From assembly GCA_017454625.1 (NCBI GenBank), contig JAFTCP010000134.1, forward strand, positions 1 to 43,072: a stretch of DNA of 43,072 nucleotides. The letters are read 5' to 3'. Below are positions 1 to 43,072 of this stretch, piece after piece. How positions within the stretch are numbered: the first letter of the stretch is position 1; the number at the start of each line of letters is the position of its first letter. A program made the position numbers and the translations under genes. Below the pieces are notes generated by a model that did no database searches, had not been told where the DNA came from, and was given only the letters and a program-made list of their open reading frames with translations. The DNA comes from Synergistaceae bacterium. GTDB taxonomy: Bacteria; Synergistota; Synergistia; Synergistales; Aminobacteriaceae.

Positions 1-1419
1 CTCAGGGATTGGACGCGCTACCCAAGTCGTGTTCATGTAGTGCTTCAACGTGATATTCTCGCTGACGATGTTACCGCCCCAAGTTCCGCAGCCCATTGAG
101 TTCGTCGGAGGCATTCCGTTTGTCGCGCTTCCTGCGTTGCCTCTGTTGTTCGGCTGTCTGATCATGCAGCGTGAAACCGGCGCGCACATTCCAAGACGAT
201 GAATATGGTCGTCGTCGAACGAGTAAAGTCCGCATGAGTGTCCTTTTCCGCCTGACTTGTCGAAAATCTCAAGCATAATGTCAAGTGCAGTCTGGAACTC
301 TCCGGCGTACTTAAAAAGGGTAAGGAGGGTTGTAAGTTTCTCGGTTGAGAAGAAATGCTGTTTGCCGATGCACTTCTTGATGTCCTCAGCTGTCCTGATC
401 GTGAAGCCTTCCTTCTGGCCGTTGTTGGGAACAGCGATAAACTTACGGTCTGCCGGAATCTCGAAACCTGCCGCCTTAGCGAGCGCCTGAGCTGAGATTG
501 CGACTGTGTCAGGAAGTCTGTGGCCGGTCTCGTCCCACATAACTTTTTTAATCTTCTCGGCTTCTTCCCATGTCGGAATGTAAGCTCCCTCTTTCACGAG
601 GCCCTCAACGAAATTATCATAGACATCTTCATGAACGATTAAGTTTCCGTCGCATGAACAGCCTGATCCGAAATCTGCACACTTTGAAATTCTCGTGTTC
701 GTCGCCGCTTCGTATGCTCTTTCTTTCGTGTTCGCCGTGTTGTCAACGATGACTGTTGAGTTTCCTGCGCCTGAACCGTAAGCCGGAACTCCCGCTGAGT
801 AAGCCGCTTTGACCATTGGACGGCCTCCGGTTGCGATAATGAGGTCTACTCTCTTCATAAGTTCCTGAGTAAGCGTAATGCTCGGCTCCTCGATTACCTG
901 AATGATGTCCGCAGGTGCGCCCTCACGAACAAGAACGTCGCGGATAATGTTGACTGTCTTGCATGTCGTCTTCTTCGCTCTTGGATGTGGTGAGCAGATA
1001 AGAACGTCGCGGGCTTTGACAGCATAAATCGCCTGGCCTGCAGGAGTTACGCACGGGTTAGTCGTCGGAACGAGGGTTGCGATTACGCCGACCGGCTTAG
1101 CATACTTAACGAGGCCCTTCTCCGGAATTTCCTCGATGATGCCGACGCTCTTCTGTCTTAAGCAGTCGCGAAGAATTAACTTCAGCTTGTTTCTCTTGTT
1201 GCGCTTGGTTACTTTGTCGCCGAGTCTGGTTTCGTCAACTGCTTCGTCGCAGATTGGGCCCCAAACTTTAAGCGGGTAAATTGCGGCGCAGATTGCACGG
1301 GCGAGACGGTCAACGCGTTCCTGATCGTATGTCGCGATGATGTCTGCGGCTACTCTTGCTTTCGCTACCATTTCTTCAATCATAGCGATCTCTTCGGGTG
1401 TTACTTCATGATGTGCCAT
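1..1419 (-). CDS. CoA-acylating aldehyde dehydrogenase (partial, 3' end outside window)
   Basis: The visible 473 codons read as an aldehyde dehydrogenase of the acylating type (EutE/PduP/SauS and AdhE N-domain family), which oxidises an aldehyde to an acyl-CoA with NAD(P)+. Cys254 in GSGCSCDGN is in the position of the catalytic cysteine. The glycine-rich IIATGGRPMV and YGSGAGNST stretches match the cofactor-binding and active-site loops. The family is 460-500 residues long, so the gene is nearly complete; an AdhE-type fusion to an alcohol dehydrogenase cannot be excluded because the end is missing. The start ATG lies 22 bp after the upstream ThDP enzyme, behind a GAGAGGAG ribosome binding site, so the two genes are an operon. 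The substrate is not readable; sulfoacetaldehyde or acetaldehyde are possibilities only. Confidence 0.85.
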   Translation of the reverse strand, partial: MAHHEVTPEEIAMIEEMVAKARVAADIIATYDQERVDRLARAICAAIYPLKVWGPICDEAVDETRLGDKVTKRNKRNKLKLILRDCLRQKSVGIIEEIPEKGLVKYAKPVGVIATLVPTTNPCVTPAGQAIYAVKARDVLICSPHPRAKKTTCKTVNIIRDVLVREGAPADIIQVIEEPSITLTQELMKRVDLIIATGGRPMVKAAYSAGVPAYGSGAGNSTVIVDNTANTKERAYEAATNTRISKCADFGSGCSCDGNLIVHEDVYDNFVEGLVKEGAYIPTWEEAEKIKKVMWDETGHRLPDTVAISAQALAKAAGFEIPADRKFIAVPNNGQKEGFTIRTAEDIKKCIGKQHFFSTEKLTTLLTLFKYAGEFQTALDIMLEIFDKSGGKGHSCGLYSFDDDHIHRLGMCAPVSRCMIRQPNNRGNAGSATNGMPPTNSMGCGTWGGNIVSENITLKHYMNTTWVARPIPE

Positions 1420-1441
1420 TTATATTTTTACTCCTCTCAAT

Positions 1442-3292
1442 TTATTTCGTGATGTGTGATTTCGCGTGGCTTGGCGGAATGTACTTACCGTTAGCGTCTT
1501 TCTTTACGAGCTTGCCTTCGCTGACTAAGTCGCTCGGAGTGTAAATGTCGTTGATGTTCCAGCATCCAGGTGTAGGAACGGCGATATTCTCCATGATTGC
1601 TTCGACTAAGAACGGCTTACCGGCTTTGTTGGCTTCGACGGCTTTCGCGAGTGCCGGGCCTAATTCGTCGGCTGAGTTCACGCGGATTGAATCAACTCCG
1701 TAACCCTCTGCAACTTTTGCCCAGTTCGGGGAATATGCTTCACCTTGCGGAGTGTGGAATGTCGTTCCGTATTTCGTCTTGTAGTTGGCGTTCTCAAGTC
1801 CTGCGATTGTTCCGAAGGCCATATTGTTCATGACTACCCATGTGCAAGCAATTCCTTCTTCAACTGCTGTAGCCATACATGTCGGGTTAACGCCAAATCC
1901 GCCGTCTCCGATTAAAGCGATGCAGATTTTATCAGGAGCAGCCTTTTTGCCGCCGAGAACCGCTGATGCTCCGAAGCCCATTGTCGCGAGACCTGATGAG
2001 TGATGAACTGTTCCAGGAATTGTGATGTCGAACTGCTGAGCTACGCCGTTCTTGTTCCAGCCTACGTCGGTGAAGATTAATGCGTCCTCTGGAATTGCGC
2101 CCTTGAGTTCCTTCAAAATTCTCTGCGGGGTCATCGGGAAGCGTCCGTCATTGGAGATTGCTACGTTGGAGGCTTTGAAGTCAGCTTTCGCCTTCGCAAT
2201 CTTCTCACGAAGTCCAGCGCGTTTAATTCCTTCCGGCTTGATTGCTTTTGCGGCTTCGAGGATTTGAGCTAATGCGAGTTTCAGGTCAGCAACAGCACCG
2301 ATCTCAACAGGATAGTTGCGGCCAATCTCTGACGGGTCAATGTCAATCTGCAGGAATTTCGTTACAGAAGGATCAAATGTTACGCCCTGATACCAGCTTG
2401 AACTGTCAGCTTCGGCAAAACGTGTTCCGAGCGCTAAAATTACGTCAGCATTGAGCGTGAACTCGTGAGTGTGAGCAAGTCCCCAGAATCCTGTCTGTCC
2501 AATCATTAACGGGTGCAAATCGCTTACACAGCCCTGACCCATTAACGTACGGGAAATCGGAATATCAAGGAACTCTGCGAGTGCGGCCAATTCTGCGGAA
2601 GCCTGAGCTAATAAAACTCCGCCGCCAGCATGAATAACCGGAGCTTTAGCCTCGATTAAACGTTTGGCGATTGCTTTTGCACATGCGGGGTCTAATGCGG
2701 GCTTAACGGTGATATGGCTGTCGTTGTATGTGCGTGCGAATAAATCTTCCTCAATTTCGCGGCTCCAAATGTCCATAGGCATATCGATTAAGACGGGGCC
2801 GGGTCTTCCTGACTCTGCAAGTCTGAAAGCCTTATCGAGAATGTCGGGCAGAGCTTCGGGGTCATCAACTCTCCAGCAGCGTTTGCAGACTGGCTCAAGC
2901 ATTCTGTACTGTGTTGCGTCGCCGTGCATGTTGACTTCCTGATGAGGATGTTTGCCGTAATAATAGCTCGGAACATCTCCTGCGAATACGACCATCGGGA
3001 TTGAATCGAACGCGGCATTAGCAACTCCGGTAAGAACGTTCGTAATTCCAGGTCCTAAGTGGCACATTACGACGGATGCTTTGTGAGTAACTCGTGCGTA
3101 ACCATCAGCGGCTGTTGAGGCGACTGCTTCGTGTCTGTTGGAGATGTAACGGAGCTTTCCGCCCTTCTGTTCGTTGCGGTTGAGAGCGTCGAGCATTCCG
3201 ATTACAGTATGTCCGCAGAGGCCGAAGATGTAACGGACTTCTCTTCTTTCAAGGTAATCAACTATGAGATCTGCTACCAGCTTTTTACTCAT
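1442..3292 (-). CDS. ThDP-dependent acetolactate synthase-like enzyme, substrate unknown
   Basis: A 616-residue protein with the three-domain layout of the acetolactate synthase/pyruvate oxidase superfamily. The N-terminal PYR domain carries the activating glutamate in SNRHEAVAS. A central Rossmann-like domain follows. The C-terminal PP domain has the ThDP-Mg motif beginning GDGGFGVNP and ending about 25 residues later in VVMNN. Members make or break C-C bonds next to a carbonyl, often decarboxylating 2-oxo acids. The HPHQEVNMHGDATQ segment marks a less-studied branch, and the sequence does not resemble sulfoacetaldehyde acetyltransferase (Xsc) as I know it. The gene has a clear AAGGAGG site and is followed by a CoA-acylating aldehyde dehydrogenase. 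The pair could convert a 2-oxo acid to an aldehyde and then to an acyl-CoA (inference). Confidence 0.85.
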   Translation of the reverse strand: MSKKLVADLIVDYLERREVRYIFGLCGHTVIGMLDALNRNEQKGGKLRYISNRHEAVASTAADGYARVTHKASVVMCHLGPGITNVLTGVANAAFDSIPMVVFAGDVPSYYYGKHPHQEVNMHGDATQYRMLEPVCKRCWRVDDPEALPDILDKAFRLAESGRPGPVLIDMPMDIWSREIEEDLFARTYNDSHITVKPALDPACAKAIAKRLIEAKAPVIHAGGGVLLAQASAELAALAEFLDIPISRTLMGQGCVSDLHPLMIGQTGFWGLAHTHEFTLNADVILALGTRFAEADSSSWYQGVTFDPSVTKFLQIDIDPSEIGRNYPVEIGAVADLKLALAQILEAAKAIKPEGIKRAGLREKIAKAKADFKASNVAISNDGRFPMTPQRILKELKGAIPEDALIFTDVGWNKNGVAQQFDITIPGTVHHSSGLATMGFGASAVLGGKKAAPDKICIALIGDGGFGVNPTCMATAVEEGIACTWVVMNNMAFGTIAGLENANYKTKYGTTFHTPQGEAYSPNWAKVAEGYGVDSIRVNSADELGPALAKAVEANKAGKPFLVEAIMENIAVPTPGCWNINDIYTPSDLVSEGKLVKKDANGKYIPPSHAKSHITK

Positions 3293-3358
3293 ACGGGATA
3301 AATACCTCCTTAAAAGTTATCGTGAAAATATAGTTTATTTATTATTTGGATTGTGAAT

Positions 3359-3387
3359 AAAATAGTATAAATTTTTCGTTTCGTCAA
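3359..3387 (-). promoter_or_regulatory. Candidate sigma70 promoter of the ThDP/aldehyde dehydrogenase operon
   Basis: On the minus strand TTGACG (3382-3387) and TATTTT (3359-3364) are separated by 17 bp, about 65 bp upstream of the start codon at 3292. The -35 matches the consensus at 5 of 6 positions and the -10 at 4 of 6. The call is by inspection only. Confidence 0.45.
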
Positions 3388-3442
3388 TTAACATTTGGCT
3401 GAATTTTTACGTGAATATGAAATATAATTTACCTGAACTCTG

Positions 3443-3625
3443 AAACTTTTTATGCCGTTGTTTTGTGTGAATAAAGAAAGCTAACTTAATGAAACATGAA
3501 ATATAAGCTGTGATAATTAATATATAATCCGAAACTTTTTATGAGTAAAGTCATTTTGCTGATGTTTCGTGTGAATTAAAGACAGCTGACTTAATGAGAC
3601 ATGAGATATAAGCTGTGATAATTAA
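3443..3625. repeat. Imperfect tandem duplication in the 3293-3708 intergenic region
   Basis: Two copies of an AT-rich unit lie head to tail. Both begin with GAAACTTTTTATG (3443 and 3531) and both contain a 40-bp core ending AAGCTGTGATAATTAA (3481-3520 and 3586-3625). The cores differ at only a few positions. The second copy carries about 17 extra bases between start and core. The rest of this 416-bp gap holds a likely promoter for the leftward operon and the ribosome binding site of the rightward gene at 3709; no RNA gene was seen. Confidence 0.7.
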
Positions 3626-3708
3626 AAGTATAAGGCATCCGACATAAAAATTAGAATATATATTACATCCATAGCAAGAAAATTTTTTACGGGAGGAGAC
3701 TTGAATTT

Positions 3709-4155
3709 ATGACCAAGAATAAGGAAAGAGAGATTTTTGACAGCAGAGAAGTTTTTGCGACATTTGATGAGTATGTAGCTAATTTCTTACCGGCTGAGAT
3801 TATGTTCACGCTCAGGGAATTAGCATCAAGGCGTAAATTCGGTCTCCTCAATGAGAGCATGTACAGTGAAGCCGTGATAGATTTCGTGAAGAATAAAATT
3901 CCTGAAGAGGTTATGAACGTTTTGACGAACTCGATATGCAAAGACTTTGAGCTTCGGGAATGTTCGTTCAGTCGGCATTTCATAGCGAGACTGCTAATCA
4001 GGTTCTCCGGTTCAGCTATGAATTTCTTGATGACGAGAATACGGAGATTATTTTACTATTGCTGTAAACACGGAAAGGAACGCGGGCGTGAAAATGGGAT
4101 TGTTCTTGTGGTAAATCCTGTTGCCCGTGAGATTATTACGATATTCACATGCTAA
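3709..4155 (+). CDS. Hypothetical protein, possibly decayed
   Basis: A 148-codon frame with a good GGGAGGAG ribosome binding site 9-10 bases before the ATG, so the start looks genuine. I do not recognise the product. The first 85 residues look like an ordinary helical soluble protein. From about 3960 a second frame (ATG at 3960, ending 4064) reads as more protein-like (for example SYEFLDDENTEIILLLL) than the frame used here, whose residues 85-120 are rich in Arg, Cys and Phe. The tail contains GIVLVVNPVAREIITIF, a beta-hairpin-like ending seen at the C-termini of some small nuclease or toxin domains (weak impression). One or two frameshifts in a decaying gene would explain this. No clear partner gene is present; a terminator follows. 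Confidence 0.45.
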   Translation: MTKNKEREIFDSREVFATFDEYVANFLPAEIMFTLRELASRRKFGLLNESMYSEAVIDFVKNKIPEEVMNVLTNSICKDFELRECSFSRHFIARLLIRFSGSAMNFLMTRIRRLFYYCCKHGKERGRENGIVLVVNPVAREIITIFTC

Positions 4156-4173
4156 TTAAGTGTTATCTTTACT

Positions 4174-4217
4174 CCCAAGATTCCTGAAAGTTTTTCTTAG
4201 AGCTTGGGAAATTTTTT
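4174..4217 (+). terminator. Rho-independent terminator-like hairpin after the 3709 gene
   Basis: CCCAAG (4174-4179) pairs with CTTGGG (4203-4208) across a 23-base loop and is followed by AAATTTTTT. The long loop makes it weaker than the other terminators here. Confidence 0.5.
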
Positions 4218-4291
4218 CTCTCTTGAATTTGTGAAATGATTACAGTTAATGATAGAATAACAAAAAATTTTACCGAAAAGGAGCGTTGACA

Positions 4292-4430
4292 ATGACCGAA
4301 AAAATCGCTACAATGCGAACAGCGAACAGCGAACAGCGAACAGCCTAATTATTTCCCAAAATTAAGAGTATTATACATAGCGCATTACAACAGCTTAGGC
4401 GGAGGAGCAAACTTAGCACTTCTTCATACT
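4292..4430 (+). other. Out-of-frame 5' end of the glycosyltransferase gene (leader ORF 4292-4348)
   Basis: An ATG at 4292 sits behind AAAAGGAG with good spacing, but it reads only 18 codons, through the heptamer repeat, to a TAA at 4346-4348. The frame of the downstream glycosyltransferase is open from 4296 through 4430 and encodes the conserved N-terminus (KLRVLYIAHYNSLGGGAN), yet it contains no ATG, GTG or TTG before 4431. If one 7-base unit were absent, the ATG at 4292 would read straight through TANSEQPNYFPKLRV into the enzyme. The natural start is therefore 4292, and the gene is currently disrupted by the repeat number. Confidence 0.85.
4315..4342 (+). repeat. (GCGAACA)4 heptanucleotide tandem repeat inside the gene start
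   Basis: Four perfect copies of GCGAACA lie 23 bases after the first base of the ATG at 4292. Seven is not a multiple of three, so each gain or loss of a unit shifts the frame. Copy numbers divisible by three (3 or 6) put the ATG in frame with the glycosyltransferase; four copies give an early stop. Confidence 0.95.
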
Positions 4431-5510
4431 ATGCTCGACATGAAAAATCGCTACAACGTTGAACCTTCCGTATTAGTTCCTGGTGAGGGCGAACTCGCTG
4501 AAAAATGCCGTGAGAATGGAATTGAAGTTATTGTATCAAAAAGTTATCTATGGACTTACGAACGAAGGCTTAAGGTCAGAATTAAAGGCTTCGTGAAGGT
4601 CTTACTCAACAAGATATATTACGAAAGAAAAATTCTAAACTTGCTCAAGAATAAACACTTCGATATTGTTCACACAAATTCAAGCGTCATAGAAACAGGA
4701 AGCATCATAGCACAGAAACTTAACGTCCCTCACGTCTGGCACATCAGAGAATATGGCATTGACGACTATAACCTGTATTACTTGCCTCCGAAAAGTTACG
4801 TGAAAAAGCAATACTCCAAAGCCGCACAAATCATCACCATATCAAACTCAGTCTACAGCACATACGTTTACGGTTACGGTATAATCCCGGAAGAAAGTAC
4901 ACGAATAATATACAACGGTCTGAAAGTCCCTGAAGATTACACGAAAACTTACGCTCAAGATGGACGTGTCAATTTCTGCATTGTAGGGCTTTTATTTTCG
5001 GGAAAAAATCAGCTCACAGCGATAAAAGCCTGCGCAAAACTTAAAGCCTTTACCGATAAATTCATGCTTCATATAATCGGCAATGATAAGGGTGAATATC
5101 CCGACATGCTCAAAGATTATGTACATTCACACGGGCTGGATGATTTCGTTAAATTCTGGGGCTTTAGGTATGACGTGAACGAAATCTTGAAGACTATGGA
5201 TGTCGGATTAATGCTGTCTAGACGTGAAGCCTTCGGACGTGTAACGGTTGAATACATGTTGAACTATATGCCCGTAATCGGCGTGAACTCCGGCGCAACT
5301 CCTGAGATTGTCGATGACGGCGTAACCGGCTATGTATGTCCGCTTAACGATGAGGAATATATCGCGGCAGTAATGAGAAAGTTCATAGATAATCCGGAGC
5401 TTTTATCCGAAATGGGAAATAAAGGACGCGAACGTGCCGTGAAAAACTTTTCGCTTGAACGTAACACTGATGAAATTTACTCGCTTTATCAGGAAATTCT
5501 GAGCCGATAA
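4431..5510 (+). CDS. GT4-family glycosyltransferase, N-terminus out of frame (phase-variable candidate)
   Basis: A GT-B fold retaining glycosyltransferase of family GT4, probably adding a sugar to a lipopolysaccharide or other surface glycan at the cytoplasmic membrane. The C-terminal nucleotide-sugar site is intact: the EX7E motif REAFGRVTVE is followed by IGVNSGATPEIVDDGVTGYV. The N-terminal half has KHFDIVHTNSSVIETG and HVWHIREYG. The ATG at 4431 is the first possible start in this frame, but it has no ribosome binding site and would remove about 30 residues, including the glycine-rich loop that binds the donor. The real start is at 4292, in another frame because of the heptamer repeat. 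The full enzyme would have about 400 residues with one repeat unit fewer. No other glycan gene is adjacent except the DUF6625 gene 1 kb away. Confidence 0.9.
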   Translation: MLDMKNRYNVEPSVLVPGEGELAEKCRENGIEVIVSKSYLWTYERRLKVRIKGFVKVLLNKIYYERKILNLLKNKHFDIVHTNSSVIETGSIIAQKLNVPHVWHIREYGIDDYNLYYLPPKSYVKKQYSKAAQIITISNSVYSTYVYGYGIIPEESTRIIYNGLKVPEDYTKTYAQDGRVNFCIVGLLFSGKNQLTAIKACAKLKAFTDKFMLHIIGNDKGEYPDMLKDYVHSHGLDDFVKFWGFRYDVNEILKTMDVGLMLSRREAFGRVTVEYMLNYMPVIGVNSGATPEIVDDGVTGYVCPLNDEEYIAAVMRKFIDNPELLSEMGNKGRERAVKNFSLERNTDEIYSLYQEILSR

Positions 5511-5516
5511 CACAAA

Positions 5517-5566
5517 ATCCCTCTCCCTATAATAACTTTCACAGCAGGAGAGGGATAAACTTTTTA
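5517..5566. terminator. Bidirectional terminator between the glycosyltransferase and trxA
   Basis: ATCCCTCTCC (5517-5526) pairs perfectly with GGAGAGGGAT (5547-5556), with a 20-base loop. A T-run follows on the plus side, and an A-run precedes the stem for the minus strand. It separates two converging genes. Confidence 0.85.
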
Positions 5567-5570
5567 TGCT

Positions 5571-5885
5571 CTAGATATTGGCCTCAACCCAAGCCCTTAA
5601 CTCTTCAGCTCCCTGAAAGCCAACCTGCCGCGCCGTAACTTTTCCTTCCTTCATAATCATCAAGTTAGGAATACTCATAACGCGCAACTTTCTCGCAAGT
5701 CCCGGATTTTCCTCAGCGTCAGCGTTAAAGAACTCAACACGTCCCGCAAACTCTTCGGATAATTCCTCAACAACCGGAGCAATCATCTTGCAAGGCCCGC
5801 ACCACGTCGCCGAAACATCAAGCAATGCAACTTTTGCCGCCTCAAGTTCCGTAGCGTCATCGTTCAAAACTTTTTTTACCGTCAT
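5571..5885 (-). CDS. trxA: Thioredoxin
   Basis: A 104-residue cytoplasmic thioredoxin, the usual family length. The redox-active motif WCGPCK (Cys29 and Cys32) follows a beta strand, and the cis-proline loop SIPNLMIMKEG is present. It reduces protein disulfides and peroxidases using electrons from thioredoxin reductase. It lies 18 bp downstream of a peroxidase gene with its own GGAGG site, so the two are probably cotranscribed and thioredoxin is the likely reductant of that peroxidase (inference). Confidence 0.95.
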   Translation of the reverse strand: MTVKKVLNDDATELEAAKVALLDVSATWCGPCKMIAPVVEELSEEFAGRVEFFNADAEENPGLARKLRVMSIPNLMIMKEGKVTARQVGFQGAEELRAWVEANI

Positions 5886-5903
5886 AATCTCAACGCCTCC
5901 TGA

Positions 5904-6452
5904 TTATAATAACGAAGCAACGAAATCTTCAACAGCCTTCATGTCAGCAGTCGGCTCAAAACGTTTTACGACATTTCCCGCGCGGTCGACGACAAACTTT
6001 GTGAAGTTCCATTTTATAGCCGGCTTCTTCGCATAATCCGGATCAGCTTTTCCGAGCATGTCTTCAAGAATAGGCGTGAGCTTATGCCCCTTGTCGAAAC
6101 CTTCAAATCCCTTCTGGCCCTTCAAGAAAGTGTAAAGAGGAAGTTCATTTTCACCGTTGACTTCTGACTTCTTGAACTGGTCGTAAGTCGTGTTGAAGTG
6201 TAACGCGCAGAACTCGTGAATTTCGTCGTCTGAACCCGGAGCCTGGCCGCCGAACTGGTTGCAGGGAATATCGATAATCTCAAGCCCTTTGTCGTGATAC
6301 TTCCTGTACATTTCTTCAAGCTGTTCATACTGAGGAGTAAAGCCGCATCCTGTTGCTGTGTTGACGATTAAGAGGACTTTCCCCGTGAATGCTGAGAGCT
6401 TTACTTCTTCTCCCTTAGGCGTGAAAACAGAATAGTCATAAACTTTGCTCAT
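5904..6452 (-). CDS. Glutathione peroxidase family protein (probably thioredoxin-dependent)
   Basis: A 182-residue thioredoxin-fold peroxidase that reduces hydrogen peroxide or organic peroxides. The peroxidatic residue is Cys36 in NTATGCGFTPQY (a cysteine, not selenocysteine). The IPCNQFGGQAPG motif supplies the conserved Gln, and KWNFTKFVVDRAG carries the Trp-Asn pair. An ATG five codons upstream is in frame, but a GGAGG site lies inside that extension, 8 bases before the ATG at 6452, so the shorter start is preferred. Bacterial members of this type generally use thioredoxin rather than glutathione, which fits the trxA gene directly downstream. Confidence 0.92.
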   Translation of the reverse strand: MSKVYDYSVFTPKGEEVKLSAFTGKVLLIVNTATGCGFTPQYEQLEEMYRKYHDKGLEIIDIPCNQFGGQAPGSDDEIHEFCALHFNTTYDQFKKSEVNGENELPLYTFLKGQKGFEGFDKGHKLTPILEDMLGKADPDYAKKPAIKWNFTKFVVDRAGNVVKRFEPTADMKAVEDFVASLL

Positions 6453-6485
6453 TGTATAAGCCTCCATATTGAGAAAATAATTGCA

Positions 6486-7545
6486 TTAATTATATAATAC
6501 ATTTTCCCATTGAGTAGGAAGTTTACGCTTAAGTAGCTTATTCCAGCGCAATTTCAGCCTTACGATTTTTTCTGCTTTAGAAAGTGATAGAAAAGTTTTG
6601 ATACGTTCAATGAGGGGTTTCTTTTTGCCGGTCCAACCGAGTCGTTCAAGAACGGATTGTACATATTCGGGGCTTGGTTTCATTAATGCCTGAATTTCGG
6701 CCTGTGTAAGTTCATGTTCCTTCACAAAATCATTCGGGATAATCATAAAGCTGTCTTCATTCTCAATTCCCGGCGTGAAGTTCATTATACGTTTTTGGAA
6801 GTGAGCGTAAAGATATTCTTTTTCGCTGCCGAGTTTTCCATTTATTGCAAGCCCGTATAATTTTCCGTCTTTCCATATGAAAGCAGGAATTAACTCGGTT
6901 AAGTTTTTGCCAGGATGATGCTGAAACTGTTTATGGAGAGGAGAAATATCCGCAAAATCAGGCGAGTAATATTGCCCCCCTCCCGCGAGTAAATTTACTG
7001 AATAAGTTTTCAGGGAGTAGAGCTTCTTCGAAACACATATGCATATTTGTTCTGTAAACATCCTTATACGAAATATTCCAGCCAGGAAGTTTATGAAGCG
7101 CAAAAGTGTTTATCTCCTCTGTATTACGGTAAATCGTTAAATGTCCAAGTCTGTAAAGCTTGTCGTATTTGCCAAGAATATCATCAGTGATAAATTTTCC
7201 TATATCACCCCAGATAACATCAGAATCAACGTATCCCCAGAAGTCATAGCCTTCAAGATATTCATGAAAGATTAATCCGTAAAGAGGTCTGTAATCACAA
7301 AATTTGTAGGAATTGTTCAGCACAAACTCAAAATCCAAGTACAAAGATACTAATCTTTTTATTTCATCGAAAGTCATCGGAAAAATTTTTACATTGGCCG
7401 GAACATTATAGCTCGAAAAATCTATATCCGAGAAAATCATAAACGTAAAATTCGGATTTGCTCCTGCTGATTTCAGCCACAACGGGAAATAATTAGGCAG
7501 CTTCCCATAATAATGCAATATTAGAGCGACAGAATGTTTATTCAT
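6486..7545 (-). pseudogene. DUF6625 glycan-associated protein, frameshifted at a G6 tract
   Basis: Two overlapping frames (6958-7545 and the lower part of 6486-7103) together encode one protein of about 350 residues like the DUF6625 family found in capsule and lipopolysaccharide loci. The N-terminal part has KFCDYRPLYGLIFHEYLEG, a DxD-like YVDSDVIWGDIGKF and GHLTIYRNTEEIN, a glycosyltransferase-like pattern. The frame breaks at a minus-strand GGGAGGGGGG tract (6975-6984). With one G fewer in the G6 run the frame continues as SKFTRGRGQYYSPDF into the second half. A good AGGAGG site and intact sequence on both sides suggest a switchable or recently broken gene rather than old decay; an assembly error is also possible. 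It lies just upstream of the peroxidase gene on the same strand. Confidence 0.8.
6975..6984 (-). repeat. Homopolymeric G tract (GGGAGGGGGG on the minus strand) at the frameshift
   Basis: On the plus strand this is C6 (6975-6980), T, C3. It is exactly where the DUF6625 reading frame changes. Slippage of G6 to G5 would restore the full-length protein. Confidence 0.75.
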
Positions 7546-7576
7546 GCGAAGTCCTCCTGTAAAAATAAATGATATT

Positions 7577-7582
7577 ATTATA
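7577..7582 (-). promoter_or_regulatory. Candidate -10 element for the DUF6625 gene
   Basis: A perfect TATAAT on the minus strand, about 32 bases upstream of the start at 7545. No convincing -35 is seen at the right distance. Confidence 0.3.
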
Positions 7583-7632
7583 CAAGAATTAGATACTATT
7601 TTTGCGGCAAATAATGAATGAAGCTATTTCCA

Positions 7633-7641
7633 TGCTAAAAT
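7633..7641 (+). promoter_or_regulatory. Candidate extended -10 promoter of gyrA
   Basis: TGCTAAAAT is an extended -10 (TGN plus TAAAAT), about 47 bases before the gyrA start at 7688. The -35 region is weak, as is common with extended -10 promoters. Confidence 0.35.
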
Positions 7642-7687
7642 TACTTGTTTAGTCATAAAAATTCTAAAAGGAGATTACAATTCTTAG

Positions 7688-10201
7688 ATGCCCGACGAAA
7701 ATGAAAATTTAATCCAGCCCGAAAACTTTGACGAGGCAGGACGAATAATAACACTTCCATTAGTGGGAGAAGTCAGAACAAGCTACTTAAATTATGCTAT
7801 GAGCGTCATAATTGGCCGAGCTTTACCAGACGCACGAGACGGCTTGAAACCTGTTCAGCGCAGAGTGCTTTATGCGATGTCCGAACTTGGATTGAAACAT
7901 AACACAGCCTACAAGAAATCCGCGAGAATTGTCGGTGAAACGATGGGTAAATATCATCCTCACGGAGACAGCGCGATTTACGACACAATGGTTCGTCTCG
8001 CTCAAAACTGGAACTTACGCTACACTCTCGTTGATGGTCAAGGAAACTTCGGCTCAATCGACGGAGACAGCGCGGCGGCTATGCGTTACACCGAAGCTAG
8101 ATTAAGCTGGCCCGGAGAATTAATGCTCGCGAATATCGACGAGGATACAATTGACTGGGGACAAAATTTTGATGAGTCTCTCAAAGAACCCTTAACTCTT
8201 CCGTCAATTCTTCCGAACTTGCTTGTAAATGGCTCAACCGGAATTGCTGTAGGTATGGCTACAAATATGCCTCCTCATAATTTGCGCGAGGTCGTCAACG
8301 TTCTTTGCTGGTTAATCGAGAATGACATTGATCCGGAGAATGCCGAGCTTAAGGACATATTACAGTTCTTACCTGGCCCGGACTTCCCTACTGGCGGAGA
8401 AATTCTCGGCAACGCTGGAATTATCGACGCTTACACCACAGGACGCGGAAAAATCATCGTTCGCGGAAAAATGCACGTCGAGGAGAACAAGCGCGGACGA
8501 CAAAGCGTAGTCATAACCGAAATTCCTTATGCCGTCAACAAAACTATGTTGCTTGAAGCTATCGTTGAGGCCGTCCAGGAGAAAAAGGTTGAAGGGATTT
8601 CCGAGATGCGCGATGAATCCGACAGGGATGGACTTAGAATTGTCGCGGAACTTTCACGTGATACTGACCCGGATTTAGTCATGCGTCAGCTCTACAAGAA
8701 TACTCAGCTTCAAACGACGTACGGAGTAATCAATCTTGCGCTCGTAAATAAGCATCCCGAAATTTTGTCAATCAAGCAGCTGTTAAGCCTATTCCTGAAT
8801 TACAGGCGTGATGTTGTCAGACGGAGAACCGAACACAGACTTAATCAGGCTCAAGCCCGCGAACACATCATCGAGGGACTGAAGAAGGCATTAACTCACA
8901 TTGAACAGGTAATCCGAACAATACGCTCAACGAACAATGCCGCCGAAGCTAAAGAGAGCCTCCAGAAAGTTTTGGAGTTCTCAGAACCTCAGGCACAAGC
9001 AATTCTTGATATGAGACTGCAGAGGTTGACGGGACTTGAGCGCGAAAAACTCGACGAGGAACAAACGAAACTTTTAGCCGACATTGCGACGTTCAAGAAT
9101 ATTCTTGATGACAGAAAAGTTCTTGACGGCGTAATCAGCTCAGAGCTCAAGGATTTAGCCTCACGCTTCGGCGACGACAGACGTACTAACATCATCACTG
9201 AGGAAATCAAGGAAACTTCGGAGGAAGAATTAATTCAACCTGAGGACATCGTAATAATTCTCTCGAAGGACGGATTGATTAGACGACAGCCTCTTGACTT
9301 CTACAGAACTCAGGACAAAGGCGGTAAGGGCAAGCGCGGCGGAAAAGTTCATGATGACGACAGCATTGCGGCCCTCAGCGTAAGCAACACTCATCATAAT
9401 ATTTTCTTCTTCACGAATTTGGGGAGAATGATGTGCCTTAAGGGCTTTGAAATCCCAGAGAGCAAGACGGGTAAAGGTAAGCCGGTTTCACGTATACTGC
9501 CGTTGTACGAGAATGAAAGGATTGTTTACATCGCCGGCGACGGAATAGAGGAGTTCAAGTTCGCTTTCTTCATCACGAGATACGGGATTGCTAAGCGTTT
9601 AACTTTCGAGGTCTTAGAGTACACCAACCGTGCGAAGAGAATAATGAAACTTGACGAGGGCGACGAAATTGCGCAAGTCAGGTTGACAACTGGCAAGGAT
9701 GAATTGTTAATCGTAACTCAGAACGGACTTGCTTTAAGAGTTCCTGAAAACGAGTTCAGGCCGATTGGAAGAGTTGCGCGTGGAGTTGCGGCGATGAGGC
9801 TTAAGAAGGGCGATAAAGTTTTGAGCTGTGATGTTGTCGACGAGAACAAGAGAATTATCGTTGTCAGCGAAAAAGGTATCGGCAAGAAATTAGAATTTTC
9901 CGAGTTCATGCCCCATCATCGATTTACAGGAGGAGCCTGCATTATGGAACTTACCCCGAAGACAGGCAAACTCGCCGGAAGCGTCGCCGCTAACGATAAC
10001 GACGAAATGATGATAATAACGTCCAAAGGCAGAGTTGTCCGAATGGGAGCGGATCAGGTTACATTGATGAAGAGGCATGCGGTGGGCTATATTGTTCTCA
10101 GGCTTGATGAGGGTGATACGGTTGCTGATTGCAGTTTAATTCGTGCTGAAGACGAAGACGATGAAGCTGACGCGACCAGACCGATTGACTTTGAGGAATA
10201 A
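7688..10201 (+). CDS. gyrA: DNA gyrase subunit A
   Basis: An 837-residue type IIA topoisomerase A subunit that cuts and rejoins DNA with GyrB to introduce negative supercoils. Tyr134 in [11 protein letters not shown] is the DNA-cleaving tyrosine. The quinolone-contact helix reads [10 protein letters not shown], with Ser95 and Asp99 as in quinolone-sensitive enzymes. The winged-helix and tower domains lead to a C-terminal beta-pinwheel with repeated blades. The expected GyrA box (QRRGGKG) appears as QDKGGKG in blade 1, a variant. The start has a strong AAAGGAG site. psd begins 3 bp after the stop codon, giving a gyrA-psd-pssA operon. ParC is the alternative, but the full pinwheel and box-like motif favour GyrA. 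Confidence 0.95.
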
Positions 10202-10204
10202 TCA

Positions 10205-10825
10205 ATGAAAATTGCTAAAGACGGACTGCCGACGATAATATTTTTGCTGTTATGTTCGGGAGCTTTCGCGTTTATCTCGTTAATTCCGGCTGTAATAATT
10301 TTCGCGCTGTTATGTCTGGTAATCTGGTTTTTCCGGGACCCTGAGAGGACGACGAATTACGAGGACGGAAATTTTTACTCGCCGGCTGACGGAAAAATCG
10401 TAGAGATCTCCGAGTGTGAGCATGAATTTACGGGTTCAGCTCTAAAAGTCGGCATCTTCATGAACATTTTCAGCGTCCATGTGAACCGCGCACCATGCAC
10501 AGGACGAGTTGATTATCTTGAATATATTCCGGGAAAGAAAGTTGCGGCATTCTCACCTAAAGCGTCGGAGATTAACGAGCGTAATTTTGTCGGGCTCTCA
10601 ACACAATGGGGGCCCGTCATGATGACACAAATAGCCGGACTTGTCGCGAGAAGAATAGTTTGCAGACTGAGACGCGGGGAAATTTTGGAAGCCGGACAGC
10701 GTTACGGTATGATTAAATTGGGCTCAAGGGTTGATTTGTACGTGCCTCGTGATACAGTATTGCGTGTGAAAATCGGCGAGGAAGTCAAGGCCGGAATAAC
10801 ATGTATAGGAGTGATAAAAGATTGA
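10205..10825 (+). CDS. psd: Phosphatidylserine decarboxylase proenzyme (short, archaeal-type)
   Basis: A 206-residue membrane-associated enzyme that converts phosphatidylserine to phosphatidylethanolamine. Residues 8-45 form two hydrophobic segments that anchor it to the inner membrane. The conserved AGLVARRIV helix precedes MIKLGSRVDLYVP. In this family the proenzyme cuts itself between Gly and Ser (here Gly173-Ser174), and the serine becomes the pyruvoyl cofactor. The length fits the short form of the family. Its ribosome binding site lies in the end of gyrA. The next gene makes the substrate, so the two act in sequence. Confidence 0.92.
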   Translation: MKIAKDGLPTIIFLLLCSGAFAFISLIPAVIIFALLCLVIWFFRDPERTTNYEDGNFYSPADGKIVEISECEHEFTGSALKVGIFMNIFSVHVNRAPCTGRVDYLEYIPGKKVAAFSPKASEINERNFVGLSTQWGPVMMTQIAGLVARRIVCRLRRGEILEAGQRYGMIKLGSRVDLYVPRDTVLRVKIGEEVKAGITCIGVIKD

Positions 10826-10878
10826 GAAACTTTTTGCGTATCAGGCGAAAGATGGGGAAATTTAGGAGGTCAAAACCT

Positions 10879-11586
10879 TTGGAGTTCAGGCAGATAGTTC
10901 CGAACATGGTAACGAGCGGGAATTTACTTTGCGGGATATTCTCGTTGATGATGACATTACACGGCAGATATGTTCCGGCGGCGTGGTTAATATTTTTTGC
11001 TGTAATCTTTGACGGTTTCGACGGGAAAGTTGCGCGTATGCTCGGCGGAGGCTCTCAATTTGGGCTTGAGTTTGACAGTTTAGCGGATTTAGTGAGTTTT
11101 GGAGTTGCTCCGTCAATTCTGCTCTATCAAGTTTCGGTTCGTGAGCTTCACATAATCGGAGCTGTCGTAGCGTGTTTCTTTGCGTTATGCGTGGCACTGA
11201 GATTAGCGAGGTTTAACGTTGTTCATGTTCCCGGACCGTTTCAGGGCTTGCCGTGTCCAGCGGGAGGATTGTTTGTTGCGTCGTTCGTGATTGCCGGGAT
11301 AAAACTTCCTGCGTGGGTTACGGCTATAGTGCTGGGCTTCGTGGGATTTCTGATGATTTCGAGTATTCCATATGCGAACATGAAGAAATTGACGAAGAAG
11401 ACCGCGAATAAGACGAAATGTTTTGCTTTGCTCTCATTGTTCGTAATCTCGTTCGTGTGCTTGAAGAGTTCAGCGCCGTTGTTCTTGTTTGCGTTGTATA
11501 TTGTGAGCGGATTAATAAGGTTTGACTGGGGCCAATGGATTTTGAAGCCTGAGGCACGAGACGAGGCATTAAGCCATAAAAACTAA
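10879..11586 (+). CDS. pssA: CDP-diacylglycerol-serine O-phosphatidyltransferase
   Basis: An integral membrane enzyme of the CDP-alcohol phosphatidyltransferase family that makes phosphatidylserine from CDP-diacylglycerol and serine. The signature D-x2-DG-x2-AR-x8-G-x3-D-x3-D is complete, from FDGFDGKVAR to FDSLAD. Several transmembrane helices follow. A frame is open from an ATG at 10801 inside psd, but that ATG has no ribosome binding site. The TTG at 10879 lies 9 bases after a perfect AGGAGG (10864-10869) and gives the usual family start (EFRQIVPNMVTSGN), so it is preferred, giving 235 residues. The product feeds psd. Confidence 0.9.
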   Translation: MEFRQIVPNMVTSGNLLCGIFSLMMTLHGRYVPAAWLIFFAVIFDGFDGKVARMLGGGSQFGLEFDSLADLVSFGVAPSILLYQVSVRELHIIGAVVACFFALCVALRLARFNVVHVPGPFQGLPCPAGGLFVASFVIAGIKLPAWVTAIVLGFVGFLMISSIPYANMKKLTKKTANKTKCFALLSLFVISFVCLKSSAPLFLFALYIVSGLIRFDWGQWILKPEARDEALSHKN

Positions 11587-11592
11587 GATTAT

Positions 11593-11626
11593 CCCCTCAG
11601 CACGGAAACTGGGGGGAAATTTTTTT
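11593..11626. terminator. Terminator after the gyrA-psd-pssA operon
   Basis: CCCCTCAG (11593-11600) pairs with CTGGGGGG (about 11609-11616), one wobble, loop of 8, followed by a run of seven T. It separates converging genes. Confidence 0.85.
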
Positions 11627-11636
11627 ATCAAGCGTA

Positions 11637-12848
11637 TTAATATAACATGTTATATTTTCTTGCACATTCAAGCATCTTTTCACGGTCAAGAGCCTTCACA
11701 TTCTCAACAATCCATTCTCGCATCGAGGCTCCTTCGGGTGTGTCCTGAGACGCTGAGAGAAATTTAAGCTCAACGCCTAATCCTTTAGCGACATCATGAG
11801 CGATTAACGGCCAGACTTTCCCAATATCGCCGACAATCGGAATACTTCCTTCATGACGCGCAAAAGCTGACATTTCCATTCTGAACGGAATTTTCGCGGC
11901 TTTCGTCTTGGGTAATCCCTTATCGATTGCCTCTTGTACCGTCTTGTTGAGTTCGACGGCTTTACGTAAATTCTCATCCAGGTCAATACGAACTAAAATT
12001 TTCTCACGAAGATTATACGTGTTCTGCCCACTCCACCAAGCCCAAATCCCGTGTCCTGTGTAACACTCAAACGGGCCGTCGTGAATTTCCTGCGTCAAAG
12101 CTACAGCACTCTCAATGATTACGTCGCATGAAGAAAGCATTCGGGAAATCCGCATTGAACGCTCCGAAACAGGGATTGAATCACCGATTGACATTCCCAC
12201 AGCTCCGCCGCCGACAAGCTGAGGAATAGTTACGAGAACAGGAACATTTTTACGCGCCGCCGCTCCTAACATCGTATGTTCATCACAGCCCCAGCCAGCA
12301 ACAGTTTCAAACGAAAGCCCGTACATTCTCGCAAGCCCTAAAACTTCGTGAGCAAGCCTCTCCGTTCTAAGTCCCATTGGATAAGCCATATTCCCAGCGG
12401 CCTTGATTATCTCGTTCTGATGAGGCAGCTTTTCTCCGCGTTTAATCAACTCATCATCAAGCGGCATTTCCCGTTTCAAGTTTGCAAGCTCTTCTTGTGT
12501 CATGCAAGTAAACTCGAAAACGTCGCCTCTTGGCATCTTTGACATGTCCATATTAAGAGCCTGAGCATCAACACGATAAACTCGGTCAAGTGAGCCCGCC
12601 ATTTCATGAGCAATCACAGCTGAACTCGTCGAGACAGCATCAACGAGACCGACGCGAATTAATTCGGCTATTAACGTCGTAACTCCCTCGTGAATGTTCG
12701 GGCCGCTTCCTGTTACAACCATTACATGCCCGCCGCGCTTCTTCGTCTCTATAATTTTCTTGACAGCTGACCTCACGCCTTCAAGTGAACGTTCATCAAG
12801 TGAAGACCTGAAATATTCCAGCTGGTTTAGTCCAAATAAATTTGCCAT
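11637..12848 (-). CDS. Uncharacterised Rossmann-like protein (deoxyhypusine synthase/TIGR00300-like impression)
   Basis: A 403-residue soluble protein with no signal peptide. The segment HVMVVTGSGPNIHEGVTTL, followed by a VDAVSTSSAVIAHEMAG strand-helix, resembles the way deoxyhypusine synthase and the LOR/SDH (TIGR00300) conserved domain begin their nucleotide-binding fold. I could not match the catalytic lysine or other signature residues, so this is only a fold-level impression. Other conserved-looking patches are GWGCDEHTMLGAAARK, PQLVGGGAVGMSIGDS and GHGIWAWWSGQNTYNL. It may bind NAD(P) and act on a small metabolite (inference). It stands alone between a terminator and the ybjQ-like gene. 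Confidence 0.75.
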   Translation of the reverse strand: MANLFGLNQLEYFRSSLDERSLEGVRSAVKKIIETKKRGGHVMVVTGSGPNIHEGVTTLIAELIRVGLVDAVSTSSAVIAHEMAGSLDRVYRVDAQALNMDMSKMPRGDVFEFTCMTQEELANLKREMPLDDELIKRGEKLPHQNEIIKAAGNMAYPMGLRTERLAHEVLGLARMYGLSFETVAGWGCDEHTMLGAAARKNVPVLVTIPQLVGGGAVGMSIGDSIPVSERSMRISRMLSSCDVIIESAVALTQEIHDGPFECYTGHGIWAWWSGQNTYNLREKILVRIDLDENLRKAVELNKTVQEAIDKGLPKTKAAKIPFRMEMSAFARHEGSIPIVGDIGKVWPLIAHDVAKGLGVELKFLSASQDTPEGASMREWIVENVKALDREKMLECARKYNMLY

Positions 12849-12902
12849 AAAAATTTTAGCCTCCTTTATTCACATATTATCACGCAAATATTATCAGAAT
12901 TG

Positions 12903-13223
12903 TCATACATATTTGAAAGCTGTCCCGTAAATTATGATCTCAGCCGCTCCCCCAGCAACTTGAGGTGCCGAAATATTAACGCCGTAAATCCCGTCAGCGT
13001 TTAACTTTCTGGCTTCTTCCCTCAGTCTCTCTTCGGCTAATGCAATCCCCTTTTTTATCATCGCTGAATAATCGCTGAGTTCTCCGCCGACCGTCATATT
13101 TTTTACTGAGGCTTTCATATCCCGAAGAAAATTTGAGCTTAGACAGCTTACTCCGTAAATTATGCCTATGTCCTGAGTTCCTGAGGGCGGAAATGTCCGA
13201 GTGCTTAACGTTATTTCATTCAT
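12903..13223 (-). CDS. YbjQ/UPF0145-family protein
   Basis: A 106-residue protein of the YbjQ (UPF0145, DUF74) family, sometimes called heavy-metal-binding-domain proteins. Family members form pentameric rings of unknown function. The expected pattern is present: an N-terminal strand, the long helix ALAEERLREEARKLNADGIYGVN and the C-terminal IIIYGTAFKYV. Its start overlaps the end of the upstream membrane-protein gene by 8 bp, so they are translationally coupled. Confidence 0.85.
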   Translation of the reverse strand: MNEITLSTRTFPPSGTQDIGIIYGVSCLSSNFLRDMKASVKNMTVGGELSDYSAMIKKGIALAEERLREEARKLNADGIYGVNISAPQVAGGAAEIIIYGTAFKYV

Positions 13224-15192
13224 GATTTCTTAACTCCTCAGGGCTGATGACTTCGATAAATTCTTGATGCTTCTTAATCCACCATGAAATATAATCAAGA
13301 CTCTCAAGTTTCACCGAAAAAATATAATCCCCGCTTCCGTCCTGAGCCGGTAAAAGTGTCTGCGAAATGTCCCATTGTGTGCGTCTGGTCTCGTCGGCAA
13401 ATTCTGGCGAAATTTTAAGTTTTACGTCGTAAATTGGCCTTGCTGCTTGCATTTGCGTGGGAGGCTGATTGTAAATCGTGATATTCTCGCTCTTATTCTC
13501 GGTCTTGCTGTGATGCTGGAACAACGGGACTAACATTTTCGCGATTGATGCCAGGAAAAATATTATAATCCCCGTGATGATGTAAAATTTATACCTTGCC
13601 CATTGATATTCCCACTCGTTAATATACGGCTTGCGGGCTTCCTTGTCGCTGATCTCGGCCAATCTCAAAATCTCGTAATGAATTGTATTCGCATCAGTCT
13701 CACGTCCTCCGAATAATTGCGGAACATAACGCTCCGGAAGCTCATTCATTATCCAGCGTAAGTCTTCAAGTGAAAGTTTCGAGGCCGTATTTCTCGCTGG
13801 AGGTGTCAGCTTCGAGGTCATCCATGAGACGAGTTCAAGGGAATTTTGCGACGGAGGGAATTTTTCCCATATATCATGAGGAAGTAACGCATAAAAGTCG
13901 AAGTATTGAGTTCCAGCGAGTTCTAGCCATTCTTTAGCCTGAGTGATATTGTTCTGCTGTAGAACGTTCATTAATCGCCGGAAATTCTGAGGTGAAGCCT
14001 CCTTAATCATCACGCCGAAATTATCAATTACATAATCATACTTGTCGCTCCCTAAAAGCTCAACAGCTGAAGAAATCCTCTCGGCCAATTGCATTTTGTC
14101 AGTGTCGTTCATTCCCTCGCTGAGATTAATAATTCTTGGGTCATCGGCAAATTCTAGAGCCTGCTTCTTCGTGTTCTGCAAGGCTCCGTAAGACGAAATC
14201 AGAACGTCCATAACATAAGGCTCTATCACGTCCCAGTAAATTAACGGCATCTCTCGCGAATACATGTTCAAGTTTCGTTCATGAAGCATTCTTTTAACGT
14301 CGGATTCAGCGTTCCAAGCGATTGAAGCGACATCATAGAGCGACCATGCAATCATAATAGGGCCTATGACGGGTAAAGTTTTTCCGATTGCTCGGCCTAT
14401 GACACTTTTAGCGGCTTTCTGGAAGATTAAACTTTTTCCGGCATATTTAGCTAGATAATTCACAAGCTGTTTGCGAAAAATTAAGGCAATTCCTCCGGCG
14501 GCAGTCGCTCCCGTAAATTTCAAGTCAGGATATTTCGTGCTGATTTTGGCGTTTATGTCGGCAAGAATTTTTTCTCCGTTGTCCTGAGCGGTCGTGTTCT
14601 GTCGGATATATGCCTTCGTGATTGGGTTATTGCTTCCGGCGATGAGAATTATGCTTGTCCTTCGGTAAAATTCGGCTATTTCATTCTGCAAGCTCTCGCC
14701 CCATTTTTCCTCTAAGTCCTTCAAGAAGTCATCGAACGGCTCAGAGAAATTGTAAGCGGCTGATTCCTGAATGTCATTAACGACATTTCCCATGTTAGTG
14801 CCGATTTGCAAGCCTGCTGTCCCCCATAACATGCCTTGTGTGTGCTCATCGAACGCGTCATTAACAGCTTTCTCAAGTTTTCCCGGCATTCCCAGAGCTT
14901 TCCAGCGGGCGTTGTAAAGCCTCATGAAGTTATTGCGTGCTTTCTTGATGCCGTCCCGAAAATTTACCTTGTCAATGTCCGAAGCATTATTGCCGAGTTC
15001 CTTTATTGCAGTCTCAATCTCGACTTCACGTTCCGTTTCAGTCTTGATTATGTCAGTGGAGACAGTTTCAGAAGTATTATTGCCAGATGAAATTTTTGCG
15101 TCCGTGATTGAGTTTATGTCAGTCAATGAGACTTCGGCCCAAGCATGAGCGCTGACAAGAAGAATGATGATAACCAGAAAAATTTTGCGCAT
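13216..15192 (-). CDS. Membrane-anchored protein with C-terminal WCX-like domain
   Basis: A 658-residue protein I do not recognise as a whole. An upstream ATG is in frame, but GGGAGGAAG sits 4-5 bases before the ATG at 15192, which also gives a clean signal peptide (MRKIFLVIIILLVSAHAWA). Residues 20-250 are helical and charged. A hydrophobic LPVIGPIMIAWSLYDVAS segment lies near residue 290. A transmembrane helix (YKFYIITGIIIFFLASIAK) follows near 540-560. The last 70 residues, from VKLKISPEFADETRRTQW to VISPEELRNHE, match the WCX module that normally ends WYL-domain transcription regulators. Topology would place WCX in the cytoplasm (inference). It overlaps the ybjQ-like gene downstream. Confidence 0.75.
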   Translation of the reverse strand: MRKIFLVIIILLVSAHAWAEVSLTDINSITDAKISSGNNTSETVSTDIIKTETEREVEIETAIKELGNNASDIDKVNFRDGIKKARNNFMRLYNARWKALGMPGKLEKAVNDAFDEHTQGMLWGTAGLQIGTNMGNVVNDIQESAAYNFSEPFDDFLKDLEEKWGESLQNEIAEFYRRTSIILIAGSNNPITKAYIRQNTTAQDNGEKILADINAKISTKYPDLKFTGATAAGGIALIFRKQLVNYLAKYAGKSLIFQKAAKSVIGRAIGKTLPVIGPIMIAWSLYDVASIAWNAESDVKRMLHERNLNMYSREMPLIYWDVIEPYVMDVLISSYGALQNTKKQALEFADDPRIINLSEGMNDTDKMQLAERISSAVELLGSDKYDYVIDNFGVMIKEASPQNFRRLMNVLQQNNITQAKEWLELAGTQYFDFYALLPHDIWEKFPPSQNSLELVSWMTSKLTPPARNTASKLSLEDLRWIMNELPERYVPQLFGGRETDANTIHYEILRLAEISDKEARKPYINEWEYQWARYKFYIITGIIIFFLASIAKMLVPLFQHHSKTENKSENITIYNQPPTQMQAARPIYDVKLKISPEFADETRRTQWDISQTLLPAQDGSGDYIFSVKLESLDYISWWIKKHQEFIEVISPEELRNHE

Positions 15193-15250
15193 TAATCTTC
15201 CTCCCTTTGTGATTATTCTAGCAAAATTAATACGCAAATATTATGACTAT

Positions 15251-15276
15251 ACTTTACGGCGTTATCAAATCAGCCT
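15251..15276 (-). pseudogene. Remnant of a second hydrolase 3' end
   Basis: Twenty-six bases here match 15301-15326, inside the end of the adjacent hydrolase gene, at 22 of 26 positions. The minus-strand reading would be like GWLDNAVK, with the Trp codon changed to TGA. It lies right after the hydrolase stop codon, as if the tail of a duplicated copy were left behind. Confidence 0.5.
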
Positions 15277-16180
15277 AATTTTCCTGGTGTTTTTCCCAGA
15301 ACTTTACAGCATTATCAAGCCAGCCTTCAGCAATTGTATTCTCGCCGAGCCCGAAGCCGTGAGACAATCCCGGAAAAATCTCTATCATCGTGTCAGTTCC
15401 GTTTGACTTTATCGCGTTAATTCTTCTCTGCATGGTTTGATACGGCGCAATTCCGTCCTCAGTTCCCACGCAATTATAAGTCGGAGGCTCATTACCGGTA
15501 ACTTCGCTAAGAGCTGTGTACTGCATGATTACCGCCGCAGGTCTCGGATAAACTTTTTCGCCGAACTCGTCAGTCCCGTAACTTCCAAGCCAAGCCGATA
15601 ATCTCGCTCCCGCGCTTCCTCCCCATAACGAATAATTCTTAACGTCAACGCCTAACTCGTCAGCGTGTTCATGAATGAAAGCTATTGCACGCGCTAAGTC
15701 CTCACATCCTGTGTCTGCTCCGGGCCGATAAATCAAAGCGAACGCGTTATAGCCCTTGCGTGAGAGTTCCAGAGCATGAGGGAAGCTGTCATGCATCGCG
15801 CCTACAAAAACGAAACCTCCGCCGGCGTTACAAATCGCGAATTTCGCTCCCGGTTTCCCCCTGAAGAAGAATAATCCTGTGTCTCGTGCTCGCTTATCAT
15901 TGGCCGGATAAATCGGGTAAAAAATTCTGTCGCTGTTTTCGAGAATGTAATTCACGATGTCAACAGTCCTAGCTGTGTTAAGTCGTCCGTACCATGTCAG
16001 GCGTAAAGTCTTGAGGGTGTCGCCGCTGTAATAATTCTCGTTCACAGGGAAAATCAAACGTCCGAAACTCTTTAGCTTGGGATGATTGATAACGTCAGCA
16101 ATCTTCGTGTCAGCATCAAAAGCATAAGCCGCCCCGAAACTCAGGGCGACTAATACACAACATAATAATATCTTGTTCAT
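15275..16180 (-). CDS. Exported alpha/beta hydrolase (acetyl-esterase-like)
   Basis: A 301-residue protein with a signal peptide (MNKILLCCVLVALSFGAAYA), so it is probably periplasmic. It has the alpha/beta hydrolase triad: nucleophile Ser189 in GGSAGAR, an acid in CVGTEDGIAP and histidine in GLSHGFG. The oxyanion-hole strand is NAGGGFVFVG. The pattern fits small-molecule esterases (acetyl-xylan/BD-FAE-like) rather than lipases with large lids. The gene lies 2 bp after the carboxylesterase gene in a minus-strand run of exported hydrolases. Natural substrate unknown; plant-derived esters are possible for a gut organism. Confidence 0.88.
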   Translation of the reverse strand: MNKILLCCVLVALSFGAAYAFDADTKIADVINHPKLKSFGRLIFPVNENYYSGDTLKTLRLTWYGRLNTARTVDIVNYILENSDRIFYPIYPANDKRARDTGLFFFRGKPGAKFAICNAGGGFVFVGAMHDSFPHALELSRKGYNAFALIYRPGADTGCEDLARAIAFIHEHADELGVDVKNYSLWGGSAGARLSAWLGSYGTDEFGEKVYPRPAAVIMQYTALSEVTGNEPPTYNCVGTEDGIAPYQTMQRRINAIKSNGTDTMIEIFPGLSHGFGLGENTIAEGWLDNAVKFWEKHQEN

Positions 16181-16182
16181 GC

Positions 16183-17814
16183 TTAATACTTGTAATCCGG
16201 CACTAATAAGTTCATGAGTTCGTCGTCGTGATGATATGTGAGCGTGCTTTCGTTGTCGAATAACATTGTTGCTCCGTTCTCACGAGTATAATTTTCCCAG
16301 CCGGGATTGCCGGTTCTCGCAAAGTCAATCCATGCTTGGCTCATTTTGTCCGCGAGAGCTTTAGCCTGTTCACCGCCGCCGGTTGCCATCTCGCTTAAAG
16401 CTATATTGTTGAAGATAAACGGAAGTTCCGAGCAATGATAGGCCAATGCATAGCCGCCCATAATCGGAGTTTCCCACGTGAAGACATAAGCATAAACAGG
16501 CGCGCCGTTCTGGTCAGCTTTGAGGGTCATAGCTTTTTTCGCGCGGGTTCTGAGCCAAGTATCAACGTAAAGCGCATCAACTCTCTTTTTGTACGGATAA
16601 GCCTTCAAGAACGCTTTCACAATCGCATCTGTCATGTCGCCGTATTTCGCGTTGAGTTCCTGGCCAATTCTCGCGTCGTCCCAGAAATTTTTATTGTCGC
16701 TCTGAGTTACCGCCATGTTCGCGAGCAGGGGCATTGATATCCATTCGTTGAGGACTGAGCCGATGAGAAGGGGAATATCTTTTGCCTGTTCAACAAATTT
16801 TTCACCAGCAGGATTTTCCGTGATAAATTCGCCGTCGACGACAGGACACCACATTAAAGCGCGTCTTCCGAGTGCGTTGATAATGTCCTTTTCTTCGGCA
16901 ACCTGAGCTAATGCCTTATTCGATGCCGCCGCAATGACCTCATAAGTGAGGGTTTGAAGTTTATCGAGTTCGTCAGGCGTGATATTCAGGTTCTTCAACG
17001 TAAGCTCCGTAACGTATTCGCTGACATCCTTAGCTGTTAAAGTCATGCCGGAGTCTTCGGTTGCTCCACTCTGGACTATTGCTTTATGGAACAATCCCTT
17101 AGCTGACGGAACGGCCATTAACGTTAAAATTTTTGCTCCTCCTCCGGATTGGCCGAAGAGTGTAACATTTTCCGGGTCTCCTCCGAATTTCGCGATATTA
17201 TCACGTATCCATTCGAGTGCCGCAACTAAATCACGTGTGCTTTGGTTGAACGAGTTCTTGTATTTCTCGCCGTATTTCGACAAGTTCAAGAAGCCCGCGA
17301 CGTTAAGCCTGTGATTGACGCTGACAACGACGACATCGCCTTTACGTGATAAATTTTCGCCGTCGTAAACATCTTCAACCGTAGCAGCTCCCATCATGTG
17401 GCCGCCTCCATGTAACCAGACCATAACCGGACGTTTTGCGTCGTCTAAGCCGGGAGTCCAGATGTTAAGATTTTGGCAGCTATGACTTTGAGGAAGATTG
17501 CGAGGTTCCCAGTGAGGCCAGAAATAATGAGGAGGGAAAATATCATCTTGAGGCGAGGTGCTTTGAGGCGACATTGTCCCGTAAGTCAACGCTAACTTTA
17601 TTCCTTCCCACGCTGGAACTTTCACGGGAGGCATGAACGGCTCGGCTTGAGCGTAAGGAACTCCGTGATACGTGAAAATTCCGTCGTGAACGTAGCCTTG
17701 AAGTTTTCCGCCCTCAACGTCAACTACAGCAATTCCCGGCCCCGCGAGGATTTCAGCGTAAGCCGACGACACTAACAACAACAATAAAACGATACTTGCA
17801 AAATACTTCTTCAT
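16183..17814 (-). CDS. Exported type B carboxylesterase
   Basis: A 543-residue serine esterase of the carboxylesterase/para-nitrobenzyl esterase family (CES type B). Signal peptide residues 1-20 target it to the periplasm. The oxyanion-hole motif WLHGGGHMMG comes near residue 133. The nucleophile is Ser223 in FGQSGGGAK, and the C-terminal histidine is probably in YAYVFTWE...YHCSELPF. It hydrolyses carboxylic esters, with substrate unknown. A good AAGGAGG-like site precedes the ATG. It sits between two other exported hydrolases on the same strand, suggesting shared handling of an ester or lactone mixture. Confidence 0.92.
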   Translation of the reverse strand: MKKYFASIVLLLLLVSSAYAEILAGPGIAVVDVEGGKLQGYVHDGIFTYHGVPYAQAEPFMPPVKVPAWEGIKLALTYGTMSPQSTSPQDDIFPPHYFWPHWEPRNLPQSHSCQNLNIWTPGLDDAKRPVMVWLHGGGHMMGAATVEDVYDGENLSRKGDVVVVSVNHRLNVAGFLNLSKYGEKYKNSFNQSTRDLVAALEWIRDNIAKFGGDPENVTLFGQSGGGAKILTLMAVPSAKGLFHKAIVQSGATEDSGMTLTAKDVSEYVTELTLKNLNITPDELDKLQTLTYEVIAAASNKALAQVAEEKDIINALGRRALMWCPVVDGEFITENPAGEKFVEQAKDIPLLIGSVLNEWISMPLLANMAVTQSDNKNFWDDARIGQELNAKYGDMTDAIVKAFLKAYPYKKRVDALYVDTWLRTRAKKAMTLKADQNGAPVYAYVFTWETPIMGGYALAYHCSELPFIFNNIALSEMATGGGEQAKALADKMSQAWIDFARTGNPGWENYTRENGATMLFDNESTLTYHHDDELMNLLVPDYKY

Positions 17815-17837
17815 TAAGAATATTCCTCCTTATGAAA

Positions 17838-17924
17838 TTATTTCGTGTCTAAATTTTTATCATGCATCCACTCTTCTTGTAAATCAGCTAATTGTTGATT
17901 ATTCAAGTCAGCAAAAAACGAGAC
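17838..17924 (-). pseudogene. Remnant C-terminus of a paralogous hydrolase
   Basis: Directly after the stop codon of the hydrolase at 17925, and in the same frame, the minus strand reads on for 28 codons to a TAA at 17838-17840. The peptide contains FFADLNNQQLADLQEEWM. This aligns with FQELNNKEIADHIEKWL at the end of the intact neighbour. There is no start codon or remaining body, so it is the tail of a lost or recombined duplicate. Confidence 0.7.
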
Positions 17925-18959
17925 TTACAACCCTTTCGCTTCAAGCCATTTCTCTATGTGGTCGGCTATTTCCTTATTGTTTAATTCCTGGAACATAAAA
18001 TGACTATTGCCGGTTATTCCCTCGTCAGGAAGATATATAACTGTCGCGTCTCCGCCGTCTTCGTTGTAATGTTTCGCGAAGTCTCGGCACTGGTCAAGTA
18101 CACTCTTCCAAAACGCTGTACTCTTGATGTCGTCCGGGCCGTTCTCGATGTAGTCGCCGAAGTAGAATATCATCGGAATTTTTGCCGCCACAAATTTTTT
18201 GTACGTCTCACTCCCAACTTCAGGAGCAAATCCCGGTTCAATCGCTACGATAGCCGCCATGTTGTCCGTGTCCGTCTGCCATCCGACGCGTCCGCCCTGT
18301 GAATGAGTAATGTAAACAGCCTTTTTGCCCGTCATCTTGTGAACTTCGGATAATACCGCGCTCAAAGCCTCACCGAAAATTTCAACGTCGTAATTTCCCG
18401 TGTTAGGTGTCATCTGTCGCAAGAACTGATTTAACGCCTCTTCACCAGCAGGGAATTGACTTCCTTCATAGCGGTTTGGCGTGCCTCGTCCAATTCTGAA
18501 ATGTGTATACCATGCTTGATCTCCGGGATTAAATTCCGTTCCGTTTGCTCGCGTGTCCTGTTCGTTGTTTACGATTTTGACGGTTGAACCTGCCGCGCCT
18601 CGTCTGGGTTGGTCAACAAGGAATGCCGCACGTCCTTTCATGAGGAAAATATCGCTCCAGCCCTCGCGTCTGTCCGGAGTGGACTGCCAACCTGTGCGAG
18701 TTTGTCCGTAACCATGAAGATAGACTATCGGAGTTTTGTTTTCGCCGTCCGGTATCTGGTAGAAAACGTTTGCGTGATCAACATGGGCCGTATTCCCTGC
18801 GCGTGAGAAGTCAAGCCAGTTATCCGAAACGTTAAATTCTCCCGGCAATGGTTCAGTTACCGTTCCTCCGGCTGAAAAAACTCCTTGCTCCTTGATGTTG
18901 AGTGCATGAGCAGGAACAACGAGCGATAAGATTATTAACGTGATAAAAATTTTCTTCAT
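17925..18959 (-). CDS. Exported alpha/beta hydrolase, esterase-like
   Basis: A 344-residue hydrolase with a signal peptide (residues 1-19, ending PAHA). Ser220 in ITHSQGGRVG is the nucleophile. LHGYGQTRTGW forms the oxyanion region, and FLVDQPRRGAAG is typical of a bacterial esterase group acting on unknown esters. IPMIFYFGDYI should contribute near the acid residue, and GNSHFMFQELNN carries the likely catalytic histidine. Its start overlaps the GNAT gene by 4 bp (ATGA), so translation is coupled. A fragment of a homologous C-terminus follows its stop codon. Confidence 0.88.
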   Translation of the reverse strand: MKKIFITLIILSLVVPAHALNIKEQGVFSAGGTVTEPLPGEFNVSDNWLDFSRAGNTAHVDHANVFYQIPDGENKTPIVYLHGYGQTRTGWQSTPDRREGWSDIFLMKGRAAFLVDQPRRGAAGSTVKIVNNEQDTRANGTEFNPGDQAWYTHFRIGRGTPNRYEGSQFPAGEEALNQFLRQMTPNTGNYDVEIFGEALSAVLSEVHKMTGKKAVYITHSQGGRVGWQTDTDNMAAIVAIEPGFAPEVGSETYKKFVAAKIPMIFYFGDYIENGPDDIKSTAFWKSVLDQCRDFAKHYNEDGGDATVIYLPDEGITGNSHFMFQELNNKEIADHIEKWLEAKGL

Positions 18960-19444
18960 GAGATTATCTCCTTATAAATTAATGGCATGATGTAGTCTTC
19001 TTGCTTATCTATGACGACTTCAAAGCCCAGCTTCAAATACATTCTCAGCGCGTAATTCTCCTTTTGGACTGAAAGCGAGGCCCTTTTATATCCTGAACGT
19101 TTCAATAACTCTAACATTCGGCTCATCATTTCGGTCCCAATGCCTAAACCTCGATACTCTTTGTACAGAGAAATTGCTAACGAAGGCGTTTCGTCGTCGA
19201 TATGTCCGTAATCTTTCATGATGCGAACCCAGACAGCTCCGATTATGCTTCCGTTTACTTCAGCAACAAGACAATAATCTCCCGGCCTGGTTCCGAAATT
19301 TTCAACATAAACTTGCAAGTCAGGATTATTGATTATTTTTCTGTCTGGAAGCTCTTCACCTTCTCGAATAAAAATTGCTTCATACAGAAAATCGTTGAGT
19401 TTCTCGTATTCCGTGTTCTTGATTTCCCTGATGATATAGTTCAT
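18956..19444 (-). CDS. GNAT-family N-acetyltransferase
   Basis: A 162-residue cytoplasmic acetyltransferase. The acetyl-CoA pyrophosphate-binding motif is YRGLGIGTEMMSRML, preceded by the LAISLYKE strand and followed by RASLSVQKENYALRMYLKLGF, the usual end of the fold. It transfers an acetyl group from acetyl-CoA to an amine of unknown identity. It lies 5 bp after the cupin gene and overlaps the hydrolase by 4 bp, so it belongs to the same operon. Confidence 0.9.
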   Translation of the reverse strand: MNYIIREIKNTEYEKLNDFLYEAIFIREGEELPDRKIINNPDLQVYVENFGTRPGDYCLVAEVNGSIIGAVWVRIMKDYGHIDDETPSLAISLYKEYRGLGIGTEMMSRMLELLKRSGYKRASLSVQKENYALRMYLKLGFEVVIDKQEDYIMPLIYKEIIS

Positions 19445-19449
19445 TCGTT

Positions 19450-19944
19450 TTACTTCAACTTTTCGTACTCCTCAGCTGGAAGAAACCCTTGCCATTCCGT
19501 ATGCATATCTTCACCGGGAACTTCGACGGCTACATGTTGGAACCAACTATCCTTTGCGGCTCCGTGCCAGTGCTTAACGTTCGCAGGAATATTCACGACA
19601 TCTCCGGGCTTTAACTCTCTCGCTTCCTTGCCTTCCTCTTGATAATAACCTCGTCCGGAAATCGCGATTAAAATTTGTCCGCCGCCTTTTGATGCAAAAT
19701 GAGTGTGCCATTCGTTATAGCTTCCCGGCTCAAAAGTTACGTTGAAAATTCCGACCTGCTGAGTTGACAACGGCGCAAGAAAACTTTTTCCCGTGAAATG
19801 CTCTCCGGCTATCGTGTTCGGAACTCCAACGGGAATAATCTTACTCAGACCGTAATTATCGACGCTCGTAACTGTAAATTGCTCGGCTGAAGCTGAACTC
19901 GCAAGACACAGCAAAACTAGAAGAATGATAGACTTTCTAAACAT
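19450..19944 (-). CDS. Exported cupin-domain protein
   Basis: A 164-residue single-domain cupin with a signal peptide (MFRKSIILLVLLCLASSASA). Cupin motif 1 is FEPGSYNEWHTHFASKGGGQ and motif 2 is ELKPGDVVNIPANVKHWHGA, giving three metal-binding histidines and a glutamine or glutamate. Such proteins are often paired with carboxymuconolactone-decarboxylase-like proteins, and one is present nearby on the other strand. Function unknown; a metal-dependent enzyme or binding protein in the periplasm. AGGAGG precedes the start. It is divergent from merR. Confidence 0.9.
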   Translation of the reverse strand: MFRKSIILLVLLCLASSASAEQFTVTSVDNYGLSKIIPVGVPNTIAGEHFTGKSFLAPLSTQQVGIFNVTFEPGSYNEWHTHFASKGGGQILIAISGRGYYQEEGKEARELKPGDVVNIPANVKHWHGAAKDSWFQHVAVEVPGEDMHTEWQGFLPAEEYEKLK

Positions 19945-20154
19945 TATGAAACCTCCTGTGATAAAATTTTCTCAGAAACCACGCGTAAAATTTCTGCGCA
20001 TAATGATAACAGCTTTTTGTACATCATCGTTCAACAAGCCGCAAACATGATACAATTTCTATGCATAACCTCCTGTGAGAAAAAATTTCTTGGGATAATA
20101 GAATTTTAACAACCGATTGTAATTAACGTTCAAATTTTACAGGAGTGAGGAATT
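19945..20154. promoter_or_regulatory. Divergent regulatory region between the cupin operon and merR
   Basis: This 210-bp gap must hold the promoters of both directions and probably the MerR operator, but no clear dyad was found by eye. The minus strand contains two similar leaders, each with CACAGGAGGTT (near 19951-19961 and 20069-20079). The second is followed by an 11-codon ORF (20066 to 20031). An AT-rich CTATTAT element lies on the minus strand near 20096-20102. Confidence 0.4.
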
Positions 20155-20571
20155 ATGATTTACACAATGTTACAGGCTTGCAAAGAAACCGGAATGACCT
20201 ATCAAGGCTTAAAATTTTACTGCAACGAAGGCTTAGTTCCGAACGTCAAGCGCGACAAGATTAACCGGCGAATTTTTGACGAGCATGATATTGCATGGAT
20301 AAAAAGTTTGCGAAAGTTACGAAAATGCGGAATGAGTATTGCCGACATGAAAGAATACATGAATTTATGTCTCGAAGGTGAAAAAACTATTCCTCAGCGT
20401 CAAGTTATTCTAGCCAGAACACGAGAGAGACTTCAAAGACAAATCGACGAGTTAAAGGAATCAATACGATACATCGACAATAAACAGGGCTTTTACGACG
20501 GAGTTTTATCCGGTGCGGCTGAATATGTCAGTAATCTTCTTCCGTGTTCGTGCGATTTTGATACGAAATAG
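20155..20571 (+). CDS. MerR-family transcriptional regulator
   Basis: A 138-residue regulator with the MerR winged helix-turn-helix at the N-terminus (QACKETGMTYQGLKFYCNEG, then RRIFDEHDIAWIKSLRKLRKCGMSI). A dimerising coiled coil covers residues 85-120. A short tail contains a Cys-x-Cys (LLPCSCDF) that could sense redox state or metal (inference). Such proteins bind between over-spaced promoter elements and twist the DNA to activate. It is divergent from the cupin operon and is followed 64 bp later by an exported hydrolase, so it probably controls both. Confidence 0.92.
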   Translation: MIYTMLQACKETGMTYQGLKFYCNEGLVPNVKRDKINRRIFDEHDIAWIKSLRKLRKCGMSIADMKEYMNLCLEGEKTIPQRQVILARTRERLQRQIDELKESIRYIDNKQGFYDGVLSGAAEYVSNLLPCSCDFDTK

Positions 20572-20635
20572 ACAGATAGAAACTATCGCAAGATATATTC
20601 TCATCAAAACTTTTCACAAGGAGGCAAAATCTCTC

Positions 20636-21730
20636 ATGAAGTTCATAATTCTCTTATTCGTGCTGTTAATGTCATACGGAACGGCTTTTGCTGACATCAA
20701 ACCCGTAACAAGTTTTTCCGACAGAGAGCCTGAACCTTTCAAGTCAAATCCTTACGGCCTGGTTTATGCTGACGCTATCACCGAGAACGTAACGGGCAAA
20801 GTCAATATTCATCCGATTACTTACGAGCTCAACGGGATTAAAATTGCCGCTAACGTCTACACTCCGGCTGATTATGACGCGTCAAAGAAATATCCTGCTG
20901 TTACGGTCGCTCATCCAAACGGAGGAGTTAAAGAGCAAGTTGCTGGGTTATTCGCTCAGAAACTCGCTGAAGCCGGATATATCACGGTCGCGGCTGATGC
21001 TGCTTATCAGGGCGGGAGCGGTGGACTTCCAAGACATACTGACATTCCATTTTTCAGGACGGAAGACGTTCACGGAATGGTTGACTTGCTCAGCATTTAT
21101 CCCGGAGTTGACAAGGACAGAATAGGGATGCTCGGAATTTGCGGAGGCGGCGGCTACACAATCAACGCGGCAAAAAGTGAAAAGCGCGTAAAAGCTGTAG
21201 CGACATTAAGCATGTTCAACACGGGACGAGTTCGCCGAGAAGGTTATATGAGTTCGCAGATTAGACAAATTCAAGATGTCCTGAAGAAATCATCAGAGGC
21301 CAGAGCGCAGACGGTTTCAGGAGGAGAATTGCTTTATTCCGACAGCAATGCCCCGAAGCTCACCGATGAACAGATGCAGGCATATTTGGCGACAGCTCCG
21401 GATTTATACCGCGACGGGTACGAATATTACGGAGTTACTCATACTCATCCGAACTCAAGCGGACGTTACGCACTCTCAAGCCTCATGGAGTTAATGACTT
21501 GGGACGCAACGGACAACATTCAATTAATTAACGTTCCATTGTTGATGATGGGAGGAAGCATCTCGGATTCACTTTACATGACCGAAGACGCAATCGAGAA
21601 AGCAGCCGGCACGAGCGACAAGGAAATTTTCATCATCAAGGGCGCTACACACATTCAGACTTACTGGAAGCCTGAGTATGTCGAGCAGGAAATTAACAAG
21701 CTCAAAGAATTTTTCGGGAGGACGTTATAA
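20636..21730 (+). CDS. Exported alpha/beta hydrolase with cysteine nucleophile (dienelactone hydrolase/YcjY-like)
   Basis: A 364-residue protein. A longer frame starts at 20513, but AAGGAGG at 20619-20626 and a signal peptide (MKFIILLFVLLMSYGTAFA) fix the start at 20636. The nucleophile elbow reads GICGGGGYT, so the nucleophile is Cys169 instead of serine, as in dienelactone hydrolase and YcjY-type proteins. AHPNGGVKE is the oxyanion region, an acid residue lies near LMMGGSISDS and the histidine is in GATHIQTYW. Substrate unknown, possibly a lactone. It lies between merR and the carboxymuconolactone-decarboxylase-like gene, which begins immediately after its stop codon. Confidence 0.88.
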   Translation: MKFIILLFVLLMSYGTAFADIKPVTSFSDREPEPFKSNPYGLVYADAITENVTGKVNIHPITYELNGIKIAANVYTPADYDASKKYPAVTVAHPNGGVKEQVAGLFAQKLAEAGYITVAADAAYQGGSGGLPRHTDIPFFRTEDVHGMVDLLSIYPGVDKDRIGMLGICGGGGYTINAAKSEKRVKAVATLSMFNTGRVRREGYMSSQIRQIQDVLKKSSEARAQTVSGGELLYSDSNAPKLTDEQMQAYLATAPDLYRDGYEYYGVTHTHPNSSGRYALSSLMELMTWDATDNIQLINVPLLMMGGSISDSLYMTEDAIEKAAGTSDKEIFIIKGATHIQTYWKPEYVEQEINKLKEFFGRTL

Positions 21731-22558
21731 ATGAAAATTTTAGTAGTCCTGTTGATAATTATTCTCGCATTGCCCGCATCAGGTTCAACACTTGACGGCT
21801 ACGACCGAGCGAAATTAGCTGATGAGAATTACTCAAAAATGTACGGAGCTTCCGAGTTTTCAGGAGCTGAGAATGACCCGGAACTTTACGCAGTGATGAA
21901 GAAATACATTTATGCTGATATTACGGTTCAGGCGAAAATCACTCAGACCGAACGAAAACTTGTAGAGATTGCCGTATTGACGACGAACCAAAATCACAAG
22001 TTCTTGAAGCATGTTGTAGCCGGAGCATTAGCACTTGACGTTACGCCGTTGCAAATTCGTGAGGCCGTCTATCATATTGCGCCGTATATCGGATTTCCAA
22101 AAGTTTTTGAGGCTCTCGACGTGATTAACGAAGTTTTTACTGAGAAGGGAATAAAATTACCGCTCGAAAATCAGGGAACAACAACCGACGCTGACCGTTT
22201 CGAGAAGGGATTAGCTTTTCAGGTTGGAGCTTACGGCGAAAGAATTAACCAGATGAGAGACGCTACGCCGGATTATCAGAAACACTTGCAGGATGATTTA
22301 TCGGCGTTTTGTTTCGGCGACACTTACACTCGCGGAACTCTCGACATGAAGATGCGCGAAATGTTGACTATGGCCGCAATTGGAACGCTCGGAACTGCTG
22401 AGGCTCAATATAAATCTCACGTTGCAGGAACTCTCGCGGCTGGAGCGACCAACGAAGAAGTTATCGGGGTAATTACGACGATGAACCCTTATATCGGCTT
22501 TCCCAGAACGCTAAACGCACTGAGAATTGCTAATGAAGTTTTCGACGCAAGAAAGTAA
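21731..22558 (+). CDS. Exported carboxymuconolactone decarboxylase-family protein (two domains)
   Basis: A 275-residue protein made of two CMD/AhpD-like helical domains, preceded by a signal peptide (residues 1-18). Domain 1 contains ERKLVEIAVLTTNQNHKFLK and domain 2 contains MREMLTMAAIGTLGTAEAQY. Both end in a PYIGFP(K/R) element. The Cys-x2-Cys pair of AhpD-type peroxidase helpers is absent, so a lactone- or small-ligand-acting role is more likely than peroxide reduction. The ATG abuts the preceding hydrolase stop codon. Together with the cupin gene across merR this forms a common bacterial trio of unknown function. The export of all members is notable. Confidence 0.88.
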   Translation: MKILVVLLIIILALPASGSTLDGYDRAKLADENYSKMYGASEFSGAENDPELYAVMKKYIYADITVQAKITQTERKLVEIAVLTTNQNHKFLKHVVAGALALDVTPLQIREAVYHIAPYIGFPKVFEALDVINEVFTEKGIKLPLENQGTTTDADRFEKGLAFQVGAYGERINQMRDATPDYQKHLQDDLSAFCFGDTYTRGTLDMKMREMLTMAAIGTLGTAEAQYKSHVAGTLAAGATNEEVIGVITTMNPYIGFPRTLNALRIANEVFDARK

Positions 22559-22565
22559 ACAAAAA

Positions 22566-22594
22566 ACGGTCTCACGCGAGGCCGTTAATTTTTC
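22566..22594 (+). terminator. Terminator after the merR/hydrolase/CMD operon
   Basis: ACGGTCTC (22566-22573) pairs with GAGGCCGT (22578-22585), one wobble, loop ACGC, followed by TAATTTTT. Confidence 0.75.
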
Positions 22595-22663
22595 CTGAGA
22601 TATACGAACGATAAATCCTTTTTTCCCCTATTATGAGTGATAAATTTTGTGAACATCACAGCT

Positions 22664-23491
22664 CTATTTTTTCTTGAGATAGATAAACCAATAAGCTAAT
22701 CCGACAAATCCCGCTCCGCCTAAAATATTTCCAAGTGTAACCGGCAGAAGATTTTTCGTGAACATCGCGGCCCAGTTCAAAGCATCGATTGCTGATTGAG
22801 ACGTTCCGAGTTCGAGGGCTTTATTGACGTAAAGGCTATCACATTTCGCCAGAATTCCCGCAGAGATGTAATACATGTTGGCTATGCTGTGTTCAAAACC
22901 TGACGCGACAAACAACCATATCGGGAAGAAGATTACTACAGCTTTGCTGATACCGTCCTTAGCTCCGAAACTCATCCAGACAGCAAGACACACAAGCCAG
23001 TTGCAAAGTATACCAAGCACAAAAGCATTCATGAACGACAATGAAACTTTTCCAACCGCCGCTTTCAACGTAAAGCCTCCGAGCAAACCTCCTGTGTAAT
23101 TCAATTGGCCTGACCATGAGATTAAATACGCAACGAGAACTCCTCCTGCTAAATTTCCCAGATAAACAATGAGCCACGAACGAAGCAATTTTGACAGCGT
23201 AATTTTCTTCTCAACGAGCGCGATTATCATTAAGCAATTTCCTGTGAATAATTCAGCTCCAGCCATGATTACGAGAATTAAGCCGGTTGGAAAGATTAAT
23301 CCGCCTATGAATTTTCCGATGCTCACGCTCTCAATCGTATGTGTCGCCATATTAGCCGCCTGTGAACCGAAAGCTATGAACGCTCCGGCCAATATTCCAA
23401 GCAAAAATTGATTTATAATTGACAAGTTAGCTTTCTTAACTCCAACATTGGAAGCAAACGCCGCAATCTCTCCAGGTGCCCAAAAGTCCAT
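22664..23491 (-). CDS. Formate/nitrite transporter family channel
   Basis: A 275-residue six-helix membrane channel of the FNT (FocA/NirC) family, which moves formate, nitrite or related small anions across the inner membrane. Conserved family patches include GAFIAFGSQAANMA, the AELFTGNCLM signature, LGILCNWLVCLAVWM and GFEHSIANMYYI. The frame is open for 20 more codons upstream, but GGAGGAAC 5 bases before the ATG at 23491 and the typical start (MDFWAPGEI) support the shorter form. It is a single gene with no formate lyase nearby, so the substrate is unresolved. Confidence 0.93.
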   Translation of the reverse strand: MDFWAPGEIAAFASNVGVKKANLSIINQFLLGILAGAFIAFGSQAANMATHTIESVSIGKFIGGLIFPTGLILVIMAGAELFTGNCLMIIALVEKKITLSKLLRSWLIVYLGNLAGGVLVAYLISWSGQLNYTGGLLGGFTLKAAVGKVSLSFMNAFVLGILCNWLVCLAVWMSFGAKDGISKAVVIFFPIWLFVASGFEHSIANMYYISAGILAKCDSLYVNKALELGTSQSAIDALNWAAMFTKNLLPVTLGNILGGAGFVGLAYWFIYLKKK

Positions 23492-23628
23492 TTTGTTCCT
23501 CCTGCTTCTGATAAAATTTTCATACAATGAGTTAATTATACATGAGAGCAAAATTCTCTTGATGATGACTTATTATCTCTAAAAATTTTGTTGTTTATTA
23601 ATAAGACGAAAGGAAGGAAGTTTGTAAA

Positions 23629-24018
23629 ATGGCTAACGAGATTAGAAGTATTGATGATATTGATCCGAAGTACAGAGAAGATTATTCTGATTCAGGATTT
23701 TGGGAAAAAGTTAAAAGTGTTCTGAAGTCCGCAGGGCTTGAATTAATCTACAAGGCTATTCAACTTTATTATGTAATGAAGAAGCCCGATTGTCCGCTCT
23801 CCGTGAAAATGTCAATAATCGCGGCATTAGGCTATTTCATTTCTCCATTGGACATAATTCCTGACTTTATTCCGTTTGTCGGCTTCAGTGATGACCTCTT
23901 AGCTGTTGGAGCGGCTCTAATGATGGCAGAGAGTTATGTTGACGAAGAAGTTAAACGCCAGGCACGCGAGACAATTGATAACATTTTCGGAGAAGGAACA
24001 TCCGCAGGTCTGAATTAA
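23629..24018 (+). CDS. YkvA/DUF1232 membrane protein
   Basis: A 129-residue protein of the DUF1232 (YkvA) family. The signature is ALGYFISPLDIIPDFIPFVG followed by FSDDLLAVGAALMMAE, forming a short membrane-embedded hairpin. Function unknown; distant homology to proteins that associate with membranes. It has a clear GAAAGGAAGG site and is followed 46 bp later by the LRAT-like gene, probably cotranscribed. Confidence 0.9.
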   Translation: MANEIRSIDDIDPKYREDYSDSGFWEKVKSVLKSAGLELIYKAIQLYYVMKKPDCPLSVKMSIIAALGYFISPLDIIPDFIPFVGFSDDLLAVGAALMMAESYVDEEVKRQARETIDNIFGEGTSAGLN

Positions 24019-24064
24019 TATCTGCTATAATTCCTGAAAATTTTACGCAAAGGGGACGCGTTCA

Positions 24065-24535
24065 ATGAATAACCATGCAGAAAACGGCGATGTAATAAAA
24101 GTTAATCGCGGATTTTACAGCCATTACGGAATTTACGTTAAGGCCGATAATCACGTTATTCATTATACGGGCGCAACAGGTCCCAACGATTTCAACGGCA
24201 TCGTTCGCGAGACATCCCTTGAGGAATTTCTCAACGGTGCCGAAAATTTTATTGTCTGCAAATTTCCCGAACATCCGCAAAATAATATTATCCCTTTGAG
24301 GCAGAAAGGGGGATTATTCCGATTATGGCAGATGATGAAGCTGGCTATGCTGAAAAATTATCATCTATACACCGGCGACGAGACAATCAGACGCGCACGA
24401 AGCAAACTCGGACAAGGCGGCTATAACTTGGCATTAAACAACTGTGAACACTTCGCTGTTTGGTGCAAAACGGGCGTGAAAAATTCTTCGCAGGTTAATT
24501 TTGTCCTTGATGTCATAACTTATTTATTGAGCTGA
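24065..24535 (+). CDS. LRAT-domain (NlpC/P60-like papain fold) protein
   Basis: A 156-residue LRAT (lecithin:retinol acyltransferase/NC domain) protein. The expected catalytic residues are visible: His20 in FYSHYGIYV, His33 in VIHYTG and Cys127 in LALNNCEHFAVWC. In the known families these permuted papain-fold enzymes act on acyl groups of phospholipids or on amides, and their C-terminal hydrophobic helix (here VNFVLDVITYLL) often touches the membrane. The AAAGGGGA site fits the ATG. Its last 16 bp overlap the end of the opposing dynamin-like gene. A link to the dynamins through membrane lipids is plausible but not shown. Confidence 0.88.
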   Translation: MNNHAENGDVIKVNRGFYSHYGIYVKADNHVIHYTGATGPNDFNGIVRETSLEEFLNGAENFIVCKFPEHPQNNIIPLRQKGGLFRLWQMMKLAMLKNYHLYTGDETIRRARSKLGQGGYNLALNNCEHFAVWCKTGVKNSSQVNFVLDVITYLLS

Positions 24536-25818
24536 TTAATCAGGTGCATGAGATACTTTATCCGTCCGGCGTGTTCAATTTCATCAGGCGAGCTTAAATT
24601 AATTCCGTAAAAATTCTCAAAACTGTGCCGTAATATCTTGATGAATAAGTTTTGTGATGATGCATAGAACGAGGTCAAAGCTGACACAGGCACGATCAAA
24701 AAATTTTTCCGGCCAAGTCCTGCAAGCCTCGAAGCTATATAATCTGCCGCCCGCTCGTAAGACTTCACAACTTCGGAAGAAAACATTTCATCAATTTTAT
24801 TCAGCGCAATAATAACCTCATCAAAAGCACCGCATACAATATCAAACAGTTCAAGCTCATTGTCTGTTAAATGCACAGAATAATTCATAACGAACAAACA
24901 AGCCTCACAGCTCTTAATTGCCGACAAAGCCGCTTTTTCATGTCCTAATACTCCTGCTAAATTTGGGCCCGGAGTGTCATAAATTTTTATTCGTCTGAAA
25001 TTTTCGGGATAATCAGGAAGCGCAATTTTTATTTTACTCAGAGACTTAGATTTTTTATTCGCTTCACGGAACTTCTTGACGAGAAATTTATTCAGGTCTT
25101 CTGCACGCTTGAAAAATCTTACTTGCTTGCTCTGAACAAAACGAATTTTCCCGGATTTACTGCCCTTAGCATAAATTAACACGCACGGAGTCGGAAGCTC
25201 TGAACTCGAAGGAGAATATTCACTGCCGAGCATAGCGTTAATCAGCGTACTTTTACCGGCTTTCTTTGTTCCGATTATTGCAAGCCTGAAATTTTTTGTC
25301 CTCCTGAGATATAAAATTTCCCTGAACTCGCAGTCAGCCGAAACATAATTATCAGCGATTATAACGGGTAAATAAATTCTGAGATAAATAAACTGTTGAA
25401 GAATTTTACGCCTTAACTCAAGCAATTCATTTCTGGATAATTGGCCGGCCTTGAGAAAAACAGCATGCTGAAAAAATCTCTCATTCCTCAAAATCAAAGC
25501 CCTCAAGAGTTCAGAAATATCACGCAAATCATAATCGCTTATGCACAGCTCATTAATCAGCCTGACGGTTCCAGCGGGAAATTTTATATTGTAGGCAGCA
25601 TGAAAATCATAAAAATTCATGGGAGCTTCATTATTTGATTCCCTGTCCTGTTCACCCAGAGTTTCAATGAAGTCCCAAAGTGAATTTTTCTCGTCGATCA
25701 ACCAGCAAATTTTTTTTCTGCGTTCATACTCATAAATCGAAGCATAATAATCGCAGCTATTAAGAACTTCATCACTTAAAACTATAACTTCCGAGAATGA
25801 CGGCAGAATTTGAGGCAT
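24520..25818 (-). CDS. Dynamin-like GTPase, short form
   Basis: A 432-residue GTPase, third dynamin-like gene of the operon. Residues 1-175 are helical. The P-loop GTKKAGKS (183-190), switch region SSSELPTPCVLIYAKG, G3 motif IYDTPGPN, G4 motif ALNKIDE and G5-like VSALTSF are complete. The C-terminal stalk and paddle of the 973-residue partner are missing, so this resembles that protein cut after the GTPase domain. Its start lies 3 bp after the stop of the 226-residue gene and lacks a strong ribosome binding site, which suggests translational coupling. It may form mixed oligomers with the long dynamins or regulate them (inference). Its end overlaps the LRAT gene on the opposite strand by 16 bp. 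Confidence 0.9.
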   Translation of the reverse strand: MPQILPSFSEVIVLSDEVLNSCDYYASIYEYERRKKICWLIDEKNSLWDFIETLGEQDRESNNEAPMNFYDFHAAYNIKFPAGTVRLINELCISDYDLRDISELLRALILRNERFFQHAVFLKAGQLSRNELLELRRKILQQFIYLRIYLPVIIADNYVSADCEFREILYLRRTKNFRLAIIGTKKAGKSTLINAMLGSEYSPSSSELPTPCVLIYAKGSKSGKIRFVQSKQVRFFKRAEDLNKFLVKKFREANKKSKSLSKIKIALPDYPENFRRIKIYDTPGPNLAGVLGHEKAALSAIKSCEACLFVMNYSVHLTDNELELFDIVCGAFDEVIIALNKIDEMFSSEVVKSYERAADYIASRLAGLGRKNFLIVPVSALTSFYASSQNLFIKILRHSFENFYGINLSSPDEIEHAGRIKYLMHLINQLNK

Positions 25819-25821
25819 GAA

Positions 25822-26502
25822 TTATATTTTCTCAACGACGTTATACAGCTTGCGAAGGACATCAAGAATATTCTGAAGCTCATTGCTCGAAATTTGGCAT
25901 GATTTAGGCTGAGGACGGGAGTTTTTCGAGACTGAGACTGAGAACGGAAGGCCTTGATGCGAATTTATGAACTCGATTAACTCCAATTCTGACCTGAAAA
26001 TTTGATTTTTCTCGTCATCTTTAGCATATAAATCCGGGAAACGTTCCCCTATGCTGATAGTGCGGACAAGTTCACCTTTTTTGACAGCAGGAAGAAATGC
26101 AAGAAATTTTTCCTTCAGGCCAATTAGAAACTCTCGCAAGCCGCTAATTTTTTCGCAGGGAGTTACTGTGTAAATTATCTCATCGATGACAGCCGGAGGA
26201 CTTTCCTTTGGTTTTATCCTGTCAGTATTCTCTATAATTTTCTGCAAAAGTTCATTCTGTGTTTCCCTGTAAGTAAACGGGATATCCCCAGCCTTCAGCA
26301 TCGCCGTATAGCCGTCAAGGATTGATTTGCTCATCATAATATTACAAATCTTCTTCGTAATCTCATCGTCAAGCTCACTGTTGAAACTTGAAATGTCTTC
26401 AACGTTCCAATCAGGACGTTTAATTTCGAGCGTATCAAGAAGAATATTCATCTCGTCAAGGCATCTTTCGCGAATATTCTGCATCTCCGAAAGCGTGAAC
26501 AT
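25822..26502 (-). CDS. Unknown 226-residue protein within the dynamin operon
   Basis: I do not recognise this protein. It has no signal peptide or membrane segment. Residues 1-100 are mainly helical and acidic (MFTLSEMQNIRERCLDEM at the start). A middle part contains FLIGLKEKFLAFLPAVKKG, and the last helix (ELQNILDVLRKLYNVVEKI) could be a coiled coil. There is no nucleotide-binding motif. It is placed between the 973- and 432-residue GTPases with 17-bp and 3-bp gaps, so it is probably an adaptor or regulator of the complex. Confidence 0.8.
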   Translation of the reverse strand: MFTLSEMQNIRERCLDEMNILLDTLEIKRPDWNVEDISSFNSELDDEITKKICNIMMSKSILDGYTAMLKAGDIPFTYRETQNELLQKIIENTDRIKPKESPPAVIDEIIYTVTPCEKISGLREFLIGLKEKFLAFLPAVKKGELVRTISIGERFPDLYAKDDEKNQIFRSELELIEFINSHQGLPFSVSVSKNSRPQPKSCQISSNELQNILDVLRKLYNVVEKI

Positions 26503-26519
26503 TTTACATCACCCCTTTT

Positions 26520-29441
26520 TCAGCTGTGAAGGATTTTATACCACATATCGAAGAATGCGCCTAATTTATTATCAATCTCTCTGAGAACATCAATATCTTT
26601 CTCCAGAGCCTGTTTGTGTGCGCTTGTCTTGTCTGAAGCCGCCCTGATGTCGTCCCTGAAACTTTCAAAGAGTTCAAGATATTCCGCGTTAATCTCGTCG
26701 CATTGACGCTTTATATCCCCGTAAATCATCCTGATAACTCCTTCGGCTTCTGCTTCAATTTCATCATGAGCTTCTTCTATGACTTTACGAACTCCGGCTT
26801 TAAGTTTATACAAAATTTTCCCCTTGAAAGTCTCGACATCATAGACATCTTGAACAATTTCAAACGGGACGCGTATATTCTCCTGATATTCGACTTCAAC
26901 GTCATCATAATACTCAACTTCAATGTCTTCATCGTAATTAACAGGGACATATTCATTATATTTGACATCGACATACTCAAAATATTTTCTGCCGAAGAAT
27001 GAGCAAACGCCCTCCCAAAATCCTCGTGAGCTTCTTCGCCGTCTTTCCTTGCGAGTTCTAGTTACAGCGTCTATTCTCGTCTTCGTAACTGTCTCGGTCC
27101 GTGTCTTCTTGACTTTATCCATTCGAGTTTTAGTAACCGTCTCAGTTCTGTAATCTATTTTGTGATCAACATGATGTGAACTTTCTGCGGCATTCTGCAA
27201 AAATTCCTCATCGACTTCAACGTCAAAATTCTTATCGGTGAACGACATTTTTTCTAAACTCGGAGGGAAATCCGGGATTTTGAAACTTTTCATAAGTTCC
27301 GAAGCTGTTACGTTTCCGCCAAGTTGATTTTTGACCTCCTCAGTTCTGGCTGAAATTTTCTGTCTCGCCGTTAAAATTCCCGTTTCAACTCTTCGGCCAT
27401 AATCGTCGCGTGCTCTTTGTGCTGTGTCAGAAAGTGCCCTTGCGCTCCTCCTGTTCATTGCAATCACGGCATCGGCGATATTTTCATTAATTCCCTCAAT
27501 GCTCGGAGTAAGGCGTTTTTCCCTCATTGCTTGAATGTCATAATCATTCAATTCTGCTTCGTCAATTACAACATCACAATACTCCTCTGCTTCTCTGAGA
27601 ACTACCCGCCTGTTGTCCTTTATGGCCGCTTGAATTTCGTTCAGAGCCTTGTAAATTTGTTCATCTCCGAATTTATTGCTGATCTCGTCAATTGCGCTTC
27701 TAACGTCAGCCGTCAAGCCTTCAATTAATTTTGCGAATTTCTCCAGGTCTTCTTTGTCCTTGTCGCTCAAATCAAGCATATCAAGTATAAGCTGAGCATT
27801 CTTGAGCTGGTCAAATTGGCCTTCGCATCGGGATATTATACTGTCAACAATTTCTGTATCAACTTTTTGGCCGCCGATATATTTCAAATAGCGTTCAAAC
27901 TGGGGAATTCCGCTGAATGAAAAAATATCTGAGGCAGAAGGGTCAAAAATTCCGTGAAAGTTCTCAAGGTTCATGATTGCTTTTTCCACTTCGGTGAATT
28001 GCGTCAAGAACTTTTTCCATATTTCCGTATGAGATTTTTTGAAACGCTTGATGAAGCCTTCAATAGGTTCATGTCTATCAACTTCAATTCCAGATTTAGC
28101 GAGAATTTCAAGGACTTGTTCAAGATAAAAATTTTGCAGTGCAGAAGTCCCGAACAAGACAATATTTTTGTAGCCTATCCTGTCAAGATTGAAACGAATA
28201 TAATCAACGAGCCTGTTCACAGATTTTTCATCCGTTGAAGCATATCTTTCATCTATCCTATTTATTGCAATGAAGAGTGAATAAAATTTCTTGTTTTCCC
28301 TGAAACACGAGCTAATCTCACGCAAAAAGTTAATTTCGTCGTCAGTCTCATGCGAAGAATAATTAACAACGAATATGCAAATATCCGCTGAGCTTATGCA
28401 TTCTTCGGCTATTTTTCGGTGTTCATCGCCTGCTCCTGCGTAATTCGGGCCTGGTGTATCCCAAACTTTGAAGTCGCTGAAATCATCTGAAGGATATTTT
28501 ATCGTCATGTTTGCAAGTCCTGAGCCGGCTTTTTGTGCTTTCTTGAACTCTATGGAGATAAATTTTTTCAGCTCTTCGGGAGAATCAAAAATTTGTGTCC
28601 TTCCTTCATATTCAAGAGTTAACGGCGTGCCTGCTTTCTCAGGACTGTATTTAATGACGTTCGGCGTGGGAAGTTCTGAGCTGGTCGGAGCAAAATCACG
28701 CTTGAGAATGCTGTTGATGATTAAACTTTTTCCGGCCTTCTTTGTTCCCATCGCGGCAATCTTAATAGGACGCTTCTTAGCCTTCTCAAACTCAGCGAGC
28801 ATAGCATCAAGCAAACTTGTCATTTTCTCCGCGCGCTTTCTTGTTTCTTGTGTCAAATTTCCGCCGGAGATTATGCCGTCAATAAATTCCTTGCTGGTTA
28901 TAACCTCCTGTTTCAGCTGTAAATAATTAGCCCGAAATCTATTCTTGATTAACGATTTATTTATCTCGGATTTTTTCTTTATGTCCAAGTCTAAATTCAA
29001 GTGTATAGTCTGCTGTAAAAGCAGCGCGACCATTCTGCTGGCTTCATCTGAATTGTCATCATGATATTCAATTTCGCTGTCATCAATAACAACATGATAA
29101 TCATTAGGCTTGAGTTTTACAGCTTCGTCATATTCAAGAAGTTCAAGGAGTTCCGAAAATTTGTGTAACTTGATGATATCTTTAGCATTGCCAGTATGTA
29201 AGTAAGTTCCAAGTGAAAAATTTATCTCGTTCGCAATTCGTACGCACGTCAATAAATTTTTGTCGTAGATATTCTCAGATAATTTTTCGATTGCTTCAAA
29301 GAGTTCAAAGCCTGAAGACGGAGCAAGAAGGTAAAATTTTTCCGGGTTCGCGCTGATAATTTTTGCGGTGGTTGAAATATTTTGCCCGCTTAAATCTTCA
29401 GCTGAAATAATCGCGTGTATCTTATCTTTCAGTATATGCAT
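26520..29441 (-). CDS. Large dynamin-like GTPase with charged octapeptide-repeat hairpin
   Basis: A 973-residue bacterial dynamin-like protein. A helical N-terminal region (1-225) is followed by P-loop GTKKAGKS (232-239), switch SSELPTPNVIKY, G3 motif VWDTPGPN, G4 motif AINRIDE and G5-like GTSALQNFY. Long helical stalk segments run from about 450 to 720. Residues 766-800 hold four 8-residue basic repeats of the type TETVTKTR, and RRRRSSRGFWEGVCSFFG gives a hydrophobic tip. Residues about 820-862 hold five acidic repeats such as IEVEYYDD. The two arms probably form an opposite-charge beta-hairpin or membrane-contacting paddle. A final coiled coil ends the protein. It is paralogous to the 432-residue neighbour. 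The AAGGAGG site is 9 bases from the ATG and 19 bp after the 894-residue gene. Confidence 0.92.
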   Translation of the reverse strand: MHILKDKIHAIISAEDLSGQNISTTAKIISANPEKFYLLAPSSGFELFEAIEKLSENIYDKNLLTCVRIANEINFSLGTYLHTGNAKDIIKLHKFSELLELLEYDEAVKLKPNDYHVVIDDSEIEYHDDNSDEASRMVALLLQQTIHLNLDLDIKKKSEINKSLIKNRFRANYLQLKQEVITSKEFIDGIISGGNLTQETRKRAEKMTSLLDAMLAEFEKAKKRPIKIAAMGTKKAGKSLIINSILKRDFAPTSSELPTPNVIKYSPEKAGTPLTLEYEGRTQIFDSPEELKKFISIEFKKAQKAGSGLANMTIKYPSDDFSDFKVWDTPGPNYAGAGDEHRKIAEECISSADICIFVVNYSSHETDDEINFLREISSCFRENKKFYSLFIAINRIDERYASTDEKSVNRLVDYIRFNLDRIGYKNIVLFGTSALQNFYLEQVLEILAKSGIEVDRHEPIEGFIKRFKKSHTEIWKKFLTQFTEVEKAIMNLENFHGIFDPSASDIFSFSGIPQFERYLKYIGGQKVDTEIVDSIISRCEGQFDQLKNAQLILDMLDLSDKDKEDLEKFAKLIEGLTADVRSAIDEISNKFGDEQIYKALNEIQAAIKDNRRVVLREAEEYCDVVIDEAELNDYDIQAMREKRLTPSIEGINENIADAVIAMNRRSARALSDTAQRARDDYGRRVETGILTARQKISARTEEVKNQLGGNVTASELMKSFKIPDFPPSLEKMSFTDKNFDVEVDEEFLQNAAESSHHVDHKIDYRTETVTKTRMDKVKKTRTETVTKTRIDAVTRTRKERRRRSSRGFWEGVCSFFGRKYFEYVDVKYNEYVPVNYDEDIEVEYYDDVEVEYQENIRVPFEIVQDVYDVETFKGKILYKLKAGVRKVIEEAHDEIEAEAEGVIRMIYGDIKRQCDEINAEYLELFESFRDDIRAASDKTSAHKQALEKDIDVLREIDNKLGAFFDMWYKILHS

Positions 29442-29459
29442 TACAAAGCCTCCTTTTAG

Positions 29460-32144
29460 TTATCCCATTCCGTTCAAAATTTTCTGAATGGCAGCGGCTA
29501 TAGTTTTTCTCGTCTGATTATCCCTGTTGTCGCGTTCAATTCTTGCAAAATCCTTCTCCTTAATTTTCCGAACGTTGAGATTTATCCATTCGTCAAATTT
29601 CCGGCTTCCTTCGCCTGGAGCTGTTATGCCTTCGCGGATGAAATTTACATTTTTCACGATGACAGAGATAAACGCGCGCTCAAGGTCTATAGCTCTGATG
29701 ACTGCCTTAGCCGTCAAGTCCCGCAGAATTTTTATGTCCTCGTTGAGAATTGCAAGAATTTCATCATCGGATAAGGCTTTATGATTTGAGGCCGTTCTGT
29801 TAAATTCCTCAAGTTTAATATTAAGGCCGGATATTTCGTTTTCTGATGAGCCGAGATAATTTTTTATTGCTTCCGTGATTGCCTGCTCACGTTCATATTT
29901 CGTCAAATTCTCCCAATCTGCCTTATAGAATAAATTTTCAAGCGAGCTTTCGAGTTCTTGAGGCATCTTATTGAGTTTTACGCCTGCATTAGTGAAGAGC
30001 CCGGCCCATTCGTAAAACGGGAAAATTCTCACATTGTCGAAACGAAGCCCCTTTAAGATTATTTCGGCATTGTCAGCAAAAAATTTCTGTAAAATCTCCT
30101 CTGTCCCTGAAATTTCATGCTCCTCCGATTTTTCTTCCGTTTGTTCATGAGCTAAAATCCTTCCGAAGAACTTTAAGCCTTCATCATATACATCGGAGAT
30201 TTCGGGGTTATTTTCTCCTGCAGAAGGCATCGAGTAATATAATGCGAGCGAGAACAATTCAGGAAGAGTTCTGCGGACTTTTTCGAGCCTTTCATACTCA
30301 GCGAACGGCATTAATATTAAAGTCTCAACAAGTCCCGAAGCAAAACGTTCAATCAGGGAATTAAAGCGGCATTGTTCACCGTTTTTAATCAAGAGTTCAT
30401 CAAAGAGTTTATTCACGCTCTCTTCAAGTTCGGCCTTGCTGTCCGAGTTTTCATCCATTCCCATAGAGTTGAGAAATTCTGCGGCGAGTTGTGCGCGTAT
30501 TTCGTCCTGTTTGTCATTAACAATTACGGAGGCTGTGCTGACTAAATTTCTCATGAACAATTGATGAACTTTTTCGCGTAGTCTGCTGTTAATCGCGCTG
30601 AGCTGAACAACCCCATCCGCGTCCATGATGCCGGTGCTTTTGACATCGTTAATAATATCGCTGAAATTTTCGCTTAACGGATAAATTACCTCAATGCTGT
30701 CGATTAACTTTTTGCTGAAGGGCTTTTCTGTGCTGATTGTTTGAGTATAATCATTTACGATTTCGTTAGCTTTTCTGTCGAAGATTACGGCTTTGCTTTT
30801 GAGTTCGAGCATATATTTCCCGCCTGTTTCGAGAGAGTCCAAGACTTCGGGCGTGTAATCGGCCAAAATCCCGCGCAAAAATTCTATCGTCTCGGAGATT
30901 ACTTTTTCGGCTCTTTTCTGGAGAATTTCAAAGCGTTCATTATCGTAATAAATCTCAATAGCCTCGCGGAGTTCATTAATGCCGTCGGATATTCCGCATC
31001 TGTATAAATTTTTCAGGGCGTTAATTTTCCCTCGTTCTTTTTCGTCCGGCGACAATAACCCTAATTTCTCAAGATATGCTTTTGCTGAACCCGTGATGAC
31101 TCTTTCAGGTTGAGCAATGCTGTAGCGTTCTGCGTCATTTTTGAGGGTTAAAGTGTTGTCGCGCGCCAAATTTGAATTTCCTACGGTATCAATTTTATTG
31201 CCGAAAATAAAAGTCTTGTCGCTTAATTTTATTCCGTCAATATCCCGGACTTTTCGAAGCATATCAAGCTGCGTGCTGTTAATATTCGGTGTATGTCCTG
31301 CGTTGAGAACAAGAATTATTGCGTCAGCCTCACGGAGTTTTTCTTCGGTTTGTTTCTTGTGAAGTTCTGTAGGCGAGTCAAATCCAGGAACGTCATATAA
31401 AATTATATTGCTCATGCTTCCGAGTTCTCTTGAAGTTATAACGACCTTTTTGACGGCGTAAGGGTGAGCAGTCCTGATTAATTTTCTGTCCTCAGTGTAA
31501 CCGTTAATTCCCGTTATATAAAGCTGAAAGTCTGAGCTTCCATGTTCGCTGTCCCATGAAAATTTTTTTGCGGGCTGACCGAGTAAGCTGCTGATTATCC
31601 GGCTGCCTTCAAGTATGCTGATAATATCCTCGTCAGTTTTTCCGTTGTTGCGTTCATATAAAGCTCGTTTGGTCTCGTCTGATGAAACGGTTTTCCAGTA
31701 ATGCCTAAAATTTTCTGGTGTTAGAGTTCGGAAATCTGCCGGAGGTTCATAGCCTGCGGAGTTTAACATATCCTGAAAAATTTTTGTGAACTCTTCATTT
31801 GAATAAAACGTAATTTCTGCCTCGTTACGTTCTCCTGCTCGAAGCTCCGTTGTCGTGTAAGTGCAGCGTTCTGTATATTCCGGGAGTATCTCGGATTTGA
31901 TTAAGGCGTTCGAGAGGGTACTTTTCCCGGCTTTTTCCAGGCCGATAACTGCGACGGTGAAACTTCTGCTTCTGAGTTTATCAAGAATAACATTATTTCT
32001 CTGTCTCAAGTCATACAAGATATTACGTTCTTGAAAGCCTATAATAATTCCGTCTTTATCTATGGTAAAAATTTCACTGAAAAACTTTTCGTGCTGCTCA
32101 AGTTTCGCTATGAACGACGCTCTTTTTTCGGCCCAATTTTCCAT
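29460..32144 (-). CDS. Large dynamin-like GTPase, first gene of operon
   Basis: An 894-residue dynamin-family GTPase of a different subtype from its two neighbours. P-loop GLEKAGKS (68-75), switch RCTYTTTELRAG, G3 motif LYDVPGFDSP, G4 motif FGNKIDT and G5-like TGSAKAYL are intact. The remaining 500 residues are long alternating helices typical of a dynamin stalk. No clear transmembrane pair is seen. A frame from 32162 is open, but AAAGGAG lies 8 bases before the ATG at 32144, which is preferred. Bacterial dynamins tubulate, fuse or protect membranes and several occur as paired genes. A separate GTPase subtype beside two related ones suggests a hetero-oligomer. Confidence 0.92.
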   Translation of the reverse strand: MENWAEKRASFIAKLEQHEKFFSEIFTIDKDGIIIGFQERNILYDLRQRNNVILDKLRSRSFTVAVIGLEKAGKSTLSNALIKSEILPEYTERCTYTTTELRAGERNEAEITFYSNEEFTKIFQDMLNSAGYEPPADFRTLTPENFRHYWKTVSSDETKRALYERNNGKTDEDIISILEGSRIISSLLGQPAKKFSWDSEHGSSDFQLYITGINGYTEDRKLIRTAHPYAVKKVVITSRELGSMSNIILYDVPGFDSPTELHKKQTEEKLREADAIILVLNAGHTPNINSTQLDMLRKVRDIDGIKLSDKTFIFGNKIDTVGNSNLARDNTLTLKNDAERYSIAQPERVITGSAKAYLEKLGLLSPDEKERGKINALKNLYRCGISDGINELREAIEIYYDNERFEILQKRAEKVISETIEFLRGILADYTPEVLDSLETGGKYMLELKSKAVIFDRKANEIVNDYTQTISTEKPFSKKLIDSIEVIYPLSENFSDIINDVKSTGIMDADGVVQLSAINSRLREKVHQLFMRNLVSTASVIVNDKQDEIRAQLAAEFLNSMGMDENSDSKAELEESVNKLFDELLIKNGEQCRFNSLIERFASGLVETLILMPFAEYERLEKVRRTLPELFSLALYYSMPSAGENNPEISDVYDEGLKFFGRILAHEQTEEKSEEHEISGTEEILQKFFADNAEIILKGLRFDNVRIFPFYEWAGLFTNAGVKLNKMPQELESSLENLFYKADWENLTKYEREQAITEAIKNYLGSSENEISGLNIKLEEFNRTASNHKALSDDEILAILNEDIKILRDLTAKAVIRAIDLERAFISVIVKNVNFIREGITAPGEGSRKFDEWINLNVRKIKEKDFARIERDNRDNQTRKTIAAAIQKILNGMG

Positions 32145-32187
32145 TAATCCGGCTCCTTTCATTTTATTTCAGAGAAAATATATTTTA

Positions 32188-32216
32188 ATTGTTTAATATC
32201 ATCCAGCTGTCGTCAA
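32188..32216 (-). promoter_or_regulatory. Candidate sigma70 promoter of the dynamin operon
   Basis: On the minus strand TTGACG (32211-32216) and AACAAT (32188-32193) are spaced by 17 bp, about 45 bp upstream of the start at 32144. The -35 is good (5/6) and the -10 moderate (4/6). Read-through from the upstream genes is also possible. Confidence 0.45.
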
Positions 32217-32282
32217 TTTGGCAATTTTTATTTATGAAAATATAGTCTTGAGTGCAAAAATTTCTAAATCCGCGATTTTCTT

Positions 32283-33389
32283 TCATTCCCAGTGCGGGAA
32301 ATATAATCTAAAGTGTGTAACGTCCTTTAAGCCGTCGTCAATTCGTCCAGAAATTTCCGGCAAAAATTCCCATTCTCCTCCGTCTCGTCTGCAAATGATT
32401 AATGGCCGTCGTCCGTAATGGCTGAAAATATCCGGCAGTCTATCATCAAGCTGAGCACCAGGCAGGAAAGAATTTTTGAACAATGGCTCTGAGCCTTCGA
32501 GGTCAGAATTTCCGGGAAGGGGAGCAATAATCATCCATTGTGTCATTTTCCAGGCATTGGCCATTTCCGGAGAGGTCAAAGCGTGTTTGAGCGGCATAAT
32601 CTGAATTCCTCCGGTTATTCCTCGTTCAGCCGTCTTGATGTCGATAACTCCGGCGTGAGATGCTCTAATTCTCCCGTTCGACTGAAACTCTCCGCCGCCA
32701 AATCTCCCGATGCCAATTGCAGGATGCATGACACGAGCGACGACTTCCGGAGCTTTTTCGCCGTAAGCAATAACCCTTCCGCCCGGCCTGTTCTCAATGT
32801 CAAGCATGTAAAACTTTTGATTATTCGGAAGGCCAGTACGGATTATCAAAGTGTCATTCTCTGTAAAAATGTGTTCACCGCCGAGACTGGAAGCAGACGG
32901 ATATTTAGTGTTGTCCTGTTCAAGCCCTGAGTTTTTCACGAATAAGTCATCAAGCGCGTATTCAACTCCGTCATGTTCAACCGTAACTTTAGAGCCTACA
33001 AGTGGAGCGAATGCCCCGAAAATTCTCGTCCCGGCCGGAACGTCAACAGCGAAGTATGCCCCTCTTTCAGCCGCAGGAGCTACAGTTACCGAAGGAATTA
33101 TGCTTATTATTCTTCCTTTGTCCTCTTCAACACGTACGAGAATATGAATTGCATTGACCGCCGAAGCACAGACAGTTGAAGGCTCACACCATTTACTAGC
33201 AGTGTAAGCGGGCCAGTTAGTTTTTGCGGGATAAGCCGTAACTTGACCGAGATTGATAACTTCACCTGAGGGCAGAATTGCTTTGACGGTTTCATTTTCT
33301 CGGCAGGGAATGCGTAAAGTTATGAAGTCTTCGGCATATGAACACGAGACTTGGAATATAAGAATTAGAGTGAGCAAAAATTTCTTCAT
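32283..33389 (-). CDS. Exported protein of unknown function
   Basis: A 368-residue protein with a signal peptide (MKKFLLTLILIFQVSCSYA); the cysteine does not sit in a good lipobox. The mature part is beta-rich with many Gly, Pro and Thr, for example VPAGTRIFGAFAPLVGSKV, HPAIGIGRFGGGEFQSNGR and RASHAGVIDIKT. I do not recognise a catalytic motif or family. It lies 12 bp after the CPBP protease gene on the same strand. The ATG is preceded by GTGAGG, a modest ribosome binding site. Confidence 0.8.
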   Translation of the reverse strand: MKKFLLTLILIFQVSCSYAEDFITLRIPCRENETVKAILPSGEVINLGQVTAYPAKTNWPAYTASKWCEPSTVCASAVNAIHILVRVEEDKGRIISIIPSVTVAPAAERGAYFAVDVPAGTRIFGAFAPLVGSKVTVEHDGVEYALDDLFVKNSGLEQDNTKYPSASSLGGEHIFTENDTLIIRTGLPNNQKFYMLDIENRPGGRVIAYGEKAPEVVARVMHPAIGIGRFGGGEFQSNGRIRASHAGVIDIKTAERGITGGIQIMPLKHALTSPEMANAWKMTQWMIIAPLPGNSDLEGSEPLFKNSFLPGAQLDDRLPDIFSHYGRRPLIICRRDGGEWEFLPEISGRIDDGLKDVTHFRLYFPHWE

Positions 33390-33401
33390 GATTAATTCAC
33401 C

Positions 33402-33935
33402 TCACGGAACAGGAGCAAGCCATACAGCCCAGACGTTGCATAATGCGTGATAAATTATCGAGGGCAAAACGGAACCTCCGCGATAACGCAAAATTCCCAT
33501 GATTATTCCGGGAAAAAACGTAGCAACTCGAAGCCAGCCGGTTAATGCGATTAAATGACTGAGAGCAAATAACAAACTCGCTGACAATATCCCTAATATC
33601 ACTCCGAACTTTCTTATCGTTAAAGTCTGAAGCCATCCCCTAAAAAAAGTTTCCTCAATGAATGCCGCCGCAATCCCTCCTCCGAGATAATCCACAGCCT
33701 GCCAGAACGAAGGATGCTTTAAGCCTCTTCCTCCCCATTCAGCAGGCCAATGCAAAGATACGAACGTCAAGGGAATTAGAGTTATTGCCAGCGCGATAAT
33801 CACGTCCCGTTTGGATTGACGCGTGAGAAACCATTTCAGGCCATAAGTTCTCTCGTCTTCATGCCGAAACCTGCACCATTCATACGGAAAATACAGCATG
33901 AATGCCGCCGCAATAAGCCCAAAAATTACGCCCAT
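33402..33935 (-). CDS. CPBP-family intramembrane metalloprotease
   Basis: A 177-residue membrane protein of the CPBP (CAAX protease/bacteriocin-processing, Abi) family. Motif 1 is FIEETFFRGWL (Glu94, Glu95, Arg99). Motif 2 is the histidine in LLFALSHLIALTG, and motif 3 is SIIYHALCNVWA. These supply the metal-binding residues within the membrane. Bacterial members act in peptide maturation, immunity to bacteriocins or signalling; the target here is unknown. The start directly follows the stop of the 91-residue gene. Confidence 0.9.
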   Translation of the reverse strand: MGVIFGLIAAAFMLYFPYEWCRFRHEDERTYGLKWFLTRQSKRDVIIALAITLIPLTFVSLHWPAEWGGRGLKHPSFWQAVDYLGGGIAAAFIEETFFRGWLQTLTIRKFGVILGILSASLLFALSHLIALTGWLRVATFFPGIIMGILRYRGGSVLPSIIYHALCNVWAVWLAPVP

Positions 33936-34211
33936 TTATAAAACTTTGATTGCGTCCTGCAAAAATTCGACGGCGTTATTAATGTATGTTGCGATGTTGA
34001 AACGGTTGACGTAAAGGACTGCTGACAACTTCCAGAGAGCAATTATCACAGGAACAGCGACGATTACGGCACCAATCCTGTAAATAATTTTGCCGGGAAG
34101 TTTTCCGTATTTTTCCGAGAGTTCACCGACAAGCCAGCCGAGCACCATGAAGGCGAAACCTAAGATCCAAATTGAGAGGCCGAGAATTATTTGAGTATTA
34201 ACGACGCGCAA
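33936..34211 (-). CDS. Small membrane protein, unknown
   Basis: A 91-residue protein with two predicted transmembrane helices (ILGLSIWILGFAFMVLGWLV and IIYRIGAVIVAVPVIIALWK), and a soluble tail ending EFLQDAIKVL. Not recognised. It immediately precedes the CPBP protease gene, with no gap. It could be a partner or substrate of that protease. The start codon follows a region with only a weak purine-rich site. Confidence 0.65.
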   Translation of the reverse strand: MRVVNTQIILGLSIWILGFAFMVLGWLVGELSEKYGKLPGKIIYRIGAVIVAVPVIIALWKLSAVLYVNRFNIATYINNAVEFLQDAIKVL

Positions 34212-34300
34212 AATAATCAGCTCCGAGAATAAGAATAATATTTTAACGTTATTATACGATAAATTAAGTTGCGTTAAAATTTTTCTCGTTAGTCAGTTCA

Positions 34301-34477
34301 TGAAAAGTTCTGTTTATTATTGTTACTGTGATAGATTGAGTAAAGTTTTTCTTGTCATTGAAAAGTTTCAAGAATGATTTATTGCGATAATAAGCTGAGA
34401 AAAAGTTTTCTTATTAATGAAAAGTTCTGAGAATAATTATTGTTGTGATAAACTGTGTAAAATTTTTCATCAGGAGG
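34301..34477. repeat. Three tandem 58-60-bp repeats upstream of the parvulin gene
   Basis: Units begin with TGAAAAGTT at 34301, 34359 and 34418. Each continues with a TTATTG then GTGATA or CGATAA element and ends in AAA(G/A)TTTTTC-like sequence. A partial fourth copy may lie upstream (34258-34300). The last unit runs into the AGGAGG site of the gene at 34490, so the array forms the whole promoter and 5' leader region. Confidence 0.75.
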
Positions 34478-34489
34478 ATTTATTTATCG

Positions 34490-35311
34490 ATGTCAAGAAA
34501 ATTTATCACAGCTTTCATAATCACGTTATTACTCGCAAATCTCGCTTTCGGAGCAGAGAGTTCATCATCAAAAGTTGTCGCGCGCGTCGGAAGTCAGGAC
34601 ATCACGGAAACCGAAGTTCTCGCGTTCATTCAGCCGTTCGGTCAGCAAGCAGTCATGTTATACGGGACTGAACAGGGACGGAAAATGATTATCGACGACG
34701 TAATCTCGATGAGGCTTTATGCTCTTTACGGCGAGGAAGAAAAACTTGACGAGACTCCGGCATTCATCGAAGCTCTGACCAATGCGAAACGTGCAATGTT
34801 AGCTCAGGCGGCAATGAGACGTGAAATTGCTAATCTCGTAATCAGCGACGACGAAGCCAAGAAATTTTACGACGAGAACCCGAACTTATTCACTCAACCC
34901 GAAAGAGTTCATGCACGCCATATTTTAGTCAGTGATGATGCGACGCTCGCGAAAGTTCAGGAAGAGTTGAAGGCGGGAAAATCCTTTGACGTTGTCGCGA
35001 AAGAATATTCAACGGATCCGGGAAGCGCACTCAACGGCGGAGACTTGGGCGAATTTCCTCGCGGCGTAATGGTTCCGGAATTTGAGAAGGCAGCGTTTGA
35101 TCTGAAAAATCCCGGCGATGTTTCAGAACCCGTTAAATCACAATTCGGCTGGCATATTATCAAGCTCGAAGAACGTATTCCGGAGAGCCCGACACCGTTT
35201 GAACAGGTAAAGTCTCAGATTATGGAGGAGCTCCGTGAACAGAAGACACAGGACATTCTTCAGGCAAAATCGAAGGAGCTTGAAGAAAAGTTCAAAGTTG
35301 AAAGGTTTTAA
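34490..35311 (+). CDS. Periplasmic parvulin-type peptidyl-prolyl isomerase (PpiC/SurA-like)
   Basis: A 273-residue exported folding factor. AGGAGG 13 bases upstream and a signal peptide (MSRKFITAFIITLLLANLAFG) set the start at 34490 rather than the frame opening at 34445. A SurA_N-like helical chaperone region covers residues 30-120. The parvulin domain follows from VHARHILVSDDATLA to SQFGWHIIKLEER, with the conserved ...GGDLGEFPRG... core. It catalyses prolyl cis-trans isomerisation and helps outer-membrane or secreted proteins fold, fitting the many exported enzymes here. Its upstream region is a tandem repeat array. Confidence 0.93.
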   Translation: MSRKFITAFIITLLLANLAFGAESSSSKVVARVGSQDITETEVLAFIQPFGQQAVMLYGTEQGRKMIIDDVISMRLYALYGEEEKLDETPAFIEALTNAKRAMLAQAAMRREIANLVISDDEAKKFYDENPNLFTQPERVHARHILVSDDATLAKVQEELKAGKSFDVVAKEYSTDPGSALNGGDLGEFPRGVMVPEFEKAAFDLKNPGDVSEPVKSQFGWHIIKLEERIPESPTPFEQVKSQIMEELREQKTQDILQAKSKELEEKFKVERF

Positions 35312-35330
35312 CGAGAAATGAGAACAAAGC

Positions 35331-35361
35331 CCCCCGCCTAAAAACGAGGGGTATTTTTTTT
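35331..35361. terminator. Bidirectional terminator between ppiC-like gene and argH
   Basis: CCCCCG (35331-35336) pairs with CGAGGGG (35345-35351, one bulged A) around an A-rich loop. A run of eight T follows. Confidence 0.75.
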
Positions 35362-36724
35362 ACTCTTTCACTCTTGCTTTTGCTTCGTCAATCTGCCGTT
35401 GAACTTGTGAAAATCCGGTTGCTCCGTAAACGTTTCGTCGTCTTACGCTCTCACGAGGTGATAAAATCTTCAACATTTCCTCGTCAGTTTCGGGGATATT
35501 CTCCTGCCATTGTTTTAACGTAAGCTCATCAAACGCTAAATCTCTCTCAATGCACCATCCGACTAAACGCCCGACTTTCAAGTGAGCTTCACGGAAAGGA
35601 ACGCCCTTCATCACGAGATATTCGGCAACATCAGTAGCGAGTGAGTAGCCTTTTTCGAGACCAGACAACGCCGCTTTTTCGTCAACGTCAACTTTCGAGA
35701 GCAAATCCTTCATAATCTTTATCACGTTTTCGATCGTGTCAAGTGAGGCCCATAATCCCCGCTTGTCCTCCTGTAAATCTCGGTTGTAAGTCATCGGAAG
35801 CCCCTTAAGGTTGATTAACAAGTCTATCAAGTTTCCTATGACTTGGCCGGTTTTTCCGCGTGTTAATTCGAGAACGTCAGGATTTTTCTTCTGGGGCATC
35901 ATGCTTGAGCCTGTGCAGAACTCATCAGGAAGAACGATAAACGCGAACTCCTGAGTGTTCCATGTGATTAGATCGTTGCATAAACGGGAAAAATGTATCA
36001 TTAAGACGCTCGCGAAATAATGATAATCCGTCATGTAATCGCGATTTGCTACCGTGTCAAGACTATTGCGTGTGGGACCTGCGAAATTCAGGAGCTCCGA
36101 AGTAAATTCACGGTCAATCGGCAAAGTTGAACCGGCCAATGCTCCAGCACCAAGCGGACATTCATTAAGGGAGTTAAGCGCAAATTTCAGCTTTTCATTG
36201 TCGCGATAAAAAGCCTCGAACCAAGCTAGCCAGTAATGCCCCATTGAGATTGGCTGCGCCTGCTGCATGTGAGTGTAGCCGGGAATGATTATGTTCAAGT
36301 GTCGTTCAGCGTTTGAGATTAAGACTTTCAGGAGTTCTCGTAATTCCTCAGCTAAAACGTTCAATCTCTCACGTAAATAAATTCTCGTCGTCGTAGCTAC
36401 TTGGTCATTGCGGCTTCTTGCTGTGTGTAATTTCGCTCCGAGCGGCTCAATCTCCGTCAATCTTGCCTCAATGTTCATGTGAACGTCTTCGAGATTTTCT
36501 GACGGCGTGAAATTTCCCGTTTTAATCTCATCAAGAACTTTATTCAGGCCAATTTCAATTTTGCTTGCTTCGTCCTGTTTCAGAATTCCCGTTTTGCCGA
36601 GCATCCGAACGTGAGCAATACTCCCCGCAATGTCAGCTTCAGCCATCCGCCAATCAATATCAAGCGACTGTGTGAAGTCCTGAACTATTTTTGCGGTGTC
36701 GTGTTTAAATCTTCCGTGCCACAT
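35360..36724 (-). CDS. argH: Argininosuccinate lyase
   Basis: A 454-residue cytoplasmic enzyme of the fumarase/aspartase superfamily, full length. It cleaves argininosuccinate to arginine and fumarate, the last step of arginine synthesis. The superfamily signature GSSMMPQKKNPD holds the catalytic serine on a mobile loop. HTARSRNDQVATTTR and GYTHMQQAQPISMGH supply substrate contacts and the catalytic His region. The start MWHGRFKHDT is typical of the family. It is not next to argG in this window and appears to be a single transcription unit. The preceding AAGAAGGAG site fits. Confidence 0.97.
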   Translation of the reverse strand: MWHGRFKHDTAKIVQDFTQSLDIDWRMAEADIAGSIAHVRMLGKTGILKQDEASKIEIGLNKVLDEIKTGNFTPSENLEDVHMNIEARLTEIEPLGAKLHTARSRNDQVATTTRIYLRERLNVLAEELRELLKVLISNAERHLNIIIPGYTHMQQAQPISMGHYWLAWFEAFYRDNEKLKFALNSLNECPLGAGALAGSTLPIDREFTSELLNFAGPTRNSLDTVANRDYMTDYHYFASVLMIHFSRLCNDLITWNTQEFAFIVLPDEFCTGSSMMPQKKNPDVLELTRGKTGQVIGNLIDLLINLKGLPMTYNRDLQEDKRGLWASLDTIENVIKIMKDLLSKVDVDEKAALSGLEKGYSLATDVAEYLVMKGVPFREAHLKVGRLVGWCIERDLAFDELTLKQWQENIPETDEEMLKILSPRESVRRRNVYGATGFSQVQRQIDEAKARVKE

Positions 36725-36819
36725 CGTTAATTTCTCCTTCTTCTTTTTTGATAATTTATAATACTATAATTATTATCTATATGAGGTCTTAATAAATTCA
36801 CTAAAAAGGGGATAAACTC

Positions 36820-38094
36820 GTGAAAAATCAATTATTAGCATTACCAGAAAGAAAATTTGCTATCCCATCTTACTGTACAGCCAATGAACTTGTAATCGAA
36901 GCCTTGTTTGAACAGGGGAAATATCTTAATCAGCCGATTTTAATCGAAGGAACAGCAAATCAGATTAATCAATTTGGAGGCTACACAGGAATGAAACCTT
37001 CAGATTTCCGTGATTACATTTTCGCAATCGCTGACCGTGTAAAATTCCCTCGTGATAAAATCATTCTCGGCGGAGATCACATGGGCCCTTTAGTCTGGTC
37101 AAATCTTCCTGAGAATGAAGCTATGAAAAATTCCCTTGAACTCGTAAAATTATGCATATTGGCCGGGTTCAAGAAAATTCATCTTGATACAAGCATGAAA
37201 CTCGCCGACGATGAAGAATTATCCGATGACATAATCGCCGAGCGCGGCGCAACTTTACTTGAAGAATGCGAGAAAACTTATCAGGAAATGTTAAAATCAA
37301 ATCCCGACGAGATGAGGCCAGTCTATATTATCGGCTCAGAAGTCCCAATTCCCGGAGGAAGTCAGGAAGAAGAAGACGGCGTACAGGTTACGAGAGCAAA
37401 AGATTTTGAGACGACAATAAACACTTATAAGCGCAAATTTTTAGAGCATGGAATTTCTGAACGCTGGCAAGATGTTATCGGGGTCGTTGTTCAGCCTGGT
37501 GTCGAGTTCGGCGATAAGGACATTCATTTTTACGACAGAGCAAAAGCAAGAGAACTTTGCGCATCACTGAAGAAATTTCCAGGTTTAACATTTGAAGGAC
37601 ATTCTACGGATTATCAGCCTGCTGAAAGATTGCGTGAAATGGTTCAAGACGGCGTTGCTATTCTCAAAGTCGGCCCGGCATTGACATTCGCACTTCGTCA
37701 AGGACTTTTTGCTCTGAGCATGATTGAACGTGAGCTTGTAAGTGAAGATAGACGCGCAAATTTCATTGAGACGCTTGAAAAAGTTATGCTCGAAAATCCG
37801 GCCAATTGGATAAAACATTATCACGGCTCCGAACACGATAAATTCATCGCGAGAAAATACAGCTATTCTGACCGCTGCAGATATTATTTTAGCCTTCCGG
37901 AGATAAAATCAGCAATCAATAAATTATTCGCGAATATCGACAGCGTAGAAATTCCCGCCGGAATGCTCAGACAGTTTATGCCGCGTCAATACTTCAAAGT
38001 TAGAGACGGAATTATTCAGATGAAAGCGGCTGACCTCGTGAAAGATTGTGTAAATGAGGTTGCTGATGATTATAATTACGCTGTGAAAATATAA
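36820..38094 (+). CDS. Tagatose-1,6-bisphosphate aldolase non-catalytic subunit-like (GatZ/KbaZ family)
   Basis: A 424-residue protein like GatZ/KbaZ, the partner needed for full activity and stability of class II tagatose-bisphosphate aldolase. Recognisable patches are PILIEGTANQINQFGGYTGM, IILGGDHMGPLVWSN, HLDTSMKLADD and TFEGHSTDYQPAERLREMV. The start is GTG behind AAAGGGGA. The predicted catalytic partner follows 25 bp downstream, so the two are cotranscribed. Members of this family also occur without a tagatose pathway, and some homologues are sugar-acid epimerases. The exact substrate depends on genes not in view (no kinase or PTS here). Confidence 0.9.
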   Translation: MKNQLLALPERKFAIPSYCTANELVIEALFEQGKYLNQPILIEGTANQINQFGGYTGMKPSDFRDYIFAIADRVKFPRDKIILGGDHMGPLVWSNLPENEAMKNSLELVKLCILAGFKKIHLDTSMKLADDEELSDDIIAERGATLLEECEKTYQEMLKSNPDEMRPVYIIGSEVPIPGGSQEEEDGVQVTRAKDFETTINTYKRKFLEHGISERWQDVIGVVVQPGVEFGDKDIHFYDRAKARELCASLKKFPGLTFEGHSTDYQPAERLREMVQDGVAILKVGPALTFALRQGLFALSMIERELVSEDRRANFIETLEKVMLENPANWIKHYHGSEHDKFIARKYSYSDRCRYYFSLPEIKSAINKLFANIDSVEIPAGMLRQFMPRQYFKVRDGIIQMKAADLVKDCVNEVADDYNYAVKI

Positions 38095-38119
38095 ATCTCA
38101 TTAGGGAGGAAAATAAATT

Positions 38120-38971
38120 TTGCTTGTAACATCTAGGGAATTGCTCAAGGACGCGTTCAAGAATAAATATGCAATCGGAGCGTTCAACGTCGAAAATATG
38201 GAGATGGTTATTGCTGTTCTCAGAGCCGCAGAAGAGACTAAATCACCCGTCATAATGCAGACAACTCCGGGAACTCTGAAATATGCCGGCGTTGATTTCT
38301 ATTTTGCCAACATTAAAGCCGCCGCAGAACGTTCAAGCGTGCCTGTTGTGTGTCATTTGGATCACGGAAATTCATTCGAGACGGCTGTACTTGCGTTTCA
38401 CACGGGTTATACTTCAATTATGATTGACGGGAGCAAGTTACCCTTTGAAGAGAATATTGCGCTTACAAAATCCGTCGTTGAAGTCTGTCATGCCGGATAT
38501 GTTCCTGTTGAAGCTGAACTCGGACGCGTCGGAGGAAAAGAAGACGACCTCGACAACACTAAAACCGTCAACCCTTACACAAATCCCAATGACGCCGCAG
38601 AGTTTGCCGAACGCACAAAATGTGATTCACTCGCTGTTGCTGTCGGGACGGCTCACGGAGTTTACAAGGGAACTCCTCAGGTAAATTTTGACGTTCTCGC
38701 AAAAATTCATGAGCTTGTTGATATTCCGCTCGTTCTTCACGGAACTTCAGGCGTTCCTGATGAACAAGTTATCGAATGCATCAAACTGGGAATGTGCAAA
38801 GTTAATTACGCTACGGATTTGCGGATTGCTTTTACTAACGGCGTGAAAGAATACATGAAGGGAAGCCCCGAAGGTTTTGACCCGAAGAAATACGGCGCAT
38901 TCGGAATTGAAGAAGTTAAACGCTATGTTGTTCAGAAAATGCAGATTATAGGGAGCTGCGGAAAAGCATAA
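38120..38971 (+). CDS. Class II fructose/tagatose-bisphosphate aldolase (GatY/KbaY-like)
   Basis: A 283-residue zinc-dependent aldolase that splits a ketose 1,6-bisphosphate into dihydroxyacetone phosphate and glyceraldehyde 3-phosphate. Zinc ligands lie in VCHLDHGNS, GTAHGVYKG and LVLHGTSG. The catalytic loop is PVEAELGRVGG. The start is a TTG 9-10 bases after GGGAGGA. Being next to a GatZ/KbaZ-like subunit points to tagatose bisphosphate rather than fructose bisphosphate as substrate, although the two cannot be told apart by sequence inspection. Confidence 0.92.
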   Translation: MLVTSRELLKDAFKNKYAIGAFNVENMEMVIAVLRAAEETKSPVIMQTTPGTLKYAGVDFYFANIKAAAERSSVPVVCHLDHGNSFETAVLAFHTGYTSIMIDGSKLPFEENIALTKSVVEVCHAGYVPVEAELGRVGGKEDDLDNTKTVNPYTNPNDAAEFAERTKCDSLAVAVGTAHGVYKGTPQVNFDVLAKIHELVDIPLVLHGTSGVPDEQVIECIKLGMCKVNYATDLRIAFTNGVKEYMKGSPEGFDPKKYGAFGIEEVKRYVVQKMQIIGSCGKA

Positions 38972-38983
38972 ATTTAATCTATA

Positions 38984-39565
38984 ATGTATGAAATTGATTT
39001 AAGGCTTAAAGATTATTATGACGAATTAGAGCCGAAACTCAGGCTTGAAATTCTTGATAATCTTGCTGAAGACGATACCGTAAAATTTCTTCATGAACTT
39101 TATTGCGATAGATATTCTGACCATGAGAACAAGGGCTGTAAAAACGTAGATTGGTGGCTTTGGCGGTGTATATGCCTGCAAATTCTTTATGGACGCGGAA
39201 AAATTTTCAGGAAGTCTCAAAATAAAGAATTAATGATGATTATTGATGAACTTCGTATGAGTAATTACGCTCCTGAAAGTGAAGCATATCTCTATCATGA
39301 GTATAAAAATCTCGCACGCCGTTATCTCTCGACATGTAAAAGCGACGGTTACGCCAGCCGAATGATGGGCTTCAAGAAGGCTACTGACGAGGAAAAAGTT
39401 ATTAAGGCATGTTCTGATATTTGGCAAATGTCAAGGGGAATTGCTAAGAAGTTCGGACTTGAAGAGAAAATGCGTTTATGGATTGAGGCTTTTCACGATG
39501 AATTGATGAAATTTTCGCCGGTTTGCCGTGAAGAATATGAAAGATTAGACGCTAAGGGCTGTTGA
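38984..39565 (+). CDS. Unknown helical protein in the aldolase operon
   Basis: A 193-residue soluble, mostly helical protein with many charged residues. I cannot place it firmly; it may belong to DUF6553, from memory only. Noticeable features are NVDWWLWRCICLQILYGRGK in the middle and a C-terminal GLEEKMRLWIEAFHDEL helix. There are no metal-binding or nucleotide-binding motifs. It lies 12 bp after the aldolase gene with no own terminator before it, so it belongs to the sugar operon and may be a regulatory or accessory subunit. Confidence 0.75.
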   Translation: MYEIDLRLKDYYDELEPKLRLEILDNLAEDDTVKFLHELYCDRYSDHENKGCKNVDWWLWRCICLQILYGRGKIFRKSQNKELMMIIDELRMSNYAPESEAYLYHEYKNLARRYLSTCKSDGYASRMMGFKKATDEEKVIKACSDIWQMSRGIAKKFGLEEKMRLWIEAFHDELMKFSPVCREEYERLDAKGC

Positions 39566-39658
39566 TGAAAATTCAGGCTCTCTATTCTTTTTGCGCAAAT
39601 TCTGATACACTCTCAACATCCCCGCAATCATCAGAATAAAATTACAGGAGGAATAATT

Positions 39659-41263
39659 ATGCGTCTGACTTATGACGGCCTCAAAGATATTAACGCCTGG
39701 AAGCAAGCCGGAATTTCGCTCCCAAGTTACAACGTTGAAGAAGTCGCCGAAAGAACCCGCAAAAATCCCTTATGGGTACACTTCGGAATTGGCAATATCT
39801 TTCGTATCTTCATCGGCGGAATTGCTGACAAGCTCATAACTTCCGGAGCAATCGACAGAGGAATTACCTGCATTGAAACTTTTGATTATGATGTTGTCGA
39901 TAAGATTTACGCCCCGTTTGACAATCTCGCGCTTGCTGTAACTCTCCATGAGGATGGCCGGACTGATAAACGAGTTTTAGGCTCACTCTGTGAAGCTCTG
40001 AAAGCTCCGGCTGACTTCGCGAGGATGAAAGAAATTTTTGCGGCTCCAAGTTTACAGCTTGTTTCTTTCACGATTACCGAGAAGGGATATGCTCTTCACG
40101 GTTCGGATGGGAAATATTTACGTTACGTTGAAGCCGACATGAACAATGGCCCTGAGAAATCAACCGGAGCAATGGCTATCGTTACGGCAATGTTACTCGA
40201 ACGTTTCAAAGCTGGAGCTAAACCCCTCGCGCTCGTCTCAATGGATAACGTCTCGCAGAATGGGAAAAAGTTACGTGCAAGCGTGATTGAGACGGCGGAA
40301 AAATGGCAGGAGAAAAATTTTGTTCCCGCTGAGTTCGTAGCTTACGTGAAGGATGAGAGCAAGATTGCTTTTGCATGGACGATGATTGACAAGATTACGC
40401 CGCGTCCGTCGGAAGATGTAGCGAAGATGCTCGGTGATTTAGGCGTTGACGACATGAGCATAGTTGTAACGTCCAAGAAAACATACATAGCTCCGTTTGT
40501 GAATGCTGAGGAGCCGCAATATTTAGTTATCGAGGACAGCTTCCCGAATGGTCGTCCTGAGTTCGAGAAAGCCGAAGCCGGAGTGTTCATGACTGACCGC
40601 AATACCGTAAATTTATCCGAACGAATGAAAGTTACGGCGTGCCTGAACCCAATTCATACGGCGTTATGCACTTATGACTGCATGCTCGGTTATACTTTGT
40701 TCGCTGACGGAATGCATGACCCCGAACTCGCGAAATTGGCCCAGACTGTCGGCTACGTTGAAGGCTTGCCGGTTGTTGATGACCCGAAAATTTTATCGCC
40801 GAAGAAGTTCCTTGATGAAGTCTTGAACGTGAGATTTCCTAACCCGTATTTAGGCGACACAAGCGCGAGAATTGCTGTAGATATTTCGCAGATGGTCGGC
40901 ATCAGGTTTGGCGAGACAATTAAGGCCTATGTTGCGCGCGACGGTTCAGCCGAAAAGTTAATCGGAATTCCTTTAGCGATCGCCGGCTGGTTGAGATACC
41001 TGCTTGCTCTTGACGACGAGGGCAAAAAGTTTGAGCTTTCTCCGGATCCGATGATTGGAGAGTTGACGAAACAGCTTGACGGCATCGAACTCGGAAAACC
41101 TGAGACAGTCGGCGACAAACTCCGGCCAATTCTCAGCAACAAGAATATCTTTGAAGTTAATCTCTATGACGTGGGATTAGGCGGAAAAATCGAGACGATA
41201 TTCAAAGAGGAAGTTGCGGGCTTCGGAGCTGTGAGAGCGACACTCAAAAAGTATCTGGCGTAA
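39659..41263 (+). CDS. Mannitol dehydrogenase-family oxidoreductase
   Basis: A 534-residue polyol or uronate dehydrogenase (mannitol-2-dehydrogenase, fructuronate or tagaturonate reductase family), using NAD(P)(H) to interconvert a polyol and a ketose. The Rossmann glycine motif is HFGIGNIFRIFIGGIAD. The catalytic site is MKVTACLNPIHTALCTYDC, with the conserved Lys, Asn and His. The end of the protein is the helical C-domain. An AGGAGG site precedes the ATG. It follows the aldolase genes by 94 bp and ends at a strong terminator, so it probably supplies a ketose to the aldolase branch (for example from galactitol or a related polyol, inference). Confidence 0.93.
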   Translation: MRLTYDGLKDINAWKQAGISLPSYNVEEVAERTRKNPLWVHFGIGNIFRIFIGGIADKLITSGAIDRGITCIETFDYDVVDKIYAPFDNLALAVTLHEDGRTDKRVLGSLCEALKAPADFARMKEIFAAPSLQLVSFTITEKGYALHGSDGKYLRYVEADMNNGPEKSTGAMAIVTAMLLERFKAGAKPLALVSMDNVSQNGKKLRASVIETAEKWQEKNFVPAEFVAYVKDESKIAFAWTMIDKITPRPSEDVAKMLGDLGVDDMSIVVTSKKTYIAPFVNAEEPQYLVIEDSFPNGRPEFEKAEAGVFMTDRNTVNLSERMKVTACLNPIHTALCTYDCMLGYTLFADGMHDPELAKLAQTVGYVEGLPVVDDPKILSPKKFLDEVLNVRFPNPYLGDTSARIAVDISQMVGIRFGETIKAYVARDGSAEKLIGIPLAIAGWLRYLLALDDEGKKFELSPDPMIGELTKQLDGIELGKPETVGDKLRPILSNKNIFEVNLYDVGLGGKIETIFKEEVAGFGAVRATLKKYLA

Positions 41264-41279
41264 GAAATTTTGATAGACG

Positions 41280-41308
41280 GCACCGGTCGTAAAGGCTGGT
41301 GCTTTTTT
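41280..41308 (+). terminator. Terminator after the sugar operon
   Basis: GCACCGGTC pairs with GGCTGGTGC (41280-41288 and 41294-41302, wobble allowed), loop GTAAA, followed by six T. Confidence 0.85.
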
Positions 41309-41342
41309 GTTGCAAGAAGGAGGCGTGAATGCTAAAATTTTT

Positions 41343-41503
41343 AATCGTGAATTTTCCTGTTAGGGATTGAAACTAATAAACCTCAACCTTAGAGTACTCC
41401 GCTGCAGGTTATGAACCTTCCTAACTAGGGATTGAAACGAATACACCTGCATACGATAGGTTTTCACCTCTAGTTACGAACCTTCCATAAGGGTTATTTC
41501 CCT
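41343..41503. CRISPR. Short degenerate CRISPR-like array, no cas genes
   Basis: Three repeat copies of about 31 bases occur at 41343-41373, 41408-41438 and 41473-41503. The gaps between them (41374-41407 and 41439-41472) are both exactly 34 bases and unlike each other. The middle copy is GTTATGAACCTTCC followed by TAACTAGGGATTGAAAC. Copy 1 shares the 3' half and copy 3 the 5' half. The ATTGAAAC ending is usual for type I and III repeats. Both end copies are degenerate, so this is probably an old or fragmentary array. The remaining bases from 41309 to 41590 hold the rmlA ribosome binding site and nothing else recognised. Confidence 0.55.
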
Positions 41504-41590
41504 CTCACAATGGGGGAAAATTTTTTTCGTCATTTTCCATTCATATTGTTGTATCATATTCACCATCAAAACTTTTCACGGAGGTTCAAA

Positions 41591-42487
41591 ATGAAAGGAA
41601 TAGTCTTAGCAGGAGGAAGCGGGACCCGTCTTTATCCCTTGACACTCGTAACCTCGAAACAATTACTGCCGGTTTATGACAAGCCGATGATATATTATCC
41701 CGTCTCAATTTTAATGCAGGCGAAAATCCGCGACATCCTGATAATCTCAACTCCTGACGACCTGCCGCGTTTTGAAAAGTTATTAGGCAGCGGCGAACAG
41801 TTCGGCGTGAATTTCTCGTATCAGGTTCAGCCATCACCGGACGGATTAGCTCAAGCGTTCATAATCGGGAAAAATTTTATCAGCTCTGATTGTGTCGCTA
41901 TGATACTCGGCGATAATATTTTCTCAGGTCAAGGGCTTGTGCGAAGGCTCAATGATGCTGTGAATAACGCTGAAACTGGAAAAGGCGCGACGATATTCGG
42001 ATATTATGTTGATGACCCTGAACGTTTCGGAATTGTTGAGTTCGACAAAAACAACCGGGCAATATCGATTGAGGAGAAGCCGGAGCATCCAAAGAGCAAT
42101 TATTGTGTAACAGGCTTATACTTTTATGATAATCGTGTTGTGAAATTCGCGGAGAACTTGAAGCCATCAAAACGAGGCGAGCTCGAAATTACGGACTTGA
42201 ACAGGATATATTTAGAGCTTGGAGAGTTAAACGTTGAGTTATTAGGTCAGGGGTTTACGTGGCTTGACACTGGAACTCATGAGAGCTTAGCCGATGCCAC
42301 AAACTTTGTGAAGACATTAGAGACACACCAGCACAGAAAAATAGCATGCCTTGAGGAGATTGCTTACCTTAACGGGTGGATTTCGAGCGAACAAGTTATG
42401 AGGGTTTACGAACAACTCCGGAAAAATCAATACGGTCAATACTTGAAAGACGTAATCGAGGGAAAATATATTGACGCAAAACGCTGA
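41591..42487 (+). CDS. rmlA: Glucose-1-phosphate thymidylyltransferase
   Basis: A 298-residue nucleotidyltransferase that makes dTDP-glucose from dTTP and glucose 1-phosphate, the first step of dTDP-L-rhamnose synthesis. The N-terminal signature [18 protein letters not shown] and [16 protein letters not shown] are diagnostic. [22 protein letters not shown] and [14 protein letters not shown] follow as expected. The frame is open from 41510, but CGGAGG at 41580-41585 and the family start fix 41591. rmlD follows 120 bp later. Rhamnose is a common O-antigen sugar, relevant to the glycosyltransferase genes near 4.4 and 7 kb. Confidence 0.97.
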
Positions 42488-42607
42488 TAACCTGCTAGAG
42501 AAAATATATCAACGCTAAAAGACGATGGCATGCGAGAGGAAAATTTATAGGATTTACACGACAACGATAAAATGTGAACGCTTGATGATAAGGGGGAAAA
42601 TATATAC

Positions 42608-43072
42608 ATGCTAAAAATTTTCGTAACCGGCGCAAATGGTCAGCTTGGACGTGATTTAATTCATGAGCTTACGAAACGAGAGATTGAGTGTATAGCGTCG
42701 GACATTCAGGAGAAATTCACGGGGCCGGAATTATGCAAATACATTCAGCTTGACATAACGAATTATTCTGACGTTGAACGAGTTTTGGGAGAAACGAAGC
42801 CTTCACGAGTAATTCATTGTGCCGCATGGACAGCTGTTGATGCCGCCGAAGATGAAGCTAACAAGCCGAAAGTTTACGCCGTCAACGTAACAGGAACTGA
42901 GAATATCGCCCGTGCCTGTGCAGAAAATAATATCATCATGACTTACATCAGCACAGATTACATTTTTGACGGTTCAGGTTCACAAGCTCTAAAGCCGGAA
43001 GATGAGAACTTTGCGCCGCTTAACTATTACGGTCAGACAAAATTTGAAGGAGAATTAGCCGTGAAAAAGTTC
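42608..43072 (+). CDS. rmlD: dTDP-4-dehydrorhamnose reductase (partial, 3' end outside window)
   Basis: The visible 155 codons are the N-terminal Rossmann domain of RmlD, which reduces dTDP-4-dehydrorhamnose to dTDP-L-rhamnose with NADPH. The cofactor motif is FVTGANGQLGRDL. IHCAAWTAVDAAEDE and ISTDYIFDG are typical RmlD patches. The active-site tyrosine and lysine of the short-chain dehydrogenase type are visible in PLNYYGQTKFEGE. The start follows AAGGGGGAA. rmlB and rmlC are not seen between rmlA and rmlD and may lie further right. Confidence 0.95.
   Translation, partial: MLKIFVTGANGQLGRDLIHELTKREIECIASDIQEKFTGPELCKYIQLDITNYSDVERVLGETKPSRVIHCAAWTAVDAAEDEANKPKVYAVNVTGTENIARACAENNIIMTYISTDYIFDGSGSQALKPEDENFAPLNYYGQTKFEGELAVKKF

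What the first reader, a model, noticed from the sequence alone, without database searches (positions are those of the whole stretch)
4292..5510. Heptanucleotide repeat (GCGAACA)4 switches a GT4 glycosyltransferase out of frame
Seen: four perfect 7-base units start 23 bases into an ORF with a good ribosome binding site. With four units translation stops at 4346. The enzyme's own frame is open through its conserved N-terminus but has no start codon until 4431, which would lose the donor-binding loop. Frame arithmetic shows that 3 or 6 units join the ATG to the enzyme without a stop. Established: short repeats whose length is not a multiple of three, near the start of surface-glycan genes, mediate phase variation by slipped-strand mispairing. 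Inference: this is an OFF-state contingency locus changing the cell-surface glycan.
Basis: partly seen in the sequence, partly recalled or inferred. Interest (0 to 1): 0.85.

Follow-up and report, generated by a model that had tools for sequence, protein, structure and literature searches.

The report
Repeat-switched surface-sugar gene with built-in promoter
A short DNA repeat that should act as an on/off switch for a sugar-attaching enzyme is real; it is one of many such switches in a genus of gut bacteria, and most are built to one plan in which a strong promoter sequence ends exactly where the repeat begins.

Summary
Observation confirmed. (GCGAACA)4.29 lies at 4315-4344, 23 bases after ATG 4292. 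Four units stop at 4346; 0, 3, 6 or 9 units fuse the ATG to the GT4 frame. A repeat-less homologue starts at the equivalent of about 4362, not 4431.

The genome belongs to a Synergistaceae genus whose named members are goat-rumen MAGs. There the locus is one of many with a shared cassette: P1 -10 box, SD AAAGGA, TTGACA, start codon, TATAAT, then a 5- or 7-bp array, then the gene. The composite motif has about 128 sites in 30 of 41 genus genomes (reversed control: 1). Of 91 copies read, 77 abut a 5- or 7-mer array. In 29 loci one phase of three fuses to a long ORF. In 39 it makes a leader ORF; 36 of these stop within 10 nt of the next gene's start (0 of 78 in the other phases). The genes are mostly glycan or surface enzymes. 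About 28% are ON; one third is expected by chance.

Slippage itself was not observed (no reads). Unexplained: why a near-consensus promoter overlaps the start codon and ends at the array. New variant of a known kind.

The parts
4250..4258 (+). P1: candidate extended -10 box TGATAGAAT (weak -35), promoter for the translated mRNA
   Evidence: across 77 sister loci an exact TATAAT lies within 45 nt upstream of the SD in 41 (about 5 in shuffles), clustered 23-33 nt upstream
4276..4283 (+). Shine-Dalgarno AAAAGGAG, 8 nt before ATG 4292
   Evidence: AAAGG is part of the genus-wide composite motif
4286..4291 (+). P2 -35-like TTGACA, between SD and start codon
   Evidence: only 2 of 386 SD-bearing ORFs in 523 kb of this genome have TTGACA there
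4292..4348 (+). ATG-initiated ORF, 18 codons plus TAA with the present four units
4309..4314 (+). P2 -10-like TACAAT, 17 nt after TTGACA and directly abutting the array
   Evidence: same TACAAT-GCGAACA join in L215, L217, L220
4315..4344 (+). Heptanucleotide array (GCGAACA)4.29, the switch
4345..4361 (+). Linker in GT frame (NYFPK), conserved in orthologues G005, G026, G034
4350..5510 (+). GT4 glycosyltransferase frame (PF00534, PF13439); present state OFF

Best explanation
This is a phase-variable (contingency) locus, currently OFF in the assembled majority sequence. mRNA from an upstream promoter (P1) carries the SD and ATG 4292. The number of GCGAACA units sets the reading frame, so that one length in three (0, 3, 6, 9 units) makes the full GT4 enzyme and the others terminate within about 35 codons. 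Gain or loss of units by slipped-strand mispairing (inferred) would switch a surface-glycan glycosyltransferase. The locus is one copy of a cassette used by this Synergistaceae genus in front of many surface-glycan genes, either fused to the gene (as here) or through a leader ORF translationally coupled to it. The cassette also holds a near-consensus sigma70 promoter (P2, TTGACA-N17-TACAAT here) that overlaps the start codon and ends at the first repeat base. Its transcripts would lack the start codon, so its role is not coding; its conservation is shown, its function is not.
For: Frame arithmetic. Orthologues with different units and numbers at the same point, and a repeat-less homologue starting at the natural N-terminus. 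A second locus with the same unit in the ON frame (GT8-like). Genus-wide: about 128 composite-motif sites in 30 of 41 genomes, control 1; 62 heptamer and 17 pentamer arrays in 91 motif copies, 77 of them starting within -2 to +4 nt of the -10 box. 29 loci fuse to a long ORF in exactly one phase, 10 of them ON now. In 36 of 39 leader loci the longest phase stops within 10 nt of the next start, 0 of 78 in other phases. ON total 19/68, p = 0.42 against one third. P1 boxes 41/77 against 5 in shuffles. P2 with at most 2 mismatches at 14 of 19 arrays found without using the motif, null 6/2000. Downstream genes mostly glycan or surface functions. 10 of 58 minus-strand sites lie within 100 nt of a contig start on the array side, as expected if arrays break assembly.
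Against: No reads or strain series: variation of unit number within one population was not seen. Only one genome per species was available. Four units is a short array and may switch slowly. Two of eight flanked arrays in the home genome (C3, C19) lack a full P2, so P2 is not obligatory. The glycan made is unknown.
Confidence: 0.88

Rival explanations
1. Transcription-driven mutator (an addition to the frame switch): P2 exists to open or transcribe the array and so raise its slippage rate, making switching depend on transcription.
For: P2 is near consensus and ends at the first repeat base in most loci, so the open complex (about -11 to +3) would melt the first unit; its transcripts lack the start codon in fused and leader classes alike; the -35 hexamer stays while spacer and unit diverge between GT4 orthologues.
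Against: No mutation rates; some arrays lack P2 (C3, C19); P2 could have been carried along when cassettes were copied.
Confidence: 0.2
2. P2 is the working promoter and the array is a 5'UTR element tuning transcript level or stability, as 7-bp repeats do in H. influenzae hmwA; the upstream ATG is irrelevant.
For: P2 is a better sigma70 match than P1 here, and in leader-type loci a P2 transcript would still carry the downstream gene with its own SD.
Against: In 29 fused loci and in this one a P2 transcript has no start codon for the enzyme; the one-in-three frame logic and the exact meeting of leader stop and next start (36/39 against 0/78) need translation from the upstream start codon.
Confidence: 0.06
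3. Frameshifted pseudogene with an incidental repeat.
For: With four units the assembled gene is out of frame.
Against: 386 codons stay open and conserved; orthologues keep repeat and leader while unit sequence changes; sister loci are ON at about the chance rate of one in three.
Confidence: 0.03
4. The leader-type sister loci work by transcription attenuation, as in Streptococcus gallolyticus pil1, rather than by translational coupling.
For: Same logic of a repeat that changes leader length (PMC3894217); leader regions are somewhat more structured than shuffles (mean z -1.2).
Against: Runs of six or more T in only 8 of 39; 36 of 39 leaders end at the next start codon.
Confidence: 0.15

Closest known systems
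neuO of E. coli K1 (CUS-3 prophage), heptanucleotide AAGACTC repeat
   Same: Heptamer in the 5' coding region of a surface-polysaccharide gene; frame decides ON/OFF, one number in three ON (PMC13001214).
   Different: A single locus with 3-53 repeats; here a cassette in front of many genes, with a promoter-like element overlapping the start codon.
Streptococcus gallolyticus pil1/pil3 GCAGA leader-peptide repeats
   Same: A pentamer repeat changes the frame in which a leader peptide is read and so controls the gene downstream (PMC3894217).
   Different: There the leader relieves a terminator hairpin; here 36 of 39 leaders stop at the next gene's start codon, pointing to translational coupling. 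The window locus is not of this class.
Haemophilus influenzae hmw1A/hmw2A 7-bp repeats
   Same: Heptamer arrays close to a promoter (papers PMC8262952 and PMC2424069 found, not read; details from my own knowledge).
   Different: hmwA repeats act on transcript level upstream of the ORF; here the array is translated and acts by frame.
Classical coding-region SSR contingency loci (lic/mod in Haemophilus, opa CTCTT in Neisseria; from my own knowledge)
   Same: Slippage in a repeat whose unit is not a multiple of three, near the start of surface genes.
   Different: No conserved -35/-10 pair abutting the repeat is known to me in those; units here are only 5 or 7 bp.

Membership tests
SSR contingency locus (frame-switch type) | Tandem repeat, unit not a multiple of 3, inside the 5' end of a coding frame | tested here: met
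SSR contingency locus (frame-switch type) | One length class in three restores the full ORF | tested here: met
   0/3/6/9 units give 396-417 aa
SSR contingency locus (frame-switch type) | Gene acts on a surface structure | tested here: inconclusive
   GT4 by Pfam; sister loci include GT2, GT8, MBOAT, LicD, sugar transferase, polysaccharide export; product not known
SSR contingency locus (frame-switch type) | Unit number varies between relatives | tested here: met
   orthologues and sister loci differ in unit and number; between species only
SSR contingency locus (frame-switch type) | Reversible change of unit number within a population | not testable with these tools
   no reads or strain series; contig breaks at arrays are only indirect
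neuO-type heptamer switch | Heptamer in the coding region of a capsule-modifying gene | tested here: inconclusive
   heptamer and position met; enzyme is a GT4, not an O-acetyltransferase, and the glycan is unknown
S. gallolyticus pil-type leader attenuation | Repeat lies in a separate leader ORF followed by a terminator hairpin | tested here: not met
   window array is fused to the GT frame; in leader-type sister loci the stop meets the next start and T-runs are rare
hmwA-type promoter repeats | Array lies outside the coding region and changes transcript level | tested here: not met
   array lies inside the ORF started at 4292; transcript level itself not testable

The most novel reading that the evidence does not exclude
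The genus uses a standard switching cassette in which a near-consensus promoter is placed so that its open complex melts the first repeat units, so transcription itself drives repeat slippage: a built-in, transcription-dependent mutator at some tens of surface-gene loci per genome.
Probability: 0.2. Interest if true: 0.88.

Novelty: new variant of a known kind. Interest (0 to 1): 0.72.

Why it matters
SSR phase variation is mainly known from host-adapted pathogens. This shows a large, uniform set of such switches in an uncultured Synergistaceae genus with rumen members; a full-text search found no paper that holds both Synergistaceae and phase variation. It offers a second design, leader ORFs whose frame decides coupling to the next gene, and an unexplained but strongly conserved overlap of a consensus promoter with start codon and repeat. 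That overlap makes a concrete question testable: does promoter activity set the mutation rate of contingency repeats? It also warns that many of these genes would be annotated as truncated or broken, and that assemblies tend to break inside the arrays.

Tried and rejected
TTGACA before ATG as a general gene-start feature of this genome: rejected, 2 of 386. The motif as a phylum-wide promoter: outside the genus matches are few and the 8 read have no array. Arrays as chance: no period-7 array in simulation; none in 157 kb of another genus. A conserved N-terminal peptide explaining TATAAT: rejected, it is read in different frames (YN, II, IM). Inverted repeats flanking the array: looked at by eye only, not consistent. 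Loss of mismatch repair as cause: MutS-family genes are present; 5- and 7-nt loops are in any case beyond what MutS repairs well (own knowledge).

Full report
1. What is there. The window holds a perfect heptanucleotide array, GCGAACA x 4.29, at 4315-4344. An SD (4276-4283) and ATG 4292 precede it. With four units the ORF ends at TAA 4346-4348 after 18 codons. The GT4 frame is open from before the array to 5510 but has no start codon until ATG 4431, which has no SD and would remove the first strand and the Gly-rich loop (YIAHYNSLGGGANLAL). Units of 0, 3, 6 and 9 give 396-417 aa; the others give 11-33 aa. Pfam: Glycos_transf_1 and Glyco_transf_4.

2. Relatives of this gene. Four same-genus orthologues at 52-59% identity were found; two correspond to goat-rumen Synergistaceae MAGs. 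At the same spot G005 has GCACAGA x 4.29 (the contig starts inside the array), G026 has GACCGCA x 3, G034 a degenerate ~1.7 units, and G037 none, starting at MRVLYI, equivalent to about 4362. The linker (NYSQKL or similar) is kept in those with a repeat or its remnant. So the position is conserved while the unit is replaced, and the natural N-terminus lies upstream of 4431.

3. Sister loci in the home genome. Sampling 523 kb of the 2.47-Mb genome (part of the sample was chosen for glycosyltransferase contigs) gave eight period-7 and two period-5 arrays, two of the former being array ends on different contigs (C101, C165) that may adjoin. Genes: a GT8-like enzyme on C3 with the same unit, 3.29 copies, ON; a methyltransferase on C1, OFF; a UbiA-family protein on C19; a GT on C116 cut by the contig end; a GT4 on C64 behind a leader; a sugar transferase on C2 behind a leader; an MBOAT acyltransferase on C165 behind a leader.

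4. The cassette. Directly 5' of the arrays lies AAAGGA-(1-5)-TTGACA-(15-18)-TATAAT, usually with a start codon between the hexamers. As an exact pattern it has about 128 sites in 30 of 41 genus genomes, against 1 for the reversed control. Of 91 distinct copies read, 62 have a heptamer and 17 a pentamer array, and in 77 the array begins within -2 to +4 nt of the -10 box. This set was chosen by the motif, so I also looked at arrays chosen without it: P2 with at most two mismatches is present at 8 of 13 in the G000 and G030 samples and at 6 of 6 further loci found only by the unit GCGAACA, against 6 of 2000 random points. TTGACA before the start is not general in this genome (2 of 386). Outside the genus motif matches are few and those read have no array.

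5. Two promoters. An exact TATAAT lies within 45 nt upstream of the SD in 41 of 77 loci (about 5 in shuffles), clustered 23-33 nt upstream. I infer that P1 makes the mRNA with SD and start codon. P2 would start transcripts inside the array, without the start codon. P2's role is unknown.

6. Two ways of switching. Fused class, 29 loci: one phase joins the start codon to an ORF of 150 aa or more; 10 are ON now. The window belongs here. Leader class, 39 loci: the longest phase gives a leader of about 30-99 codons, and in 36 its stop lies within 10 nt of the next gene's start, against 0 of 78 for the other phases; 35 of 39 have an SD. I infer translational coupling; attenuation as in S. gallolyticus pil1 is not excluded. 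Over both classes 19 of 68 are in the productive phase, consistent with one third (p = 0.42).

7. What the genes do. Pfam hits: GT2, GT4, GT8, GT61, GT56, Bac_transf, LicD, MBOAT, Acyl_transf_3, FkbM and other methyltransferases, CDP-glycerol transferase, polysaccharide export; also four nitroreductase-domain proteins. The same TTGACA..TACAAT-GCGAACA cassette stands before a GT4 (window), a GT2 (L220), a DUF4422 protein (L217) and an unassigned protein (L215), which suggests that cassettes are copied between genes (inference).

8. Instability. Not measured. Indirect: 10 of 58 minus-strand motif sites lie within 100 nt of a contig start on the array side (counted; binomial about 4e-11 with an assumed 0.8% chance), as expected if arrays differ in length in the population or exceed the assembler's word size.

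9. Comparison. Mechanistically it works like neuO and other coding-region SSR switches; the leader class resembles pil1. No paper in the library holds both Synergistaceae and phase variation; for Synergistetes seven papers hold both terms, none of them on SSR switching in that group by title. The conserved promoter-start-array overlap and the uniform genus-wide cassette are, to my knowledge, not described; hence new variant of a known kind.

10. Limits. One genome per species, no reads, sampled stretches only, function of P2 untested, class assignment by simple ORF rules (start chosen by codon rank within 6-19 nt of the SD).

Noticed in passing
L036 14585-14604 (G000:C17): Pentamer array AAGAC x 4 with a TTGACA-N16-CATAAT element upstream of a lepA-like GTPase gene (start about 118 nt downstream), not a surface gene and not obviously coupled.
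   Followed up: partly
G003 C5, C111, C140, C215: One genome has the same unit GCGAACA at four separate loci, suggesting spread of units within a genome.
   Followed up: partly
L105 (G034:C213): Composite motif with no array and an open ORF of about 260 codons: possibly a cassette that lost its repeat and is locked ON.
   Followed up: no
L017 1351-1500 (G037:C69): Upstream of the repeat-less GT4 homologue lies a partial second copy of its own N-terminal coding sequence (ATGCGAGTTCTATATATAACACATCAC).
   Followed up: no
G000 C101 end and C165 end: Both contigs end in the same array unit (CGCTTGT) with matching orientation; they probably adjoin at a repeat-switched MBOAT gene.
   Followed up: partly
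class B downstream genes: Four leader-type loci precede nitroreductase-domain proteins, an unexpected function among glycan genes.
   Followed up: no

Follow-up and report, generated by a model that had tools for sequence, protein, structure and literature searches.

Dynamins of bacteria have mostly been described in pairs, and a gene set carried by a rumen bacterium, a relative of Synergistaceae, raises the question of the role of a third, stalkless GTPase. The window, by which we mean the whole stretch of 43,072 nucleotides analysed, contains four genes of this bacterium, three encoding dynamin-like proteins (DLPs) and one encoding a small protein, for which the labels DLP-A, DLP-B, DLP-C and S (A, B, C and S for short) were coined here. 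They form a single minus-strand run at 24520-32144 in the order A-B-S-C, with intergenic gaps of 18, 17 and 3 bp by open reading frame (ORF) reading, in agreement with a preliminary description that had placed three GTPase genes and a 226-residue gene in one such run with the same gaps. The features of the run are as follows.

29460..32144, minus strand: DLP-A, full-length dynamin-like GTPase of 894 aa, gene 1 of the run (ORF, Pfam)
26520..29441, minus strand: DLP-B, long dynamin-like GTPase of 973 aa with an N-terminal extension, a G domain at residues 228-376 and a probably helical C-terminal half
25822..26502, minus strand: S, small partner protein of 226 aa (ORF)
24520..25818, minus strand: DLP-C, short B paralogue of 432 aa with an N-terminal extension and a G domain at residues 179-323
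32145..32282, minus strand: upstream region with a ribosome site and weak promoter-like matches (consensus match only)

The ribosome site AAAGGAG lies just 5' of the ATG at 32144. The ATG listed at 32162 is 5' of this site, and DLP-A was therefore taken to start at 32144, which is also where the preliminary description had correctly ended the operon. A promoter-like TTGACG-17-AACAAT at 32216-32188 agrees with 9 of 12 consensus positions, in a region (24000-33500) where the consensus scan gave 32 such matches against 19 expected. The GC content of the operon is 40.1%, versus about 44% on both flanks.

Three GTPases of two subtypes

All three DLPs matched Pfam Dynamin_N above the cut-off (E 2.3e-16 for A, 5e-15 for B and 1.6e-17 for C), and each possesses the G domain of the dynamin superfamily with P-loop, DxPG and N/TKxD motifs, namely GLEKAGKS, DVPG and NKID in A, GTKKAGKS, DTPG and NRID in B, and GTKKAGKS, DTPG and NKID in C. 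These motifs are intact in the relatives read too. B and C share both GTKKAGKS and SSELPTP, are 37% identical over 220 G-domain residues and form one clade in G-domain trees (support 100/100), while A is of a different subtype; its G domain matched the C. jejuni structure entry 5owv (E 6.1e-8), which we take to be Cj-DLP1, and SynDLP Slr0869 (E 2.8e-4). The preliminary description had read intact G motifs in all three GTPases, two paralogues plus a distinct subtype, and a truncated stalkless member, and each of these points was upheld. The term stalkless fits C, since it ends about 250 residues past the start of its P-loop, compared with 742 residues in B and 827 in A; long C-terminal halves are present in A and B and absent from C. 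A weak relationship links the 170-residue N-terminal extension of C to its counterpart in B (hhalign E 8e-5, 109 columns).

The C-terminal half of B includes a segment that we predict to be a long beta-hairpin.

26853..27146, minus strand: predicted long beta-hairpin of DLP-B, residues 766-863, 98 residues (sequence and charge counts)

Its first arm is basic (14 K/R, 5 D/E), its putative tip is aromatic (GFWEGVCSFFG) and its second arm is acidic (4 K/R, 14 D/E). The corresponding segment is 50 residues long in the B copy of a relative, G024. The AlphaFold model of B (mean pLDDT 44.9) and the structure model of S (mean pLDDT 55.5) were both too poor for a fold search. S itself gave no family match at the cut-off in Pfam and further family searches, and homology of S to parts of A, B or C, to RdcB or to the small proteins of the plasmid sets described below was unsupported (hhalign E 0.047 to 0.56).

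Conservation of the set in the genus and phylum

The order A-B-S-C is kept in three of the 43 genomes of the genus, which are also the only three among 185 of the phylum, namely the window genome and those of two other species, G005 and G024. These two are Synergistaceae MAGs, one from the reticulum of a goat and the other from the rumen of a roe deer. The flanks of the set differ in each of the three. All four genes were together in 3/3 complete copies. The conserved co-occurrence for which the preliminary description had suggested searching was therefore found, and neither of the outcomes it had named as contrary, a scattered set never conserved together or an S independent of dynamins, appeared in the genomes searched. 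In no genome of the genus (43) or phylum (185) did S, which three of the genus genomes possess, occur apart from B and C, and two short S peptide patterns searched against contigs of 84,980 species returned only two already known loci. At E 0.01 the S profile matched seven of the 185 phylum genomes, comprising the three with complete sets, a remnant in G016 and three chance matches; the last (G020, G095 and G111, E 0.001-0.005) were dropped, their loci showing no similarity to A, B, C or S by BLAST.

B is full or nearly full only in the same three of the 185 genomes, with remnants in G016, and its matches in G034, G128 and G132 cover the G-domain region only. The phylum search with A recovered those three genomes and, in G019, a full-length, intact lone A flanked by genes for a flavoprotein and an epimerase, which indicates that A is able to stand alone; nine other genomes gave short G-domain matches only. 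Two copies show damage. In the decayed remnant of G016, A is absent and the B and C remnants both lack the P-loop and DTPG stretch, and in G005 B is split by a frameshift that may be real or a MAG error.

Identity of DLP-A with its copies in two relatives is 58.7% and 62.6%, and that of DLP-B with the G024 copy is 53.2%. Among the copies, identity is highest for A (59-71%), lower for B (53%) and C (47-57%) and lowest for S (34-41%; about 34-35% for the window S against its relatives), as would be expected if S were an adaptor or sensor under change. For comparison, a conserved protein encoded near the G024 copy has 73% identity with its window-genome counterpart. Close relatives on plasmids were found for neither A nor B, and C gave nine distant G-domain matches there; no close relatives were found on phages with B as query or on viral contigs with A, B and C as queries.

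A variable insertion site

Two genes outside the set bound the site.

24065..24535, plus strand: LRAT-domain gene, site boundary, matched in 33 of 43 genus genomes
32283..33389, minus strand: gene of 368 aa without Pfam match, site boundary, matched in 40 of 43 genus genomes

The LRAT gene was ruled out as a member of the system, as it occurs in those 33 genomes mostly without the set. In 12 of the 43 genus genomes the two boundary genes share a contig and are no more than 8 kb apart; in the remaining ones, one of the two is absent or they are on separate contigs. They are direct convergent neighbours in five relatives (G002, G011, G014, G038 and G040), with their matches ending 8 to 54 bp apart, and enclose other cargo in six, from which we conclude that the set is an accessory insertion at a variable site. 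In five of these six the gap is 0.8-1.1 kb and holds a WYL regulator (G025 and G032 by Pfam, G015 by eye), a glycosyltransferase (G041) or an ORF without Pfam match (G001), and the 5.5 kb gap of G016 contains vWA, kinase and PP2C genes. As for the insertion site of the G024 copy, none of 19 other loci examined had the G024 neighbour in the 1.5 kb beside the shared gene.

The preliminary description had also raised the question of whether the set lies in a defence island. In the window its neighbours proved to be housekeeping genes (DNA gyrase A, PPIase, aldolase and others) and do not make up a defence island. PADLOC gave no match for the neighbouring DUF1232 and LRAT genes and, on 10 further neighbours, a single WYL-type (WCX) match about 9 kb away.

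These data bear on the explanation that the set serves housekeeping membrane maintenance, with no conflict role, and was passed on vertically, most species having lost it. The copies diverge about as much as, or more than, the conserved gene, and recent transfer is unsupported, as such descent would have it, but the presence in 3/43 genomes, the different flanks, the variable insertion site and the decayed copy make this explanation very improbable.

A putative hetero-oligomeric dynamin machine

Our preferred reading, which we advance tentatively and at somewhat less than an even chance, is that the four genes constitute an accessory unit making one hetero-oligomeric dynamin machine that would be protective at the membrane, against stress or phages, much as the preliminary description had suggested. 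B and C would pair through their G domains, with C serving either as a cap that lacks a stalk or as the half that activates the GTPase, and B might contact lipid via its aromatic-tipped hairpin. A would be a second membrane-remodelling DLP, and S a rapidly diverging adaptor that links B to C or detects the trigger. The assembled machine would most likely seal, tether or cluster at damaged cell membrane, for example after phage damage, and could delay lysis, as B. subtilis DynA is reported to do for phage lysis (PMC8844932). The conserved order, different flanks, patchy presence, retention of all G motifs and variable site speak for such a machine, as does the site cargo of relatives, which includes WYL regulators and the vWA/kinase/PP2C set. 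Against it stand the absence of a defence gene adjoining the set, the weak Leo matches, the lack of phage and viral-contig relatives, the lone A in G019 and the B frameshift in G005; the poor S and B models give the proposed contacts no structural support, and the RdcA/RdcB pair is a precedent for a DLP that serves in signalling together with a small partner.

Triple DLP runs in the genus

The preliminary description had regarded three dynamins in one operon as unusual. This view found no support in LeoABC, in a Lysinibacillus plasmid with three DLP genes or in our survey (the 43 genus genomes searched with Dynamin_N, and 7 further loci read), in which three-DLP runs of at least three kinds appeared in 8 of the 43 genomes. 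The first kind is that of the window (G000, G005 and G024). The second, type-2, consists of a divergent HTH_17 gene, a SHOCT protein, three DLPs and a protein of 634-823 aa, and occurs in G029, G018, G039 and G009; the HTH_17 gene of G029 has the same direction as the run, the middle gene is split in G018 and G039, and the loci of G009 and G039 end at contig ends, so that HTH_17 and SHOCT are out of view in G039. The third kind was found in G008. Like the window set, the type-2 run lines up three DLPs and includes a short one (412-418 aa) whose sister is a longer one, but its DLP families and partner genes are different. In a larger tree T2a and T2c are sisters (90/88), as are T3b and T3c (100/100).

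Parallel sets on plasmids

A distant match of C pointed to plasmids of Treponema, Lactococcus and E. coli, representing three phyla, that carry a short DLP, a long DLP, a small protein (two in Lactococcus), a HerA/DUF87 ATPase and an HNH nuclease. A SUKH (SMI1/KNR4) gene is part of the Treponema and E. coli sets, and a WYL gene lies upstream in Treponema and Lactococcus. The E. coli copy was found in 1 of 5,426 E. coli genomes. The same set is also present in the genus genome G034; its B shares 43% identity with the Lactococcus protein across 776 residues and occurs otherwise in one more of the 185 phylum genomes.

The sizes and neighbourhood of the short DLP, long DLP and small protein parallel those of the window, and the Treponema long DLP has a 68-residue hairpin-like segment similar to that of window B. 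Despite this look-alike, homology of the C-terminal half of B to plasmid B proteins or to RdcA was unsupported in hhalign profile comparisons. The two kinds differ further in gene order (C-B-S on plasmids versus B-S-C in the window) and in content, the plasmid sets having an additional ATPase and nuclease and no A, whereas neither HerA/DUF87 nor HNH occurs in or beside the window run. The plasmid small protein is not detectably related to S and bears a C-terminal hydrophobic helix in 4 of 5 proteins scanned.

Trees uniting all C proteins or all B proteins in one clade were rejected (p-AU 1.4e-6 and 8.3e-6, respectively). The AU test thus indicates that window B and C are not each orthologous to plasmid B and C, a result that gene conversion between G domains would mimic. 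The plasmid-type B and C proteins form one clade in the larger tree (96/93), with inner branching order without support. The simplest reading of these sequences is that a gene was duplicated locally and one copy then truncated, and that this happened in several lineages; gene conversion would yield the same tree and has to be allowed for.

One explanation suggested by the plasmid parallels, including that of G034, is that B, C and S are the sensor of a conflict system, which elsewhere sets off the HerA ATPase and the HNH nuclease and in the window would work through A. A further point in its favour is that HerA-HNH-SUKH also occurs without DLPs in Exiguobacterium. We consider this explanation distinctly unlikely, as the B/C pairs of the two kinds arose by separate duplications according to the AU tests, their S proteins have no detectable relation and the window run has no nuclease or ATPase. 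A broader conjecture, possible but doubtful, is that bacteria repeatedly built one device in which a long DLP was duplicated in place, one copy lost its stalk and a small adaptor was added. The window set, the plasmid HerA-nuclease set and the type-2 run would then be three lineages of a membrane-damage sensor with a swappable output, either a further DLP or an ATPase plus nuclease. A long DLP, a truncated paralogue and a small partner kept together, with plasmid parallels in three phyla, provide a comparative handle on how heterotypic dynamin machines are built and for asking if damage to the membrane is what they sense in bacterial conflicts.

Comparison with known systems

In the literature searched, with subscription papers mostly outside its scope, no description of the A-B-S-C set or of a DLP-HerA-HNH set was found. 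Bacterial DLPs mostly come in pairs, and that of C. jejuni is a hetero-oligomer that tethers membrane (PMC6104087). C. jejuni Cj-DLP1/2, SynDLP and B. subtilis DynA resemble the window set as heterotypic or fused DLP pairs and differ from it in having neither a third, truncated GTPase nor an S.

RdcA/RdcB of E. coli (YjdA/YjcZ, CrfC) likewise joins a DLP and a small partner in one operon, of two genes versus four in the window, and the RdcA P-loop GTMKAGKS is close to the GTKKAGKS of window B and C. RdcA is a soluble cytoplasmic DLP that, with RdcB, activates a diguanylate cyclase (PMC6510439). By this precedent the window set could be a signalling scaffold in which the DLPs are soluble GTP-level switches and S relays to an enzyme, with no membrane remodelling. 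A sequence scan found no transmembrane-like window in A, B, C or S, in keeping with soluble proteins, but hhalign detected neither an RdcA-like C-terminal half of B nor an RdcB-like S (E 0.13 and 0.5), and no GGDEF or other signalling gene lies beside the set. A scaffold of this type is therefore unlikely.

Eleos consists of LeoA and LeoBC, and like the window set LeoABC/Eleos has adjacent dynamin genes in an accessory location. In enterotoxigenic E. coli the three adjacent LeoABC genes lie on an island and affect vesicle release (PMC4159319), which suggests for the window set an aid to vesicle release or secretion. PADLOC gave LeoA/LeoBC matches that were weak and partial, mainly in the G domain (E 2.3e-5 to 1.8e-12), and fell short of full-length LeoA/LeoBC profiles. 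We regard such a role as quite improbable, since LeoC and LeoB are the halves of one split DLP, whereas the window set combines three complete G domains with a distinct long B hairpin and an unrelated S.

Genomic setting of the dynamin-like protein set

The run of DLP-A, DLP-B, small protein S and DLP-C occupies a variable insertion site between two convergent genes, one encoding an LRAT protein and the other a 368-aa protein. Depending on the species, this site is empty or holds a WYL regulator, a glycosyltransferase, a vWA/kinase/PP2C cluster or the DLP set.

Window 24535-32283: variable insertion site between the convergent LRAT and 368-aa genes (compared across loci L090-L100)
Window 26886-26932: tandem repeat (unit 24 bp, 2.0 copies) within the second arm of the predicted DLP-B hairpin

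Given the position of the tandem repeat, the long predicted hairpin of the window DLP-B copy may have lengthened through duplication of the repeat.

Decayed, solitary and related copies

Set genes were also found as a decayed copy and as a solitary gene in two relatives' genomes.

G016, L025 6412-8725: decayed copy of the DLP set
G019, L133 6910-9567: intact DLP-A that stands alone and belongs to no DLP run

In G016, the remnants of B and C both lack the stretch carrying the P-loop and DTPG motifs, and the C remnant is one open frame of 290 aa. The lone DLP-A of G019 is followed after 12 bp by an epimerase gene. A separate triple-DLP run (type-2) recurs in four genomes of the genus (loci L135, L136, L137 and L138), and wherever the contig allows it to be seen, an HTH_17 and a SHOCT gene accompany the run; its third DLP is likewise short (412-418 aa).

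Dynamins combined with a HerA ATPase

A further set, comprising a short DLP, a long DLP, a small protein, a HerA/DUF87 ATPase and an HNH nuclease, usually with a SUKH gene, was found on Treponema, Lactococcus and E. coli plasmids (loci L042/L047, L043/L048 and L045) and in the window's genus, with a WYL gene upstream in two copies.

G034, L139 4580-12897: DLP-HerA-HNH set in the window's genus
L147 6110-10036: HerA locus of Exiguobacterium
L146 6932-9934: HerA locus of a Ruminococcus albus plasmid
L015 2954-13440 (own genome, contig C171): row consisting of a radical SAM gene, genes for a 283-306 aa protein and a HerA-like ATPase, and two DLP genes

The row on C171 is another HerA-plus-dynamin combination, here in the window's own genome. 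In Exiguobacterium, the HerA ATPase family of the DLP-HerA-HNH set is accompanied by HNH and SUKH genes and by no dynamins; on the Ruminococcus albus plasmid, its neighbours are other unknown genes. This suggests that the front end is exchangeable. The DLP-HerA-HNH set itself has the look of a conflict or defence system not yet described.
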